64,000 bases of DNA from Trujillonella endophytica (GTDB taxonomy: Bacteria; Actinomycetota; Actinomycetes; Mycobacteriales; Geodermatophilaceae): assembly GCF_900110555.1 (NCBI RefSeq), contig NZ_FOEE01000001.1, positions 62,001-126,000 of the forward strand, read 5' to 3'. The position numbers and the translations under genes were made by a program. The notes under the pieces are model-generated. The model did no database searches. It was not told where the DNA came from and was given only the letters and a program-made list of their open reading frames with translations. Numbering within the stretch: the stretch's first letter is position 1; each line of letters starts with the position of its first letter. This document shows, piece after piece, positions 1-64,000 of the stretch.

Positions 1-1
1 C

Positions 2-2695
2 GAGCAGCCCACCGTCCCCGAGCCCGAGCCGCAGCCGCCCGCGCACTGGGAGGCCGACATCGTGGCCGCCGACGGCGGCACGGTGCACCTGCGCCCGATC
101 CGGCCCGACGACGCCGAGGGCCTCGTCGGGCTGATGGAGCGCAGCTCCGACCAGACCCGCTACTACCGGTTCTTCGGGCCGATGAAGCGGTTGAGCGAGC
201 GGGACCTGCGCCGCTTCACCCACGTCGACCACGACAACCGGGTGGCGTTCGTGCTGCGGCTGGGCGACCAGTTGATCGGCGTCGGCCGCTACGACCGCTA
301 CCCCGACACCGACGACGCCGAGGTGGCCTTCCTCATCGAGGACGCCCACCAGGGACGCGGGCTGGGCTCGGTCCTGCTCGAGCACCTGGCCGCGGCGGCG
401 CTGGAGCGGGGCATCAAGCGCTTCGTGGCCGAGGTGCTGGCGCAGAACAACCGGATGGTGCGGGTCTTCCTCGACGCCGGGTACACGCCGACCCGCACCT
501 ACGAGGAGGGCGTCGTCCACCTGGCCTTCCCGATCGCGCCGACCGAGGCGGCGCTGGCGGTGGCGGCCGAGCGGGAGCAGCGCAGCGAGTCGCGGTCGAT
601 CGCCCGGCTGCTGACGCCCTCGTCGGTGGCCGTCGTCGGCGCCAGCAACGACGAGGAGAAGATCGGCAACGCCGTCCTGCGGCACCTGCTCGGCTACGGC
701 TTCGACGGCCCGATCTACCCGGTCAACCCGGGTGCCCGCCACGTGCGCGGGGTGCCGGCGTACGCGGGGCTCGAGGACATCCCGGGCGACGTGGACCTGG
801 CCGTGGTCGCCGTCCCGGCCGACGAGGTCGCGGGCGTGGTCGAGGCCGCGCGGCGCAAGAAGGTGCACGGCCTGGTGGTCATCTCCGGCGGCTTCGGCGA
901 GTCCGGGGCCGAGGGGCGGGCCCGGGAGCGGGCGCTGGTGCTCGCCGCGCGGGCGTCGGGGATGCGGGTGGTGGGGCCCAACTGCCTGGGCATCGTGAGC
1001 ACCGACCCCGCCGTGCGGCTCAACGCCAGCCTCGCCCCGCAGGTCCCCGGCCGGGGGCGGGTGGGCTTCTTCGCGCAGTCCGGCGCCCTCGGCGTCGCGC
1101 TGCTGGAGCGGGCGCGGGCCCGCAACATCGGGCTGTCGAGCTTCGTGTCGGCGGGCAACCGCGCCGACGTCAGCGGCAACGACCTCCTGCAGTTCTGGGC
1201 CACCGACCCCGGCACCGAGGTCGTGCTGCTGCACCTGGAGAGCTTCGGCAACCCGCGCAAGTTCGCCCGGCTGGCGCGCTCCGTCGGGCGCACCAAGCCG
1301 GTGGTCGCGGTGAAGAGCGGCCGGCACGTGCGGATGACGGCGGGGCTGGCCGGCACGTCGGTGGCGGTCCCGGAGGAGTCGGTGGCCGCGCTGTTCTCCT
1401 CCGCGGGCGTGATCCGCGTCGAGACGCTGGCCCAGCTCTTCGACGTCGGCACGCTGCTGGCCCACCAGCCGCTGCCGGCCGGCGACCGGGTCGCGATCGT
1501 GGGCAACTCGACCGCGCTGGGGGTGCTGGTCGCGGACGCCGTCCTCGAGGAGGGCCTGACCCTCGCCTCCGAGGCGCCGGTGGACATCGGCACGGCCGCC
1601 GCGCCCGAGGAGTTCGGCGCGGCGCTGCAGCGGGTGATCGACGACGACGCGGTGGACGCCGTGGTGGCCGTGTTCCTGCCGCCCCTGGCCCAGCAGGTGG
1701 AGCAGTTCGGGCGGGCGCTGCTGGAGGTGGCGCGCAACTCGCCCAAGCCGGTCGTGGCGACCTTCCTCTCCACGGAGGGGATCCCGCCGGAGCTGACCGT
1801 CCCCGGCGAGGACGGGACGCCGGCGCGCGGCTCGGTCCCGTCCTACTCGACGCCCGAGCGGGCGGTGATCGCGCTGGCCAAGGTGGCCGAGTACGCCCGC
1901 TGGCGGCGCCGCCCGGTCGGTGAGCTGCCGGAGCTGGCCGACGTCGACGAGTCCGCCGCGCGCGCGGTCGTGGAGGCCGTGCTGGCCGAGGCCCCGGACG
2001 GGCGCGCCCTCACCGACGACGAGCTCATCCGGCTGCTCGCCGCCTACGGGCTGCCGCTGCTGCGGACGCACACCGCGACCGACGAGGACGAGGCGGTCGC
2101 GGCGGCGGACACGATCGGCTACCCCGTCGTGCTGAAGTCGACGGCGCCGTGGCTGCGGCACCGCACCGACCTCGGCGGGGTGCGGATGGACCTGGCCGAC
2201 GCCGGCGCGGTGCGGGCGGCCTTCGGCGCGATCCCGGCCGGCGACCCGGTGATCGTGCAGGAGATGGCGGCGCCGGGGGTGGCGACCGTCGTGGAGATCG
2301 TCGACGACCCCTCGTTCGGCGCGCTGGTCAGCTTCGGCGTCGGGGGCGTGGCCACCGACCTGCTGGGCGACCGCGCCTACCGCACGCTGCCGCTGACCGA
2401 CCTGGACGCCGCCGAGCTGGTGCGGGCGCCGCGGGCCTGGCCGCTGCTGAACGGCTGGCGCGGCTCCGAGGAGGTCGACGTCGCAGCGCTGGAGGACACC
2501 CTGCTGCGGGTGGCGCGGCTGGCCGACGACCTGCCGGAGGTGCTGTCCCTGACCCTCGACCCGGTCATCGTCGGCCCGGCGCAGCCCTGGCACGGCGGCC
2601 GCTCGCTGGTCATCGCCGGCGCGACCGCGTCGGTGGGCCGCCCGACCGCCCGCGTCGACCCCGGCCCCCGCAAGATGCGCTCCCCCGGGGTCTAG
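2..2695 (+). CDS. GNAT acetyltransferase / ADP-forming acyl-CoA synthetase fusion (Pat-type), 5' partial
   Basis: This is a fusion of a GNAT N-acetyltransferase and an acyl-CoA synthetase (NDP-forming)-like module, the architecture of protein lysine acetyltransferases that act on acyl-CoA synthetases. Counted from the GTG at 62, the acetyl-CoA loop QGRGLG lies at residues 97-102. A CoA-binding Rossmann domain (VAVVGAS) begins near 185, a ligase-CoA domain (FFAQSGALG) follows, and an ATP-grasp domain fills the last ~220 residues. The frame stays open for 20 Pro/Glu-rich codons upstream to the window edge, so the true start is probably outside. Its substrate cannot be read from sequence. A strong hairpin follows the stop. 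Confidence 0.85.
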   Translation, partial: EQPTVPEPEPQPPAHWEADIVAADGGTVHLRPIRPDDAEGLVGLMERSSDQTRYYRFFGPMKRLSERDLRRFTHVDHDNRVAFVLRLGDQLIGVGRYDRYPDTDDAEVAFLIEDAHQGRGLGSVLLEHLAAAALERGIKRFVAEVLAQNNRMVRVFLDAGYTPTRTYEEGVVHLAFPIAPTEAALAVAAEREQRSESRSIARLLTPSSVAVVGASNDEEKIGNAVLRHLLGYGFDGPIYPVNPGARHVRGVPAYAGLEDIPGDVDLAVVAVPADEVAGVVEAARRKKVHGLVVISGGFGESGAEGRARERALVLAARASGMRVVGPNCLGIVSTDPAVRLNASLAPQVPGRGRVGFFAQSGALGVALLERARARNIGLSSFVSAGNRADVSGNDLLQFWATDPGTEVVLLHLESFGNPRKFARLARSVGRTKPVVAVKSGRHVRMTAGLAGTSVAVPEESVAALFSSAGVIRVETLAQLFDVGTLLAHQPLPAGDRVAIVGNSTALGVLVADAVLEEGLTLASEAPVDIGTAAAPEEFGAALQRVIDDDAVDAVVAVFLPPLAQQVEQFGRALLEVARNSPKPVVATFLSTEGIPPELTVPGEDGTPARGSVPSYSTPERAVIALAKVAEYARWRRRPVGELPELADVDESAARAVVEAVLAEAPDGRALTDDELIRLLAAYGLPLLRTHTATDEDEAVAAADTIGYPVVLKSTAPWLRHRTDLGGVRMDLADAGAVRAAFGAIPAGDPVIVQEMAAPGVATVVEIVDDPSFGALVSFGVGGVATDLLGDRAYRTLPLTDLDAAELVRAPRAWPLLNGWRGSEEVDVAALEDTLLRVARLADDLPEVLSLTLDPVIVGPAQPWHGGRSLVIAGATASVGRPTARVDPGPRKMRSPGV

Positions 2696-2700
2696 GGACG

Positions 2701-2736
2701 CGAGAAGGCCCGCCCCCGCAGGGACGGGCCTTCTCG
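2701..2736. terminator. Bidirectional terminator hairpin between convergent genes
   Basis: A perfect 12-bp inverted repeat (CGAGAAGGCCCG at 2701-2712 and its complement at 2725-2736) with a 12-nt loop. It sits five bases after the acetyltransferase stop and 25 bp from the sigB stop on the other strand, so it can serve both. There is no strong U-tract, as is usual in high-GC actinobacteria. Confidence 0.8.
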
Positions 2737-2761
2737 GGTCGGTTGGGCAGAGCCGGTCGCG

Positions 2762-3745
2762 TCAGCCGAGGTAGTCGCGGAGGGCGTCGGCGCGCTGCGG
2801 GTCGCGCAGCTTGGCCATCGTCTCCCGCTCGATCTGGCGGACCCGCTCGCGGGACAGCCCGAACTGCTTGCCGATCTGCTCCAGCGTGCGGGGCTGGCCG
2901 CCGTCCAGGCCGAAGCGGAGCACGACGACGTCGCGCTCGCGCTCCTCGAGGGTCTGCAGCACGGTCCGCACGTCACCCTTCATCATCTGGAAGGCGACGG
3001 CATCCTCGGCGACCGCGGCGTCGGCGTCCTCGATGAAGTCGCCGAGCCGGGACTCCTCGTCGGCGCCGACCGTCTGGTCGAGGCTGACGAGGTCGCGGCT
3101 GTACTCGAGCAGCTCGGTGATGCGCTCGGGCGTCAGGTCCAGCTCGAGCCCCAGCTCCTCGGCGGTGGGCTCGCGCTCCAGCTCCTGGTGGATCCGGCGC
3201 CGGGTGCGCACCACCTTGTTGACCTGCTCGGCCAGGTGGACGGGCAGGCGGATGGTGCGCCCGGAGTCGGCCATGGCGCGGGTGATCGCCTGGCGGATCC
3301 ACCACGTCGCGTACGTGGAGAACTTGAAGCCCTTGGTGTAGTCGAACTTCTCGACGGCGCGGATCAGGCCGACGTTGCCCTCCTGGATGAGGTCCAGGAA
3401 CGTCATGCCGTGGCCGGTGTAGCGCTTGGCCACGGAGACCACCAGGCGCAGGTTGGCCTCGAGCAGGTGCCGCTTGGCGGCCTTGCCGTCGACGGCGAGC
3501 GTCTTGTAGTCCCGCTGCAGCGAGGGGGTCAGCTGCCGCTCGGACAGCAGCCGCTCGGCGTACAGGCCCGCCTCGATCCGCTTGGACAGCTCCACCTCCT
3601 GCTCGGCGGTCAGCAGGGCGGTCTTGCCGATGGTGTTCAGGTAGACGCGCACGAGGTCGGTCGACACCAGGCCGCTGGTGTCGGGCTCGCGCCGGGGCGA
3701 GCGGACCTCGAGGGCGTCGTCGGGGGAAGACTGCAGCAGCGTCAC
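2762..3745 (-). CDS. sigB: RNA polymerase sigma factor SigB (group 2, principal-like)
   Basis: A 327-aa sigma-70 factor with regions 1.2, 2, 3 and 4 but without the long acidic/basic N-terminus of a primary sigma. Region 2 carries [19 protein letters not shown] (about 118-136) and the -10-reading helix [15 protein letters not shown] (145-159). Region 4.2 near 285-312 carries the RERVRQIE helix. The length matches mycobacterial SigB (about 323 aa), and the primary sigma gene lies 20 kb away on the same strand, as in other actinobacteria. Start is GTG. About 260 bp separate it from dtd upstream. It probably serves general stress and stationary-phase promoters, by family. Confidence 0.9.
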
Positions 3746-3897
3746 GATGTGTCTTCGTCCTTGCCTCTGGTTCGGATGCTCTCGCCGGACGGCGATGTCG
3801 GCGGAGCGACCCGGGTGTCGAATGCGAGGGTCCCGGTGCCGGCCGGCGGCCCTCGTTGCTTCTCGTCTGTGTGGTACGCCCTGTCCAACGGCCGCGG

Positions 3898-3926
3898 AGG
3901 GGCCCGGTGTTCCACGGGTGGCCCCT
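3898..3926 (-). terminator. Possible dtd terminator in the 260-bp dtd-sigB gap
   Basis: AGGGGCC (3898-3904) pairs with GGCCCCT (3920-3926), a 7-bp stem downstream of dtd on the minus strand. The same gap must also hold the sigB promoter. A GGAAC (minus strand, 3913-3909) followed 19 nt later by GTT (3889-3887) resembles SigE/SigH-type promoters, but it lies partly in this hairpin, so both readings are tentative. Nothing else is visible in 3746-4005. Confidence 0.35.
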
Positions 3927-4005
3927 TCACAGCCAACCCACAGGACGTGTGTTGCGTCACCCGTACCTACCCCGGCGGGCGCGGGTCGAACTACAGGGGC
4001 GGAAC

Positions 4006-4437
4006 TCAGACCTCGAGCAGCAGCGTCATCGGCCCGTCGTTGACCGAGGAGACGGCCATCCGGGCACCGAACACGCCGGTGGCCACCGTGGCGCCGCGCC
4101 GCCGCAGCTCGGCCACCACCTCCTCGACCAGGGGCTCGGCGACCTCGCCGGGCGCCGCCTCGGTCCAGGAGGGACGGCGGCCCTTCCTCGTGTCGCCGTA
4201 GAGGGTGAACTGGCTCACGACCAGCACCGGCAGCCCGAGATCGGCAGCGGAGCTCGCGCCGTCGTCGGTGGGGAAGATCCGCAGCTCGTGCAGCTTGCGG
4301 GCGAGCGCACGGGCGGCCGGGCCGGCGTCGGTCCGGCCCACCCCGACCAGCGCCAGCAGCCCGCGGCCGATCTCGCCGACCACGGCGTCGTCCACCGTTA
4401 CAGCCGCTGTAGCCACCCTGCTCACGACCGCGCGCAC
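4006..4437 (-). CDS. dtd: D-aminoacyl-tRNA deacylase (Dtd)
   Basis: A 143-aa protein that hydrolyses D-aminoacyl esters from mischarged tRNA, for example D-Tyr-tRNA, and edits achiral Gly-tRNA(Ala). Both family motifs are present: SQFT at about 74-77 and the cross-subunit NDGPMT motif near 133-138 (family form NxGPVT). The GTG at 4437 was chosen because it gives the canonical N-terminus VRAVVSRV and family length, although the frame is open far upstream. Hexamer GAGGAT lies six bases before this GTG, compatible with a leaderless transcript. Divergent from the acetyltransferase at 4501. Confidence 0.9.
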
Positions 4438-4500
4438 CGGGCCATCCTCGCCGACCGCGGGCGCCCGGCCCGCGCGGTGCCCGGTGCGTACGGTCGTCGC

Positions 4501-5088
4501 ATGGCCGCTCCGCCCGACCCCGGCGATCCCCGCACGATGCGCGAGCGGATGCTCGCGGGCGACCCGTACATCGCCGACGACCCCGAGCTCGCCGAGGAGA
4601 GCTCCCGGGCGCTGGACCTGACCGAGGTCTACAACGCGACGTCGGTGCGCCAGGGAGCGCTGCGCCGCCGGTTGCTGGAGGAGCTCCTCGGCGCGGTCGG
4701 TGAGGGCACCGAGCTCCGCCCGCCGCTGTACGTCGACTACGGCAGCAACATCCGCATCGGCGCCCGGTGCTTCGCCAACTTCGGCCTGGTGGCGCTCGAC
4801 GTCGGCGCCATCACCATCGGCGACGACGTGCAGATCGGGCCCAGCGTGCAGCTGCTGACCCCGACGCACCCGGTCGAGCCGCGGCCGCGGCGGGACAAGT
4901 GGGAGGCGGCCGAGCCGATCACGATCGGCGACAACGTCTGGCTGGGCGGCGGGGCGATCGTGCTGCCCGGCGTCACCATCGGCGAGAACACCGTCGTCGG
5001 CGCCGGCGCCGTGGTCACCCGGGACCTCCCGGCGAACGTGGTCGCCGTTGGGAATCCGGCGCGCGTCGTCCGCACCCTGCAGCCCTGA
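4501..5088 (+). CDS. Sugar O-acetyltransferase (maltose/galactoside acetyltransferase type, left-handed beta helix)
   Basis: A 195-aa hexapeptide-repeat acetyltransferase. An N-terminal Mac domain ([11 protein letters not shown], about 13-23) precedes hexapeptide turns (IRIGARC, ITIGDDV, ITIGDNV, VTIGENT). The catalytic His is in TPTHPVEP near residue 123. It transfers acetyl from acetyl-CoA to a sugar hydroxyl, likely in the cytosol; the specific sugar is unknown. Start ATG at 4501 is supported by a TACGGT hexamer at 4489-4494, six bases upstream, the leaderless arrangement seen repeatedly in this window. No operon partner follows in the same direction. Confidence 0.88.
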
Positions 5089-5109
5089 GCGGGCTCGGCA
5101 GGCGGCCGG

Positions 5110-5538
5110 TCAGGGGGCGCCGGGGCCGCCCGTCGTCGGCAGGCCGGCGGCCGCCCACGCGGAGAAGCCGCCGATGACGTCGGTGGCACGCTCGAGGCCC
5201 AGGGAGCGCAGGGCGTCGGCGGCGAGGCTGGACGTGTAGCCCTCCGAGCAGAGCACGATCACGTCCACGTCGTAGCCGGTCGCCTGCGGGAGCCGGGCGT
5301 CGCTGGCCGGGTCGAACCGCCACTCGAGCACGTTGCGCTCGACGGCGAGGGCGCCGGGGACCTCCCCCTCGGCGGCGCGCTGGGCCGCGGGGCGGATGTC
5401 GACGAGCACGCCACCGGCGGCCACCCGCTCGGCCGCCTCCTCCGGGGAGACGCGGGTGATCCGCGCCCGCGCCTCGGCGAGCAGCTCGTCGACGGTCCGG
5501 GCGCCGGGCGGGCGGGCCCCGCCGGGCGGGGCCGTCAC
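5110..5538 (-). CDS. Rhodanese-like sulfurtransferase
   Basis: A 142-aa single-domain rhodanese. The domain runs from about 28 to 138, with the active-site loop CSEGYTSS (Cys97) and the CH2-like DIRPAAQR motif near 48-55. It could carry sulfane sulfur as a Cys persulfide. Its start ATG overlaps the stop of the cysteine dioxygenase gene by four bases (ATGA), so the two are translationally coupled. This suggests the rhodanese handles sulfur products of cysteine oxidation. The pair lies behind a leader peptide gene on the same strand. Confidence 0.88.
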   Translation of the reverse strand: MTAPPGGARPPGARTVDELLAEARARITRVSPEEAAERVAAGGVLVDIRPAAQRAAEGEVPGALAVERNVLEWRFDPASDARLPQATGYDVDVIVLCSEGYTSSLAADALRSLGLERATDVIGGFSAWAAAGLPTTGGPGAP

Positions 5539-6131
5539 CAGTCCACCCCGGCCTGCTCGGTGCCGGTCCGGTCCAGCCGGTCGCCGGCGAAGGAATAGGT
5601 GTTCATCTCGGTCAGGCGGGGTGCGTACACGTGCACGCTGATCGCCGGTACGGGCGCGGAGTTGGTCACCTGGTGAACGTAGTGAGCGCCGAAGGAGCGC
5701 ACGGAGCCGCCGGTGAGCTCGGCGGTGGACTCCCGCCCGGGTCGGCCCGGCCGGCCGGGCGCGACGACGCGCTCGGTGAGCGATCCACGGACGACGGCGA
5801 AGGCGCCCGCGGATCGGCCGTGGTCGTGCAGCGGCGTGCCCTGACCGGGGAGCCAGGACAGCAGCCAGACCTCGGCCGCGGCGAGCTCGCGGTGCAGCGA
5901 CGGATCCAGCACCGCCGCGGCGTCGGCGGAGGGGAGCAGGTGGGTCCAGCGGGAGTCGGGGCGGTACTCGACCAGGTGCAGCCAGCGGTCGGCCGCGGCG
6001 GCCAGGGCCGCGGCCAGCGCGGGGACGCCGGCGCGGCGGATCGGCGGGACCAGCGACGGGCGGGGCCGCGTCGCGGTGCCGGTCGGCGCGGCGAGGGCGG
6101 GCGCGGGGGACAGGACGGCAGGGGAGGGCAT
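5535..6131 (-). CDS. Cysteine dioxygenase type I
   Basis: A 198-aa cupin-fold thiol dioxygenase that uses Fe(II) and O2 to turn cysteine into cysteine sulfinate. The metal ligands are visible: His102 and His104 in LHDHGRS, and the later His in HYVHQV (about 150-153). The first cupin motif continues as GAFAVVRG. The N-terminal ~30 residues are Ala/Pro-rich and probably disordered. ATG at 6131 has a GAGGAAG ribosome site nine bases upstream. The 70-bp gap to the leader peptide stop could hold an attenuating structure. First enzyme gene of a two-gene operon with the rhodanese. Confidence 0.9.
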   Translation of the reverse strand: MPSPAVLSPAPALAAPTGTATRPRPSLVPPIRRAGVPALAAALAAAADRWLHLVEYRPDSRWTHLLPSADAAAVLDPSLHRELAAAEVWLLSWLPGQGTPLHDHGRSAGAFAVVRGSLTERVVAPGRPGRPGRESTAELTGGSVRSFGAHYVHQVTNSAPVPAISVHVYAPRLTEMNTYSFAGDRLDRTGTEQAGVDW

Positions 6132-6201
6132 GGGGTCTTCCTCGAGCAGGCGCGCTGCCGGCCGGGGCGGGCCGGGGCGGAGTGGATCCGGAGGGTCGGT
6201 G

Positions 6202-6339
6202 TCAGCGACCCGGACAGAGCGCGCTGGCGACCCGCAGCAGATCGACGGTGGACCGCCGCGTCAGCGCGGGGGTGGCCGGTGCCGGGCGACCGGGTCCGGC
6301 GACGGGGGTCCGGTCGATCGGGGCGAGAGGCACGCCCAT
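6202..6339 (-). CDS. Putative regulatory leader peptide of the cysteine dioxygenase operon
   Basis: A 45-codon reading frame, ATG at 6339, ending 70 bp before the dioxygenase start. Its C-terminal third reads LTRRSTVDLLRVASALCPGR, strongly reminiscent of small actinobacterial leader peptides of the form RRHVDL-R-SSA-C found before sulfur and cysteine genes (from memory). It contains one Cys (Cys42) near the end. A -10-like GATGGT lies exactly six bases upstream of ATG, implying a leaderless transcript. Inferred role: translation of the Cys codon senses cysteine or Cys-tRNA supply and tunes the downstream operon. Low coding potential alone; the motif and position carry the call. Confidence 0.65.
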   Translation of the reverse strand: MGVPLAPIDRTPVAGPGRPAPATPALTRRSTVDLLRVASALCPGR

Positions 6340-6481
6340 ATGTCTACCATCCCGATCGGCTTTGGCGGGAAGGTCGGCCGGCGCCGCGCGCCTTGCCCCG
6401 CGGTGGGTGCGAGGCGATGCTGCTCCTGGCCGGAATGCCGCCGGGCGGGCGGAGGAGCCCGCGGACCGAGGCGGGTGAGAG

Positions 6482-6699
6482 GTGACCAGCGAGATCCGGT
6501 TCTGCACCGCGCCCGACGGCACGCGCCTCGCCCGGACCCTGAAGAGATCGTCCTGCCGTCGATGGCCGAGCACGTGCTGGGCGTCTGCCCCTCGGCCGGG
6601 GCCTCCTGGTACGACGACGCGGGCCACATGCCGTTCCTCGAGGATGCCGAGCGCTTCGACCGCGAGCTGGCCGACCTCGTGGCACGGGCGGGCCGGTGA
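6482..6699 (+). pseudogene. Alpha/beta hydrolase remnant (internal deletion and frameshift)
   Basis: The first ~17 codons from GTG 6482 read TSEIRFCTAPDGTRLA, a typical start of alpha/beta hydrolases often linked to adenylate-cyclase-type regulators. From about 6540, in another frame, a typical hydrolase C-terminus follows, with GHMPFLEDAERFDRELADLV containing the catalytic-His segment, ending at the TGA at 6697-6699. The nucleophile elbow and most of the ~270-residue domain are missing. Seen directly: both ends and the frame change; inferred: gene decay by deletion. Confidence 0.65.
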
Positions 6700-6753
6700 C
6701 CGTCGGAGCCGCCGGGGCGGAGGAGGCGGGACGAAGGGCTCTGCCTGGCTCGC

Positions 6754-7581
6754 TTGCCGTCGGCTGGTGTGGACGACGTGCGTGGCGGCGACGCTGCGGG
6801 CTTCCCGCAACCTCCCCGGCGGTCCTCGCTCGGGCGGCCGACGCCCGCGCGGGGCCCCGGACCCCCCGACGACCGGGCGGCCGACAGGCCCGCCGGGGGT
6901 GGGGAGCCGACGTCCTCGACCGCGGCCCTCTACGACCGCCGCCGGAACGTGCACTACACCCGGCCGCTGCTGCGCGGCCTGCTGCACCTGGTCTGGTTCG
7001 AGGCCTCGCTCGTCGCCGGGACCCTCCTCGTGGTCGCCGCCCGGGGTTCCCGGCAGGTGGTCGGCGTCGCGGTCTACGTCGGCTGCCTGAGCGGGATGCT
7101 CGGCGTCAGCGCCCTCTACCACCGGGGCCGCTGGAGTCGGGTCGCCAGCGGCGTCCTCCAGCGGGTCGACCACGTGATGATCTTCCTGCTGATCGCGGGA
7201 ACGGCCACGCCGATCTTCCTCGTCGCCGCTCCCGGGACCTACGGGCTGGTGTGCCTGATCGTCCTGTGGTCGGTCACCGCCGTGGGGATCGGCACGCACC
7301 TGGCCTGGATGGACGCACCGGAGTGGCTCGTCGGCGGCACCTTCATCGGCCTGGGGGTCGCCAACGCGCTCGCCCTGCCCGCGCTGTGGGTCACCGCCGG
7401 GGTCGCGGCCGCGGTCCTCGTCATCGTCGGCGGGCTGCTCTACGTCGTGGGCGCCCTCGCCTACCACCGCCGCCGTCCCGATCCCGTTCCGTCCGTGTTC
7501 GGGTACCACGAGGTCTTCCACGCCTTCGTCTGCGCCGCCGCCACGTGCCACTACATCGCGATCGCGCTGCTCGTCGGCTGA
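6754..7581 (+). CDS. Hemolysin III / PAQR-family seven-helix membrane protein
   Basis: The C-terminal ~215 residues form a typical HlyIII/PAQR protein with seven hydrophobic helices. Family residues are visible: the SALYH motif after helix 2, DH in RVDHVMIFLLIAG, and the metal-binding H-x3-H pair in GYHEVFHAF with a later His in CHYIA. The family includes putative membrane hydrolases or receptors, and the true activity in bacteria is unsettled. The start is uncertain. TTG 6754 is the longest option, and GTG codons at 6769 and 6778 are in frame; the first ~60 residues are Pro/Gly-rich and may not all be translated. Confidence 0.8.
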   Translation: MPSAGVDDVRGGDAAGFPQPPRRSSLGRPTPARGPGPPDDRAADRPAGGGEPTSSTAALYDRRRNVHYTRPLLRGLLHLVWFEASLVAGTLLVVAARGSRQVVGVAVYVGCLSGMLGVSALYHRGRWSRVASGVLQRVDHVMIFLLIAGTATPIFLVAAPGTYGLVCLIVLWSVTAVGIGTHLAWMDAPEWLVGGTFIGLGVANALALPALWVTAGVAAAVLVIVGGLLYVVGALAYHRRRPDPVPSVFGYHEVFHAFVCAAATCHYIAIALLVG

Positions 7582-7648
7582 GGCCCGGTCCCGGCGGGAC
7601 CACCGGCGGTCGTTTCCGCCGGGCCGGCCGTGCGGCACCATCGCCGGT

Positions 7649-8236
7649 GTGCCGACCCTGACGCTGACCCAGGCCCCGCGCGCCGACGAGTTGCTCGGCC
7701 GCGACCCGCTCGCCCTGCTGCTGGGCATGCTGTTCGACCAGCAGTTCCCCATGGAGCGCGCCTTCGCCGGACCGCGCCTGCTGGCCGACCGGATGGGCGT
7801 GGACACCCTGTCGGCCGCCGACATCGCCGACGCCGCCCCGGAGCAGGTTGTCGCCTGGTTCCAGGGCCCGCCCGCCGTCCACCGCTACCCGGGCTCGATG
7901 GCCGCCCGCGCGCAGGGGGTGTGCCGGCTGCTCGTCGAGCGCTACGACGGCCGGGCCGAGGAGCTGTGGGCCGACGCACCCGACGGGAAGGCGCTGCTGA
8001 AGCGGGTGGCGGAGCTCCCCGGCTTCGGCGCGCAGAAGGCGAAGATCTTCGTCGCGCTGCTCGGCAAGCAGTACGGGGTCACGCCGTCCGGCTGGCGCGA
8101 GGCCGCCGGCGAGTACGGCGAGGAGGGCTCGCACCGCTCGGTCGCCGACATCACCGGGCCGGACTCGTTGGCGGAGGTCCGCCAGTTCAAGCAGGAGCAG
8201 AAGGCGGCCGCGAAGAAGGCTCCAGGCGCCGGGTGA
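7649..8236 (+). CDS. HhH-GPD-fold base-excision-repair-like protein
   Basis: A 195-aa actinobacterial protein related to the HhH-GPD DNA glycosylase superfamily. The helix-hairpin-helix LPGFGAQKAK (about 123-132) and the preceding alpha-helical core (FDQQFPMERAFAGPRLL) are clear. The segment that normally follows with the catalytic Asp (VD-HV in EndoIII/AlkA) is not recognisable; GVTPSGWREAAGEYGEE stands there. The Lys/Ala-rich tail may bind DNA. It may be a divergent or non-catalytic glycosylase. GTG 7649 is preceded by CACCAT seven bases upstream. Confidence 0.8.
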   Translation: MPTLTLTQAPRADELLGRDPLALLLGMLFDQQFPMERAFAGPRLLADRMGVDTLSAADIADAAPEQVVAWFQGPPAVHRYPGSMAARAQGVCRLLVERYDGRAEELWADAPDGKALLKRVAELPGFGAQKAKIFVALLGKQYGVTPSGWREAAGEYGEEGSHRSVADITGPDSLAEVRQFKQEQKAAAKKAPGAG

Positions 8237-8326
8237 CGTGAGCAGGCGCGGGACCGGTCCGGCGGGAACGGTCCGGTATCCCGTCCGGGCGAGCTGCGGA
8301 TGAGCCGCTCCACGGCGCCGGGCGAG

Positions 8327-8460
8327 GATGACGCAGACCTACGAGGGCACGAAGTCGTCGTCCACTGCCAGCACCTCGACGTCGGCGAACGCGGCGGCGG
8401 TGGCGTACCGGCGCAGGGTGGCTCGGACGAACTGCCCTCCGTGGGTGGTCGGGGTCGCGG
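8327..8460 (-). pseudogene. Possible 3' remnant of a class I methyltransferase
   Basis: On the minus strand, about 40 codons ending in TAG near 8338 read FVRATLRRYATAAAFADVEVL followed by an Asp-rich end. This resembles the C-terminal strand-helix of SAM-dependent methyltransferases (…AGFADVEVLPID). No start, SAM-binding motif or upstream body is present before the neighbouring hydrolase gene begins. It is the only coding-like signal in the 253-bp gap 8237-8489. Alternative: chance reading frame in GC-rich spacer. Confidence 0.3.
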
Positions 8461-8489
8461 GTGCTCGACCGGGAACGGCAGCCGCGGTC

Positions 8490-9296
8490 TCAGCCCTGGA
8501 CGCCGGCCGGCACCAGACCCGCGGACGCGGTGACGAAGGCGGCGACGCTCTCGTGGACGACGTCCCGGTCGTGCTCGTTCAGGACGTCGTGCAGGTCGCC
8601 CGGGAACGTCGTCAGCCGTGCCTGCGGCAGCGCGGCGGCGTTCGCCCGCGCGTCGGCGACCGGGACGACCGGGTCTGCCTCCCCGTGCAGGAAGAGGACG
8701 GGCACGTCCGGCAGGCCCGCGGCGATCCCGGCTGCGATCTCCGGCCAGGCGAGGCTGAGGGCGTGCACGGTCTCGGGCCGGAACCCGCCGTGCCAGGTCA
8801 GCGGGTCGTGGAGCAGCGCGTCCACGTACTCAGGGTGGGTGCTGAACATCTCGCCGGGGTCGACGTCGACCTCGGCGTCGGCCTCGGCCGCCCAGTCCAG
8901 CGTTCGCAGCGGCGCGCCGGAGAGCACGAGCGCCCGCGCGATGCCGGGGGAGCGCAGGGCGAGGAGGTACGCGGCGGCAGCACCGCCGGAGTGGCCCACG
9001 AGGACGACAGGCCTGCCGGGATGACGGTCGCCGGCGATCGCGGCGAGGATGCGGGCGTCGTCGACGTAGTGGTCCCAGGAGGCGATGAGCGCGCGTTCGC
9101 CGTCGCTGCGGCCGTGGCCGACGGCGTCGATCGCGTGCACGGCGTGGCCGTCGCGGGTCAGCCGGTGGGCGAGCGCGTCGTAGAGGCCGAGGTGCTCGCC
9201 GTAGCCGTGCAGGAGGATGACGACTCCCCGGACGTCGCCGTCGGGCATCCAGGCGTGGTGGTGGATGCGGCCACGTGAGCCGATGAAGCTGGGCAT
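8490..9296 (-). CDS. Alpha/beta hydrolase, lysophospholipase / monoacylglycerol lipase type
   Basis: A 268-aa serine hydrolase of the 'Hydrolase_4' type. The oxyanion segment LLHGYGEHLG is near 29-38, the nucleophile elbow GHSGG at 101-105 (Ser103), the Asp is in HGEADPVVP near 212, and the His is in GDLHDVLNE near 240. It likely cleaves monoacylglycerols or lysophospholipids; the substrate is unproven. ATG 9296 is fixed by AGGAGGAA nine bases upstream, although the frame is open further. Divergent from the SARP regulator at 9437, sharing a 140-bp promoter region, so it is a candidate regulatory target. Confidence 0.88.
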   Translation of the reverse strand: MPSFIGSRGRIHHHAWMPDGDVRGVVILLHGYGEHLGLYDALAHRLTRDGHAVHAIDAVGHGRSDGERALIASWDHYVDDARILAAIAGDRHPGRPVVLVGHSGGAAAAYLLALRSPGIARALVLSGAPLRTLDWAAEADAEVDVDPGEMFSTHPEYVDALLHDPLTWHGGFRPETVHALSLAWPEIAAGIAAGLPDVPVLFLHGEADPVVPVADARANAAALPQARLTTFPGDLHDVLNEHDRDVVHESVAAFVTASAGLVPAGVQG

Positions 9297-9350
9297 GGCG
9301 GTTCCTCCTGTCTCGTCGGTGGCCGGGGACCCGGCGCGCGACCACGATCC

Positions 9351-9376
9351 GGCGCAGGCGTGTGCGCCGGCGTGTG
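9351..9376. promoter_or_regulatory. Direct and inverted repeats in the hydrolase-SARP divergent promoter
   Basis: Two copies of GGCGTGTG (9357-9364, 9369-9376), 12 bp apart, overlap an inverted repeat GGCGCA-N6-TGCGCC (9351-9368). SARP regulators bind short direct repeats spaced by about a helical turn. The position, between the regulator and a divergent enzyme gene, makes this a candidate operator. GC-rich sequence makes short repeats common, so confidence is low. Confidence 0.35.
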
Positions 9377-9436
9377 AGGCGGCGGTGCCACACTGAGCTC
9401 GCTGAGACGGGAGCTGCCTGGCGCATGGAGGGGCCC

Positions 9437-11458
9437 ATGGCCACCCACGTCCACCTGCTCGGGCCACCCTGCGTCGTGGTCGACGGTCGGCCGGTGCAGC
9501 CGCCGCGGGGCAGCAAGAGCTGGTGCCTGCTGGCCTACCTGCTGCTGACGCACGCGCCCGTGCCGCGGTCGCGGCTGGCCGGGCTGTTGTTCGACGGGGC
9601 CGACGACCCGGCCGGCGCCCTGCGCTGGACGCTGTCCCAGGCGCGGCGGGCCCTCGGGCCGGAGATCCGCCTGGACGGAGATCCCCTCACCGGGGTCCTC
9701 CGACCCGGGACGGTGGTCGACGCCGACGTCGTCGCGCGCGGGTCGTGGCAGGACGCGGTGGCCCTGCCGGGGTTCGGTCGGGAGTTGCTCGAGGGCGTGC
9801 CGCTCCGGGTGGGACCGGCGTTCGAGTTGTGGCTGTCGAACGAGCGCCGCCGAATCGCCGGCACGACGCGGGCCATGCTCCACGAGGCCACGCACGCACG
9901 GCTCGCGCGAGGGGAGGCCCCGGCTGCAGCGGACCTCGCCAGCCGGCTGGTGGCGGGCGACCCGCTCGACGAGGGAGGCCACGAGCTCCTGGTCCGGAGC
10001 CTGGTCGCCGTCGGTGACCGCCGGGCCGCCGAGTGGCAGGCGGCCCGGTGCCGGGACCTGTTCCGCCGAGAGCTCGGTGTCGACCCCTCCCCGGCCCTGT
10101 CCGCGGCCCTGCGGGTCCGGACCGCGTCGCCGCGGGCGACCACGCGTGGCGCGGTCCTGGCCCAGGTGGAGACGGGTCGGGCCACCGCCCGTGCCGGCGC
10201 CTACGAGGTGGCGGTGGACCTGCTGCGCTCGGGGGTGTCGGACGCCCGACGGCTGGGCCACGAAGACCTCCTCGGACACGCACTGGCCGCCCTCGGTGGC
10301 GCGCTCGTCGAGGGCGTCCGGGGGGCCGACGAGGAGGGCATCGCCGTCCTCCACGAGGCCGTGGTGCTCGCCCGCCGCACCGGTGACCGGGCGACGGCGT
10401 CCCGGGCAGCCGTGGAGCTCGGCTACATCGAGGTGCTCCGAGGTCGCTATCCGCGCATGGAGAGCTGGCTCAGGCAGGCTCGGGAGTTCGCGGACTGCGA
10501 TCCCCGGTTGCTGGTCTGGGCGGAGGTCCACGCCGGCTTCGGCCGCATCGACCAGGCCGACTACCCGGCCGCGGTCGACGCCCTCGACCACGCGGTCCGC
10601 CTGGCCGAGGAGGCCGGGGACGGCCACGCGCTCGCGTACGCGTGGACGGGCATCGGACGGCTGCGCCTCCTGCGTCGCGAGCTCGGGGCCGCGCGGGAGG
10701 CCCTGACCCTGGGATGCGAGGTCGCTCGCCGCCTGGACTACACGTCCTTCCTGGCGTTCCCCGAGTCCCTGCTGGGCGAGGTGTACCTCCTCGACGGACA
10801 GCTCGAGGAGGCGGCCGAGGCGCTCGAGCACTCCTACGCGCTGGCCTGCCAGGTGGGCGACCCGTGCTGGCAGGGCTACTCGCTGAGAGCCCGCGGGCTG
10901 GTGGCGGCGGCCCGCCGTGAGGACGCGCCGGCCCTGGACTGCCTCGTGCAGGCCCGGGAGGCGTGCCGGCGCGCGCGCTCCTCGCACGACTGGGTGCAGG
11001 CCTACTGCCTCGACGCCCTGTGCGCCTTCGCCGCGGAACGGGGTCTGGACGCCGCACCGCAGTGGGTCGCGGAGCTGGAGGACTTCGCCTCCCGGCGCGG
11101 GTTGTGGGAGCTGCTCGCCCGCGCCGTCATGCACCGCGCGCAGCTGGGTCAGCCGGGCGCGGACGGACTGGCCGCCCTCCTGCTGCAGGCGGTCGACAAC
11201 CCCTGGCTCCGGGAGCAGCACCGCGGGCGGGCCGGCTCCCGTGCGGCACGTCGTCCGGTGCCTCGCTCATCGGCGGGCCATGGCCTCGCGGACCTGCCGC
11301 AGCGAGGGGTTGGTCAGGTGCTCGTCGCCGATGACCACGGTCGGGGAGAGCTCGTACCCCCTCTCGTGGCGGGCCCGGACCGCCGCGGCTCCCGCCTCGT
11401 CGTCGCGGAAGCGCACCGACCGGTGCGGCACCCGCGCGAGGACGAGCTCGACCCGTAG
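9437..11458 (+). CDS. SARP/AfsR-type transcriptional regulator with TPR-like tail
   Basis: About 673 aa. Residues 1-90 form an OmpR-type winged helix (VHLLGPPCVVVDG … GSKSWCLLAYLLL). Residues ~105-235 form the bacterial transcriptional activation domain (FELWLSNERRRIAGTTR … LFRRELGVDPSP). The remaining ~370 residues are helical Ala/Leu repeats of TPR type; no NB-ARC ATPase is present. ATG 9437 has GGAGGGG just upstream. The last ~63 codons run antisense through the glutaredoxin gene, and their Arg/Gly/Pro make-up looks like a strand shadow. The native stop may therefore have been lost, so the functional end is uncertain. Probable target: the divergent hydrolase. Confidence 0.75.
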   Translation: MATHVHLLGPPCVVVDGRPVQPPRGSKSWCLLAYLLLTHAPVPRSRLAGLLFDGADDPAGALRWTLSQARRALGPEIRLDGDPLTGVLRPGTVVDADVVARGSWQDAVALPGFGRELLEGVPLRVGPAFELWLSNERRRIAGTTRAMLHEATHARLARGEAPAAADLASRLVAGDPLDEGGHELLVRSLVAVGDRRAAEWQAARCRDLFRRELGVDPSPALSAALRVRTASPRATTRGAVLAQVETGRATARAGAYEVAVDLLRSGVSDARRLGHEDLLGHALAALGGALVEGVRGADEEGIAVLHEAVVLARRTGDRATASRAAVELGYIEVLRGRYPRMESWLRQAREFADCDPRLLVWAEVHAGFGRIDQADYPAAVDALDHAVRLAEEAGDGHALAYAWTGIGRLRLLRRELGAAREALTLGCEVARRLDYTSFLAFPESLLGEVYLLDGQLEEAAEALEHSYALACQVGDPCWQGYSLRARGLVAAARREDAPALDCLVQAREACRRARSSHDWVQAYCLDALCAFAAERGLDAAPQWVAELEDFASRRGLWELLARAVMHRAQLGQPGADGLAALLLQAVDNPWLREQHRGRAGSRAARRPVPRSSAGHGLADLPQRGVGQVLVADDHGRGELVPPLVAGPDRRGSRLVVAEAHRPVRHPREDELDP

Positions 11459-11515
11459 CCGGACTGCGTGCGGGCACCCCGGGCGGTAGTAGACGGTCGG
11501 GGTCTCGTGCAACAT
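11267..11515 (-). CDS. Glutaredoxin-like monothiol protein
   Basis: An 82-aa thioredoxin-fold protein with the active site CPHA in YYRPGCPHAVRL (Cys at about residue 14) rather than CPYC, hence monothiol. The cis-Pro segment LSPTVVIGDEHLTNPS follows near 57-72. It probably reduces or transfers glutathione- or mycothiol-type mixed disulfides, or serves a mycoredoxin-like role; the partner is unknown. ATG 11515 has an AGGAAGG ribosome site. The 5' 300 bp (11516-11815) holds no gene I can support. The whole gene except its first ~19 codons is overlapped antisense by the SARP reading frame. Confidence 0.85.
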   Translation of the reverse strand: MLHETPTVYYRPGCPHAVRLRVELVLARVPHRSVRFRDDEAGAAAVRARHERGYELSPTVVIGDEHLTNPSLRQVREAMARR

Positions 11516-11815
11516 GACGAGCCCTTCCTGGACGAGCGACGCGTCGTGGTCGGTCGCCGGCCGAGATCGGCGACCGAACGGCGCAACGCTACGCGTCCGG
11601 CCCGGCGCGGGGGGTCCGCACCGAGCAGGAGAAGGAGCAGGCCGCGACGGCCGCCGCCGCGTCCTGAACCGGGCGCGCCGACGGCGCACTCCAGGCACCT
11701 GCATCGCGCCCGATCGGGTGGCACGATGGTCGCCAGGAGCCGGGGCTCCGGGGCCGACGGATCTTCCTCGCCGACTCTTCGCCACCACCCCCGGCCGGTC
11801 CGTGGAAGGGCGCCC

Positions 11816-12175
11816 GTGGCCTCCAGCGAGCAGTCGGCACGATCCCGGCGAGCAGAGCCGGTCCTCATCACCGAGGCCGCCCCGAGCCTCACCGAGCAGC
11901 ACGCCGCCCGCAAGCGCCGCTACGTGCTGACCATGGGGGTGCGCCTGATCAGCGTCGTGCTGGCCGCGGCGTTCTACCAGACGCTCTGGCTGGCGATCTT
12001 CTTCGCCGTGGTCGGCACGGTGCTGCCCTGGATCGCCGTCGTCATGGCCAACGACGCGCCGCCGAAGAAGCGGGTCGACCCCAACCGGTACCGCCCGTCG
12101 CCGCCCGACCGGATCCTCGACGACCCGGCCGTGGCCCGCCGCGCGATCGAGCCCGCCCGCGTCATCGAGCACTGA
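11816..12175 (+). CDS. DUF3099 small membrane protein
   Basis: A 119-aa actinobacterial protein. The family signature (ITEAAPSLTEQHAARKRRYVLTMGVR, about residues 19-44, positively charged) precedes two hydrophobic segments (SVVLAAAFYQTLWLAIFFA and VGTVLPWIAVVMA), and a charged tail with NDAPPKKR follows. Function unknown; a small inner-membrane protein by topology. GTG 11816 is chosen for the GGAAGGG ribosome site five bases upstream and because it gives the family N-terminus. Convergent with the siderophore ATPase gene, 17 bp away. Confidence 0.85.
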   Translation: MASSEQSARSRRAEPVLITEAAPSLTEQHAARKRRYVLTMGVRLISVVLAAAFYQTLWLAIFFAVVGTVLPWIAVVMANDAPPKKRVDPNRYRPSPPDRILDDPAVARRAIEPARVIEH

Positions 12176-12192
12176 GCCGGGCCGCCGCCGCG

Positions 12193-13020
12193 TCAGCCGC
12201 GGGGCGACACCTCGGCGGGGGTGTCCACGTGGTGGCGCCCGAGCGGCAGCATCAGCGGCGCTCCCGACGTCGGGTCCTCGATGACCCGGCTGTCGAGGCC
12301 GAACACCGCCCGCACGCAGTCCTCGGTGAGCACCTGGGCCGGCGTCCCCGCGGCGTGGATCTGCCCGGCGGCCAGCGCGACGAGGTGATCGGCGTACCGC
12401 GCGGCGAGGTTCAGGTCGTGCAGGACCATCACGATCGTCGTCCCGCGGGTCCGGTTGAGGTCGGTGAGCAGGTCCAGCACCTCGACCTGGTGGGCGACGT
12501 CGAGGAACGTGGTGGGCTCGTCGAGCAGCAGCAGATCGGTCTGCTGGGCCAGGGCCATCGCGATCCACACCCGCTGCCGCTGACCGCCCGAGAGCTCGTC
12601 GACGGCGCGGTCGGCCAGCGTGGTGGTCTGCGTCGCCTCGAGGGCGGCGGCCACGGCGGCGTCGTCCTCCCGGCTCCACCGGGAGAAGACGCCCTGGTAC
12701 GGATGCCGACCGCGGCCGACCAGATCGGCGACGGTGATGCCCTCCGGCGCGATCGGCGACTGCGGGAGCAGCCCGAGCGTGCGGGCCAGCTCCTTGGCGG
12801 GCATCCGGTGCACCGCCTTGCCGTCGAGCAGCACCCGGCCCGCCCGCGGCGACAGCAGGCGCGACATCGACCGCAGCAGGGTGGACTTGCCGCAGGCGTT
12901 CGCGCCGACGATCGCCGTGATCGAGCCGGCCGGGACGACCAGGTCCAGGCCCTCGATGACGAGGCGCTCGCCGTAGGCGAGCGTGAGCTCCTCGGCAGCC
13001 AGGGAGTGGGTGGCGGTCAC
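12193..13020 (-). CDS. Iron-siderophore ABC transporter ATP-binding protein
   Basis: A 275-aa FepC/FecE-type ATPase powering import through the two FecCD permeases upstream. Walker A is GANACGKST (39-47), the signature LSGGQRQR (about 142-149), Walker B LLLLDEPTTFLD, and the switch His is in VLHDLNLA. Walker A has Ala in place of the usual Pro/Gly positions, which is tolerated. Last gene of the operon; a repeat element separates it from permease 2 rather than the four-base overlaps seen between the earlier genes. Confidence 0.92.
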   Translation of the reverse strand: MTATHSLAAEELTLAYGERLVIEGLDLVVPAGSITAIVGANACGKSTLLRSMSRLLSPRAGRVLLDGKAVHRMPAKELARTLGLLPQSPIAPEGITVADLVGRGRHPYQGVFSRWSREDDAAVAAALEATQTTTLADRAVDELSGGQRQRVWIAMALAQQTDLLLLDEPTTFLDVAHQVEVLDLLTDLNRTRGTTIVMVLHDLNLAARYADHLVALAAGQIHAAGTPAQVLTEDCVRAVFGLDSRVIEDPTSGAPLMLPLGRHHVDTPAEVSPRG

Positions 13021-13030
13021 GATGTTCCCC

Positions 13031-13100
13031 GTTCGCTTCCGCGCAACGCTCCGCTCCTCGCTCGCTGGCGCTCGCTGCGATGCTCGCGTTGCTGTTCGCT
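13031..13100. repeat. Intergenic palindromic repeat element inside the siderophore operon
   Basis: GCAACGC (13043-13049) and GCGTTGC (13086-13092) bracket a run of GCTCG/CGCTC units, and GTTCGCT occurs as a direct repeat at both outer ends (13031-13037, 13094-13100). The element fills nearly the whole gap between permease 2 and the ATPase. It has the look of a small dispersed extragenic repeat (REP/MITE-like). The copy number elsewhere in the genome cannot be judged here; no second copy was noticed in the window. Confidence 0.6.
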
Positions 13101-14152
13101 CACAATGAGCCTCCGGCGCGGTTGGTGCGGATGATCAGGTAGATCAGGTAGGGCGCCCCGAGCACCCCGGTGATGACGCCGACGGGGTAGCGCGTATCGA
13201 GGGCGAACTGGCCGACGAGGTCGGCGACGAGCACGAGCAGCGCACCCACCAGCGCGGCCGGCACGAGCAGGGAGCCGTTCGGCCCGACGATGCGCGCGGC
13301 GATCGGGCCGGCGAGGAACGAGACGAAGGCGATCGGCCCGCACGCGGCGGTGGCGAAGGCGATCACGCCCACCGCGCACACGATCGCGATCAGGCGGGTG
13401 CGCTCGACGCGGACGCCCAGCGCGGCGGCGGTGTCGTCGCCCAGCTGCAGCGCCGACAGGTTCCTGCTCTGGCCCAGCAGCACCGGGCCGAGCACGAGCA
13501 GCGCCACGAGGGCGGGCGCGACCGCCTCCCAGGTGGCGCCGTTGAGACTGCCGGTCAGCCAGCGCAGCGCCTCCTGGTAGTCCCACTGCCCGGCCCTGGT
13601 GAGCACGTAGGAGGTGACGCTGTTGAGCATCGCGCCCACCCCGATGCCGATCAGGATGAGCCGGGTGCCCGCGACCCCGCCCCGGAAGGAGAGCAGGTAG
13701 ATCACCAGGGCCACGCCGAGCGCCGCGGCGACCGCCACCGTGGACACCGCCGTGCCGCCGAGGGACAGGATCACGATGCCGAAGACGGCCGCGGCACCGG
13801 CGCCCGAGGTGATGCCGATGACGTCGGGGCTGGCGAGCGGGTTGCGCAGCATCGTCTGGAAGGTGACGCCCGCGAGCCCGAAGGCGAGCCCGGCCACGAG
13901 GGCGAGGACGCCGCGGGGGAGCCGCAGCCGCCCGACGGTGAAGGAGGCCCCGGGCACGCGCTCGCCGAGGACCACCCGGACGACCTCGTCCAGCGGGTAG
14001 AACGTCCGCCCCACCATCAGCGTGACGACGAAGGCGGCCGCGACCAGCACCGCGAGCACGGTGATCACGAGCCGCCGGCGGACCGAGCGGCGGACCCGGT
14101 TCCGGGCCACCGCGTCGACCGTGGCGGCCGGCGGCGGGACGACGGCGGTCAC
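13100..14152 (-). CDS. Iron-siderophore ABC transporter permease 2 (FecCD family)
   Basis: A 350-aa BtuC/FecCD-type permease with about nine to ten membrane helices. Family landmarks include RLPRGVLALVAGLAFGLAG, FQTMLRNPLASPDVIG and the coupling-helix region GPIAFVSFLAGPIAARIVG. Start GTG 14152 overlaps the stop of permease 1 (GTGA), so the two are coupled and form a heterodimeric channel. The long open frame upstream of this GTG is inside permease 1 and is ignored. The mature transporter would import ferric siderophore delivered by the lipoprotein encoded first in the operon. Confidence 0.9.
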   Translation of the reverse strand: MTAVVPPPAATVDAVARNRVRRSVRRRLVITVLAVLVAAAFVVTLMVGRTFYPLDEVVRVVLGERVPGASFTVGRLRLPRGVLALVAGLAFGLAGVTFQTMLRNPLASPDVIGITSGAGAAAVFGIVILSLGGTAVSTVAVAAALGVALVIYLLSFRGGVAGTRLILIGIGVGAMLNSVTSYVLTRAGQWDYQEALRWLTGSLNGATWEAVAPALVALLVLGPVLLGQSRNLSALQLGDDTAAALGVRVERTRLIAIVCAVGVIAFATAACGPIAFVSFLAGPIAARIVGPNGSLLVPAALVGALLVLVADLVGQFALDTRYPVGVITGVLGAPYLIYLIIRTNRAGGSL

Positions 14153-15192
14153 AGCTCCCGCACCTTCTGCCGCCGGACGACGGCGATGAAGAACGGAGCA
14201 CCGACCAGCGCGGTGACGATGCCGACGTCGAGCTCGCCGGGCCGGGCGACGATGCGCCCGATCACGTCCGAGGCGACGAGCAGGCACGCGCCGGTCAGCG
14301 CGGAGAAGGGCAGCAGCCAGCGGTGGTCCACGCCGACGAGCAGCCGGCACAGGTGCGGGACGACGAGGCCGACGAACCAGATGGGGCCGGCGACCGCGGT
14401 GGCCGCGCCGCACAGCAGCACCGAGCCCAGCGCCGCGACGCCGCGGGCGAGGGCGACGCGCTCACCGAGCCCCGCCGCGAGCTCGTCGCCGAGCGCCAGG
14501 GAGTTCAGGCTGCGCGCGGACAGCAGGCTGATCACCAGGCCGACGGCGAGGAACGGCAGCACCGGGGTGATGGTGGCGAACGTCGCGCCGCCCACGCCGC
14601 CGACCTGGAACGACTGCACGTTGGCCGCGATGTCGCCGCGCGGCAGCACGATCGCGGTGATGAAGGACGTCAGCGCCGCGGACGTGGCGGCACCGGCGAG
14701 GGCGAGCTTGAGCGGGGTGGGACCCCCGCGACCGAGCGAGCCGACGGCGTAGACGAAGACCGCTGCCAGCGCGGCGCCGAAGATCGCCGTGACGATGATG
14801 CTCGTGGCGCTGAAGAGGCCGAACCAGGCGATCCCCGCGACGACGGCGAGCGAGGCGCCCATGTTGATGCCGAGGACGCCGGGGTCGGCCAGCGGGTTGC
14901 GGGTGACGCCCTGCATCACCGCGCCGGCGAGCCCGAGCGCACCGCCGACCACGACCGCGAGGACGGTGCGGGGGATGCGCTTGGTGACCGCGGCCTCCTC
15001 GATGGTCTCCGAGGAACCACCGAGGGCGGCGAGGATGTCGGACCAGCCGACGCCACGGGAGCCGATCGCGACCGAGGCGGCCATGAGCAGGCCGAGCGCC
15101 GCGACGACGGCGAGGAGCCACAGGAACCGCACCGACCCCGGGCGCCGCACGAGGGCGGCACCCGGGGTCGGAACGGAGTCGACCGAGGTCAC
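14149..15192 (-). CDS. Iron-siderophore ABC transporter permease 1 (FecCD family)
   Basis: A 347-aa FecCD permease. The family core RIPRTVLAVVVGGALGLAG … MQGVTRNPLADPGVLGINMGASLAVVAG and the C-terminal GPIWFVGLVVPHLCRLLVGVDHRWLLP are clear; the coupling helix lies in the latter. The N-terminal ~25 residues are cytoplasmic. GTG 15192 overlaps the stop of the binding-protein gene by four bases and gives an appropriate family length. Second gene of the operon. Confidence 0.9.
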   Translation of the reverse strand: MTSVDSVPTPGAALVRRPGSVRFLWLLAVVAALGLLMAASVAIGSRGVGWSDILAALGGSSETIEEAAVTKRIPRTVLAVVVGGALGLAGAVMQGVTRNPLADPGVLGINMGASLAVVAGIAWFGLFSATSIIVTAIFGAALAAVFVYAVGSLGRGGPTPLKLALAGAATSAALTSFITAIVLPRGDIAANVQSFQVGGVGGATFATITPVLPFLAVGLVISLLSARSLNSLALGDELAAGLGERVALARGVAALGSVLLCGAATAVAGPIWFVGLVVPHLCRLLVGVDHRWLLPFSALTGACLLVASDVIGRIVARPGELDVGIVTALVGAPFFIAVVRRQKVREL

Positions 15193-16214
15193 GGGGCCGG
15201 AGTCACGGCCTTGTCGGCGGCCTCGGCCAGCAGGGCGACGTAGTCCTCGAGCACCCACGAGATCGCCAGCGGCGTCGGGTTGGCCGCGGTGCCCAGCGGG
15301 GTGTCGGGCAGGAGCACGATCGACCCGTTCGCGACGGCGGGCATCTGCGACAGCAGCGGGTCGCCGCTCAGCGCGTCCACGAGCTCCTGGTCGCCGTAGG
15401 TCACGATGATCTCCACGTCGTCCAGCGTGTCGATCTGCTCGGCGCTGATCGTGCCCGAGAACTGCTCGGGGTCGGTCGAGGCGTCCGCGACGCTCCCCGG
15501 GGTCGTCAGGCCGAGGTCCTCGAAGAAGGCGCTGCGGGTGTCGAACGGCGTGTAGTAGCTGACCTCGCTGAGGTCGGTGCTGTCCACGTGCGTCAGGAAC
15601 ATCGTGGCCCGGCCGGCCAGCTGCGGGTGCTGCGCGACCGTGTCGGCGATCTGCTGCTCGAGGTCGGCCACGAGCTGCTCGCCCTCCTCGGCCATGCCCA
15701 TGCCGGCGGCGTTGATCTCGATCATCTCGCGCCACGGGGTCGCCCACGGGGCCTCGGGGAAGGCCACGACCGGGGCGATCTCGCTGAGGGTGTCGTAGTC
15801 CTCCTGGGTCAGGCCCGAGTAACCGGCGAGGATGACGTCGGGCTCGGTGTCGGCCACGGCCTCGAAGTCGATGCCGTCGGTCTCGTCGAAGAGCACCGGG
15901 GTCTCGGCGCCGAGCTCCTCGAGCCGCTCGGCGACCCAGGGCAGCACGCCGTCGCCGTCGTCGTCGCCGAAGTTCGCCGCGGCCATGCCGACGGGGACGA
16001 CGCCCAGGGCGAGCGGGACCTCGTGGTTGGCCCACTGCACCGTGGCGATGCGCTCGGGGGTGCCCTCGATGGTCGTGGTGCCGAAGGCGTGCTCGATGGT
16101 GATGGCGTCGCCGCCGCCGGACGCGTCGTCGGACGAGTCGTCCCCGCAGGCGGCGAGGCCGCCGACGAGGAGGGCAGCGGTGGAGAGCGCGGCGAGGCGC
16201 GGAGCGCGGCGCAT
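15189..16214 (-). CDS. Iron-siderophore substrate-binding lipoprotein
   Basis: A 341-aa periplasmic-type binding protein anchored as a lipoprotein. The signal peptide MRRAPRLAALSTAALL ends in lipobox GLAAC (Cys23), followed by an acidic Gly/Ser linker. The body has the FhuD/FepB-like layout: ERIATVQWANHEVPLALGVVPVG, PDVILAGYSGLTQEDY, and a C-terminal lobe with VEIIVTYGDQELVDAL. ATG 16214 is supported by GGAAGG eight bases upstream. First gene of the operon, with two IdeR-like boxes about 100-140 bp upstream, so transcription is probably repressed by iron. Confidence 0.9.
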   Translation of the reverse strand: MRRAPRLAALSTAALLVGGLAACGDDSSDDASGGGDAITIEHAFGTTTIEGTPERIATVQWANHEVPLALGVVPVGMAAANFGDDDGDGVLPWVAERLEELGAETPVLFDETDGIDFEAVADTEPDVILAGYSGLTQEDYDTLSEIAPVVAFPEAPWATPWREMIEINAAGMGMAEEGEQLVADLEQQIADTVAQHPQLAGRATMFLTHVDSTDLSEVSYYTPFDTRSAFFEDLGLTTPGSVADASTDPEQFSGTISAEQIDTLDDVEIIVTYGDQELVDALSGDPLLSQMPAVANGSIVLLPDTPLGTAANPTPLAISWVLEDYVALLAEAADKAVTPAP

Positions 16215-16313
16215 GGTGACCTTCCGTTCGGGGGATGGGCGCCGAGGAGCGGCGCCGCAGTCGAGGGCTCCCTGAGGCCGGCCGCCGAGCGAGGAGAGCA
16301 CCGGGCGCCGTTG

Positions 16314-16352
16314 TCAGGTTTGCCTTACCGAACTTAGGGTGTCCTTGCCTAT
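16314..16352. promoter_or_regulatory. Twin IdeR/DtxR-type iron boxes
   Basis: TCAGGTTTGCCTTACCGAA (16314-16332) matches the DtxR/IdeR consensus TTAGGTTAGCCTAACCTAA at 15 of 19 positions. A second, weaker copy TTAGGGTGTCCTTGCCTAT (16334-16352) matches at 13 of 19. The copies start 20 bp apart, about two helical turns, as for cooperative dimer binding. They lie upstream of the siderophore-binding lipoprotein gene and downstream of psuK, both on the minus strand. Confidence 0.75.
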
Positions 16353-16381
16353 GTTCGGGTCACGATCCCGTCACGGTTGCC

Positions 16382-17257
16382 TCAGCGCGCTCCGGGCTGC
16401 CGCACCACGGTGGCGGCCAGGGCCATGCCGCTGTCGAGCAGGCCGGCGGGGTCGGCGTCGGGGTCGGGCAGCCACGCGGCCAGGAGGCCGGCGGTGAAGG
16501 CGTCGCCCGCGCCGGTCGTGTCGAGCACCGCCGTTGCCGGCGCCGGCCGGTGCACGAGCCGGCCGCCGGCGCACCACAGCGCTCCCTCGGCTCCCAGGGT
16601 CACGGCAACGGCCGGGTGCCGGCCGGCGAGGGCGCGGGCGGCGTCGGCCGGATCCGCGCACCCGGTGAGCAGCCGCGCCTCGTCCGCGTTGGGCAGCAGG
16701 AGCGTGACGCCGGTGGTGTCGGCCAGCCAGCGGTCCACGCCGTAGCCGGCGAGCGGTCCCGTGGAGGCCGGGTCCAGCGACGTCGTCGCCCCGGCGACCG
16801 CGGCGGCGGCCAGGGCGGCCAGCCCGGCCGCCCGCGGCCGCGGGTGGAGCAGCGTGTAGCCCGACAGGTGCAGGTGCCCGCCGGCGGCCGGGGCGGGGAC
16901 GTCGGCCGGGACGAGCTCCAGGTTCGCCCCGCGGTCGGCCAGCATGCTGCGCTGCCCGCCCGGCTCGACCAGGCTGACGATGGTGCCGGTGACCCCGCCG
17001 GCCACCGATCGGACGGCCGGCGTCACGCCGGCCGCGGCGAGCTCGGCCAGCAGGGTGGCGCCGGCGGGATCGGCCCCCACGCAGCCGGCGAACGTCACCG
17101 GCACGCCCAGCCGGCCCAGGTGCACCGCCACGTTGGCGCCGGCACCGCCGCCGCGGGTGCGGACGGTGGCGGGGCGGTCGGAGCCGGGTGCGGCCTCGCC
17201 GGAGAGGACGGCGACCACGTCGGTCGCGACGTCGCCGACGACGACGACCGGGCGCAC
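16382..17257 (-). CDS. psuK: PfkB-family kinase, probable pseudouridine kinase
   Basis: A 291-aa PfkB sugar/nucleoside kinase. The N-terminal GGGAGANVAVHLGRLG substrate motif (about 36-51) and the C-terminal catalytic motif DTTGAGDAFTAGL (Asp base in GAGD) are both present. It would phosphorylate pseudouridine to the 5'-phosphate, the substrate of PsuG encoded immediately upstream (five bases between stop and start). Specificity is inferred from that pairing; ribokinase-like activity is the alternative. GTG 17257 gives the standard start RPVVVVGDVATD. Confidence 0.85.
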   Translation of the reverse strand: MRPVVVVGDVATDVVAVLSGEAAPGSDRPATVRTRGGGAGANVAVHLGRLGVPVTFAGCVGADPAGATLLAELAAAGVTPAVRSVAGGVTGTIVSLVEPGGQRSMLADRGANLELVPADVPAPAAGGHLHLSGYTLLHPRPRAAGLAALAAAAVAGATTSLDPASTGPLAGYGVDRWLADTTGVTLLLPNADEARLLTGCADPADAARALAGRHPAVAVTLGAEGALWCAGGRLVHRPAPATAVLDTTGAGDAFTAGLLAAWLPDPDADPAGLLDSGMALAATVVRQPGAR

Positions 17258-17262
17258 GGCGC

Positions 17263-18192
17263 TCAGGCCGGCAGCGCGGCCAGCGCCGCGGCGATCGCGC
17301 CGGCGAGCTCGGCGTTGCGCAGCACGAGGCGGACGTTGACGGCGAGCGTGGCGCCGTCGCTGGCGCGGTGCAGGTGGTCCAGCACGAACGGCGTGACCTC
17401 CTTGCCGCGCACGCCGGCGGCGTCCGCGGCGGCCAGCGCGCCGGCGATCACGCGGTCGTGCAGGTCGGGGTCGAGCTGCTCGTCGACCGGCAGCGGGTTG
17501 GCGACGACGACGGCGCCGGGGGCCAGCCGGCGCCGCGCGGCGAGGACCGCCGCGGCCTGCCCGGGGTCCTCGACCGACCAGTCCAGGCCGTGGCCCGAGT
17601 CCGCCACGTAGAAGCCGGGGAACGTGCGGGTGCGGTAGCCGACGACCGTCACCGACAGGCTCTCCAGCCGCTCCAGGGTCGCCGGCACGTCGAGGATCGA
17701 CTTCACGCCCGCGCACACGACCGCCAGTGACGTCCGCGACAGCGCGGTGAGGTCGGCGGACTCGTCGAACGTGTCGATCGACTGGCGGTGCACTCCGCCC
17801 AGGCCGCCGGTGGCGAACACCGCGATGCCGGCCCGCTCGGCCAGCAGCGCGGTGCTGGACACGGTGGTGGCCCCGGACAGGCCCAGGGCCGCGGCGACGG
17901 GCAGGTCGCGCACGCCCAGCTTGGCGAGGTCGGGGTCGGCGCACACCCGGTCGACCTGGGCGGCGGTGAGCCCCACGTGGGGGACGCCGTCCAGGACCGC
18001 GATCGTGGCCGGCACCGCCCCGCCGGCCCGGACCGCGGCCTCGACGTCGTCGGCCGCGCTCCGGTTGTCCGGCCGGGGCAGCCCGTGTGCCAGGAGCGTG
18101 CTCTCCAGCGCCACGACGGGCCCGCCGGACGCGAGCGCGTCGGCGACCTCGGCGGACAGCCGGACGGGAGGACGGGGGAGTGCAGCGGTCAC
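17263..18192 (-). CDS. psuG: Pseudouridine-5'-phosphate glycosidase
   Basis: A 309-aa PsuG/IndA-type enzyme that splits pseudouridine 5'-phosphate into uracil and ribose 5-phosphate. Family blocks are clear: VVALESTLLAHGLPRPDN (about 27-44), LAKLGVRDLPVA with the likely Schiff-base Lys, FATGGLGGVHR, and NPLPVDEQLD. GTG 18192 gives the family length; the open frame continues upstream through the divergent DUF3039 gene and is not used. Forms an operon with psuK for salvage of C-C-linked nucleotides from RNA turnover. Confidence 0.92.
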   Translation of the reverse strand: MTAALPRPPVRLSAEVADALASGGPVVALESTLLAHGLPRPDNRSAADDVEAAVRAGGAVPATIAVLDGVPHVGLTAAQVDRVCADPDLAKLGVRDLPVAAALGLSGATTVSSTALLAERAGIAVFATGGLGGVHRQSIDTFDESADLTALSRTSLAVVCAGVKSILDVPATLERLESLSVTVVGYRTRTFPGFYVADSGHGLDWSVEDPGQAAAVLAARRRLAPGAVVVANPLPVDEQLDPDLHDRVIAGALAAADAAGVRGKEVTPFVLDHLHRASDGATLAVNVRLVLRNAELAGAIAAALAALPA

Positions 18193-18259
18193 CCTGTCAT
18201 CATGGACGTCGTCGTCCGGTTCTCCGGACGAGCCCCGTCGCCGAGCCAGGGAGCAGCGC

Positions 18260-18487
18260 GTGAGCAGCACCGACGTCCTCGAGAAGCCCGACGTCCGCGA
18301 GGGCGACACCGGCAGCGCCAACGAGGTCTTCCACTACGTGCGCAAGAACAAGATCGCCGAGAGCGCGGTGATGGGCACCATGGTGGAGGCCCTGTGCGGC
18401 GAGGTGTTCCCCGTGACGAAGACCCCGAAGCCGGGCAGCCCGGTGTGCCCGGCCTGCAAGGAGATCTACCAGCAGCTCAAGAAGTGA
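18260..18487 (+). CDS. DUF3039 small zinc-ribbon-like protein
   Basis: A 75-aa actinobacterial protein. Four candidate metal-binding residues stand in the C-terminal half: CGE … CPAC, with a HYVRKNKIAESAVMGTMVEALCGE block (split about residues 25-47) diagnostic of DUF3039. Function unknown. GTG 18260 has CAGGGAG seven bases upstream. A related small protein lies near sigB/sigA in mycobacteria (from memory), so this gene begins the conserved block. Divergent from psuG with 67 bp between starts. Confidence 0.85.
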   Translation: MSSTDVLEKPDVREGDTGSANEVFHYVRKNKIAESAVMGTMVEALCGEVFPVTKTPKPGSPVCPACKEIYQQLKK

Positions 18488-18523
18488 CGGTCGCCGTCCC
18501 CGCACGCGCGCCGGGGCGGGGCC

Positions 18524-19585
18524 TCACAGCGAGTCCAGTCCGCGGGCGCGCTCGAGCTTCTCGGCCCGTCGCTGCTGCCGGCGCTTCTCGTGGCGCCGCA
18601 GCGGGGCCGGCCAGCGCTCCTGGATCGTGGCGTTGAGCTCGGCGCCCAGCAGGATGGACATCCCGAAGAAGAAGCAGAAGAGCAGGACGGCGATCGGGGT
18701 GGCCAGCGCGCCGTAGGGCAGCGCCGCCACGAGGATGTCGGTGATGTAGATCCGCAGGATCGTCGCCGCGATCCAGAAGAAGACCATCGCCAGCAGCGTC
18801 CCGGGCAGGTGCCGCCGCCAGGGCAGCCGGCGCGGCAGGATCACGTGGTAGAAGCTCGTCAGCCCTACGAGCAGGCCGATCAGCACCACCGGCCCGTAGA
18901 CCGCGCTGATCAGCACGGTGGCCGTGCCCTGCCAGTCCGGGGCGAACAGGTCCACGAGCAGGCCGGGGCCGAGGACCAGCAGCGGCAGGGTCAGCACCGC
19001 GAGCAGCAGCCCGACGACGAACAGCCACAGGGCCATCAGCCGCGTCGCGATCGGCCCGCGCACGTCGCGCTGGCCGTAGGCGATCACGATCGTGTTCATG
19101 AACGTGGCCGTCGCCGACGACCCCGCCCACAGGGTGATGAGGAAGCCGACGCTGACCACGTCGAGCCGGCCGGAGCCGAGGATGTCGGCCAGCGTCGGGC
19201 GGACCAGGTCGTCGACGACGTCGGCGGTGAGGGCGGTGGCCGAGGCGTCGACCAGCTGCTCCTCGATGCGGGCCACGGCGTCCCCGCCGATCCAGTCGCC
19301 GAGGTAGCCCAGCGAGCCGAGCAGACCGATGAGCAGGGGCGGGATGGAGAGCACCTGCCAGAAGGCGGCCTCGCCCGACAGCCCCAGGATGCGGTCCTGC
19401 CACGCCTTGGCGACCGTCCGGCCCAGCACGTGCGCCGGGACGCGGACCGGCGCGGTCCAGCGGGCGACGGCGCGGGGGCGGCCGGCGCCGGACGCGGTGC
19501 TCCCGCCGGACGGTTCGCCGTCCGGCGGGACGTCGAGGGGCTCGCCGGCGCGGGCGGGGGAGCCCCCGGGCAGCACGGCGCTCAC
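18524..19585 (-). CDS. YihY/BrkB-family inner-membrane protein
   Basis: A 353-aa protein with a ~70-residue hydrophilic Pro/Gly-rich N-terminus and then six hydrophobic helices of the YihY/virulence factor BrkB family (once misnamed RNase BN). Family blocks include GEAAFWQVLSIPPLLIGLLG, GSSATATFMNTIVIAYG and AVLLFCFFFGMSILLGAELNA. A basic C-terminus (RRHEKRRQQRRAEKLER) is cytoplasmic. Transport or envelope role, unproven. GTG 19585 is the nearest start after the upstream terminator; the frame is open much further upstream only as a strand shadow of the VanW gene. Confidence 0.85.
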   Translation of the reverse strand: MSAVLPGGSPARAGEPLDVPPDGEPSGGSTASGAGRPRAVARWTAPVRVPAHVLGRTVAKAWQDRILGLSGEAAFWQVLSIPPLLIGLLGSLGYLGDWIGGDAVARIEEQLVDASATALTADVVDDLVRPTLADILGSGRLDVVSVGFLITLWAGSSATATFMNTIVIAYGQRDVRGPIATRLMALWLFVVGLLLAVLTLPLLVLGPGLLVDLFAPDWQGTATVLISAVYGPVVLIGLLVGLTSFYHVILPRRLPWRRHLPGTLLAMVFFWIAATILRIYITDILVAALPYGALATPIAVLLFCFFFGMSILLGAELNATIQERWPAPLRRHEKRRQQRRAEKLERARGLDSL

Positions 19586-19630
19586 CCGACCAGTGTGCAC
19601 GCCGGGCACGCCCGGCTGCAGGTGACGACG

Positions 19631-19670
19631 GGTGTCGGCCGGCTCGGGGGACCCGGATCCGGCCGACACC
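19631..19670 (-). terminator. Terminator after the VanW-domain gene
   Basis: A perfect 12-bp inverted repeat, GGTGTCGGCCGG (19631-19642) and CCGGCCGACACC (19659-19670), with a 16-nt loop. It begins four bases downstream of the VanW-gene stop and 46 bp before the YihY start, so it probably separates the two minus-strand transcripts. Confidence 0.75.
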
Positions 19671-19674
19671 GGCC

Positions 19675-22209
19675 TCATCCCGCCCGGCGTCCGACCGGCC
19701 GGCGCCCGGCCGGACCCGCCGCGGGGGCGGGTCCCGCGGCCGGCGGCGGCGCGTTCGGGTCGACCGGCTCCGCCGGGGGTGCCACCGGCACGCAGCGGAT
19801 GCTGTCCTCGGCGGAGTACGACGTGCTGAACGTCTCGCGCCGGATCTCCGCCCCGGTCTGCAGGTCGCGGAAGATCCGCGTGACGGTCACGTCGAAGCCG
19901 CGCACGCCGGTCTGCGGGATGCACGAGCCGTCGGCGTCCGGCTTCTCCAGCGACCGCGGCTCGCGGTAGTTGGTCCGCGCCCCCTCCACGGCGTCGATCT
20001 CGTAGCGCTTGGTGCCGTAGAAGGTCACCGTGACCGAGCCGCCGCCCCCGGCGGCCGGTGCCCACGACGTGTCGACGAAGACGCCGGTGTCGGTGTCGTT
20101 GCGCCACTGCAGGTCGATCTGACCCTCGTAGACGGTCGCCTCCCGGCCGGCCGGGTAGCGGCTGATGTAGAAGGTGTGCGTCTTGTGGTAGACGTCCTCG
20201 AGGCCGGCGAAGAACACCGCGTTGAACATGGTCGTGGCGAACTGGCTGATGCCGCCGCCCACGGCGGTGGAGAGCTGGCCGCCGCTGATGACGTTGGCCG
20301 GCACGTACCCCTGCGCGGTGCCGCGCGGCCCGGTGAACGTGTTCAGGCTGAACGTCTCGCCGGGCAGGACGAGCGCGCCGTCGACCTCCTCGGCGACGAC
20401 CCGGATGTTCGTGCCGCTGGCGTTGTTGGTCGTCGTGGTGGTGAAGCTGCTGATCTCCTCGCGGATGCCGAGGGCCTCGGCCTCGGCCGTGGTGAGGTCC
20501 GCGGGCACCGGGCCGAGGTCGACGGTCACCGACCGGGGGGCCGGGTCGGGCAGGACGCCGACGAGTTCCGTCGCGAGCGCCGCGGGGTCGATCCCCGTCC
20601 CCTCGACCGACGGGACGACGCGCACCGCGCCGCCGACGACCTCGAAGCGCGCGTCCTGCGCCGGCGTGCCGGACGCGGTGAGGTCGTCGCCCATCGCCTC
20701 CGCCAGCCGGACCGGGTCGACGCCGACCGTGAGCCGACCGTCCTCGCCGGGGCTGAACGTGAGGGAGGCGGCGATGGCCTCGACGGGGACCTCGACCTCC
20801 GCGCTGCCGTCCGCGCTGGTGACGACGACCGGCGCTGCCAGGCCCGGGGTGACCACCTCGTCGAGGACCTGCTGGGCCTCGTCCTCGGTGACCGCGACGG
20901 CGACCTCCTCGACGGGCAGGTCGATCGGGTCGGCCGGGTCGCCGGTGAGCAGGGCAGCGGTGATGGCGTCGGCGGCCGCCTCGCGGTCCAGTGCGCGGCC
21001 GGTGGCCGGCGGGACGACGCTCGGGGTGGTGCCGTCGATCGCGATCGTGGCGTCGACCGCGGCGAGATCGACCTCGTTGGCGAGGATGTCGAGGGCCGGG
21101 ATGGCGTCCACGCCCTCGAGGACCGGGTCTACCTCGTGCTCGGTGAAGAAGCCGGTGAGCCGGGTCCAGGGGTTGAGCGACTGCTCGGGGGCGGCCGCCA
21201 CGGTCTCCGCGCCGTCCAGCGCCACGCCGTCCGCGGCGGGCAGGAACGTCCTCGAGGCCTCCCCGGCCCGCAGCGTGTACTCGGCCGCGAACCCCTCCTG
21301 GAACCGCTCCTCGAGCTCGGCTGCGGCCGCGTCGGGCGAGAGCCCGCCGATGTCCACGCCGGCCACGACCGTGTTGCGGGGGACGTCGTCGCCCGCGACG
21401 AGCACGTCGACGCCGTAGGCGCCGCCCAGGACGACGAGCGCGGCCACCGGGGTCAGCACGGCGGGACGGCGCCACCAGGGGCGGCGGGCGGCGTCCGACG
21501 GGCCGGAGCCGCCGGGCCCGTCGGGCCCGTCGGGTCCGTCGAGGGCGCGGCCGCCGGTGGGCGCCGCGGGTGCGGGCGACGCGGGTGCGGGCGGCGCGGC
21601 CGGGGGCGGCGGCTGGTCCCCGGGGGCCTGCCCGGGCGCGAAGCGGATGTCGGCGGTGTTGTCCCACTGCGGCGCGGGCGCAGGCGTGGGGCCCGGCTCG
21701 GTCGCGGCCGGCGGCGGCGGGGACTGGTCGCCGGGCACGGGGCCGCGGTCGCGCGGGACGGGGCGGGTGTCGTCGGAGAACGGGGCCTGCGCTGCGTGCG
21801 GTGCCACCGGCGCCTGCTCGGCTGCCGGGGGCGCCGGCTCCGCGACCGGCGGTGCGGGCTCTGCGGCGGCAGGCGCGGGCTCCGCGGCGGGGGGCGCGAC
21901 CTCCGCGGTGGCAGGCGTCGGCTCCTTGGCGGCGGGCTGGACCGCCGCGACCGGGGTTGACGGCTGCGCGGCGGGAGGCGTCGGCTCGGCGGCCGGAGGC
22001 GTCGGCTCGGTGGCCGGAGGCGCGACCGCTGCCGGCGGAGGCTCGACCGCCGCGACCGGGGGCGCCGGCTCCGCGGCGGGACCGGGGGAGGCCTCCGTGG
22101 GAGGCGCGGCCTCGGGCGGGCGGGATGGCTCGGGAGCCGGGCGCGCCGGCGGCACGACCGTGTCGTCCGGCTGGGTGGTCCCGTCAACGGACTGGGGGTG
22201 CTGCGGCAT
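19675..22209 (-). CDS. VanW-domain cell-wall protein with peptidoglycan-binding-like repeats
   Basis: An 844-aa envelope protein. The first ~240 residues are low-complexity Pro/Ala/Glu/Thr (many AEPTPPA-like units), cytoplasmic by topology. One transmembrane helix follows (VLTPVAALVVLGGAYGVDVL). The external part has two PG_binding_4-like domains (NTVVAGVDIGGLSPDAAAAEL starts the first) and a C-terminal VanW domain (SSFTTTTTNNASG, LPGETFSLNTFTG, GGGISQFATTMFNAVFFAGL). The family is linked to vancomycin-resistance clusters but is common in non-resistant actinobacteria; its biochemical role is unknown. ATG 22209. No operon partner; terminators flank it on both sides. Confidence 0.88.
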   Translation of the reverse strand: MPQHPQSVDGTTQPDDTVVPPARPAPEPSRPPEAAPPTEASPGPAAEPAPPVAAVEPPPAAVAPPATEPTPPAAEPTPPAAQPSTPVAAVQPAAKEPTPATAEVAPPAAEPAPAAAEPAPPVAEPAPPAAEQAPVAPHAAQAPFSDDTRPVPRDRGPVPGDQSPPPPAATEPGPTPAPAPQWDNTADIRFAPGQAPGDQPPPPAAPPAPASPAPAAPTGGRALDGPDGPDGPGGSGPSDAARRPWWRRPAVLTPVAALVVLGGAYGVDVLVAGDDVPRNTVVAGVDIGGLSPDAAAAELEERFQEGFAAEYTLRAGEASRTFLPAADGVALDGAETVAAAPEQSLNPWTRLTGFFTEHEVDPVLEGVDAIPALDILANEVDLAAVDATIAIDGTTPSVVPPATGRALDREAAADAITAALLTGDPADPIDLPVEEVAVAVTEDEAQQVLDEVVTPGLAAPVVVTSADGSAEVEVPVEAIAASLTFSPGEDGRLTVGVDPVRLAEAMGDDLTASGTPAQDARFEVVGGAVRVVPSVEGTGIDPAALATELVGVLPDPAPRSVTVDLGPVPADLTTAEAEALGIREEISSFTTTTTNNASGTNIRVVAEEVDGALVLPGETFSLNTFTGPRGTAQGYVPANVISGGQLSTAVGGGISQFATTMFNAVFFAGLEDVYHKTHTFYISRYPAGREATVYEGQIDLQWRNDTDTGVFVDTSWAPAAGGGGSVTVTFYGTKRYEIDAVEGARTNYREPRSLEKPDADGSCIPQTGVRGFDVTVTRIFRDLQTGAEIRRETFSTSYSAEDSIRCVPVAPPAEPVDPNAPPPAAGPAPAAGPAGRRPVGRRAG

Positions 22210-22258
22210 CAGGTGTTCCTCGGGTGGCCGTCGACCGGTGCTACCCGGGAACGACGGA

Positions 22259-22307
22259 GCCGCCGGTGTCCTTCGTCCGCATCACGCGAACGGGGGACAC
22301 CGGCGGC
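22259..22307 (-). terminator. Terminator after the DUF7455 gene
   Basis: GCCGCCGGTGTCC (22259-22271) pairs perfectly with GGACACCGGCGGC (22295-22307), a 13-bp stem with a 23-nt loop. It lies 64 bp downstream of the DUF7455 stop and 50 bp upstream of the VanW start, both minus strand. Confidence 0.75.
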
Positions 22308-22370
22308 GGCGTCGGGTGAGGGCTTCATCGCTGTCCGCGACGATAGCGCCTCGAACGGGTGAGACCGGGG

Positions 22371-22583
22371 CTACTCGCCGTCGGTCTCGATGATGTCGGC
22401 GGCCATGTCACGGAGCTTGCCCTCGTACTCGCGGGCGTGGTGCCCGCAGAACACGAGGTCGCTGCCACTGGGAAGGACGACCCGCACCTTGGCCAGCGCC
22501 CCGCAGCGGTCGCAGTGGAAGGGGACGACGAGGTCGTCGGCGGGCGTGGTCGTCGTCAGCGTCTGGGTCATCTGGGTCATCAC
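22371..22583 (-). CDS. DUF7455 small zinc-ribbon protein
   Basis: A 70-aa protein with a probable zinc site: CDRCGALA near residues 24-31 and FCGHHAREY near 46-54. This is the actinobacterial DUF7455 family, often next to the primary sigma gene. Function unknown; small zinc ribbons of this type may bind RNA polymerase or RNA. The start could be the first ATG (22583) or the Met two codons in. It is the next gene after sigA on the same strand but is separated by a terminator and 375 bp, so it has its own promoter. Confidence 0.8.
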   Translation of the reverse strand: MMTQMTQTLTTTTPADDLVVPFHCDRCGALAKVRVVLPSGSDLVFCGHHAREYEGKLRDMAADIIETDGE

Positions 22584-22957
22584 TCGCTCTCTACCGCACG
22601 GACCCGCGATTGCGGATCGGCCTCCTGCACAGCGCCAGGATGGTCTCTCCTGTTCCCGGGCCGGCGGGTCGGTCGGCGGGACCCGCCGTGCGGCGGGGTG
22701 CCCGGGACCGATGGTGCCGGTGGGTCCAGCAGGGACTCAACTCTGGATGGTGCTGATCTGTCGTCGGTCGGTCGTGCTGTCGTGGTTCCGTGCACCGGGT
22801 CGTGCTCCGGCAGTGGGTCCGCTGCTGTTCTCTACGTGGCCAACGCTACGCCGGATACCCGACAGGTGTGGGCGTACACGGCACGTCCCGCACCAGAGGG
22901 TGAGATCGTGACCTCGTCGCAACAGAGGTCACTCCTGGCGCAACATCCCCGTCACGC
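22584..22957. other. 374-bp non-coding gap with nested inverted repeats
   Basis: No credible gene on either strand. A nested structure is visible. Outer arms are CCCGGGC (22655-22661) and GCCCGGG (22700-22706). Inside them, GGCGGGT (22663-22669) pairs with ACCCGCC (22681-22687), giving a Y-shaped fold. It lies in what would be the long 5' leader or promoter region of the DUF7455 gene. A structured leader or small RNA is possible but unproven. Confidence 0.4.
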
Positions 22958-22996
22958 CGACGGCCCCGGCCTCCACAGGGGAGACCGGGGCCGTCG
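22958..22996 (-). terminator. sigA terminator
   Basis: A perfect 12-bp stem, CGACGGCCCCGG (22958-22969) with CCGGGGCCGTCG (22985-22996), and a 15-nt loop. It begins 24 bp after the sigA stop on the minus strand. Confidence 0.8.
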
Positions 22997-23019
22997 TGAG
23001 CGCTGGAGCGGGTCGGTGC

Positions 23020-24333
<1,314 letters not shown>

Positions 24334-24509
24334 TCAGGGTTCCTTCCCGTGCTGGGTCCCGTTCCCCGGGTGACCGATCGGTCCCCGGGCGACGGCCTCG
24401 ACCCGCGCCGACGAGCGCGAGGTGGAACCCCGCGGCCCTGCGCGGCGTTTGACCGACGCGCGGCTGGGGGAAGCCTCTCGGCTGGGAGCGACGGGGGCGG
24501 GGCTCCACC

Positions 24510-24515
24510 ATTGTA
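24510..24515 (-). promoter_or_regulatory. sigA promoter -10 hexamer
   Basis: TACAAT on the minus strand (24515 to 24510), the best -10 in the 283-bp gap between sigA and ppgK. It would give a leader of about 170 nt. The -35 region is poor (GTGGAA 17 nt upstream). Nothing else recognisable lies in 24334-24616. Confidence 0.5.
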
Positions 24516-24616
24516 ACGACGGTTCCGCCGTGTTCCACCGCCTTCGTCGTCCCGGCTCGCCCGGAGGGGCGACCTGCGCGTTTCCCGGGGCGGCCGCCGT
24601 CGGCCCGCGGAAGGGG

Positions 24617-25360
24617 CTAGTGGCCGATCCCCTCGGCCGCGGCGAGCGCCGCGCCGACGATGCCGGCGTCGTTGAGCAGCTGCGCCGGCACGACCGGCGT
24701 GCGGGTGGACAGCAGCGGCACCCACTTCGCGGCCTTCTTGCTGACCCCGCCGCCCACGATGATCAGATCCGGCCAGACCCCGACCTCCAGGACGTCGAGG
24801 TAGCGGTCCACCCGCTTGGCCCAGGCGGGGTAGCTCAGGTCCTCGCGCTCGCGGGCCGAGGCCGAGGCGCGCCGCTCGCCGTCCTCCCCGTCGACCTGGA
24901 TGTGCCCGAACTCCGTGTTGGGGACGAGGACGCCGTCGGTGAACAGCGCGCTGCCGATGCCCGTGCCGAAGGTGAGCATCAGGACGACGCCGTCGTGCCC
25001 GCGACCGGCGCCGTAGCGCATCTCGGCGATCCCGGCGGCGTCCGCGTCGTTGAGCGTCTGCACCGTGCCGGGGATCCGCTCCTCGACGCCGGCGGCCAGG
25101 TTCGTGCCCAGCCAGCTCGGGTCGACGTTCGCCGCGGTGTACGCCACGCCCTTCTTCAGGACGCCGGGGAAGGTGACGCCGATCCGCTCGGTCCAGCCGA
25201 AGGAGGCGACGATCTCCGCGACCGTGTCGCACACCGGGTCGGGGTGCGCGGGCTGCGGGGTCGGGATGCGCACCCGCTCGCCGACGAGGGTGCCCTGGTC
25301 GAGGTCGACCACGCACCCCTTGATGCCACTGCCACCGATGTCCACCCCGAAGCCCTGCAC
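24617..25360 (-). CDS. ppgK: Polyphosphate glucokinase (ROK family)
   Basis: A 247-aa ROK kinase that phosphorylates glucose using polyphosphate or ATP. The phosphate-1 motif DIGGSGIKG is at 6-14, the catalytic Asp is in [12 protein letters not shown] (about 104-115), and the phosphate-2 region is [12 protein letters not shown]. Length and the [11 protein letters not shown] segment fit PPGK rather than ATP-only glucokinase. GTG 25360 is supported by TACGGT (25372-25367, minus) six bases upstream, implying leaderless mRNA. Divergent from suhB with 36 bp between starts and downstream of no operon partner. Confidence 0.92.
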
Positions 25361-25396
25361 GGCGCCACCGTAGCGGCGCTGCTGGAGGATCGCGGG

Positions 25397-26209
25397 GTGA
25401 CCGATCCGAACCCCGCCGCCCTGCTCGCCCTGGCCGTCGCCACCGCCGGGGAGGCCGCCGACCTGATCGCGCGGGAGCGGGTGGGCGCGGCCGCCGACGT
25501 GGACACCAAGTCCAGCCCCACCGACGTCGTCACCGCCGTCGACCGGGCCGCCGAGGAGCTGATCACCGGCCGGCTGCTCGCCGCCCGGCCCGACGACGGC
25601 CTGCTGGGCGAGGAGGGGGCCGCGCGGGCCGGCAGCAGCGGCGTCCGCTGGATCGTCGATCCGGTCGACGGCACCGTGAACCTGCTCTACGGCCTGCCGG
25701 CCTTCTCCGTGTCCATCGCGGCGGAGGTGGACGGGCAGGTGGTGGCCGGCGTCGTGCACAACGTGCTCACGGGGGAGCAATACACGGCGACCCTGGGCGG
25801 TGGCGCGTACCTGGAGTCCCCCGCGGAGCCGGAGCCGGTGCGGCTCGCCGGCAGCAGCCCCGTGTCGCTGGAGCAGACCCTGGTCCTCACCGGCTTCGGC
25901 TACCGCGTGGAGCAGCGGCGCATCCAGGGCCGGATCGTCGCCGAGCTGCTCCCGCTGGTCCGCGACATCCGCCGGCACGGCTCCTCGGCGCTGGACCTGT
26001 GCACCGTGGCGGCGGGCCGCGTCGACGCCTACTACGAGGAGGGCCTCAGCCCGTGGGACCACGCGGCCGGCGCGCTGGTGGCGGCGGAGGCCGGGGTCGT
26101 CGTCACCGGCCTGCCGGGTCGCCGGTTCGCCGAGCCGATCGCCATCGCGGTGGCGCCGTCGGTGGCCGGTCCGTTCGTCGAGCTGCTGGGCCGCCTGCAC
26201 GACGCCTGA
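25397..26209 (+). CDS. suhB: Inositol-1-monophosphatase
   Basis: A 270-aa Mg2+-dependent, Li+-sensitive phosphatase of the IMPase family. Metal-binding motifs are complete: GEEG near 73-76, DPVDGTVNLLYG near 90-101, and SPWDHAAGALVAAEAG near 217-232. It would supply myo-inositol for phosphatidylinositol or mycothiol-type compounds. GTG 25397 has GGAGGAT upstream. The adjacency to ppgK and sigA matches the M. tuberculosis order. Confidence 0.92.
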   Translation: MTDPNPAALLALAVATAGEAADLIARERVGAAADVDTKSSPTDVVTAVDRAAEELITGRLLAARPDDGLLGEEGAARAGSSGVRWIVDPVDGTVNLLYGLPAFSVSIAAEVDGQVVAGVVHNVLTGEQYTATLGGGAYLESPAEPEPVRLAGSSPVSLEQTLVLTGFGYRVEQRRIQGRIVAELLPLVRDIRRHGSSALDLCTVAAGRVDAYYEEGLSPWDHAAGALVAAEAGVVVTGLPGRRFAEPIAIAVAPSVAGPFVELLGRLHDA

Positions 26210-26226
26210 GGGCGGGAACTCCCGGC

Positions 26227-26778
26227 TCAGGCCGTGCCGGAGCCGCAGACGTCCTGGGCCTCGGAGGCCGAGTCGAGCACGGCGGCGACCTCCTCGGCCG
26301 AGGCCAGGCCGGCGAACTCCGGGCCGAGCACGACGTCGACCACCTCGGTGGCCCGGGTGTCGACCCAGTCGCCGGCGCCGGGCACGTACACCGCGACGAA
26401 CGAGGCGACCACGGTGCCGCGGCGGCCGTAGCGCAGCTCCCCGGTGCCGGCGACCTCCCGGCCGGTGTCGTCGTTGAGGACCTCCTCGACCTGGAAGCCG
26501 AACGACTGCAGCTGCGAGGCGACCTGCTGGGCCAGGCCCGCGGTGTCGGTGGCGTTGAGCACGCGCAGCGAGATCGTCGCCGGGTCCAGCGCGGGCGGAG
26601 CCTCCTCGGCCTCCTCGCAGGCGGCCTCGGCCTGCTCCTCCTTCTCGGCGGCGTCGCCGAGCACCTTCCACCAGACGCCGAACGCGGCGATGGCGAGGAC
26701 CAGCAGGAAGATCAGTGGGGGAAGGGGGCGGCGGCCACTGCGCGGCCGGACCGCCGGACGGTCCGTCGTCGTGCTCAC
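26227..26778 (-). CDS. LytR C-terminal-domain membrane protein (Cei-like)
   Basis: A 183-aa single-pass protein: a ~25-residue basic cytoplasmic N-terminus, a transmembrane helix (PLIFLLVLAIAAFGVWW), then an acidic linker and an extracytoplasmic LytR_C domain (ISLRVLNATDTAGLAQQVASQL … VASFVAVYVPG). Its position between suhB and DUF4193 matches mycobacterial Cei (Rv2700, cell envelope integrity, from memory). GTG 26778 has GGAG close upstream. Convergent with suhB. Two Cys (linker and C-terminus) could form a disulfide outside the cell. Confidence 0.85.
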   Translation of the reverse strand: MSTTTDRPAVRPRSGRRPLPPLIFLLVLAIAAFGVWWKVLGDAAEKEEQAEAACEEAEEAPPALDPATISLRVLNATDTAGLAQQVASQLQSFGFQVEEVLNDDTGREVAGTGELRYGRRGTVVASFVAVYVPGAGDWVDTRATEVVDVVLGPEFAGLASAEEVAAVLDSASEAQDVCGSGTA

Positions 26779-26825
26779 CGGTGCTCCAGTCCCACGGCGC
26801 GGGAGTCTATGGGCGCGGAGTGGGA

Positions 26826-27869
26826 CTAGAGGGCACCGTCGTCCAGCGCGGCGCGTCCCAGCTCCACGCACGGGCCGATGCGCTCTGCGAAGCCGGTGGT
26901 GTCCTTGCCGGCCATGGCGCCGGCGGCCGAGCGGGCGACGATCCCCGCCACGATCGCGGCGAACTTGAAGAAGGCGAAGCCCACGTACCAGGAGAGGTCG
27001 GACAGGTCCGCGCCGCTGCGCTGCGCGTACCGCTCGGCGATCTCCCGCCGGGTGGGGAACCCGGGCAGCGTGGTCACGGTGCTGAGCACCGGGCGGTCCT
27101 CGCCGGCCTCCGGCCAGTACAGGAAGAGCATCCCGATGTCGGTCAGCGGGTCGCCGAGGGTGGACATCTCCCAGTCCAGGACGGCGCGGATGCCGCCCGG
27201 GGTCTCCGGGTCGAGCAGGCAGTTGTCCAGCCGGTAGTCGCCGTGCACGATCCCGGACCGCCGGCCGGCGGGCACCGTCTCCGCCAGCCGCGCGGCGAGG
27301 GCGTCCATGTCGGGGCGGTCCCGGTCGCGGGTGGCGTCCCACTGCTTCGTCCAGCGCCGCACCTGGCGCGCGGCGAAGCCCTCGGGGCGCCCGAAGTCGG
27401 CCAGCCCGACCGCGGCGGGGTCGACCGCGTGCAGGTCGGCCAGGACGTCGACCAGCCCGTCGCCGATCGCCCGGCGCTGCGCCGGGGTGTCGGCGTAGCC
27501 CGGGGGCAGCTCCTCGACGACGTGCACCCCCGTGACCTTCTCCATCACGTAGAACGGCGCGCCCAGCACGCCGGTGTCGGTGCACAGGTGCAGCGTCCGC
27601 GGCACGGGGACGGCGGTGTCGGCCAGCGCGGAGATGACCCGGTGCTCCCGCTCCATGTCGTGCGCGGTGGCCAGCACGGCGCCGGTCGGGGGCCGGCGCA
27701 GGATGACCGAGTCGTCCGCGGAGCCGCCCTCGGGCGTCACCACGTACGTGAGGTTGGACATGCCGGCGGCGATCAGCTCGACGTCCACCCGCCGCCAGCG
27801 CTCGTCGCCGAGCGCGCCGACGAGGTAGGGCCCGACGACGGCCGGATCAGCACCCACGGGAGTCGACAC
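26826..27869 (-). CDS. Phosphotransferase-family protein (APH-like, acyl-CoA-dehydrogenase-associated type)
   Basis: A 347-aa aminoglycoside-phosphotransferase-fold kinase of the subgroup linked to acyl-CoA dehydrogenases. The catalytic loop HGDYRLDNCLLD (about residues 208-219) and Mg-binding DWEMSTLGDP are intact; an N-lobe AGMSNLTYVV replaces a classical P-loop. The substrate may be a hydroxyacyl-CoA or small alcohol, unknown. GTG 27869 is fixed by TACCCT (27881-27876, minus) six bases upstream. It is not part of the mycobacterial version of this block, so it is probably a lineage insertion. Confidence 0.85.
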   Translation of the reverse strand: MSTPVGADPAVVGPYLVGALGDERWRRVDVELIAAGMSNLTYVVTPEGGSADDSVILRRPPTGAVLATAHDMEREHRVISALADTAVPVPRTLHLCTDTGVLGAPFYVMEKVTGVHVVEELPPGYADTPAQRRAIGDGLVDVLADLHAVDPAAVGLADFGRPEGFAARQVRRWTKQWDATRDRDRPDMDALAARLAETVPAGRRSGIVHGDYRLDNCLLDPETPGGIRAVLDWEMSTLGDPLTDIGMLFLYWPEAGEDRPVLSTVTTLPGFPTRREIAERYAQRSGADLSDLSWYVGFAFFKFAAIVAGIVARSAAGAMAGKDTTGFAERIGPCVELGRAALDDGAL

Positions 27870-28145
27870 GGCCGCAGGGTAACCTCTGGCGCTCCGCGAC
27901 CCCCCGGCCAGATCGGCGTGGATGTGTCGGTCGGCGGCAGCCGGGCACAAACCGGGGCCGGTCGGCGTTGGGGGGCCTGCCGGTCCGCTGCGCCGGCTCT
28001 CGAGTCGGGAACGGGGTGGCCCGGCGAGGGACACGAGCACGGACCAACCGGTCGCTTGTTGCGGCCGGCCAGGACGGTGGCGCCCCGCGCCCCCGTCGAC
28101 CAGCCGGGCGAGAGCCCGACAGCACCCCGGAGGAGGGGCACACAC
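27870..28145. other. Divergent promoter gap between the phosphotransferase and DUF4193 genes
   Basis: 276 bp with no gene. The minus-strand -10 (TACCCT) abuts the phosphotransferase start. On the plus side a GGAGGAGG ribosome site precedes DUF4193, but I could not identify its -10/-35 with confidence. No other structure stands out. Confidence 0.5.
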
Positions 28146-28445
28146 ATGGCCACCGACTACGACGCCCCGCGCCGCAACGAGGCGGACGAGCTCGGCGAGG
28201 ACTCGCTCGAGGAGCTCAAGGCGCGACGCGCGGAGGCTCAGTCCTCGTCCGTCGACGTCGACGAGACGGACTTCAACGAGAACCTCGAACTGCCCGGCGC
28301 GGACCTGAGCAACGAGGAGCTCACCGTGCGGGTCCTGCCCAAGCAGGAGGACGAGTTCACCTGCTCGCGCTGCTTCCTGGTGCAGCACCGCACCCGACTG
28401 GCCGCCACCCGAGGCGACCAGCTGCTCTGCCGCGACTGCGCCTGA
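28146..28445 (+). CDS. DUF4193 zinc-finger protein
   Basis: A 99-aa actinobacterial protein with an acidic N-terminal half (NEADELGEDSLEELKARR, about 11-28) and a C-terminal CxxC…CxxC zinc site (CSRCFLVQHRTRL and LLCRDCA at the very end). The fold is reminiscent of small RNA-polymerase-binding or DksA-type zinc proteins; function unknown. ATG 28146 with GGAGGAGG about seven bases upstream. Between the Cei-like gene and dut as in mycobacteria. Confidence 0.88.
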   Translation: MATDYDAPRRNEADELGEDSLEELKARRAEAQSSSVDVDETDFNENLELPGADLSNEELTVRVLPKQEDEFTCSRCFLVQHRTRLAATRGDQLLCRDCA

Positions 28446-28478
28446 GGTAGCGGCCACCGGAACGCCACGAGGGGGACC

Positions 28479-29378
28479 ATGAGCGGGCCGCTGCGCATCG
28501 GGCCGGAGCGCGAGGTGCCGCCACCGCGGCCGGTGCCCGGGCCCGGGACACCTCCGCCCGCCTCCGGCACGCCGGAAGCGGGCGGCGGCGCGGCCCGCGC
28601 TGCCCGGCTGCTCGCCGTGGCGGTGGCGGGGCTCCTGCGCGAGCCCGGCCACGAGGCGGCCGCGGGCCCCGGTGCGGCCGCCCGCGCCGTCGGCGGCGCC
28701 CTGCGTGACGTGGCGGCCGCCGTCGCCGCCGCGGTCGGGTCCGGTCGCGCCGGCGCCCCGGGCCGCACGGACGGCGTCGCGCCTCCCGGCGACCCGAGGT
28801 CGGGGGCGCTGCTGGGCGACCTGCTGGCCGCCGCAGCCCCGCGACTGCCCATCCGCGACGCCGCCCGGTTGCGGGCCGCGCACCCGGGCGCGACCGACGA
28901 GGAGATCGCCGACGCGCTGGTCGCCAGGGCCGGGCGGCTCACGGCCGCCGTCGGCGCGGCCACCGGCGGGCTCGCTGCCGCGCACTGGTTCGCGCCGCCG
29001 TCGCTCCTGGCACTTCCCCTGGAGCTGGCCGCCGAGACCGTCCTGACCGCCGCGGTGGAGGTCGTGCTGCTCGGCGAGCTGCACGAGCTGCACGGCCGCG
29101 CACCGGACGGCGACGCGCGCCGGCGGGCCGCCGCCTACCTGGCCGGCTGGTCGGCCCAGCGCTCGGTCGACCGGACGGGCGGCACCGGGCCGGCCTCGGT
29201 GCTGGGCGTCGTCGCCTTCTCCGCCCTGCGCCGCCGCCTGGGCCGCCGGCTGGCCCGGAGCGCTCCGGCCGCGGCGCCGTTCCTCCTGGGGGCCGCGCTG
29301 GGCGGGCGCGGCAACCGGAAGGCGACCGAGACGCTGGCCCGGCGGCTCCGGGCCGACCTCCGCGGGCCCCGGCCCTGA
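28479..29378 (+). CDS. Conserved hypothetical Ala-rich protein
   Basis: A 299-aa protein I do not recognise with confidence. The N-terminal ~35 residues are Pro/Gly-rich. A central region contains two amphipathic to hydrophobic stretches ([21 protein letters not shown] and [20 protein letters not shown]), then a conserved-looking [25 protein letters not shown] block, a further hydrophobic stretch and a basic tail. It may be membrane-associated, remotely like EcsC-type proteins. ATG 28479 with GGGGGA upstream. Lies between DUF4193 and dut, where mycobacteria have a DUF3093 gene. Confidence 0.7.
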
Positions 29379-29397
29379 GCCTTATAGGGTCGCCGAC

Positions 29398-29877
29398 GTG
29401 CTGCACCCCTCCGATCCCCCCGGCCGCGCCGAGGTGGAGGTGCCGGTCCGGCTGACCGCGCCGGAGGCGGTCGCGCCCCGCTACGCCCTGCCCGGCGACG
29501 CCGGCGCCGACCTGGCCCTCGCGGAGGACGTCGAGCTGGCGCCGTTCCAGCGCGCCCTCGTCGGCACGGGGGTGGCCGTGGCGATCCCGGAGGGGTACGC
29601 CGGGTTCGTCCACCCCCGGTCGGGGCTCGCCCACCGGCTCGGGCTGAGCCTGGTGAACGCACCGGGGACCATCGACGCCGGCTACCGGGGGGAGATCAAG
29701 GTGAATCTCGTGAACCTCGACCCGACCACGCCGCTCACGCTGCGGCGCGGTGACCGGGTCGCCCAGCTCGTCGTGCAGCCGGTGGTCCGGGCCCGGTTCG
29801 TGCCGGTCGAGGACCTGCCGGCGAGCGATCGCGGCGCCGGCGGCCACGGCTCCACCGGCCTGGGCGGGGAGGCCTGA
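29398..29877 (+). CDS. dut: dUTP diphosphatase
   Basis: A 159-aa trimeric dUTPase that hydrolyses dUTP to dUMP, preventing uracil incorporation. All five motifs are present: DAGADL (about 37-42), HPRSGLA (70-76), [14 protein letters not shown] (86-99), RGDRVAQLV (117-125) and the C-terminal Gly-rich [13 protein letters not shown] 29398 is supported by TAGGGT (29385-29390) seven bases upstream, implying a leaderless transcript. Followed after one base by DUF3710. Confidence 0.95.
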
Positions 29878-29878
29878 C

Positions 29879-30604
29879 ATGCCGTTCGGAAAGCGTCGCA
29901 ACCGCATCGACCGCAGCCTGCGCGAGAAGGGGGTCCCGCCCGAGCCGCAGCTCCGCGAGCGCGAGGTCGAGGAGACCACCGGTCCCTACGACGAGGTCGA
30001 CGTGCCCGCAGACGGCGCCCCCCGCATCGACCTGGGCTCCCTGCGGCTGCCCGCGGTGGGCGGCACGGAGCTGCGGGTGGACCTCAACCAGCAGCAGAAG
30101 GTCGTGTCGGCCACCGTCCGCCACGGCGAGTCGATGCTGCAGGTGGCGGCCTTCGCGGCCCCGCGCGCCGGCGGCATCTGGGACGACGTCCGCGCCGACC
30201 TGGCCCGCTCCGCCTCGGGGCAGGGCGGCTCGCTCACGGAGGTCGACGGTCCCTTCGGCCGGGAGCTCGCCGGGCACGTGCGCGTGACCCCGCCGGCCCA
30301 GCCCGGGCAGGCGGCGCCGGCCCCCGAGCGGCGGGCCACGCGCTTCCTCGGCGTCGACGGCCCGCGCTGGTTCCTGCGCGGGATGATCAGCGGGCCCGCG
30401 GCAGCGAGCCCCGAGGCCGCCGCCCCGCTGGAGACGGTCTTCCGCGGGATCGTCGTCGTCCGCGGCTCGGCGCCGATGCCCGTGCGCGAGCAGCTGCCGC
30501 TCGCCCTGCCGCCGCAGGCCGCGGCGCAGGTCGCGGCCCAGCAGGCCGCCCGGCAGCAGGCCGGGGGCGCCGCCCGACCGGCCCCGCCACCGCAGCAGGC
30601 GTGA
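29879..30604 (+). CDS. DUF3710 protein
   Basis: A 241-aa actinobacterial protein. A basic N-terminus (PFGKRRNRIDRSLREKG) precedes a folded core with IDLGSLRLPAVGG, QQQKVVSATVRHGESMLQVAAFAAPR and RWFLRGMISGPAA, typical of DUF3710; the last ~50 residues are Ala/Gln/Pro-rich and disordered. Function unknown. ATG 29879 begins two bases after the dut stop and the gene's stop overlaps the next start by four bases, so it is in an operon with dut, the hydrolase and DUF3159. Confidence 0.88.
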   Translation: MPFGKRRNRIDRSLREKGVPPEPQLREREVEETTGPYDEVDVPADGAPRIDLGSLRLPAVGGTELRVDLNQQQKVVSATVRHGESMLQVAAFAAPRAGGIWDDVRADLARSASGQGGSLTEVDGPFGRELAGHVRVTPPAQPGQAAPAPERRATRFLGVDGPRWFLRGMISGPAAASPEAAAPLETVFRGIVVVRGSAPMPVREQLPLALPPQAAAQVAAQQAARQQAGGAARPAPPPQQA

Positions 30605-31386
30605 CGCCGGGAGTGGCCTACGGGCCGCACCCGGACCAGTTCCTGGAGCTCTTCCTGCCCGACGGCGCCTCCCCGGCGCCCGTCGTCGTGGTCGTGCACG
30701 GCGGCTTCTGGCGTGCCGCGTACGGGGTGGAGCCGGCCCGCCCGCTGGCCGCCGACCTCGCGGCCGCCGGGTTCGCCGCCGTCGCCGTGGAGTACCGCCG
30801 GGTCGGCGCGGGCGGGGGCTGGCCGGAGACCGTCCAGGACCTCGCCGACGCCCTGGACGCGCTGCCCGGGCTCGAGGAGGCCGGCCGGCTGGACCTCTCG
30901 GACGTGACGGTCGTCGGGCACTCCGCCGGCGGGCACCTGGCCGCCTGGGCCGCGGCCCGCCCGCTGCTGCCCCCGGGTGCGCCGGGCGCCGGCCCCCGCG
31001 TCCGGGTCGCGGCCGCCGTCCTGCAGGCCGGGGTGCTCGACCTGGAGCGGGCCGCCGAGCAGGACCTGGGCCGCGGGGCCGTGCGGAACCTGCTCGGCGG
31101 GCCGCCGACGCCGGACGTCGCCGCACTGGCCAGCCCGGTCCGGCTGCTGCCCACCGGCGCCGAGGTCCTCTGCGTGCACGGCACGGAGGACGACGTCGTC
31201 CCGCCCGAGCAGAGCGAGCGCTACGTGCAGGCGGCCACGCGTGCCGGGGACCGCGCCGAGCTGCGGCTGGTGCCCGGGGACCACATGTCGCTCGTCGATC
31301 CGGAGGGGCCTGCCTGGGGTCTGGTGCGGGAGTGGCTGCGCTCCCGTGCCGCCCGCGCCGCCGCCGGAGCTACCCTGGATCCGTGA
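30601..31386 (+). CDS. Alpha/beta hydrolase (esterase / kynurenine-formamidase-like)
   Basis: A 261-aa serine hydrolase. The oxyanion motif HGGFWRAAY (about 37-45) and nucleophile elbow GHSAGG (Ser about 108) mark the BD-FAE/HSL-like esterase clade; the Asp is in HGTEDDVVPPEQS and the His in GDHMSLVDP. Substrate unknown. The GTG start overlaps the DUF3710 stop (GTGA), and its own stop lies three bases inside the next gene. A TACCCT at 31371-31376 inside its 3' end is positioned to drive leaderless transcription of that next gene. Confidence 0.85.
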   Translation: MTPGVAYGPHPDQFLELFLPDGASPAPVVVVVHGGFWRAAYGVEPARPLAADLAAAGFAAVAVEYRRVGAGGGWPETVQDLADALDALPGLEEAGRLDLSDVTVVGHSAGGHLAAWAAARPLLPPGAPGAGPRVRVAAAVLQAGVLDLERAAEQDLGRGAVRNLLGGPPTPDVAALASPVRLLPTGAEVLCVHGTEDDVVPPEQSERYVQAATRAGDRAELRLVPGDHMSLVDPEGPAWGLVREWLRSRAARAAAGATLDP

Positions 31387-31760
31387 CAGAGACCCGGCCG
31401 AGCGGCTGGTTCACCCGGACCCTGCAGCGGCTCACCGCCGACGACCACACCCGTGACGCCGAGCAGTTGCGCGACGAGGCCGCCAGCGCCGGCTGCGAGG
31501 CCGTCAGCGCCTGCCGCAGGGGCGCGGTGGTCACCGTGACCGGGCGGCTGAAGTCGGTCGTCTACACGCCCCGGGAGACCGTGCCCACCCTCGAGGCCGA
31601 GCTGTTCGACGGCTCGGGTTCGGTCACGCTGGTCTGGCTGGGGCGCCGGCGCATCGCCGGCATCGAGCCCGGGCGCACGCTCACCGCGCGCGGCCGCTTC
31701 GGCTCGTTCGAGGGTCGCGAGGTCATCTACAACCCCTGGTACGAGCTGGGCGTCGGGTGA
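31383..31760 (+). CDS. OB-fold nucleic-acid-binding protein
   Basis: A 125-aa protein with an OB fold (about 42-122: RGAVVTVTGRLKSVVY … ELFDGSGSVTLVWLGRRR … LTARGRFGSFEGREVIYNPWYEL), resembling the anticodon-binding/RecG-wedge OB type. It likely binds single-stranded nucleic acid; the target is unknown. GTG 31383 overlaps the hydrolase stop and sits exactly six bases after TACCCT, so it can be made both by coupling and from an internal leaderless promoter. Matches the OB-fold gene found downstream of dut/DUF3710 in mycobacteria. Confidence 0.85.
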   Translation: MTETRPSGWFTRTLQRLTADDHTRDAEQLRDEAASAGCEAVSACRRGAVVTVTGRLKSVVYTPRETVPTLEAELFDGSGSVTLVWLGRRRIAGIEPGRTLTARGRFGSFEGREVIYNPWYELGVG

Positions 31761-32608
31761 CGGCTGAGGCCGGGAACGACCGCCCACCGGGCGGGGCGAC
31801 GGAGGAGGAGCGGTCCGCCGCCGACGACGGCGGTAGCCGGACCCCGGTGTTCGACCGCCACCTCGTGCTCGACCAGCTGGGCGGCTGGCGCGGGATGGTC
31901 GACGCCACGCTGCCGACCGTCGCGTTCATCGTCGCCAACTCCCTCGGTGGGCTGCGCGTCGGCATCTGGAGCGCGCTGGGTGCGGCCCTCCTCGTGTTCC
32001 TGCTGCGCATGGCCCGGCGGGAGAGCATCCAGCAGGCCGTCAGCGGGCTGTTCGCGGTCGGCGTCGCGGTGGCCATCGCGGCCTACTCGGGCCAGGCCCG
32101 CGACTTCTACGTCGTCGGCATCATCCGCAACGTGGGGATCGGCCTGCTGCTGCTCGGCTCGGTGCTGGTGCGCTGGCCGCTGGTCGGGGTCATCGCCGAG
32201 TTCCTCGCGCCGAGCCACCTGGGGGCGATGGCGACCACCACGGCGCACCCGCCGGGCATGCGCGGCCGCCTGCACCGCGCCTCGGCGGTCCTGCAGCCGG
32301 CGGAGCGCGACCCCGACACCGGCACCCGCGCCGCCGATCCCGCGGCGGAGTGCCACTGGCGCGACGACCGCCGGCTGGTGCGCGCCTACGGCTGGCTGAC
32401 CGTCCTGTGGGGGGCGGTCTTCCTCCTGCGGGCGGCGATCACCGGCCCGCTGTACTTCCTGAGCGAGGACGACGACGCCACGGCGCTCGGCGTCGTCTCG
32501 CTGCTGCTGGGCATCCCCGTGACGGTCGTCGAGCTCGCCGTGACGCTGTGGGTCATCGCGCGGCTGCACCGCCACCGCGCCCCGGCGCTCCCCCCGCGCG
32601 CCGCCTGA
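31757..32608 (+). CDS. DUF3159 integral membrane protein
   Basis: A 283-aa protein with about five to six membrane segments in the DUF3159 arrangement (VDATLPTVAFIVANSLGG, GAALLVFLLRMARRES, AVSGLFAVGVAVAIAAYSG, GIGLLLLGSVLVRWPLVG, LTVLWGAVFLLRAAITG). The N-terminal 30 residues are hydrophilic. Function unknown; related to spore-septation-type A-like membrane proteins by general look. GTG start overlaps the OB-fold stop (GTGA); last gene of the dut operon. Convergent with the TrkA-type pair. Confidence 0.88.
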   Translation: MTAEAGNDRPPGGATEEERSAADDGGSRTPVFDRHLVLDQLGGWRGMVDATLPTVAFIVANSLGGLRVGIWSALGAALLVFLLRMARRESIQQAVSGLFAVGVAVAIAAYSGQARDFYVVGIIRNVGIGLLLLGSVLVRWPLVGVIAEFLAPSHLGAMATTTAHPPGMRGRLHRASAVLQPAERDPDTGTRAADPAAECHWRDDRRLVRAYGWLTVLWGAVFLLRAAITGPLYFLSEDDDATALGVVSLLLGIPVTVVELAVTLWVIARLHRHRAPALPPRAA

Positions 32609-32621
32609 CCGGCCGCCGCGC

Positions 32622-33284
32622 TCAGCGGGCGGCGGAGAGGACCTCCTGCAGCTGCTCCTCGACGTCGGCATGGGTGACGAACAGCAGCTCGTCGCCGGCC
32701 TCCAGCGGCTCGTCCGGGCTGGGGGTGATCACGCGGTCGCCGCGCAAGATCGCCGTCAGCACCGTCTCGCGGGGCAGGGGCACCTCGCGCAGCGGCTTGC
32801 CGACCCACGGGGTGTCCTCGGCGAGGGTGATCTCCACGAGGTTGGCCGCGCCCTTGCGGAAGGTCATCAGCCGGACCACGTCGCCGACGGTCACGGCCTC
32901 CTCGACCAGCGCGGCCAGGACGCGCGGGGTGGAGACGGCGACGTCGACCCCCCAGGCCTCGGTGTAGAGCCACTCGTTGCGCGGGTCCTTGACGCGGGCG
33001 ACCACGCGGTTGACGGCGAACTCCGTCTTGGCCAGCAGCGACACGACCAGGTTGGCCTTGTCGTCGCCGGTGGCGGCGACCACGACGTCGCAGGTGGCGA
33101 GCTGGGCCTCCTCGAGCGAGGACACCTCGCACGCGTCGGCCTGCACCCACTCGGCCCCCGGGACGGCACGGGTCCGCACCTTCCTCGGGTCCTTCTCGAT
33201 GAGCATCACGGTGTGCCCGTTGCTCAGCAGCTCCCCGGCGATCGAGCGGCCGACGGCGCCCGCGCCCACGATGGCGACCCGCAT
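32622..33284 (-). CDS. TrkA-type potassium-channel regulator (CeoC-like)
   Basis: A 220-aa RCK protein. TrkA-N Rossmann domain (VAIVGAGAVGRSIAGELL, about 3-20; GxGxxG) binds NAD(H), and a TrkA-C domain begins near residue 140. It would gate a Trk/Ktr-type K+ transporter, whose membrane subunit is not in the window. The start ATG overlaps by one base the stop of the paralogous gene upstream (TGATG), so they are co-translated, as in mycobacterial ceoB-ceoC. Confidence 0.9.
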   Translation of the reverse strand: MRVAIVGAGAVGRSIAGELLSNGHTVMLIEKDPRKVRTRAVPGAEWVQADACEVSSLEEAQLATCDVVVAATGDDKANLVVSLLAKTEFAVNRVVARVKDPRNEWLYTEAWGVDVAVSTPRVLAALVEEAVTVGDVVRLMTFRKGAANLVEITLAEDTPWVGKPLREVPLPRETVLTAILRGDRVITPSPDEPLEAGDELLFVTHADVEEQLQEVLSAAR

Positions 33285-33952
33285 CAGTCCTGCCCTCTCT
33301 CGGGGCCGCGCTCGACGATCTGGTGCACCCGCGCGGTGATCGCGTCGGTGGCGGCGAGCACGATCTGGTCGCCGTCCTGGAGCACGGTGGTCTGCGTGGC
33401 CAGCTGCGCCTCGCCGAACCGGACCAGCCAGGCCGCCCGCGCGCTAGTGGCCTGCTCCAGCTCGGCGAGCGGATGCCCCACCCACACGTCGGTGACGGTG
33501 ACCCGCAGCATCAGCACCTGGCCGGTCGGTTCCCGCCACAGCTCGTTGACCTTGACCGACAGCAGCTCGCGCAGCAGGCGGTTCACCGTCCAGGGGACGG
33601 TGGCCACGCTCGGGATGCCCATCCGCTCGTAGACCTCCGCCCGCTTGGAGTCGTAGATGCGGGCGACGACGTGCTGGACGCCGAACGTCTCGCGGGCCAC
33701 GCGGGCGCTGATGATGTTCGAGTTGTCGCCGCTGCTGACCGCGGCGAAGGCGCCGGCGGAGTCGATGCCGGCGTCCAGCAGCGTCTGCCGGTCGAACCCC
33801 AGGCCGGTGACCTGGCGCCCGGTGAAGTCCGGACCGAGCCGGCGGAAGGCCTCGGGGTCCTGGTCGATGACCGCGACGCTGTGGCCGACCTCCTCCAGCC
33901 GCCGCGCGATGGCCGAGCCGACGCGGCCGCAGCCCATGACGACCACGTGCAC
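33284..33952 (-). CDS. TrkA-type potassium-channel regulator (CeoB-like)
   Basis: A 222-aa RCK protein with a TrkA-N domain (VVVMGCGRVGSAIARRLEEVGH, about 3-24; acidic NAD-binding residue in VIDQD) and a TrkA-C domain near 140-215. Paralogue of the gene it overlaps; the two probably form a hetero-octameric gating ring. GTG 33952 has GAGGAG six bases upstream. Divergent from the APC permease, with 174 bp between starts that contain the permease's TACCAT -10. Confidence 0.9.
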   Translation of the reverse strand: MHVVVMGCGRVGSAIARRLEEVGHSVAVIDQDPEAFRRLGPDFTGRQVTGLGFDRQTLLDAGIDSAGAFAAVSSGDNSNIISARVARETFGVQHVVARIYDSKRAEVYERMGIPSVATVPWTVNRLLRELLSVKVNELWREPTGQVLMLRVTVTDVWVGHPLAELEQATSARAAWLVRFGEAQLATQTTVLQDGDQIVLAATDAITARVHQIVERGPERGQD

Positions 33953-34126
33953 GTGTCGCTCCTCATCCGGGGGTGGGATCTGGGAGGCGTGCGTCCCACC
34001 CGCACCGCGCGCGAAGCTACACCCGCCGGGGCCTGCGGGGTGGGGGCCGGGGGGAGGTCCCTCTCACGGGCGGGGTGCGCGCCGCGCCGCGGCGCGATGC
34101 GGCCGGTCGTCCGTACCATCGCCGCC

Positions 34127-36163
34127 GTGCCATCGCTGTCCGACCTCGGACAACTCCCGAAACGGCTCGTCCTCGGCCGCCCGGTCCGCAGCGACCGGCT
34201 GGGTGAGTCGCTGCTGCCCAAGCGGTACGCGCTGCCGATCTTCGCCAGCGACCCGCTCTCCTCCGTGGCCTACGCCACCCAGGAGATCCTGATCGTCCTG
34301 ACGCTGGCCGGCACGGCGTTCCTCTACCTGGCGCCCTGGCTGGCCGCCGCCGTCGTGGTGCTGCTCATCACGGTGGTCCTCAGCTACCGCCAGGTGGTCC
34401 ACGCCTACCCCTCGGGCGGCGGCGACTACGAGGTCGCCATGAAGAACCACGGGCAGTTCGCCGGGCTCACGGTGGCCAGCGCCCTGCTCGTGGACTACGT
34501 CATGACGGTCGCGGTGTCGGTGTCGGCGGGCACCGACAACATCATCTCGGCGTTCCCGGGCCTCGACGAGCACCGCGTGGCCATCGCCGTCGGCCTCGTC
34601 GCCCTCCTGGCCGCGGCGAATCTCCGCGGCCTGCGCGAGTCGGGCCGGGCGTTCGCCGTCCCCACCTACCTGTTCATCAGCGGCATCGCGGTCATGATCG
34701 TGACCGGCCTCGTCCGCTGGTTCGCCACCGACGGCGCCCTGGCCGCGGAGACCGCCGGGTACACGGTGACGCCGGAGCCCGCCTACGAGCAGCTCGGCGG
34801 GCTGGCGCTGCTGTTCTTCGCGCTGCGCGCGTTCGCGTCGGGTTGCACCGCGCTGACGGGGGTGGAGGCGATCGCCAACGGGGTGCCCGCCTTCCGGCCG
34901 CCCAAGAGCAGGAACGCGGCCAGCACCCTCGCGCTGATGGGCGGCATCGCCGCCACCATGTTCGTCGGCGTGACCGCGCTGGCCCTGCTGACCGACGTGA
35001 AGTACGTCGAGCACGCCTGCGACCTCGAGGGCTTCGCCGACTGCGAGACCGAGCCCCAGCGCACCGTCATCGCCCAGCTCGCCGCGGTCACGTTCGGCGG
35101 CGACACGTCGGTCGGGTTCTTCTTCGTGCAGGCCGCGACCGCGCTGGTGCTGGTCCTCGCGGCCAACACCGCCTTCAACGGCTTCCCGCTGCTGGGCTCG
35201 GTCCTGGCGCAGGACCGCTTCCTGCCGCGCCAGCTGCACACCCGCGGCGACAAGCTGGTCTTCAGCAACGGCATCCTGCTGCTCGCCGGTTTCGCCGCCC
35301 TGATGATCATCGCGTTCGAGGCCGACGTCACCCGGCTCATCCAGCTCTACATCATCGGGGTCTTCACCAGCTTCACGATCGGCCAGTGGGGGATGGTGCG
35401 GCACTGGCGGCGCGAGCTCGGCCTCGAGCGGGACCCGGCCGCGCGCCGCCGGATGCGCCGCTCGCAGGTGATCAACACCGTCGGCGGCTCGCTCACCACC
35501 GTCGTCCTGGTGATCATCGTCGTCACGAAGTTCACCCACGGCGCCTGGCTGGTCATCGCGGTGATGCCGGTCCTGTTCCTCCTCATGCGCGCGATCAACC
35601 GGCACTACTCGCACGTCTCCGCGCAGCTGGTGCCCGACACCGACGCCCGGACGCTGCCGAGCCGGGTGAACGCCATCGTCCTGGTCTCCAAGGTGCACAA
35701 GCCGACGCTGCGGGCGCTGGCCTTCGCCCGCGCCACCCGGCCCGACGCGCTCACCGCGCTCACCGTCGACGTCGACGACACCGAGCTGCGGGGGCTGCAG
35801 GCCGACTGGGAGCGCTACGACATCCCGGTGCCGCTCACGGTCCTCGAGTCGCCGTACCGGGAGATCACCCGCCCCGTCGTCGACTACGTCAAGGCGATCC
35901 GCCGGAAGAGCCCGCGCGACCTGGTCGTCGTGTTCGTGCCCCAGTACGTGGTCGGCCACTGGTGGGAGAACCTGCTGCACAACCAGAGCGCCCTGCGGCT
36001 GCGCGCCCGACTGCAGTTCCAGCCCGGCGTCATGATCACCACCGTGCCGTGGCAGCTGGAGAGCTCGGTCGGCCGGGACCTCGACGACCGCCGCGGCGGC
36101 CCGGCCCCGGGTGACCTCCGCCGGGGCATCACCGACGACGCCGAGGACACGCCGTATGGCTGA
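34127..36163 (+). CDS. APC-superfamily permease
   Basis: A 678-aa amino-acid/polyamine/organocation transporter. About 12 helices occupy residues 45-490, starting with LPIFASDPLSSVAYATQEIL, typical of the subgroup with a cytoplasmic C-terminal ~190-residue domain (RVNAIVLVSKVHKPTLRALAFA and VPQYVVGHWWENLLHNQSALRLR). The position next to two TrkA regulators suggests K+ or amino-acid transport, but substrate is unknown. GTG 34127 chosen because TACCAT (34114-34119) lies seven bases upstream; an in-frame ATG at 34097 is the alternative. Confidence 0.9.
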   Translation: MPSLSDLGQLPKRLVLGRPVRSDRLGESLLPKRYALPIFASDPLSSVAYATQEILIVLTLAGTAFLYLAPWLAAAVVVLLITVVLSYRQVVHAYPSGGGDYEVAMKNHGQFAGLTVASALLVDYVMTVAVSVSAGTDNIISAFPGLDEHRVAIAVGLVALLAAANLRGLRESGRAFAVPTYLFISGIAVMIVTGLVRWFATDGALAAETAGYTVTPEPAYEQLGGLALLFFALRAFASGCTALTGVEAIANGVPAFRPPKSRNAASTLALMGGIAATMFVGVTALALLTDVKYVEHACDLEGFADCETEPQRTVIAQLAAVTFGGDTSVGFFFVQAATALVLVLAANTAFNGFPLLGSVLAQDRFLPRQLHTRGDKLVFSNGILLLAGFAALMIIAFEADVTRLIQLYIIGVFTSFTIGQWGMVRHWRRELGLERDPAARRRMRRSQVINTVGGSLTTVVLVIIVVTKFTHGAWLVIAVMPVLFLLMRAINRHYSHVSAQLVPDTDARTLPSRVNAIVLVSKVHKPTLRALAFARATRPDALTALTVDVDDTELRGLQADWERYDIPVPLTVLESPYREITRPVVDYVKAIRRKSPRDLVVVFVPQYVVGHWWENLLHNQSALRLRARLQFQPGVMITTVPWQLESSVGRDLDDRRGGPAPGDLRRGITDDAEDTPYG

Positions 36164-37466
36164 TCGCCGGGCCCGGCCGCCCCGCGCGCCCCGGCCGGCT
36201 CGCGCGGACCGCGGTCTGGGCTGGGCAGGGCGCCGGTTCGAGGTCGAGGTCGGGGCGGTCGCCCACGGCGGGCACTGCGTGGCCCGGCACGAGGGCCGCG
36301 TCGTCTTCGTCCGGCACGCGCTGCCGGGGGAACGGGTCGTCGTGCAGGTCACCGAGGACCGCCACCCCGGGTACTGCCGGGCCGATGCCGTCGAGGTGGT
36401 CGAGGGCTCCGAGCACCGCGTCGAGCGGCCCTGCCCCCACAGCGGCCCCGGCCGCTGCGGTGGCTGCGACTGGCAGCACGTCTCCTTCGCCGAGCAGCAC
36501 CGGCTCAAGGCCGCCGTCGTCCGCGAGCAGCTGGGGCGGTCGGCCGGGTCGGCCGCCGACCCGGTGATCGCCGGCCTCGTGGTCGAGGAGCTGCCCGGCG
36601 GCTCGCTGCGCTGGCGCTCCCGCGCCCGGTTCGCGGTGGACCGCGCGGGGACGCCGGGGCTGCGCCGGCACCGCTCGCACGACGTCGTCGTCCTCGACGA
36701 CTGCCCGATCACCGCGGAGCCGGCGGCGGCCGCGGTGCTGCAGCGCCGCTGGCCCGGCGCCGGCGCGGTCGACGTCGCGGTGGACTCGACCGGCGCGGTC
36801 ACCACCACCCGCCTGGACCGGCGGGGGCACCCGACGTCCTCGCGCGTCCTGCGGCCCGGCGGCGGCCTGCCCGAGGAGCCGGGGGCCCGCGCCGCCCGAA
36901 CGGCCGGGGGGCGCGACTGGGAGGTCGAGGGGACCGGCTTCTGGCAGGTCCACCCGGCCGCCGCCGACGCGCTGGTGTCGGCGGTGGCGGCGTTCGCCGC
37001 GGTGGCGCCGGGGGAGACCGTCCTCGACCTCTATGCCGGAGCCGGACTCTTCGGTGGCGCGCTGGCGCCCGCCGCCGGGCCGGAGGGTCGCGTGGTCTGC
37101 GTGGAGGCCGACGGGGAGGCGTGCGCCGCGGCGGAGGCCAACCTGGCCGGTCTCCCGCAGGCCGAGGTGTGGCAGGGCGAGGTCGACGCCGAGGGGCTGG
37201 CCGGGCTGCTGGACGACCTGGGCGGCGCCCCGTCGGTCGTCGTCCTGGATCCCCCGCGGGCCGGGGCGGGCGGGGCGGTGAGTCGCGTCCTGGCCGGCTC
37301 GGGCGCGCGGGCGGTCGTCTACGTGGCCTGCGACCCGGCCGCGCTCGCCCGCGACGTCGGCGCGTTCGCCGCCGAGGGCTGGCGGCTCGCCGGCCTGCGC
37401 GCGTTCGACGCCTTCCCGATGACGGCCCACGTCGAGTGCGTGGCGCTGCTCGTCCCCGGCGCGTGA
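36156..37466 (+). CDS. Class I SAM-dependent RNA methyltransferase, TrmA/RumA family
   Basis: A 436-aa RNA m5U methyltransferase. An N-terminal TRAM domain (about 25-85) precedes Fe-S-cluster cysteines (CPHSGPGRCGGCDW), a central lobe, and a C-terminal SAM domain with LDLYAGAGLFGG, VVVLDPPRAGAG and the catalytic-Cys motif YVACDPAALARDV. It methylates uridine in tRNA or rRNA; the site cannot be told from sequence. ATG 36156 overlaps the permease stop by eight bases, and the two are paired in mycobacteria also. A short inverted repeat follows the stop. Confidence 0.9.
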   Translation: MADRRARPPRAPRPARADRGLGWAGRRFEVEVGAVAHGGHCVARHEGRVVFVRHALPGERVVVQVTEDRHPGYCRADAVEVVEGSEHRVERPCPHSGPGRCGGCDWQHVSFAEQHRLKAAVVREQLGRSAGSAADPVIAGLVVEELPGGSLRWRSRARFAVDRAGTPGLRRHRSHDVVVLDDCPITAEPAAAAVLQRRWPGAGAVDVAVDSTGAVTTTRLDRRGHPTSSRVLRPGGGLPEEPGARAARTAGGRDWEVEGTGFWQVHPAAADALVSAVAAFAAVAPGETVLDLYAGAGLFGGALAPAAGPEGRVVCVEADGEACAAAEANLAGLPQAEVWQGEVDAEGLAGLLDDLGGAPSVVVLDPPRAGAGGAVSRVLAGSGARAVVYVACDPAALARDVGAFAAEGWRLAGLRAFDAFPMTAHVECVALLVPGA

Positions 37467-37575
37467 TTCCTGGGCGACCGGAAGGACCCGGGGCCGGGCC
37501 GTAGGCGACTCCCGGCGCGGGCGGCGCGCCGTGGGGCTCCGCTCGGCGCCCCCGTGGTCTACCGTCTCGTGCCCC

Positions 37576-38172
37576 ATGAAGCGACGGACCCTGCTGACGG
37601 CGGCGACGACGGCGCCGCTGCTGATGACGCTGGCCGGCTCCGCCGCGTCCGCCGAGGACGCGCCGGTGACCGCCCCGGTGCCTGACCCGCAGGTCTACGC
37701 GCGCCGAGACGAGGTCCCTTCTCTGGAGGAGACCGCGGTGTCGGTGCCGCTGCTGTGGTCCGTGCAGCCCGGCCCGGCGGGGGACCTGTCCAACCGAACG
37801 TCGAACGTCAACGCGCCGTTGCTGGTGCTGCCGTTCCCGTGGCGGCTGCTGTCGGTGGACTTCGTGTTCGACCTCGGCCTCGGGGTGGAGCGGTACCCGG
37901 CGTCGGACGACGACTACTGGACGTTCGCTCTGCTCAACGCCTCGCACTCGCGCCCGACCCGTCGGATCTCGACGTACGCCACCCGGACGGTCCTGTCGGG
38001 CGGAGCCGAGCCGATCGTGCAGCGCCGCCGCTGGGCCCCGGCCGGGACGATGGACGCCGAGGCGCGGGTGTTCGACACCGACGGCGCGCTCTACCTCAAC
38101 GCCACCCGGACCGGCACACCGCCGACGCTCGTCGGCCCGTCGCTGGCGACCCTCCGCTACGCCCGGGCCTGA
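37576..38172 (+). CDS. Exported protein of unknown function (Tat-like signal)
   Basis: A 198-aa protein with a twin-Arg-type signal (MKRRTLLTAATTAPLLMTLAG, cleavage near ASA-ED at 26). The mature part is beta-rich with no recognised domain; motifs include PLLVLPFPWRLLSVDF and DDDYWTFALLNAS. Its stop overlaps the metallophosphoesterase start by one base, so the two are a unit. The composition and pairing recall phage structural/tail accessory genes, but this is an impression only. TACCGT at 37560-37565 is a -10 candidate ten bases before ATG. Confidence 0.65.
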   Translation: MKRRTLLTAATTAPLLMTLAGSAASAEDAPVTAPVPDPQVYARRDEVPSLEETAVSVPLLWSVQPGPAGDLSNRTSNVNAPLLVLPFPWRLLSVDFVFDLGLGVERYPASDDDYWTFALLNASHSRPTRRISTYATRTVLSGGAEPIVQRRRWAPAGTMDAEARVFDTDGALYLNATRTGTPPTLVGPSLATLRYARA

Positions 38173-39116
38173 TGCCCTACCGCGCCCGGTGGGCCGCTCC
38201 CGCCGGAGGGACGACCGTGCAGCTCATCGGCGACGTGCAGACCGACTGGGAGCGCATCTGGCCGCTGTCGGGTCGGACCACCTACGACGCGATCGGCCGG
38301 GATGTCCGGGACCACCTGATTCACGACGCGCCTGCGGCCCGCTTCCAGATGGGGGACATCTCCGACGGCGACGCCGGCGGCGATCCCGCGGTGCTGCGCC
38401 GTCGGTTCGCCCTGTTCGATGCCTGGTGCGGCTCCTACCGTCTGGCCGTGTACAAGGTGATGGGCAATCACGACGTGCCCTATGACGCGGTCACCCCGCG
38501 GCAGTGGGCCGCTGTCTGGGGCTACCCGGCGCCGTCTTACACGGTCGATCTGGGCGACGTGAACGCGGTCGTCCTCGGGCCGTCCGCCCCGCACACCGCG
38601 TCGCCGTTGGGGGAACCTCCGTGTCCCGGCTGGCCGGTCCGCCCGCTGACGGCCGCCGACATCGCCTGGCTGGACCGGACCCTCGCCGCGGACACCCGGC
38701 CGACTCTCGTCCTCAACCACGCGCCGCTGGCATCGGAGCCGACGGTGTTCGGCTCCGGCTGGCAGGACAACCAGTCCACGATGCGTTCTCGCCATGCGCC
38801 GGACCTGGTGGAGCTCCTCGCCGGTCACCGGCACGTCGTCGCCTGGGCGCACGGTCACACCCACACCCCGTGGGATCGGGGCACGACCGGGTTGATGACG
38901 ATCGGTGGCCGGCGGATCGCCCGGATCGACGCGGCGGCCACGTACACCCAGCCCACCGGGGCGCCTCCCGAGGTCGGCGTGGGCCGGGCCGTGACCTTCT
39001 ACGTGACCGTCCTGGACGACGGCCGAACCGTGGACGTCCGCTGGCGCGACCATGCAGCGCAGGTCTGGACCGGCGCCCCTGACGTCGGGAGGCTGCACCG
39101 GCTCGTCACCAGCTGA
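38172..39116 (+). CDS. Metallophosphoesterase (calcineurin-like fold)
   Basis: A 314-aa protein with the two-metal phosphoesterase motifs: GDVQTD (about 18-23, in the position of D-x-H but lacking the His), MGDISDGD (about 57-64), MGNHD (97-101), LNHAP (about 180) and GHTHTPWD (about 235). It likely cleaves phosphomono- or diesters. No signal peptide, so cytosolic unless carried with its exported partner. Start ATG at 38172 overlaps the upstream stop (TGATG). Probably acquired as a two-gene cassette inserted between the TrmA-like gene and dxs. Confidence 0.8.
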   Translation: MPYRARWAAPAGGTTVQLIGDVQTDWERIWPLSGRTTYDAIGRDVRDHLIHDAPAARFQMGDISDGDAGGDPAVLRRRFALFDAWCGSYRLAVYKVMGNHDVPYDAVTPRQWAAVWGYPAPSYTVDLGDVNAVVLGPSAPHTASPLGEPPCPGWPVRPLTAADIAWLDRTLAADTRPTLVLNHAPLASEPTVFGSGWQDNQSTMRSRHAPDLVELLAGHRHVVAWAHGHTHTPWDRGTTGLMTIGGRRIARIDAAATYTQPTGAPPEVGVGRAVTFYVTVLDDGRTVDVRWRDHAAQVWTGAPDVGRLHRLVTS

Positions 39117-39214
39117 CCGGGGCGTCCTGCCGCCGCGCGGGGGGACACCGGTTCCGGGGTTCCCGGCGCCCGCCCGGTAGCTTCCGCTGGCGACGACGGC
39201 ACTCGAGGGGCGGC

Positions 39215-39535
39215 ATGAAGCGAGCACTCGCGGGACTGGCGGCCGTGGCCGCCCTGGGAAGCGGCTGCGCCTCGATCCCGGCGACGGACGAGGTGGCGTG
39301 CGACTTCCTCTACGACAACCGCTACGCCGCCCGCGACGACGACGCCGAGGCCCGCGCGCGGATCATCGCCGAGTTCGGCGAGGAGGCGGGGGTGGCCCCG
39401 CTCTCCGGCGACCTGCGCTCCTACGTCGAGATCGTGGTCCGCGACGCCCGGCGCGAGGAGCGCGGCCGGGACGTGCGGTACTTCTCCGCCCGCCTGGACG
39501 ACGCGCTGTCGGTCTGCATGGACCTCGGCTGGTAG
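39215..39535 (+). CDS. Small lipoprotein of unknown function
   Basis: A 106-aa predicted lipoprotein: signal MKRALAGLAAVAALG with lipobox LGSGC (Cys about 18). The mature ~88 residues are charged (Asp/Glu/Arg-rich) and contain two Cys that could pair. No family recognised. ATG 39215 is preceded by GAGGGG, and TAGCTT about 30 bases upstream could be the -10. A hairpin follows the stop. Confidence 0.65.
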   Translation: MKRALAGLAAVAALGSGCASIPATDEVACDFLYDNRYAARDDDAEARARIIAEFGEEAGVAPLSGDLRSYVEIVVRDARREERGRDVRYFSARLDDALSVCMDLGW

Positions 39536-39541
39536 CACAGG

Positions 39542-39565
39542 GCCCGGCGGAGCACGGCGCCGGGC
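39542..39565 (+). terminator. Hairpin after the lipoprotein gene
   Basis: GCCCGGCG (39542-39549) pairs with CGCCGGGC (39558-39565), an 8-bp stem with an 8-nt loop, seven bases after the lipoprotein stop. Likely an intrinsic terminator isolating it from the next gene. Confidence 0.55.
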
Positions 39566-39610
39566 GAGGTCCGTGCCGGGGCCGGTGACCGTTCCGGCTA
39601 CGGTCGTCGG

Positions 39611-39841
39611 GTGACCTCCTGGGAGTACGCCTCGGTCATCACGGCCAACGACGCTCAGTCGCAGCGGGCAGGGGTGAGCGTCAAGCTCCCCGGTGGAGCC
39701 CTCGAACGGCAGGCGGGGGACACGAGCTCGGTGCTCAACCGGCTCGGCGCCGACGGGTGGGAGCTGGTGAGCTACCACTCCAGCGGTGCCGGCACGTGGG
39801 GCTTCGAGCAGTTCTGGCTGAAGCGGCCGTCGGCCACCTGA
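39611..39841 (+). CDS. DUF4177-like small protein
   Basis: A 76-aa protein with the DUF4177 pattern: TSWEYASVI at the start, LNRLGADGWELVSYHSS in the middle and a FWLKR end. This is a short alpha/beta fold of unknown function. GTG 39611 is placed exactly six bases after TACGGT (39599-39604), implying a leaderless transcript. No partner gene; the next gene downstream has its own LexA-controlled promoter. Confidence 0.75.
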   Translation: MTSWEYASVITANDAQSQRAGVSVKLPGGALERQAGDTSSVLNRLGADGWELVSYHSSGAGTWGFEQFWLKRPSAT

Positions 39842-39853
39842 GCCACCCTCCCG

Positions 39854-39869
39854 TCGAACATCCGTTCGA
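39854..39869. promoter_or_regulatory. LexA (SOS) box, perfect actinobacterial consensus
   Basis: TCGAACATCCGTTCGA is a perfect match to the actinobacterial/Gram-positive-type SOS box TCGAAC-N4-GTTCGA. It lies 19 bp upstream of the GTG at 39889 and overlaps where the -35 would be for CACACT (39877-39882), the -10-like hexamer six bases before that start. LexA bound here would block transcription of the downstream gene. Confidence 0.85.
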
Positions 39870-39888
39870 TTCGGGGCACACTGGTGCG

Positions 39889-40254
39889 GTGGACGCGACG
39901 CCGCCGGGCTGGCCCGAGGCCGTGCGCCCGCCGGGCGCTCCGGACTGGGAGCGGACGGCGGTCGCGTGGCTGTTCGACCTCGTGCCCCCGGACTACCGCG
40001 CGCACGAGGTGCTGCGGCGGTACCCGGTGCTGCTCGCCCGCTTCGCCCGCGACCACGTCGCCGCCGGGCTGGAGGCCGCCCGGAGCGGCTGGCGGACCGT
40101 CCGTGTCGAGCTCGCCGACCACCTGCCGGCCGACGCGATGGCGGCCGCCATGACCGCCTACGAACGGGAGGGGGCGCGCCTGGCGGCCGCCGCCCGGGGG
40201 GTGGCGGTGGTCTCGGCGGCCCTGCGCGGCGAGCGGTGGGTGCCGCGGCTGTGA
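39889..40254 (+). CDS. Putative SOS-regulated protein of unknown function
   Basis: A 121-aa soluble, mostly helical protein without recognised domain. Features: PPGWPEAVRPPGAPDWERTA near the start, LFDLVPPDYRAHEVLRRYP (about 30-48), ARDHVAAGLEAARSGWR, and an Ala-rich helix before WVPRL at the C-terminus. GTG 39889 is fixed by CACACT six bases upstream. A perfect LexA box covers the promoter, so it should be induced by DNA damage. It is unlike RecA, LexA, ImuA', ImuB or DnaE2. Single gene; dxs follows 150 bp later with its own leader. Confidence 0.65.
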   Translation: MDATPPGWPEAVRPPGAPDWERTAVAWLFDLVPPDYRAHEVLRRYPVLLARFARDHVAAGLEAARSGWRTVRVELADHLPADAMAAAMTAYEREGARLAAAARGVAVVSAALRGERWVPRL

Positions 40255-40403
40255 GTCCGGGAGGCGAGGTGTGACCCGCATCCGACCGTCCCGCTCGACC
40301 GGAAGTACCGGGCGTACGCGTTTACAGTTGACGCGGCGGCGTCCGCGTTGCCCGTGTCCCACGCCCTGCCCCTGCCGCCGACCGAGAGGACGCTGACCGC
40401 CTC

Positions 40404-42323
40404 GTGTCGCTCCTGCGCTCCCTCCGCGGCCCCGCCGACGTGCGCGCCCTGCCCGCCGACCAGATCCCGGTGCTGGCGGCGGAGATCCGGGACGCGCTGG
40501 TGACCAGCGTGGCCAAGACCGGCGGGCACCTGGGTCCCAACCTGGGCGCCGTCGAGCTGACCATCGCCCTGCACCGCGTCTTCGACTCCCCGCGCGAGCC
40601 GATCGTCTTCGACACCGGCCACCAGTCCTACGTGCACAAGATGCTCACCGGCCGCGTCGAGGACTTCGAGCGGCTGCGCCAGCGCGGGGGGCTGTCCGGC
40701 TACCCGTCCCGCGCCGAGAGCGAGCACGACTGGGTGGAGAACAGCCACGCCTCCACCGCGCTGTCCTACGCCGACGGCCTGGCCAAGGCCTTCGCCATCC
40801 GTGGCGACGCCCGGCCGGTGGTCGCGGTCGTGGGCGACGGCGCGCTGACCGGCGGGATGTCGTGGGAGGCGCTGAACAACATCGCCGCCGCCCCGGACCG
40901 GTCGGTGGTCATCGTCGTCAACGACAACGGCCGCTCCTACTCGCCGACCATCGGCGGCGTCGCCGACGCCCTGGCCACCCTGCGGCTGCGCCCGGGCTAC
41001 GAGCAGGCGCTGCTGCAGGTCCGGCACGCGCTGCACCGGGCGCCGGTGCTCGGGTCGGCTCTGTACGACGCGCTGCACGCCATCAAGAAGGGCCTCAAGG
41101 ACGTCCTGTCCCCGCAGGGCATGTTCGAAGACCTCGGCCTCAAGTACGTCGGGCCGGTCGACGGCCACGACGTGGAGGTGCTGGAGTCCGCGCTGCGGCG
41201 GGCGCGCTCCTTCGGTGGGCCGGTCATCGTGCACGCGGTCACGACCAAGGGGTACGGCTACGCGCCGGCCGAGACCGACCAGATCGACGCCTGGCACGCC
41301 ACCGGCATCTTCGATCCCGACAGCGGCGCGGCCGTCCGCAAGACGGGCCTGGCCTGGACCGACGCCTTCGCCGACGAGCTGGCGCGCATCGGCGGCGAGC
41401 GGCCCGACGTCGTCGCCATCACCGCGGCGATGCTGCACCCGACCGGGCTCGCGCCGTTCGCCGAGCGCTTTCCCGAGCGGACCTTCGACGTCGGCATCGC
41501 CGAGCAGCACGCCATGACCTCGGCCGCCGGCCTGGCGATGGCCGGGCTGCACCCGGTGGTCGCGGTCTACTCGACGTTCCTCAACCGGGCGTTCGACCAG
41601 TTGCTGATGGACGTCGCGCTGCACCGCCAGCCGGTCACCGTCGTCCTGGACCGGGCCGGCGTCACCGGCGACGACGGGGCCTCGCACAACGGCATGTGGG
41701 ACATGTCGATCCTCTCGGTCGTGCCGGGGCTGCGGCTCGCGGCCCCGCGCGACGAGGCGACCCTGCGGGAGGCGCTGCGCGAGGCGGTGGCGGTGACCGA
41801 CGGGCCGACCGTCGTCCGCTTCCCCAAGGGCGTGCTGCCCCCGGACCTGCCGGCGCTCGAACGGCGCGGCCCGGTCGACGTGCTGCGGCGGGCGGAGCGG
41901 CGCGACGTGCTGCTGGTCGCCGTCGGGTCGATGGTGCCGATGTGCCTGGCCGTCGCCGAGCGCGCCGCCGACCACGGCATCGACGTCACGGTCGTCGACC
42001 CGCGCTGGGTGCTGCCCGTCGCCGCCGACCTGACCACCCTGGCCTCGGGGTTCAAGCTGGTCGTCACGGTCGAGGACGGCGGCCGCGCCGGCGGGGTCGG
42101 GACGACGCTCACCCAGGCACTTCAGGACCTCCAGTGCGACGTCCCGGTGCGCACCGTCGGCCTGCCGCAGGCGTTCTTCGACCACGGCAGCCGCGGTCAG
42201 GTGCTGGCCGACGTCGGGCTGACCGAGCAGGACATCGCCCGCCGGATCGTCGAGTGGGCGGCGGTGCTCGCCGACCGGGCCGACTCCCGGGTCGGCGAGC
42301 GCTTGGACGGCGCCCAGCAGTGA
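40404..42323 (+). CDS. dxs: 1-deoxy-D-xylulose-5-phosphate synthase
   Basis: A 639-aa thiamine-diphosphate enzyme condensing pyruvate and glyceraldehyde 3-phosphate, first step of the MEP isoprenoid pathway. N-terminal ThDP-binding domain: [29 protein letters not shown] … NDN. The catalytic Glu sits in [15 protein letters not shown] transketolase C-terminal domain closes the protein. GTG 40404 gives the family start. A TACAGT hexamer near 40323-40328 is a possible -10, leaving a leader of about 75 nt. Confidence 0.95.
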
Positions 42324-42367
42324 ACGAGCCCACCGGAGAGTGGTAGAGGGACCCCCTGACCCCCCGG

Positions 42368-42407
42368 GCAATTCCGCACTTCTGCACGGTGCAATTCCGC
42401 GCTTCTG
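42368..42407. repeat. Tandem 17-bp repeat between dxs and the beta-oxidation operon
   Basis: GCAATTCCGCACTTCTG (42368-42384) is repeated as GCAATTCCGCGCTTCTG (42391-42407), one mismatch, 23 bp period. It is AT-richer than its surroundings and lies between two convergent gene ends. Possibly a dispersed intergenic repeat of this lineage; no role evident. Confidence 0.55.
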
Positions 42408-42434
42408 GGCGGGGTGGGGCCCGCGACACGACGA

Positions 42435-42470
42435 CGGCCCGGCCCCCTCGACGCTGAGGGGTCCGGGCCG
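42435..42470. terminator. Bidirectional terminator between dxs and fadB-type gene
   Basis: CGGCCCGG (42435-42442) pairs with CCGGGCCG (42463-42470), continued by CCCCTC (42444-42449) with GAGGGG (42456-42461); six-nt loop. Located between convergent gene ends (42323 and 42485), so it can stop both transcripts. Confidence 0.8.
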
Positions 42471-42484
42471 CCGTGGTCCGTGCG

Positions 42485-44569
42485 TCAGGCGGGGAGGCTG
42501 GCCACGCCCTCCGGCAGGAAGCGCGAGCCGGTGACCCGCTCGGACACCCCGGCGCGGTCCAGGTAGGCGGAGATGCCGCCCAGCCAGAACGGCCAGCCGG
42601 CGCCGAGGATCATGGCCAGGTCGATGTCCTGCACCGCCTGCACGACGCCCTCGTCCAGCATCAGCCGGATCTCCTGCGCCGTCGCGTCGAGCGCCCGCTC
42701 GCGCACCTGCTCCTCGGTGAGCGGGGAATCGCCGGCATCGATGCCCGCGAGCTCGGGGTCGACGACGCCGGGCTCGCTGAACACGCTGCTCTTGCCCAGC
42801 TCGACCATCCTGCGCAGCCCGTCGGCGACCCGGAACCGGTCGGGGAAGGCCTCGTGCATCCGCTCGGCCACGTGCAGCGCCACGGGCGGGCCGACGAGCG
42901 TGAGCAGCTCGAACGGCGTCATCGGCAGGCCCAGTGGATCCAGCGCCCGCTCGGCCACGGCGATCGGGGTGCCCTGCTCCACCGACGCGATGACGTCGCC
43001 GAGGAACCGGGTGAGCAGCCGGTTGACCACGAACGCCGGGGCGTCGGCCACGAGCACGCAGCTCTTCTTCAGAGCCTTGCCGACGGCGAAGGCGGTTGCC
43101 AGCGAGGCGTCGTCGGTCCGCTCGGCACGCACGACCTCGAGCAGGGGGAGGACGGCGACGGGGTTGAAGAAGTGCAGGCCGACGACCCGCTCCGGGTGCT
43201 CCAGCTTCGAGGCCATCTCGGTGATCGACAGCGCCGACGTGTTGGTCGCCAGCACGCACTCCGGCGACACGATCGCCTCGAGCTCGGCGAACACCTGCTG
43301 CTTGACCGACATCTCCTCGAAGACGGCCTCGATGACGAGGTCGGCGTCGGCGAAGACGTCCTTGGACAGCGAGCCGGTCACCAGGCCCTTGAGCTGGTTG
43401 AGCCGGTCGGGGCTCAGCCGGCCGCGCTGGGCCAGCTTGTCCAGCTCGCCGTGCACGTAGGCCACGCCCTTGTCGACGCGGGCCTGGTCGATGTCGGTGA
43501 GCACGACCGGCACCGTGAGCTGGCGGACGAAAAGCATCGCCAGCTGGCTGGCCATGAGCCCGGCGCCGACGACGCCGACCTTGGTGACCTTGCGGGCCAG
43601 TGACCTGTCCGGCGCGCCGGCCGGCCGCTTGGCCCGCTTGTTGACCAGGTCGAACGAGTACAGCGAGGCCCGCAGCGGGTCGCTCATCAGCAGCTCGGTG
43701 AGCGCGTCGTCCTCGGCGGCGGTGCCCGCGGTGAAGGCCTCGCCGTCGACGCCGTGGCGAGCCAGGTCGAGCAGGTCGACCGATCGGACGGCGCCGGGGG
43801 AGGCGTTGCGGGTGCGCCCGGCGACGATCCCGCGGGCCCGCTCGATGGCGGCATCCCAGGCCGACCGGTCGATCTCCGGGCGGTCGACCGTCACGGACCC
43901 GGAGAGCACGCCCACGGCCCACTCCAGCGAGCGCTCCAGGAAGTCGGCCGGCTCGAACAGCGCGTCGGCGATGCCCAGCGTCGCGGCCTTCGGCCCGGAG
44001 GTGACCTTGTTCTGCGCGAGCGCGTTCTCGACGACGACCGTGACGGCGGGGTCGATGCCGATCAGGTTGGGCAGCAGCTGCGTTCCTCCCCAGCCGGGGA
44101 CCAGCCCGAGGAAGACCTCCGGGAAGGCGACGGCGGCACCGCTGCTGATCGTCCGGTAGTGGCAGTGCAGCGCCAGCTCCAGGCCACCGCCCAGCGCGAC
44201 GCCGTTGACGAAGGCGAAGGTCGGGATCGCCGAGTCCTTCAGCCGCCGGAACACCCGGTGCCCGGTCTCGGCGATGTCCCGCGCCGTCGCCTCGTCGGTG
44301 ATCGACGGGACGCCGGAGAGGTCCGCGCCCACGGCGAAGATGAACGGCTTGCCGGTGACGGCGACGGCCGCCGGGGCCGGCGTGCGGGCGGCGACCTCGT
44401 CGAGGGCGGCGTCCAGGGAGGCCAGCCCACCCGGGCCGAAGGTCGAGGGCCGGGTGTGGTCGTGGCCGTTGTCCAGGGTGATCAGCGCGATCTCCCCGGC
44501 CAGGCCCGGATAGGTCAGGAACCGGACCAGGGCCCGGGTGACGACCTCGTTCTCGAAGACCGCGGTCAC
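42485..44569 (-). CDS. fadB: Fatty-acid oxidation complex alpha subunit (enoyl-CoA hydratase / 3-hydroxyacyl-CoA dehydrogenase)
   Basis: A 694-aa multifunctional protein. Residues ~10-250 are a crotonase domain (oxyanion loop FAVGADLSGV, catalytic Glu region FPEVFLGLVPGWGGTQLLP). About 335-515 is the NAD-binding 3-hydroxyacyl-CoA dehydrogenase domain (VGVVGAGLMASQLA; catalytic His in GLHFFNPV), followed by two C-terminal HAD domains. It hydrates and oxidises acyl-CoA intermediates, passing 3-ketoacyl-CoA to the coupled thiolase. GTG 44569 overlaps the thiolase stop (GTGA); the open frame continuing upstream is inside the thiolase gene. Second gene of the operon. Confidence 0.9.
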   Translation of the reverse strand: MTAVFENEVVTRALVRFLTYPGLAGEIALITLDNGHDHTRPSTFGPGGLASLDAALDEVAARTPAPAAVAVTGKPFIFAVGADLSGVPSITDEATARDIAETGHRVFRRLKDSAIPTFAFVNGVALGGGLELALHCHYRTISSGAAVAFPEVFLGLVPGWGGTQLLPNLIGIDPAVTVVVENALAQNKVTSGPKAATLGIADALFEPADFLERSLEWAVGVLSGSVTVDRPEIDRSAWDAAIERARGIVAGRTRNASPGAVRSVDLLDLARHGVDGEAFTAGTAAEDDALTELLMSDPLRASLYSFDLVNKRAKRPAGAPDRSLARKVTKVGVVGAGLMASQLAMLFVRQLTVPVVLTDIDQARVDKGVAYVHGELDKLAQRGRLSPDRLNQLKGLVTGSLSKDVFADADLVIEAVFEEMSVKQQVFAELEAIVSPECVLATNTSALSITEMASKLEHPERVVGLHFFNPVAVLPLLEVVRAERTDDASLATAFAVGKALKKSCVLVADAPAFVVNRLLTRFLGDVIASVEQGTPIAVAERALDPLGLPMTPFELLTLVGPPVALHVAERMHEAFPDRFRVADGLRRMVELGKSSVFSEPGVVDPELAGIDAGDSPLTEEQVRERALDATAQEIRLMLDEGVVQAVQDIDLAMILGAGWPFWLGGISAYLDRAGVSERVTGSRFLPEGVASLPA

Positions 44570-45771
44570 TTGTCGGCCCCTTCCCAGTTCGGGTTCTCCC
44601 AGATGACGGTGGCGCCCATGCCGAGCCCCACGCACATCGCGGTCAGGCCGTAGCGGACGTCGGGGCGCTCGGCGAACTGCCGCGACAGCTGGGTCATCAG
44701 GCGGACGCCGGAGGAGGCCAGCGGGTGGCCGACGGCGATGGCGCCGCCCCACGGGTTGACCCGGTCGTCGTCGTCGGCGATGCCGAAGTGGTCGAGGAAG
44801 GCCAGCACCTGGATGGCGAAGGCCTCGTTCAGCTCGAACAGCCCGATGTCGTCGATGGACAGCCCGGTGCGGGCCAGCGCCCGCTCGGTGGAGGGCACCG
44901 GGCCGATGCCCATGACCTCGGGCTCGACGCCGACGAAGCCGTAGCCGACCAGGCGCATGCCGATGGGCAGGCCGAGCTCCTCGGCGACGTCCTCGGCGGC
45001 CAGCAGGCAGCCGGTCGCCCCGTCGTTGAGACCGGCGGCGTTGCCAGCGGTCACGTGGCCGTGCGGCCGGAACGGGGTCTTCAGGCCGCCCAGCTGCTCC
45101 AGGGTGGTGCCGGGCCGGGGCGGCTCGTCGACCGTGGCCAGCCCCCAGCCGCTCTCGGCCGACCGGGTGGCGACCGGCACGAGCTCCGGGCCGATCTGCC
45201 CGTTGGCGACGGCCTTGGCGTACTTCTGCTGGCTGGCCAGCGCGAAGGCGTCGGCGCGCTCCTTGGTCAGGTGCGGGAACCGGTCGTGCAGGTTCTCCGC
45301 GGTGGAGCCCATGACCAGCGCGGAGGGGTCGACGAGCTTCTCGCTGACGATCCGCGGGTTGGGGTCCACGCCCTCGCCCATGGGGTGGCGGCCCATGTGC
45401 TCGACGCCACCGGCGATGGCCACGTCGTAGGCGCCGAAGGCGATGCCGCTGGCGGTGGTGGTCACGGCGGTCATCGCGCCGGCGCACATGCGGTCGATGG
45501 AGTAGCCGGGCACCGACTTCGGCAGCCCGGCCAGGATGGCGGCCGTGCGGCCGAGGGTCAGCCCCTGGTCGCCGGTCTGGGTGGTCGCCGCGATGGCGAC
45601 CTCGTCGATGCGCTCGGGCGGCAGGGCCGGGTTGCGCCGGAGCAGCTCACGGATGACGCGGACGACGAGGTCGTCGGCGCGCGTCTCGGCGTAGATGCCC
45701 TTCGGGCCGGCCTTGCCGAAGGGGGTGCGCACGCCGTCGACGAAGACGACCTCGCGCAGGGAGCGGGACAT
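44566..45771 (-). CDS. fadA: Acetyl-CoA acyltransferase (thiolase)
   Basis: A 401-aa thiolase releasing acetyl-CoA in beta-oxidation. Active-site Cys in SIDRMCAGAMTA (about 96), Asn-Glu in ELNEAFAIQ, His in GGAIAVGHPLASSG, and second Cys in AMCVGLGMG near the end: all intact. ATG 45771 with GGAGG six bases upstream. First gene of the fadA-fadB operon; a palindromic operator overlies its -10 about 55-70 bp upstream, so it is probably repressed by a TetR-type regulator responding to acyl-CoA (not in this window). Confidence 0.92.
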   Translation of the reverse strand: MSRSLREVVFVDGVRTPFGKAGPKGIYAETRADDLVVRVIRELLRRNPALPPERIDEVAIAATTQTGDQGLTLGRTAAILAGLPKSVPGYSIDRMCAGAMTAVTTTASGIAFGAYDVAIAGGVEHMGRHPMGEGVDPNPRIVSEKLVDPSALVMGSTAENLHDRFPHLTKERADAFALASQQKYAKAVANGQIGPELVPVATRSAESGWGLATVDEPPRPGTTLEQLGGLKTPFRPHGHVTAGNAAGLNDGATGCLLAAEDVAEELGLPIGMRLVGYGFVGVEPEVMGIGPVPSTERALARTGLSIDDIGLFELNEAFAIQVLAFLDHFGIADDDDRVNPWGGAIAVGHPLASSGVRLMTQLSRQFAERPDVRYGLTAMCVGLGMGATVIWENPNWEGADK

Positions 45772-45823
45772 GGGACCTCCGCAGCAGTTCGGGATCCACC
45801 CGATATCCGGATGGACACCGACT

Positions 45824-45841
45824 AAGTTACCCGCCGGTAAC
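45824..45841. promoter_or_regulatory. TetR-type operator overlapping the fadA promoter
   Basis: GTTACC-N4-GGTAAC (45826-45841) is a perfect 6-bp palindrome. On the minus strand the -10 TAACTT (45829-45824) overlaps its proximal arm, a classical repressor position. The -35 is weak. Form and context (beta-oxidation genes) suggest a FadR/KstR-like TetR repressor. Confidence 0.6.
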
Positions 45842-45870
45842 CGTCGGGGCCAGCCGCGCCCTGGGGCGTC

Positions 45871-46332
45871 TCACCACGACGGGCGGAGCGGTCCCGGGAG
45901 GGCCAGGGAGGCGAGCGCGGCCTCCAGTGCCGCGAAGGCCTCGGCGCCCAGTCGCGCGCGCCAGTCCGCCACCGCGTCGGCGGCCGCCTCCTCCGCCGCC
46001 ACGGTGCAGGCCTGCCCCCGCGGGGTCAGCCGGAGCAGCCGGGCGCGCGCGTCGCGGGGGTCGGGCTCCCGGGTCACGTAGCCGCGGTCCACGAGGGCCG
46101 TGACCAGTTCGGCGGCGGACTGCTTCGTGACGCCGAGGTGGGCGGCGACGTCCGACGTCGTCGCGTGGCCGGCGGCGATCCGGACGAAGGCGAAGCCGTG
46201 CGCCGGCCGGACGTCGGGGAACCCGCGGGCGGCGACCCCGTCCTGGACGGTGTCGATCAGCTCCGCGGCCAGGCGGAGGACGGCTGCGGCGGTGGTCCAG
46301 TCGGTCGGGCGCACGCGAGCAGCTTGACACAT
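45871..46332 (-). CDS. MarR-family transcriptional regulator
   Basis: A 153-aa winged-helix protein: helices LRLAAELIDTVQDGVAARG, recognition region TTSDVAAHLGVTKQSAAELVTALVDRGYV (about 66-94), wing REPDPRDARARLLRLTPRG. It is divergent from a small cupin gene, and two palindromic repeats lie in the 54-bp gap, so it likely represses itself and the cupin. ATG 46332 (MCQAARVRP) or a GTG six codons later are possible starts. Ligand unknown. Confidence 0.85.
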   Translation of the reverse strand: MCQAARVRPTDWTTAAAVLRLAAELIDTVQDGVAARGFPDVRPAHGFAFVRIAAGHATTSDVAAHLGVTKQSAAELVTALVDRGYVTREPDPRDARARLLRLTPRGQACTVAAEEAAADAVADWRARLGAEAFAALEAALASLALPGPLRPSW

Positions 46333-46334
46333 CC

Positions 46335-46371
46335 GGACAGGAAACCTGACGATCTGGACAGGATTCCTGAC
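46335..46371. promoter_or_regulatory. Twin MarR-type operators in the marR-cupin intergenic region
   Basis: GGACAGGAAACCTGAC (46335-46350) and GGACAGGATTCCTGAC (46356-46371) are near-identical, 21 bp apart (two helical turns). Each contains a palindrome CAGG-N3-CCTG. A TTGACA at 46324-46329 with GACGAT 18 bp downstream would form the cupin promoter, so both operators sit in or just after it. Confidence 0.7.
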
Positions 46372-46386
46372 CACCTGGAGGTAGTG

Positions 46387-46758
46387 ATGTCCGTCGTCCG
46401 CGCCGATCGGGCCGTGCTGTTCGAGGCGCACGGCAGCCGGTTCCACTCCTACGTCGCGCCCTCGCGCGGCAGCCGGCAGCTGTGCGCCTGGCGGCTGGAG
46501 GTCCCCGCCGGACTGCGCGGCGTGCCGCACCGACCGACCCGGGAGGAGGTGCTGCTGGTGCTGACGGGCGAGCTCACCGCCACGGTGGACGGGTCGCCCG
46601 CCACGCTCGGGCCGGGGGACGTGCTCGTGGTCCCGGCGGGGTCGGAGTTCGCGGTCGACGCCGGGCCGGTGGGGTGCACCGCCTGGGTGACGACGTCGCC
46701 GGGCCTGGAGGCGGTGCTCCCGGACGGCACCCGGCTCGCCCCGCCCTGGGCGGCCTAG
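46387..46758 (+). CDS. Cupin-domain protein
   Basis: A 123-aa small cupin. The beta-barrel motif is VPHRPTREEVLLVLTGELTATVDG (about 46-69) followed by LGPGDVLVVPAGSEFAVDA. Only one clear His is in the usual metal position (HRP), so metal binding is uncertain. It may bind or sense a small aromatic ligand of the linked MarR protein; unproven. ATG 46387 with GGAGG nine bases upstream. Convergent with the RNase D gene. Confidence 0.8.
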   Translation: MSVVRADRAVLFEAHGSRFHSYVAPSRGSRQLCAWRLEVPAGLRGVPHRPTREEVLLVLTGELTATVDGSPATLGPGDVLVVPAGSEFAVDAGPVGCTAWVTTSPGLEAVLPDGTRLAPPWAA

Positions 46759-46798
46759 GGAGAGGGCGCCACGGGCGGGGTGTGTCCGGCGGGGTGTG

Positions 46799-48088
46799 TC
46801 AGGCGCGGGTGGCGGCGTCGGTGAGCAGGTCGCGGGTGAGCTCCACCTGCCACTCGCGGGCGCCACCGGCCCGGAGCGCGGTGGACACGGTCTCGACGTC
46901 GCGCGGCTCGGGCGGGCTCCACATCAACCGGCGGACCAGGTCGGGGGAGAGCACGTTCTCGACGGGGACGTCGTGCTTGGCCGACAGCTCGGCCAGCCCG
47001 GCCCGGGCCACCTGCAGCCGAGTCGCCGCCGCCGGGTCCCGGTCGGCCCAGCGGTTGACCGGCGGCGGGCCCTCACCGGGACGGCTGTGCGGGGGCAGCT
47101 CGGCCTCGGGCAGCGCCCGCCCGCGGGCCAGCGCGCCGAACCAGGTGCCGACGAGCCGGCGGTTGGCCCGGCCGCGGAACACCGGCAGCTCCAGCAGCGC
47201 GCCCTCGGTCTGCGGGTCGGCCTGCACGGCGGAGACCATCGCGGAGTCCGGCAGCACGCGGCCCGGTGCGATGTCCCGCTTGCGGGCGAGGTCGTCGCGG
47301 GCCTCCCACAGCGCGCGCAGCATGCCGAGCTGGCGGCGGCTGCGCAGCCCGTGCACCCCCGACGTCTTGCGCCAGGGGTCCTGCTTCGGCGCGGGCGGCC
47401 CGGCGGCGAGGATCGCCTCGAACTCCTGCCGCGCCCACTCGGTCTTGCCCTGCTCCTCGAGGAGGGCGGCCAGCGCGTCGCGCAGGTCGACGAGTACCTC
47501 GACGTCGAGCGCGGCGTAGACCAGCCACTCCTCGGGCAGCGGGCGGGTGCTCCAGTCGGCGGCGGAGTGGCCCTTCTGCAGCGAGAACCCCAGCAGGGAC
47601 TCCACGACGGCGCCCAGGCCGACCCGCGGGAGCCCGGCGAGGCGGGCGGCGAGCTCGGTGTCGAAGAGCCGGCTCGGGACCAGGCCGATCTCGGCGAGGC
47701 AGGGCAGGTCCTGGTTGGCCGCGTGCAGGACCCACTCGGCGTCGCCGATCGCCTCCTGGACCACCGACAGGTCGGGCAGGGGGACGGGGTCGATCATCCC
47801 GGTGCCGGCGCCGGCCCGGCGCAGCTGCACCAGGTAGGCGCGCTGCCCGTAGCGGTAGCCGGAGGCGCGCTCGGCGTCGACGGCGACCGGGCCGCTCCCG
47901 CTGCGCAGCGCCGCGGCGTACTCGACCAGCGCGGTGGAGGTCTCGACGACGGGGGTCAGCCCGTCCCGGGGGGCCAGCAGGGGGGTGGCCGGGGGGCCGG
48001 TCTCCTCCGCCGGTTCGGGCGACGGGCCGGGTGCGGTCTCCAGGGGTGCGGCGTGGGCGGGCTCGGTGTCCAGGGGCTCGGTGCTCAG
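46799..48088 (-). CDS. rnd: Ribonuclease D (HRDC domain), apparent CTG start
   Basis: About 429 aa. 3'-5' exonuclease domain: [24 protein letters not shown] (acidic pair in DAE), [28 protein letters not shown], and [12 protein letters not shown] (DEDD/Y-type). HRDC domains follow in the C-terminal half. It processes stable RNA. The first in-frame ATG/GTG/TTG is at 47830, inside the exonuclease core, which would delete the catalytic acidic pair. Homology continues upstream, and the only fitting start is CTG (48088-48086), seven bases after AAGGTGG, giving [16 protein letters not shown] on the minus strand about 45 bp further up is a -10 candidate. Confidence 0.8.
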
Positions 48089-48137
48089 GGCTGATCCACC
48101 TTCTCGCCCGTGTCGACAGTCTGTCCGGTCTCCGATG

Positions 48138-48776
48138 TTAGAGAGTCCTGCCCCCGGCCGGTCCGGTGGGACCCAGCAGGTGCACGCCGGGCGGCGGGAG
48201 GCCGGCCGCGTTGCCCAGGACCTCGAGCCAGGCGGCCAGGTGCCGGTCCAGGTCGGTGTCCTCGGCCGTCCACGAGGCGCGCATCTCCACGTCGACGCTG
48301 TGCTCGGGGCCGGCGAGGTCGCCGAACCGGGTCGAGGCGGTCCGGGTGACCGTGCCGCCGAGGGCGTGCCAGGTGGCGCCGGTCTCGGCCAGCGCGTCGG
48401 TGAGCCAGCTCCACGCGACCTCGGAGAACATCGCGTCGTCGACCATGTGCTCGTCGGTCTCGGCCGACAGGAACCCGACGCACCGCGTCGTGCCGGCCCA
48501 GGCCTCGTGCCCGGCCGGGTCGTGCAGCACGATGAACCGGCCGCTGGCGATCTCCTCCGGGTCCTCGTCGTCGGCGGCCTCCGGATCGCCGACGCGCGCG
48601 CTCACCGCGTGTGCCCACGGCGCGAGCCGCTGGGGTGCCGGGATCCGCTCGACGAGGATCTCCGGGCGCACGTGCAGACCGGTCAGGGCGGCGACCGCGG
48701 CGCGGAAGGACTCGGGCGGCTCGTCCCCGGTGCCCGCGCCGTCCGCCGGACGCGCGGCCAGGCTGCGTGGCTCCAC
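48138..48776 (-). CDS. DUF3000 protein
   Basis: A 212-aa actinobacterial protein of unknown function. Family blocks: [25 protein letters not shown] (about 22-46), [22 protein letters not shown] and [21 protein letters not shown]. Soluble, acidic. GTG 48776 is fixed by TACCCT (48788-48783, minus) exactly six bases upstream. Divergent from hemE and just upstream of rnd; in mycobacteria a homologue stands in the same place beside hemE. Confidence 0.88.
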
Positions 48777-48848
48777 GGTCGCAGGGTAGGTCCGAGCCCG
48801 GCCCCGCGTCGCCGACGCGCCGCACGACGTCTGGGAGGATCGCTGGCC

Positions 48849-49940
48849 GTGACCGTTCCTCCCGGCCCCACGGGTGCTCCTGACCCGTCGGCCGCCACCC
48901 CTGCCGACTCCGACCTGGTGCGCGCGGCCATGGGACTCCCGGTCCGCCGGACGCCGGTGTGGTTCATGCGCCAGGCCGGCCGATCGCTGCCCGAGTACCG
49001 GGCGCTGCGGGCCGGCACGAAGATGCTCGAGTCCTGCCAGGACCCCGACCTGGTCACCGAGATCACCCTGCAGCCGGTCCGCCGGCACGGGGTCGACGCG
49101 GCGATCCTCTTCTCCGACATCGTGCTGCCGCTCGTCGTGGCCGGCGTCGACATCGACATCAAGCCCGGGGTCGGCCCGGTGATCGCCTCGCCGATCCGGT
49201 CGGTGGCCGACGTCGACGCGCTGCCGGATCTCCAGGCCGGGCAGCTGGCGTTCCTGGAGACCGCCGTCCGCAGGCTGGTCGCCGAGCTGGGGGCGACCCC
49301 GCTCATCGGTTTCGCGGGCGCGCCGTTCACCCTCGCCACCTACCTCATCGAGGGCGGCCCCTCCAAGGAGCACGCCCGCACCAAGGCCTTCATGTACGCC
49401 GAGCCCGAGGCGTGGGGACGGCTCCTGGACAAGCTCGCCGTCTCGGCCGCCACGTTCCTGCGCACCCAGGTCGACGCCGGCGCCTCCGCGGTGCAGCTGT
49501 TCGACTCGTGGGCCGGGGTGCTCTCGGCCGCCGACTACGCGGAGCGGGTGCTGCCCTCCTCGCGGGCGGTGTTCGACGCCCTCGGCGACCGGGAGCGGGG
49601 CGTGCGGGACGTGCCGCGCATCCACTTCGGCGTCGCCACCGGCGAGCTGCTGCCCCTCATCGGCGACGCCGGTGCCGACGTCGTCGGCGTCGACTGGCGG
49701 GTGCCGCTGGACGAGGCGGTCCGCCGCATCGGGCCGGGCCGCTCGGTGCAGGGGAACCTCGACCCGGCGGTGCTGCTCGCCGACCGGGACACCGTCGAGC
49801 GGGAGGTCCGCCGGGTGGTCGAGCAGGGCCGGGCGGCCCGCGGGCACATCTTCAACCTCGGGCACGGCGTGCTGCCCGAGACCGACCCGGACGTGCTGAC
49901 CCGGGTGGTGGAGCTCGTCCACGGCCTGACGGAGCGCTGA
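48849..49940 (+). CDS. hemE: Uroporphyrinogen III decarboxylase
   Basis: A 363-aa cytosolic enzyme converting uroporphyrinogen III to coproporphyrinogen III. The conserved N-terminal [16 protein letters not shown] (about 38-53), [28 protein letters not shown], the catalytic Asp in AAILFSDI, and C-terminal [17 protein letters not shown] are all present. GTG 48849 with GGGAGG upstream. Four bases separate it from hemY, so they form an operon of the coproporphyrin-dependent heme route. Confidence 0.95.
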
Positions 49941-49944
49941 CGTC

Positions 49945-51330
49945 GTGCGTCCTCGCCGCCTCGTCGTCGTCGGTGCCGGGATCGCCGGCCTGACCGCCGC
50001 GTTCGAGTGGCGCCGCCGGCGGCCGGACGACGAGATCGTCGTCCTCGAGGCGGGCGGCCGGATCGGCGGCAAGCTGCACCGGATCGAGCTGGCCGGGCAC
50101 TGGTACGACACCGGTCCCGAGGCGATGCTCGCGCGTGTGCCCGAGGCGGTGCGCCTGGTCGAGCGCCTGGGCCTGGCCGACCGGCTGGTGCGCCCGGCCA
50201 CGACGCAGGCCTCCGTCGTCCTCCCCGAGGGCCGGTTCCCGCTGCCCGCCGGCACCGTGCTCGGCGTGCCGGCGTCGGCCGAGGGGCTCGACGGCGTGCT
50301 CACCCCCGAGGGTGTCGCCCGGGTCGCCGCGGAGGCCGGGCTGCCGCCGCTGCGCCTGGACGGCGACGTGGCGGTCGGTCACCTCCTCCGCGACCGGCTC
50401 GGTGACGAGGTCGTCGACCGGCTGGTGGAGCCTCTCCTCGGCGGCGTGTACGCCGGCCGGGCCGACGAGCTGTCCCTGGCGGCCACCATGCCGCAGCTGG
50501 CCGCCCACCTGCCCGCGGCCGGCTCGGTCCTGGGCGCCGCGGCCGCCGCGCGCGACGCCGGGGCGCGCAGCCGCTTCGATGCCGACGCCCCCGTCTTCGT
50601 CACCGTCTCCGACGGCATCGGCTCGCTGCCCGCGGCGCTGGTCGCCGCCGCCCGCGCCGACGTCCGGCTGCACACGCCGGCGCACCGGCTCACCCGGACG
50701 CCCGGCGGGTTCGAGCTCTCGGTCGGGCCGGCCGCGGCCCCGGAGACGCTGACCGCCGACGCCGTCGTGGTCACCGCCCCCGCGCCCAAGGCCGCTCGGC
50801 TGCTCGCCGGCACCGCCCCCGGCGCCGTCGCGCCGCTGGAGGGCATCCCGTACGCCTCGATGGCGGTGGTGGCCATGGCGTTCCCCGCGCAGGAGGTCGC
50901 CGCCGGCTCCGGTCTGCTCGTCCCGCCGGTCACCGGCCGGCTGGTCAAGGGGGTCACGGTGTCGTCGGCGAAGTGGCCGCACCTGGCTCCCACGCCCGAC
51001 CGCCCCCACCTGCTGGTGCGGTCGTCGGTGGGCCGGTACCGCGCCGAGGCCGAGCTCCAGCGCGACGACGACGACCTGGCCGCCGCGGTGGTCGCCGACG
51101 TCGCGGACCTGCTGGGGCTCGACCGCCCCGAACCGGTCGCCACGCGCGTGGTCCGCTGGGGCGGCGGGCTGCCGCAGTACCTGGTGGGGCACGGGCAGCG
51201 GGTCGTCGCCATCCGGGCCGCGGTCGCCGAGGTGCCGGGGCTCGCGGTGGCCGGCGCGGCGTACGACGGCGTCGGGGTCCCGGCCTGCGTCCGCGACGCC
51301 GAGCGCGCCGTGGACCAGCTGCTGTCCTAG
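49945..51330 (+). CDS. hemY: Coproporphyrinogen III / protoporphyrinogen oxidase
   Basis: A 461-aa FAD enzyme. The N-terminal Rossmann motif VVVGAGIAGLTAAFEW (about 6-21) and GRIGGKLHRIELAGHWYDTGPEAML are typical; the C-terminal FAD-binding end reads LAVAGAAYDGVGVPACVRDAE. In actinobacteria this gene product oxidises coproporphyrinogen III to coproporphyrin III for the CpfC-ChdC route. GTG start, four bases after hemE stop. The expected next partner chdC is displaced to 54879 by accessory DNA. Confidence 0.92.
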   Translation: MRPRRLVVVGAGIAGLTAAFEWRRRRPDDEIVVLEAGGRIGGKLHRIELAGHWYDTGPEAMLARVPEAVRLVERLGLADRLVRPATTQASVVLPEGRFPLPAGTVLGVPASAEGLDGVLTPEGVARVAAEAGLPPLRLDGDVAVGHLLRDRLGDEVVDRLVEPLLGGVYAGRADELSLAATMPQLAAHLPAAGSVLGAAAAARDAGARSRFDADAPVFVTVSDGIGSLPAALVAAARADVRLHTPAHRLTRTPGGFELSVGPAAAPETLTADAVVVTAPAPKAARLLAGTAPGAVAPLEGIPYASMAVVAMAFPAQEVAAGSGLLVPPVTGRLVKGVTVSSAKWPHLAPTPDRPHLLVRSSVGRYRAEAELQRDDDDLAAAVVADVADLLGLDRPEPVATRVVRWGGGLPQYLVGHGQRVVAIRAAVAEVPGLAVAGAAYDGVGVPACVRDAERAVDQLLS

Positions 51331-51412
51331 CTCGACCTCGTGGCGTGGGGCCGACGGGGTCAGCCGCAGTCCGCGCGGTTCTCCACAGGACTCGGGGCGG
51401 CACGATGTCCGG

Positions 51413-51715
51413 GTGATGATCGCACTGGTCGACCCTCGCGACACGCGCTGGGAAGTGGAGTCCCCGGTCTACCGCGTCTACTTCTGGCACCGCCCGGCAG
51501 GCGAGCCTGCATCTGGCCAGGAGCAAATGATGTGGCACTGCCATGAGTGGCGGTTGACGGAAGCGGCTGACGTCCACGAGGTGCTCGCCTGGGCGAATGG
51601 TCCCGAGGGGCGCGGTCGCGTGTTCGAGCTGTTCGTCGAGGCGTCGCACAGTGACGGCCTCGCGTTGCTCCGACTGGCTGGCAGCACGTCCGACCGCGAG
51701 CGACGTAGGTGCTGA
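51413..51715 (+). CDS. Small conserved hypothetical protein
   Basis: A 100-aa protein; start WEVESPVYRVYFWHRP, then WRLTEAADVHEVLAWA and FELFVEASHSDGLALLRLAG. This pattern recurs in actinobacterial proteins of ~100 aa whose function is unknown to me. Codon use is slightly lower in GC than neighbours. CACGAT (51401-51406) lies six bases before GTG 51413, suggesting leaderless expression; an ATG one codon later is the alternative start. The last ~10 residues (STSDRERRRC) look atypical and may reflect a shifted end. Confidence 0.65.
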   Translation: MMIALVDPRDTRWEVESPVYRVYFWHRPAGEPASGQEQMMWHCHEWRLTEAADVHEVLAWANGPEGRGRVFELFVEASHSDGLALLRLAGSTSDRERRRC

Positions 51716-51912
51716 CCTCAGGCAGGCACGACCGTTGATCCACCGTGACGGGGCTGGCGAAACAGCTCGCCAGGGCCGATTCGCTCGCTGACCCTCGATC
51801 GTGTCCCTGAAGCCGCCTCGTGGGGGCCTGGAGCCGAAGGTCGATCCACAGGCTTGCCGGGCGCGCGCCTGTCCCCCGCGGCCGGGTCGCCGCGGGGTGA
51901 GGGTGCGTGTGG

Positions 51913-53136
51913 TCAGGAGGGTGGCGGCGGGTGGGGGAGGATCTGGGTGCCGTCGGGGCGGTAGGTGCGCCAGCGGGCCTGGGGTGGGGCGGTGTCGTCG
52001 CGTTCGACGCGGAAGCCGTGGTGGACCTTGGCGTGGTGTCTCTCGCATAGCAGCGCGGAGTTCTCGACCGAGGTGTCGCCGCCGTCGGTCCACTCGATCT
52101 GGTGGTGCACGTCGCAGAACCAGCGGGGTGCTTCGCAGCCGGCGAACACGCAGGACTGGTCGCGCTGTTCGACGGCTCTGCGGATGTGGGGTGGGACCAC
52201 GCGCTGCTCCCGGCCCACGTCCAGGGGCAGCCCGTCGGGGCTGAGCACGAGCCGGCTGACGACGCCATCGCAGGCCAGCCACCGAGCGCGGGCGGCCGAG
52301 ATCGTGGCGACGGTGCCGGCGGTCGCCGCCCCGGGCCCGGTGGACGGGTCGACCAGGTCCTCGACCGGAATCGTGGCGATGACGTGCGGCTTGACCGTGC
52401 GCAGCACCGGCAGCTGCCCGGAGGCGAGCGCCAGGTCCGCCAGTTGCACGAGGGCGTCGCCGGTGCGCTGGGAACGGGTCCGGTCGTCGCCGGCGCAGCG
52501 GCCGGCGGCGCTGATGGACTCCAGCGCGGTGGCGACCTTCTGCCCGCCGACGGCATCGAGTTCGCCGCGGAGGGTCCAGCGGCCGTCGGGGTGCTGGACC
52601 AGCGTCACCGACCGCTCCTCGGTGGGGTCGGGTTCGGGGCCGTCGGGGTCGAGCTTGGCCAGGTAGTCGGCCACGGCGAGCTCCAGCTCCCGGTGGGTGC
52701 CCACGGCCGCGAGCTGGACCAGCGCGGCCTCGACGGCGGCGACGTCGATGCCCCGGGTCGCGGCCAGGTCGAGATGGAAGGGGGTGGCGATCTTGCCGAT
52801 CACTGTGACCTGGTCGGCACCGAGTACACCCTCGGCGAACGCCCGCGACGTGGCCGGCAGCTGCTCCAGCACCCGCCCGTGGGCCACGATCCGCCCCGCT
52901 GAGGTGCCCGCGACCCGTGCATGGCCGCGCAGCCACAGCTTGGCGTTCTTCGCCCCGTCGAACTCCGCCGCGCCGCGCACGTCGACCCGCCGGGCCACCC
53001 GGGTCAGCTGCGCGGTCACCCGGTGCTGAACTGCGACCAACTCACGCAGCTGCGCCAGCAGCGCGGCGTCGGGCAACTCGTCCAGGTCCAGCGTCGCGAG
53101 GCCGTCCAGCGCCGACTGCAGCTCCCCCACGGACAC
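51913..53136 (-). CDS. HNH endonuclease with DUF222 domain (13E12-repeat type)
   Basis: A 407-aa protein. DUF222 spans ~30-300; a C-terminal HNH/zinc motif reads CVFAGCEAPRWFCDVHH … NSALLCERHHAKVHHG (about 335-385), with paired Cys and the His-Asn-His core. These repeat-family proteins are abundant in mycobacteria and Geodermatophilaceae and are suspected mobile or selfish endonucleases. GTG 53136. A complete promoter with a LexA box lies directly upstream, so it should respond to DNA damage. The 51716-51912 gap beyond its 3' end holds nothing recognisable. Confidence 0.88.
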   Translation of the reverse strand: MSVGELQSALDGLATLDLDELPDAALLAQLRELVAVQHRVTAQLTRVARRVDVRGAAEFDGAKNAKLWLRGHARVAGTSAGRIVAHGRVLEQLPATSRAFAEGVLGADQVTVIGKIATPFHLDLAATRGIDVAAVEAALVQLAAVGTHRELELAVADYLAKLDPDGPEPDPTEERSVTLVQHPDGRWTLRGELDAVGGQKVATALESISAAGRCAGDDRTRSQRTGDALVQLADLALASGQLPVLRTVKPHVIATIPVEDLVDPSTGPGAATAGTVATISAARARWLACDGVVSRLVLSPDGLPLDVGREQRVVPPHIRRAVEQRDQSCVFAGCEAPRWFCDVHHQIEWTDGGDTSVENSALLCERHHAKVHHGFRVERDDTAPPQARWRTYRPDGTQILPHPPPPS

Positions 53137-53148
53137 CTCCCCACCCGT

Positions 53149-53192
53149 TCGAATATGTGTTCGATTCTACCGCTAAGGAAGGTTCGGCTCAA
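53149..53192 (-). promoter_or_regulatory. SOS-controlled promoter of the HNH endonuclease gene
   Basis: On the minus strand: -35 TTGAGC (53192-53187), 17-bp spacer, -10 TAGAAT (53169-53164). Immediately downstream, sharing one base with the -10, is TCGAATATGTGTTCGA (53149-53164), a LexA box differing from TCGAAC-N4-GTTCGA at one position. LexA would cover the transcription start. Confidence 0.8.
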
Positions 53193-53261
53193 CGCATATC
53201 CCCAGCTCAGACCCTCAATCCGCCGATCGCGGCGGGGTCTTGTGCCGGCCGCTCGGACGGG

Positions 53262-53650
53262 CTAAGAGTCCCGGCCCACCAGGGTCGCCGGCTCCGTGCG
53301 GTTGGCCGCATCCAGCTTCGCCAGCACGTTGCGCACGTGGCTCTCCACGGTCCGCTCCGACAGCACGAGATCCCCGGCGATCCGCCGGTTGGTCCACCCC
53401 CGCGCCACGAGGCCGGCGATCTCCCGTTCCCGGGCGGTCAGGGGGTCGGCGTCGTGGGCGGCGCGCGCGGCCCGGTCGACCAGCGCGGCGGACTGCCGGT
53501 CCGGCACGGGCATGCCGAGGCGCCGCGCCTCACCGGCGGCTCCGCGGGCCAGCTCTGCGGTAGCAGTAGACGCCGGCCCCGCCCGCGGCGTACGGCTGCG
53601 GCGCCAGCTGCCCGTGCAGGAGCTCGGCCGCGGCGGTGTCGCCGAACGCC
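53262..53650 (-). pseudogene. Remnant of a LuxR-family ATP-binding/TPR regulator
   Basis: The last ~85 codons encode an intact LuxR helix-turn-helix (DPLTAREREIAGLVARGWTNRRIAG, then LSERTVESHVRNVLAKLDAANR), preceded in the same frame by ELARGAAGEARRLGMPV, typical TPR-type text. In a different frame just upstream, FGDTAAAELLHGQLAPQPYA and AGGAGVYCYR match the region ~100 residues earlier in such ~900-aa regulators. Thus there is an internal deletion plus frameshift and no N-terminal body. The remaining gap to 53846 contains no recognised gene. Confidence 0.65.
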
Positions 53651-53846
53651 TTCACCAGCGGGACGCCTTGGCGATCACGCCCGAGCAGTTCACGGCCGAT
53701 CCCGAGGCGAACCTCGGACGCCTCGAGGTCGTCGGCGCCGCCATCGCCGTCCCGCACGAGGTCGGCGGGGTCACCCCCGACGGGGGGTTCCCCGGCGCGG
53801 ACCGCTTCCGGGTTGCCCTCCCCGCGCCCGCCCGACAGGGTCGGGA

Positions 53847-54818
53847 GTGCCCGGGACCTTCACGCGGGGGCTGGTCGCCGGCGCGGCCGGCACCACCGTC
53901 CTCACCGCCGTCACCTACCTCGACATGGCCATCCGCGGCCGGCCGGCCAGCACCGCGCCCGAGCGGACGGTCGACGCCCTCGCCGCGGTCGCCGGGGCGC
54001 AGGTGCCCGGGCGCGGGCGGGTCCTCGAGGACCGGCGCACCGCGCTCGGCGCCCTCGCCGGCATCGGCACGGGGCTGGCCACCGGGGTGCTGGCGAGCGT
54101 CGCCCGGTCGGCGGGGATCCGGCTGCCCGGCCCGGTGGGGGCGGTCGCCACCGGCGCCACCGCCATGGCCGCGTGCGACATCCCGATCGCGGTCCTCGGC
54201 GTCGGGGACCCGCGCACCTGGAGCCGCGCCGACTGGCTCGCCGACGCCGTCCCGCACCTCGCCTACGGGGCGACCGTGCACGGGATCGTCTCGGCGGTGC
54301 GCACCGACCGCGAGCGCGCGGTGCCCCGCGGGGCGGCGAGCGCCGGCCTCACCCTCCGCTCGGCGGCGCTGGGGGTGGCCGCGGGCAGCCGGGCTGCGCT
54401 GGGCTTCGCCGGCCCGACGCTGACCGCGCCCACGAAGCCCGGCCGGCTGGGCGGGAGCTCGGTGCCGGCCCGGGCGCTCGCCGCGGCCGCGCTCGTCGGC
54501 GAGCTGGTCGCGGACAAGTCGCCCGACACCCCCGACCGGACGGAGCCCGGCGGCCTGGTGCCGCGACTCGTCGGGGCCACCGCGGGGGCGACCCGGCTGG
54601 CCGAGCGCGAGCGGGCCAACGCCGCCCTGCCGGCCGCCGCGGCGGGCGTGGGTGCCGTGGCGGGGGCGTTCGGCGGGCTGGCGTGGCGCCGCTGGGCGAG
54701 CACCCGGCTGCCCGACCTCTCCGCGGCGCTGGTGGAGGACGGCGTGGCCCTCGCGCTCGCGGCGCTGGCGTGCCTGCCGGGCCGCAACCGCCGCCCGCTG
54801 GCCGTCGTCCCCGGCTGA
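53847..54818 (+). CDS. Hypothetical membrane protein, DUF4126-like second half
   Basis: A 323-aa Ala/Gly-rich protein with several hydrophobic segments (TRGLVAGAAGTTVLTAVTYL; ALGVAAGSRAALGFAGPTL; LPAAAAGVGAVAGAFGGLAW; ALVEDGVALALAALACLPG). The C-terminal half resembles DUF4126-type proteins, the N-terminal half is unassigned. GTG 53847 chosen near a GGGA and because the frame upstream crosses the decayed region. Not part of the heme pathway; it lies in the accessory insertion before chdC. Confidence 0.65.
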   Translation: MPGTFTRGLVAGAAGTTVLTAVTYLDMAIRGRPASTAPERTVDALAAVAGAQVPGRGRVLEDRRTALGALAGIGTGLATGVLASVARSAGIRLPGPVGAVATGATAMAACDIPIAVLGVGDPRTWSRADWLADAVPHLAYGATVHGIVSAVRTDRERAVPRGAASAGLTLRSAALGVAAGSRAALGFAGPTLTAPTKPGRLGGSSVPARALAAAALVGELVADKSPDTPDRTEPGGLVPRLVGATAGATRLAERERANAALPAAAAGVGAVAGAFGGLAWRRWASTRLPDLSAALVEDGVALALAALACLPGRNRRPLAVVPG

Positions 54819-54878
54819 CGCCGCGGGATCGCCGACCCGCGCGACCGGGCCGCCGCCGGCGCGCGCCAGAATGGGGCC

Positions 54879-55595
54879 ATGAGCGAGCAGACCGAGCACA
54901 AGAGCGTCGGCAAGCGGGCCAACGAGCTCAACGCCACGATCCGCTACACCATGTGGTCGGTGTTCCGGCTGACCCGCCCGCTGGCCGACGAGCAGCGCGC
55001 CGCGATGGCCGACGAGCTGCAGGGGCTGCTCGACGAGCTCGCCGGCAAGGACGTCGTCGTCCGCGGCACCTACGACGTTGCGGGCTTCCGGGCCGACGCC
55101 GACCTCATGGTGTGGTGGCACGGGCCCTCCGCGGAGTCCCTGCAGGAGGCCTACACCCGGCTGCGCCGTACCGCGCTGGGCCGGCAGCTGGAGCCCGTCT
55201 GGTCGCAGTTCGCCCTGCACCGGCCGGCCGAGTTCAACCGCAGCCACATCCCGGCGTTCCTCGCCGACGAGGAGGCGCGGAGGTTCGTCTGCGTCTACCC
55301 GTTCGTGCGCTCCTACGAGTGGTACCTGCTGCCCGACGAGGAGCGCCGCGACATGCTCAAGGAGCACGGGATGCAGGCCCGCTCCTACGCCGACGTCCGC
55401 GCCAACACGGTGGCCGCCTTCGCTCTCGGCGACTACGAGTGGATGCTCGCCTTCGAGGCCGACGAGCTGCACCGCATCGTCGACCTGATGCGCGACCTGC
55501 GTGCCAGCCGCGCGCGGCGGCACGTGCGCGAGGAGGTGCCGTTCTACACCGGCGTCCGCAAGTCCGTCGCGGAACTGGTCGCCGACCTCGCCTGA
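54879..55595 (+). CDS. chdC: Coproheme decarboxylase (ChdC/HemQ)
   Basis: A 238-aa chlorite-dismutase-fold enzyme decarboxylating coproheme III to heme b with H2O2. Catalytic-Tyr block [13 protein letters not shown] (about 147-159) and the heme-ligand region [24 protein letters not shown] are intact. ATG 54879 is supported by CAGAAT (54867-54872) six bases upstream, so it has its own leaderless promoter; this fits its separation from hemE-hemY. Completes the coproporphyrin-dependent route in this locus except CpfC, not seen here. Confidence 0.93.
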
Positions 55596-55596
55596 G

Positions 55597-56013
55597 TCAG
55601 CCGGGGAGGAAGCGGACGGCGGCCGAGTTGATGCTGTAGCGGTCGCCGGTGGGGGTCTGCGGGGCGTCGTCGTACACGTGCCCGAGGTGCCCGTGGCAGG
55701 CCGAGCAGCGGACGGCGATCCGCGGGAACTTCCCGGTCAGGTCGGGGCGCAGATGCACGTTGCCGGCGCTGCTGGGCGCGTAGAACGACGCCCAGCCCGA
55801 GGTGGACTCGAACCGGGTGCGCGAGCGGAAGACCTCCTGCCCGCAGCCGCGGCAGTGGTAGGCGCCGCCGATCTTGGTGTCGACGTATTCGCCCGACCAG
55901 GGCCGCTCGGTCCCGCCGCGACGCAGCACGGCGAACTCGCGCGTGCTGAGCTGCGCGCGCCACTCGTCGTCGCTCTTGACGATGATCGGCTCGTCGTCCG
56001 GTTCGGGCAGCAC
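55597..56013 (-). CDS. MsrB-like protein lacking the catalytic cysteine
   Basis: About 138 aa with a complete MsrB fold: zinc Cys pairs CRGC and CSAC, SGWASF substrate loop, GHLGHVYDDAP. Where active MsrB has R-F/Y-C-x-N, this protein has RYSIN, encoded by AGC (55633-55635), a single-base change from TGC. Classical methionine-R-sulfoxide reduction is therefore unlikely. GTG 56013 is preferred because TACGGT (56026-56021) lies seven bases upstream; an in-frame GTG at 56022 overlaps that hexamer. Convergent with chdC; 38% or so of residues visibly match the next msrB by eye, so it is a diverged duplicate. Confidence 0.82.
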   Translation of the reverse strand: MLPEPDDEPIIVKSDDEWRAQLSTREFAVLRRGGTERPWSGEYVDTKIGGAYHCRGCGQEVFRSRTRFESTSGWASFYAPSSAGNVHLRPDLTGKFPRIAVRCSACHGHLGHVYDDAPQTPTGDRYSINSAAVRFLPG

Positions 56014-56076
56014 GGCCGTCACCGTAGGGCGGCCCCCGCCCGAGGTGGGGGAGGCCGCCCGCGTGCGCCCGGCGGG

Positions 56077-56499
56077 TCAGCCCTCGGCGGGCCGCAGCCG
56101 GATGCTGACGGAGTTGATGCAGAACCGGTCGCCGGTGGGGGTCTGCGGCGCGTCGTCGAACAGGTGCCCGAGGTGGCTGTGGCAGGTGCCGCAGAGGACC
56201 TCGGTGCGCAGCATCCCGAGGCTGCGGTCCTCCCGGAGGACGACGTTGTCCGCGGCGGACGGCTGGTAGAACGACGGCCACCCGCAGTGGCTGTCGAACT
56301 TGGTCTCCGAGGTGAACAGGTCGGCCCCGCAGGCGCGGCAGGCGTAGACGCCGACGGTCTTCGTGTCGACGTACTCCCCGGTCCACGGGCGTTCGGTGCC
56401 GGCCTGGCGCAGGACCGCGTACTCCTCGGGGGAGAGCTCCGCGCGCCACTCGGCGTCGCTCCTGGTGACCTTCGGCTGCTGCTCGGCGGACGTCGTCAT
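56077..56499 (-). CDS. msrB: Peptide-methionine (R)-S-oxide reductase MsrB
   Basis: A 140-aa enzyme reducing Met-R-sulfoxide in proteins. Zinc cysteines Cys54/57 (CRAC) and Cys103/106 (CGTC), substrate loop HCGWPSF, and the catalytic Cys127 in RFCINSVSIRL are present. Recycling would use a thioredoxin- or mycothiol-type reductant. ATG 56499 is fixed by TACCGT (56511-56506) six bases upstream. Its neighbour downstream is a paralogue without the catalytic Cys. Confidence 0.92.
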   Translation of the reverse strand: MTTSAEQQPKVTRSDAEWRAELSPEEYAVLRQAGTERPWTGEYVDTKTVGVYACRACGADLFTSETKFDSHCGWPSFYQPSAADNVVLREDRSLGMLRTEVLCGTCHSHLGHLFDDAPQTPTGDRFCINSVSIRLRPAEG

Positions 56500-56543
56500 G
56501 GCTCCACGGTACGGCGGCCGCGCGGGTCGCAGGGGGGTCGCCG

Positions 56544-57198
56544 TCACCGTCCCAGGCCCGCCTCCCGGGCCCGGACGATCGCCTGCGCCCGGTCGGTCAC
56601 CTGCAGCTTCGCCAGCACGTTGGAGACGTTGTTGCGGACCGTCTTGGGCGACAGGAACAGCGCCGAGGCGATCTGGGCGTTGGACCGGCCGGCGGCGACC
56701 AGGTCCAGCACCTCCCGCTCCCGGGCGGTCAGCTGGGGGAACGCGGTCTCCGGTCCGCCGGGGCGGGCGGCGAAGAACTCGGCGATCCGGCGGGCCAGGG
56801 CGGGGCCGAACACCGCGCCGCCGGCGGCCACGGTGGTGATCGCGCGCACGACCTCCTCCTGGTCGGCGCCCTTGAGCAGGTAGCCGCGGGCGCCGGCGCG
56901 GATGGCGGCGAACACGGTGCCGTCGTCCTCGCTCATCGTGAGCACCAGGACGCCGACCGACGGGCTCTCCGCGGTGATCCGCCGGGTCGCCTCGATGCCG
57001 TCCAGCACCGGCATCTGCACGTCCATGACGACGACGTCGGGCTGCTCCTCCAGCGCCAGCGTCACCGCGCTCGCGCCGTCCGCCGCCGCCGACCACCGCG
57101 AGCCCCGCCACGGAGCCCAGCAGCATCGCCAGGCCGTCGCGGTAGACGGGGTGGTCGTCGACGACCAGCACCCGCAGCGGCTCCTCGGGTTCGCTCAT
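56544..57198 (-). pseudogene. NarL-type response regulator, frameshifted in the receiver domain
   Basis: From ATG 57198 the first ~36 codons encode a receiver start ([20 protein letters not shown]). The remainder ([21 protein letters not shown] with the phospho-acceptor Asp, [12 protein letters not shown], and Lux[27 protein letters not shown]) continues in another frame. The break is at about 57081-57088, a GGCGGC run where a net loss of two or gain of one base is needed. Either true inactivation, programmed slippage or a sequencing error. The gene overlaps the histidine kinase stop (ATGA), so the pair was co-translated. Confidence 0.82.
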
Positions 57199-59345
57199 GC
57201 CGGCCTCTCCTCCTCGACGGGCAGGACGGCCCGCACCACGGTCCCGCCCTCCGGTGGGCAGGTCACCGAACAGCGGCCGCCCAGCTCGGCGGCCCGCTCC
57301 CGCAGCGACACCAGCCCGACGCCGGCCGGGGCGCCCGGGGCGATGCCGACGCCGTCGTCGACCACCGTGACGACCAGCCGGCCCGCCGCGTCGCGCAGCA
57401 GCGACACCCGCACGGCCATCGCCGCCGCGTGCCGCGCCACGTTGGCCAGGGCCTCGGACGCGATGCGGTAGGCGGCGACCTCGACGGCGGCCGGGAGCCC
57501 GTCGGTGCCGGGGCCGGCCGTCACCGACGTCATGACGTCGGCCGGCAGCAGCCGCTCGGCCTGCTGGCGCACCGCGCCGGCCAGGCCCAGGTCGTCCAGG
57601 GCCGGCGGGCGCAGGTCGTGCACCAGCCGCCGGACGTCGGCCAGGGCGCCGGCGACCTCGTCCCGGGCCTGCCGCAGCACCGAGTCGGCGTCGTCGGGGC
57701 GGCTGCGGGCGAGGTTGCGGGCGGTGTCGATGCGCAGCACGACCGCGCCCAGGCTGGGCCCGAGCCCGTCGTGCAGGTCGCGGCGCAGCCGGCGGCGCTC
57801 CTCCTCGCGGGCGGCGACGAGCTGCTCGCGGCTGGCCTGCAGCTCGCCGGCCAGTGCGCTGGCCTGGGCCGCGGCGGCGGCCTGCCGGACGACGTCGGCC
57901 AGGAGCCGCTCGTCACGGGCGACCAGCGAGGCGCGGACGCCGTCGCGGGGGAGCAGCAGCCGGCCGACCTCCTCGCCCCGGTAGGCGATGGACAGCCCCT
58001 GCACCCCGGCCGGGCGCCGGCCGGTCTCGACGACCAGGCGCCGGCCGGGGCCGGCCTCGATCTCCACGCCGACGTAGGCGGAGCGGAACGCCTCCGCGAC
58101 GGCCCGGGTGACGGCCCGCAGCTGGTCCTCGACGCCCTCGGACCGCTCGAGCTGCTCGGCCAGGCCGGCGACCACCCGGTAGGGGTCCTCCCGCCCGCCC
58201 AGGACCCACCGGCGGACGAGCTGCCAGGCCTGCGCCCGCAGGGGCACGTACAGGGCGGTGACCACGAGCAGGGCGAGGAGCGTGGCGTCGCGGTCGCCGA
58301 GCCGGTCGCCGAGCAGCGCCCCGGCGACGGCGAGGACGGCGAGGTCCAGCAGGACGACGGCGACGGCCAGCCCGCCGTAGACGAGCGTGCCGCCGAGGAG
58401 CTGGTCGATGTCGACCAGCCGCGGTCGCAGCAGGCCGACCGTGACGGCGGCGCCGGTCAGGCCGACCGCGACGCCCAGGGCCAGCGAGGTGACGTCGCCG
58501 GGCAGCAGCAGCGTGGCGAGCATGACCAGCGCGTCGACGACCGCCGCCCACAGCAGCCAGCGCATCTGCTCGCGGCGGGTCCCGCGGGCCGCGCGGTACC
58601 GGGCGACGACGGCGGCGACGGGCAGGAGCACCCCGAGCGTCGCGACCGGCAGCGCCACCCGCGCCACCGCCTCCACCAGCCCGGACGGCAGCGGCAGGCT
58701 GGTCGGGTCGAGGTCGACGCCGTCGTAGATCGCGGGCGTCGAGGTGTCGCCCGCCGCGTCGAGGGCGGCCGAGGGGGCGACCATCAGCAGCAGCGGCAGC
58801 ACCGCGGTCGACGCGAGGCTGACCACCGCGGCGATCCGCCACCACCCGCCGGGCAGCCGGCCGTCGGGGTAGACCAGCAGCAGCAGCGGCAGCCCGATGA
58901 GCAGCCACGCCCCGAAGCGGGAGACGACCCAGAACGCCGGGGTCGCGCCGGGCAGCGGCTCGTCGCCCTGCACGGCGCGGGTCAGCCAGGACTGGGCCAG
59001 ACCGTCGAGCCCCCAGACGAGCGCGTTGCCGGCCACCACCCACGAGGCGGGGTGGCGGGGGAGCCGGGCCAGCAGCAGCCAGGCCGGCACGGCGAGGAAC
59101 AGGCCGGGAGCGCCGATGATCCAGCCGGCGGAGGCGTGCGCGGCCTCCCGCGCCGCGGTGCTGGTGACCGCGTCGAGGACGATCGCGGCGACCGTGGCAC
59201 CACCGCTGACCAGGGCGACCACCCAGGCCACGACGGGCGCGACGCGGCGGCGGGCGCGGGGTGCGGGCGGCTCGGGCGGGGGGAGCGGCCCGGCGGCCGG
59301 CGGCGCGGCGACGGCGCGCTGCGCGACGTCGGGGGCGGCGGTCAC
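57195..59345 (-). CDS. Sensor histidine kinase (NarL/DesK-type, HisKA_3)
   Basis: A 716-aa membrane kinase. About ten hydrophobic helices in residues ~35-400 form an integral sensor, then a GAF-like region (~415-500). The HisKA_3 dimerisation helix with EEERRRLRRDLHDGLGPSL (phospho-His) and an HATPase_c domain (EALANVARHA, VVDDGVGI, GVGLVSLRERAAELGG) follow. It would phosphorylate the response regulator encoded immediately downstream, which is frameshifted. GTG 59345 gives TAAPDVAQRA as start. Divergent from a membrane protein gene. Confidence 0.88.
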   Translation of the reverse strand: MTAAPDVAQRAVAAPPAAGPLPPPEPPAPRARRRVAPVVAWVVALVSGGATVAAIVLDAVTSTAAREAAHASAGWIIGAPGLFLAVPAWLLLARLPRHPASWVVAGNALVWGLDGLAQSWLTRAVQGDEPLPGATPAFWVVSRFGAWLLIGLPLLLLVYPDGRLPGGWWRIAAVVSLASTAVLPLLLMVAPSAALDAAGDTSTPAIYDGVDLDPTSLPLPSGLVEAVARVALPVATLGVLLPVAAVVARYRAARGTRREQMRWLLWAAVVDALVMLATLLLPGDVTSLALGVAVGLTGAAVTVGLLRPRLVDIDQLLGGTLVYGGLAVAVVLLDLAVLAVAGALLGDRLGDRDATLLALLVVTALYVPLRAQAWQLVRRWVLGGREDPYRVVAGLAEQLERSEGVEDQLRAVTRAVAEAFRSAYVGVEIEAGPGRRLVVETGRRPAGVQGLSIAYRGEEVGRLLLPRDGVRASLVARDERLLADVVRQAAAAAQASALAGELQASREQLVAAREEERRRLRRDLHDGLGPSLGAVVLRIDTARNLARSRPDDADSVLRQARDEVAGALADVRRLVHDLRPPALDDLGLAGAVRQQAERLLPADVMTSVTAGPGTDGLPAAVEVAAYRIASEALANVARHAAAMAVRVSLLRDAAGRLVVTVVDDGVGIAPGAPAGVGLVSLRERAAELGGRCSVTCPPEGGTVVRAVLPVEEERPA

Positions 59346-59390
59346 CGGGGGATCGTGCCCGATCGGCGTCCCGCCGGGCACGAGGCAGCT

Positions 59391-59409
59391 GTCCCGGGTC
59401 CCCCGGGAC
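59391..59409. promoter_or_regulatory. Inverted repeat in the kinase/membrane-protein divergent promoter
   Basis: GTCCCGGG-N3-CCCGGGAC (59391-59409) is a perfect 8-bp palindrome; the half-site CCCGGGAC recurs at 59448-59455. It lies in the 175-bp gap between the divergently transcribed histidine kinase and the membrane protein gene, a natural place for the response regulator to bind. Confidence 0.4.
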
Positions 59410-59520
59410 GGTGAGGGGACCGGAACGAGGGCAGCAGCCCCTGGGTGCCCGGGACGCCGCCCCCCGACGGTGGTCCCCGGCCGTGCACCGGGCACCGCCG
59501 CCCGTTCCCAGGAGGCCCGC

Positions 59521-60168
59521 ATGTCGATCAGCACCAGCCCCGCCCTCGCCCGCACCGACGGCGTCGCACCGTCCGAAGGCCGGCACCGGCCGCCGACCGT
59601 CCGCTCCGTCCGCGCGGCCGGGATCGCCACGGCGGTCGGTTCGGCGACCTGGGCCGCCGGCATCCTCGTCTTCGACCTCGGCGAGGACACCACCCGGACC
59701 GAGGACGTCCTCTACGGCGCCTCCGGGCTGCTCTTCCAGCTCGGGCTGGTCGCCCTGGTCGCCGTCCAGCTGGCCACGCGGGCCACGGGCACCGGGACGC
59801 TGGCCCGCCGCTTCCTGCACATCGAGCACGCGATGCTGGGCCTGGCCATCCTGTCCTCGCTGCAGACGATGCTGATCCCGGCGTGGAACGAGAACCCGGC
59901 GGCGCTGGCCCTCGACGCCTTCTGGCCGCTGTCGATGCTCGGCATGTGCGCGATCGGCATCCGCATCGCCATCGCGGGGCGCTGGCGGGGCCCGGCCCGG
60001 TTCTGGCCGCTGGGCGCGGAGAGCTGGGCGCCGGTCGTCATCCCCGCGTCGGCGGCGCTGCCCGACCTGGCGGGTCCGATCGGGGCCGGCCATCTGCTCG
60101 TCGGCTACGCCTGCCTCGGGCTGGTGCTCGCCCTGCGCCCGGAGAACACCCTCCCCCGGGAGCGGTGA
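59521..60168 (+). CDS. Hypothetical membrane protein (six hydrophobic segments)
   Basis: A 215-aa protein with ~30 hydrophilic N-terminal residues and about six helices (AAGIATAVGSATWAAGILVF, LLFQLGLVALVAVQLAT, MLGLAILSSLQTML, MLGMCAIGIRIAIAG and others). It resembles the general layout of DUF998-like proteins, but I cannot assign it. ATG 59521 with GGAGG about ten bases upstream. Divergent from the histidine kinase and possibly a target of that system. Confidence 0.75.
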   Translation: MSISTSPALARTDGVAPSEGRHRPPTVRSVRAAGIATAVGSATWAAGILVFDLGEDTTRTEDVLYGASGLLFQLGLVALVAVQLATRATGTGTLARRFLHIEHAMLGLAILSSLQTMLIPAWNENPAALALDAFWPLSMLGMCAIGIRIAIAGRWRGPARFWPLGAESWAPVVIPASAALPDLAGPIGAGHLLVGYACLGLVLALRPENTLPRER

Positions 60169-60245
60169 GGACCTCCTCCTCCCCGCTCCGCGCGGCGCGG
60201 GCCCCTGGAGGGGGCCGACGGGCACGCCGGAGGACACTGCCTCCC

Positions 60246-60710
60246 ATGACCACCGCCCCCGACGGACCGCTGCCCGACACCTGGTTCCCCCGCGACCTGC
60301 CGGTGCTGCGGGCGATCGCCCGGCTGGTCGACGGCCCCGAGTACGGCGGCAACCCCTATCTCGGCCAGGTCGTGCCGGCCAGCGGTCTGTCCAAGCCCGA
60401 CGTGGTCGCCGCGGCGCGCGCGCTCCAGTCGGCGGGCTACGTGGAGGCGCTGACCAACTACGCGGGGGAGATCGTCCGCTTCACCGGCATCTCGCCGGAG
60501 GCGCGGCGGCTGGCCGGGCTGTGGCCGACGCCGCAGGAGCAGTGGGCGCGGCTGCTGGAGCAGGTCGCCACTCGGATGGCGAACGCCCCGACCGACGTCG
60601 AGCGGGAGCGGTGGCGGGCACTGGGGGAGGCCGCGTCGGCCGTGGGGCCGGACTCCGGCGCGCTGCTCATGTCCGCGCTGGTCGGCGGGTACGTGCCCCG
60701 CGCCCGCTGA
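60246..60710 (+). CDS. Hypothetical protein, possible winged-helix fold
   Basis: A 154-aa soluble protein. The central part NPYLGQVVPASGLSKPDVVAAARALQSAGYVEAL reads like a helix-turn-helix plus recognition helix, with a following FTGISPEARRLAGLWPTP wing-like turn and an amphipathic helix with RLLEQVATRMANAP. Function unknown; possibly a DNA-binding or phage-repressor-like protein. ATG 60246 with CGGAGG upstream. A terminator shared with cspA follows. Confidence 0.7.
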   Translation: MTTAPDGPLPDTWFPRDLPVLRAIARLVDGPEYGGNPYLGQVVPASGLSKPDVVAAARALQSAGYVEALTNYAGEIVRFTGISPEARRLAGLWPTPQEQWARLLEQVATRMANAPTDVERERWRALGEAASAVGPDSGALLMSALVGGYVPRAR

Positions 60711-60741
60711 GCCCCCCGTTCCGCGGGCGCCCCCCACACGA

Positions 60742-60778
60742 CAGCGCCCCCGCCCGGCGATGCCGGGCGGAGGCGCTG
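60742..60778. terminator. Bidirectional terminator between the hypothetical gene and cspA
   Basis: CAGCGCC (60742-60748) with GGCGCTG (60772-60778), and inside them GCCCGGC (60752-60758) with GCCGGGC (60762-60768), three-nt loop. It lies 32 bp after one gene and 20 bp after the convergent cspA stop. Confidence 0.85.
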
Positions 60779-60797
60779 CGAACTGATCGGGGGAGGA

Positions 60798-61001
60798 TCA
60801 GAGCGGGTTGACGTTCGCCGCCTGCGGGCCCTTCTGGCCCTGCTCGATGTCGAACGAGATCCGCTGGCCCTCGTCGAGCGAGCGGTACCCGCTGGACTGG
60901 ATGGCCGAGTAGTGGACGAACACGTCAGGTCCGCCACCGTCGGGGGTGGCGAAGCCGAACCCCTTCTCGGCGTTGAACCACTTCACTGTGCCTTCGGGCA
61001 T
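60798..61001 (-). CDS. cspA: Cold-shock-domain protein CspA family
   Basis: A 67-aa OB-fold RNA/DNA chaperone. RNP1 KGFGFA (about 13-18) and RNP2 VFVHYS (about 27-32) are present. It melts RNA structures at low temperature or in growth. ATG 61001 with AGGAG about nine bases upstream. The 226 bp up to the next start (61228) holds its promoter and leader; I could not place the -10 securely. Confidence 0.93.
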
Positions 61002-61227
61002 TGCTCGCTCCTAGCTGCTGTGGTGCATCGGGGTCCTGCCATATCGCAGGGCCTTCCCGACGACGCTGACCCTATCGGCTCGGCCGGTGCCAGGGGGAGC
61101 GGGAACGTGCGCGGACCCGGGTGGTTCTTGCGCCGATCCTGCGCATCCCGGGCGGCTGCGCTGCGGTGCGGCCCCGAGAGTCGTCCGTGCCGGAGGAACC
61201 GGCCTCGGACCCGCAGGGAGCACCGTC

Positions 61228-61479
61228 ATGACCAGCGCCACCGCCACCGCCCCGCTCGCCCTCGTCGACGTCGAGGACCTGGAGGACGGCGACCTGGCCG
61301 CGCGCATCGCGGAGCTCGGCATGCCGGGCGGGGCGGCTCCGCGCGCCGTCCTCGTGTCCGCCGCCGACCGGCAGGCCGAGATCGACGCGGTCGTCGCCGC
61401 GTGGACCGTCGTCAGCGACGGGCACGCCGCGCTGGCCGCGCACACCTTCGGCGCCCGCGCCGCCGCCCTGGTCGTCTGA
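61228..61479 (+). CDS. Small acidic hypothetical protein
   Basis: An 83-aa protein, acidic in the middle (LVDVEDLEDGDLAARIAEL), no recognised domain, no Cys. ATG 61228 with GCAGGGAG nine bases upstream. It is in the gap between divergent cspA and the convergent flavohemoglobin gene. Function unknown; coding is supported by GC3 pattern and start signals only. Confidence 0.55.
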   Translation: MTSATATAPLALVDVEDLEDGDLAARIAELGMPGGAAPRAVLVSAADRQAEIDAVVAAWTVVSDGHAALAAHTFGARAAALVV

Positions 61480-61514
61480 CCCGCGCCGGTGACCCGCACC
61501 GGGCGCCGCCGGGA

Positions 61515-62720
61515 TCAGGCGGCGTCGGCCTGCCACAGGTCGGGACCGAACACCTCGTACTGGATGTCGCGCGGGGGGATGCCGCGGTCGATGAGGGTGC
61601 TGCGAACGGCCTGCATGAACGGCAGCGGGCCGCACAGGTAGTAGACGGCGCCCTCGGGGAGGGATACCTCGGAGAGGTCCATGGCGCCCTCGTGCACGCC
61701 GTCGACCGGCAGGCTGCACTCCTCGCCCCGCTCGAACCACACGTGCACGGTGCCCTCCGGGAGGGCCCGCACGTCGTCGAACACCTGGCGGCGCAGCGCC
61801 CACGACGACTCGTCGACGTCGGCGTGCAGGAGGGTGACGTCCAGGTGGGTGCCCGCCGCGACCAGGTGGGACAGCATGCCGGCCATCGGCGTGATGCCGA
61901 TCCCGGCGCTGGCGAACACGGCCGGCCGGGAGTCGTCGAGGACGACGTCGCCGAACGGCAGCGACATCGTGAGGGTGTCGCCGACCTCGACCCGGTCGTG
62001 CAGCAGGCAGGAGACCTCGCCGTCCGGTGACCCGCCGCCGTGCACCCGCTTGACCGCGAACGAGCGGTGCTCGCCGTCGTCGGCGGCGACGAGACTGTAC
62101 TGCCGGGGCTGGCGGATGCCGTCGTCCATGCGCATGCGCACCGTGACGTACTGGCCCGGCAGGGAGGTCTTCACCAGCCGGTCGTCGATGCGCTTCACCG
62201 TGAACCGGACGACGTCGGCGGTCTCGCGCACCTTCTCGGTGACCTGCCAGTCCCGCCACACCGTCTCCGGCCGTACCCCGCGGGCGCTGTAGAGGCCGCG
62301 CTCCTGGTTGATCAGGGCGAAGGCCATCAGCCAGTACACCTCCTCCCACGCGGCGGCGACCTCCGGCGTGACGGCCTCGCCCAGCACGTCGGCGATCGCC
62401 CAGAAGAGGTTGTCGTGCACGACCTGGTACTGGTCGGGGCGCAGGCCCAGCGAGGCGTGCTTGTGCGCGATCCGGGACAGCAGCTGCTCGGGCAGCCGGT
62501 CGGGGTGGTTCACCAGGGCGCTGGCGAACACCGCCACGGAGCCGGCGAGGGCCTTCTGCTGGGTGCCCTCCGCCTGGTTGCCGCGGTTGAACAGGCCGTC
62601 GAGCAGCTCCGGGTGCTCCCCGAACATGTGCGCGTAGAACCGCTCGGCGATCGCGCCGATGTTCTCGCCCACCACGGGGAGGGTCTTCTCGATGACGGGC
62701 CGGGACGTGTCGGAGAGCAT
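61515..62720 (-). CDS. hmp: Flavohemoglobin (nitric oxide dioxygenase)
   Basis: A 401-aa protein: globin domain (1-140) with the proximal His in AHKHASLG (about 88), an FAD-binding domain with RQYSLVA (about 206) and an NAD(P)H domain with [11 protein letters not shown] and [13 protein letters not shown]. It converts NO plus O2 to nitrate, protecting against nitrosative stress. ATG 62720 has AAGGAA about ten bases upstream. No NsrR-type site was recognised in the 235-bp upstream gap shared with the ABC gene. Confidence 0.93.
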
Positions 62721-62966
62721 GTGCGGGTTCCTTCCCCCTCGGGGGGTGGCGGGGATGCCACGCCCGTCCCCTCGCCCTGCCCCCACCCCGCGGTGGCCAA
62801 CCACGTGCAGGTCGCGGCGGGCGTTGACCTCGAGTGCGCGGGAGGGGCCAGCCTGGCCGGCGGAGCCACCCGGGCCCGGGAAAGTCGCTGGCGTGCGATG
62901 ACTCCGGGGCGGACATTCGGTCGTACCCGGCAGGGATGCTCCCGAGGTGTCGAGATGAGGGATCCG

Positions 62967-63980
62967 ATGACCACAGGAACAGCACTGGCGATCGAGGCCA
63001 GCGGGCTCGGGAAGTCGTTCGGCCGCACGCGCGCGGTGAACGGGGTGGACCTGGCCGTGCCGGCCGGCTCGATCTACGGCGTGCTCGGCCCCAACGGGGC
63101 GGGGAAGACCACCACCATCCGCATGCTGGCGACGCTGATCACGCCCGACGCCGGCAGCGCCAGCGTCCTGGGGCACGACATCGTCGCCGAGGCCGACGCG
63201 GTGCGGGAGCTGGTGAGCCTGACCGGTCAGCTCGCCTCGGTCGACGAGGACCTCACCGGCCGGGAGAACCTCGTCCTGCTCGGCCGGCTCCTGGGGTACT
63301 CGCGCGCCGCCGCCCGGGACCGGGCGGACGAGCTGCTCGAGGCCTTCGACATCGCCGAGGCCGCCGGCCGGCTGGTGAAGCACTACTCCGGCGGCATGCG
63401 ACGCCGGCTCGACATCGCGGCGAGCATCGTGGTCACCCCGCAGCTGATGTTCCTCGACGAGCCGACGACCGGGCTGGACCCCCGCTCCCGCAACCAGGTG
63501 TGGGAGATCGTCCGGGCCCTCGTCGGCGAGGGGACGACGATCCTGCTCTGCACCCAGTACCTCGAGGAGGCCGACCAGCTGGCCGACGGCATCGCCGTCA
63601 TCGACCGCGGCCGGGTCATCGCCGAGGGCACCCCGGGCCACCTGAAGGCCTCCGTCGGCACGGGCTCGCTGCGGGTCCGCCTGCTCGACCCCGCCCGGCG
63701 GGACGAGGCGGCGCAGGTGCTCGAGCGCAGCGTCGGCCCGGTCGTGGCCGAGCCGGAGCCCGCGGCGCTGTCGTCCACCGGCGTGGACGCCGAGCGCGCG
63801 GCGATCGGTGTCGCCGAGCTCGCGCGCGCCGGCATCGGGCTGGCGCACTTCTCCCTGGAGCAGCCGAGCCTCGACGAGGTGTTCCTCGCGCTCACCGGGC
63901 ACGCCGCCGAGGCGACCGACGACGAGGCGACCACCGGGCCGGCCACGCCGGCCACCGACACCCTGCAGGAGCTGTCATGA
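62967..63980 (+). CDS. ABC exporter ATP-binding protein (DrrA/daunorubicin-resistance type)
   Basis: A 337-aa ATPase. Walker [10 protein letters not shown] (41-49), Q-loop [17 protein letters not shown], signature [13 protein letters not shown], Walker [17 protein letters not shown] and the DrrA-type C-terminal domain ending [16 protein letters not shown]. It drives export of lipids, glycans or antibiotics; substrate unknown. ATG 62967 preferred over the in-frame ATG at 62955 because GAGGG is seven bases upstream. Its stop overlaps the start of the permease gene (ATGA). Confidence 0.9.
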
Positions 63981-64000
63981 CCACGACGACCCCGGCGCCG
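63977..64000 (+). CDS. ABC exporter permease, 3' cut by window edge
   Basis: Only the first eight codons (MTTTTPAP) are in the window. ATG 63977 overlaps the stop of the DrrA-type ATPase gene by four bases, the standard drrA-drrB arrangement, so a membrane permease of the ABC-2 type is expected. Inference from context only. Confidence 0.55.

Follow-up and report, generated by a model that had tools for sequence, protein, structure and literature searches.

The SOS response is controlled by LexA, which represses SOS promoters until RecA filaments on single-stranded DNA trigger its self-cleavage. The function of most actinobacterial LexA targets is unknown. The division inhibitors of the SOS response usually differ from lineage to lineage without being related; ChiZ, DivS, SidA and YneA are either membrane proteins or contain LysM. 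The Geodermatophilaceae, to which Trujillonella endophytica belongs, are known for their radiation tolerance. A second damage-responsive promoter element, the RecA-NDp motif, has been published as tTGTCRgtg-8nt-TannnT (PMC5656591) and is nowadays ascribed to PafBC.

The gene described here lies in a window of 64,000 nucleotides from T. endophytica, and resembles targets of the actinobacterial LexA regulon as described for Mycobacterium and Streptomyces venezuelae (PMC9380542): it has the same box in a promoter-overlapping position, the same regulators are present, and the genome has further sites near recA, lexA, ruvC, dinB and a radical-SAM gene. However, this target was not seen among the entries examined in the main-text table of the S. 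venezuelae study, the sampled orthologues from Streptomyces have no box, and the product family is unannotated. Like SulA, DinI, RecX, YneA, ChiZ and DivS, the gene is small, stands alone and has a LexA box, yet no sequence or fold relation to these proteins was detected, and its product has no membrane or LysM segment. With respect to the RecA-NDp/PafBC regulon (PMC5656591), some of the orthologues that lack the box carry this signature, spaced as published and well placed before the start, whereas the window gene belongs to the box-bearing set and has no such element. Furthermore, the orthologue matches, for which PafBC dependence is predicted, usually comprise TGTCRG plus YANNNT rather than the full 9-mer.

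A LexA box overlaps a probably leaderless promoter

The features of the locus are as follows.

39854..39869, unstranded: LexA (SOS) box TCGAACATCCGTTCGA, 12 of 12 positions matching TCGAAC-N4-GTTCGA, conserved before orthologues
39877..39882, plus strand: -10-like element CACACT, 7 nt past the box, assigned from the sequence and the orthologue offset histogram
39889..40254, plus strand: CDS with GTG start, 121 aa, uncharacterised actinomycete family, predicted helical hairpin

The preliminary description of this DNA had reported a perfect LexA box 19 bp before a leaderless-type start of a 121-aa protein, and both elements of that description hold. TCGAACATCCGTTCGA is the sole perfect match within the window, and the GTG at 39889, 19 bp downstream of the box end, opens a frame of 121 codons that closes at 40254. 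As CACACT stands 6 nt ahead of this GTG and 7 nt past the box, the transcript is probably leaderless, with the GTG at its 5' end, and the box would span about -35 to -20. The earlier placement of the box at -35 is thus correct in that the box overlaps the -35/spacer region, but it does not lie exactly on the -35 hexamer. The offset histogram of box-bearing orthologues shows a -10-like hexamer starting most often 7-10 nt past the box.

A longer in-frame ORF (GTG 39757, 165 aa) was rejected as the gene, because the orthologues align only from VDATPPGWP onward. A separate 76-aa ORF (window 39611-39841), situated between an RNA methyltransferase gene and the box, is 84-97% conserved in Geodermatophilaceae.

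Across the 4.87-Mb genome, TCGAAC-N4-GTTCGA occurs 43 times at no more than one mismatch, versus 3 times for the reversed control pattern. Several of these sites lie near lexA, recA, ruvC, dinB, dnaB, the radical-SAM gene, a gene for an AlkB-like oxygenase and several DUF222/HNH genes. The lexA locus has three near-consensus sites, and the identities of the box-bearing lexA and recA loci were confirmed with Pfam. On the evidence of this gene neighbourhood, the pattern is the LexA motif of this organism, while a subset of the 43 sites, located inside coding frames, probably represents chance matches.

Two further groups of sites were observed. A perfect box, TCGAACGTGCGTTCGA (L006, G000:C21:39060-39075), stands 58 nt before a frame for the replicative helicase DnaB, which suggests that dnaB is under LexA control in this genome. 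In addition, the one-mismatch box TCGAATATGTGTTCGA lies at window positions 53149-53164, just upstream of a minus-strand DUF222/HNH (13E12-type)-like gene; it also precedes at least two other DUF222/HNH-type genes in the genome (L061, L069), with a close variant at L073.

The box is retained before many orthologues

Absence of the box upstream of orthologues had been named in advance as the observation that would count against damage control. Instead, of the 208 distinct regions upstream of orthologues, 104 have a box with no more than two mismatches: 58 boxes are perfect, 37 have one mismatch and 9 have two. Shuffled sequences reach about 0.2% at this threshold. The 58 perfect boxes contain 29 different N4 spacers, and their flanks are mostly 35-55% conserved, while the 12 half-site bases are fixed. 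These varied spacers and weakly conserved flanks indicate that it is the half-sites that are under selection.

Retention differs between families. The box precedes all sampled members of f31 (32/32), which is Streptosporangiaceae-like by its relation to Planotetraspora and Nonomuraea, and of f41 (18/18); it was found in 4/6 members of f48 and in the single member of f56 (1/1). Geodermatophilaceae isolates are mixed, with a box at up to two mismatches in 43 of 65, and a group that includes many Modestobacter has a box one mismatch off consensus that lies 45 bp upstream rather than 19-24. About 40% of the sampled promoters, including those of Streptomyces and several aconitase-linked lineages, have neither the box nor the RecA-NDp signature. 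Damage control is therefore not an absolute requirement of the protein family, which is probably useful beyond acute damage, since the gene persists in Streptomyces and in several further lineages whose promoters have neither element. The Streptomyces-type homologues (f33, L124-L130) are divergent, at 39-46% identity, and differ at the N-terminus (TTRI.PDWP).

A RecA-NDp-type element occupies some box-less promoters

A signature of the RecA-NDp type was found in part of the box-less set. Among 48 non-redundant box-less promoters that could be tested, 13 have TGTCRG, with one mismatch allowed, at a distance of exactly 10 nt from a downstream -10-like hexamer; all other spacings gave 0-2, and shuffles gave a mean of 0.39. 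A broader scan for TGTCRG-N10-YANNNT gave 24 matches in 104 box-less promoters, versus about 1.4 expected (1.4% in shuffles); other spacings gave 1-9 matches, and the box-bearing promoters 5/104. Because the search for the motif followed its being spotted by eye in these very sequences, more weight lies on the spacing and shuffle controls than on the raw count. About sixteen of the 24 matches are well placed relative to the start, and some of the 24 that are too far from it may be chance occurrences. The well-placed matches include orthologues (L162, L039) in which a more upstream GTG is apparently the true start, so that the arrangement becomes CACACT-N6/7-GTG, like that of the window gene. 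As a positive control, the genome's own recA promoter (L071 1553-1648) contains TGTCAG-N10-TAGCGT plus a LexA-type box, and the mycobacterial recA promoter likewise has both elements.

The signature is often located at the position where the box stands in other orthologues, and the two promoter types are interleaved on the protein tree within Geodermatophilaceae and f48. The LexA label needs 12 changes on this tree, a count that derives from few alignment columns and does not separate gain from loss; the RecA-NDp label alone showed no significant clustering on the same few columns. Given these properties of the tree, repeated switching is inferred rather than read from it: control has apparently passed between LexA and PafBC more than once.

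Taken together, damage control of the gene is well supported computationally. The prediction of damage-inducible expression made in the preliminary description gains from the retained boxes and from the other damage signature in some of the remaining promoters, but such control is not universal, as many aconitase- or methyltransferase-linked copies have neither element upstream.

The product is a predicted helical hairpin

The 121-aa protein has a mass of 13.3 kDa with a Met start, contains 16 Arg and no Lys, and has a pI of 8.3 and a GRAVY of -0.13. It had been described as not any known SOS gene, and this is borne out by searches of Pfam, NCBIfam, PADLOC and PDB sequences, none of which gave a family match; PHROGs returned noise-level matches only, and no description of the gene was found in the literature. 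Individual members matched Pfam entries such as SH3_16 and RecX_HTH2 (E 0.009 at best), and matches to PDB profiles reached E 0.095 at best; all of these were discarded as noise.

In the confident AlphaFold2 model, built from 37 sequences (pLDDT 94.6, pTM 0.85), the N-terminus forms an ordered arm (PPGWP...PPG..DWE); the model also has short helices and a pair of long antiparallel ones at residues 46-74 and 81-112. Foldseek gave no match at E <= 0.001 in PDB and BFVD; its top matches, designed binders and RB69 DNA polymerase (E 0.8, prob 0.99), were judged to be generic helical hairpins. Neither a membrane segment nor a LysM domain was found by Pfam, by GRAVY or in the helical model, which has no hydrophobic segment. 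The protein is thus predicted to be a small, soluble, single-domain helical hairpin without a catalytic signature, encoded usually outside DNA-repair operons.

Every sampled member of the Geodermatophilaceae has one copy of the protein, and across the class 152 of 395 genomes encode it. A sample of 296 genomes from the phylum gave 10 matches, all inside the class, and none outside it. In most lineages dxs lies directly downstream, and in many an RNA methyltransferase or aconitase gene lies upstream, while in Streptosporangiaceae the neighbouring genes are unrelated and no dxs was found nearby. The orthologue loci showed no physical clustering with SOS genes, except for DUF222/HNH-type matches in locus L131.

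A 139-aa homologue is encoded on a phage-like IMG/VR contig of 80.8 kb (L232 2989-3408 / L279 9058-9474), among genes for a DnaB-like helicase, RNA ligases, polynucleotide kinase and DNA methyltransferase; a degenerate box with two mismatches, TCGAACATGTGAGCGA, overlaps its GTG start. No further mobile copies of interest were found in phage GenBank and plasmid collections. The apparent restriction of plasmid matches to residues 1-47 arose as an artefact of alignment, and homologues of full length are present.

Possible functions of the protein

The favoured reading of these data is a small soluble protein that modulates replication, recombination or cell division. Within this range, a plausible if tentative assignment is to the modulators of recombination or replication that act on RecA, a polymerase, the clamp or a helicase, in the manner of DinI, RecX, PsiB and the ImuA/ImuB accessory factors. 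SOS control in common with recA, ruvC, dinB and dnaB, the phage homologue amid genes of nucleic acid metabolism, and the Arg-rich composition are all consistent with such a role. Yet no sequence or significant fold similarity links the protein to any of these families, and the RecX_HTH2 match of one member (E 0.013) is both at noise level and at odds with the predicted fold.

Alternatively, once induced through LexA cleavage, the protein might bind a divisome component and delay septation for as long as repair takes, as an SOS checkpoint inhibitor like SulA, ChiZ, DivS, SidA or YneA. The gene is small, stands by itself behind a perfect box and has no fixed operon partner, which would suit such a role, as would the usual lack of relationship among these inhibitors from different lineages. 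However, this function is rather unlikely for a compact globular hairpin so different from the membrane or LysM-containing inhibitors, and a pure checkpoint inhibitor would hardly be expected in lineages that lack damage control, where this gene also occurs.

That the box is a bystander of little physiological effect before a housekeeping gene tied to dxs or aconitase is highly improbable: while the gene does adjoin dxs, aconitase or RNA methyltransferase genes and many copies have no box, the half-sites are fixed amid variable spacers and flanks across at least four families, the box persists in Streptosporangiaceae away from dxs, and a PafBC-type element replaces it at the same spot.

Implications for the actinobacterial damage response

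The gene very likely belongs genuinely to the SOS (LexA) regulon and encodes a protein family that had no annotation before. The box, promoter layout, conservation, fold and alternative element were computed, and the course of repression and induction proposed here follows from established LexA biology. In undamaged cells, LexA would occupy the box over the -35/spacer region of the probably leaderless promoter and block transcription. Upon damage, RecA filaments on single-stranded DNA would provoke LexA self-cleavage, the promoter would open, and the 121-aa protein would be made. In relatives without the box, the RecA-NDp (PafBC-type) element at the same place would instead give damage-induced activation. 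While the DNA is under repair, the product would most likely bind some conserved housekeeping partner, involved in replication, recombination or cell division, and modulate it.

The suggestion that this is an uncharacterised DNA-damage-response factor is supported by the conservation of the box and the lack of a known family match. As several distant actinobacterial families have retained the SOS switch, the gene very probably belongs to their DNA-damage response as a component not characterised so far. It is possible, though somewhat doubtful in its full extent, that this is the first described member of a damage-response family that is confined, as sampled, to Actinomycetes and one phage, and whose promoter has repeatedly switched at the same site between LexA repression and PafBC-type activation with inducibility kept.

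A single-copy, strongly conserved, stand-alone target that Geodermatophilaceae have in common with distant families makes a good candidate for a central step in the damage response, and one that is probably absent from some well-studied genera. Furthermore, the apparent exchange of LexA and PafBC-type control before one gene would allow direct tests of how two competing damage regulators evolve.
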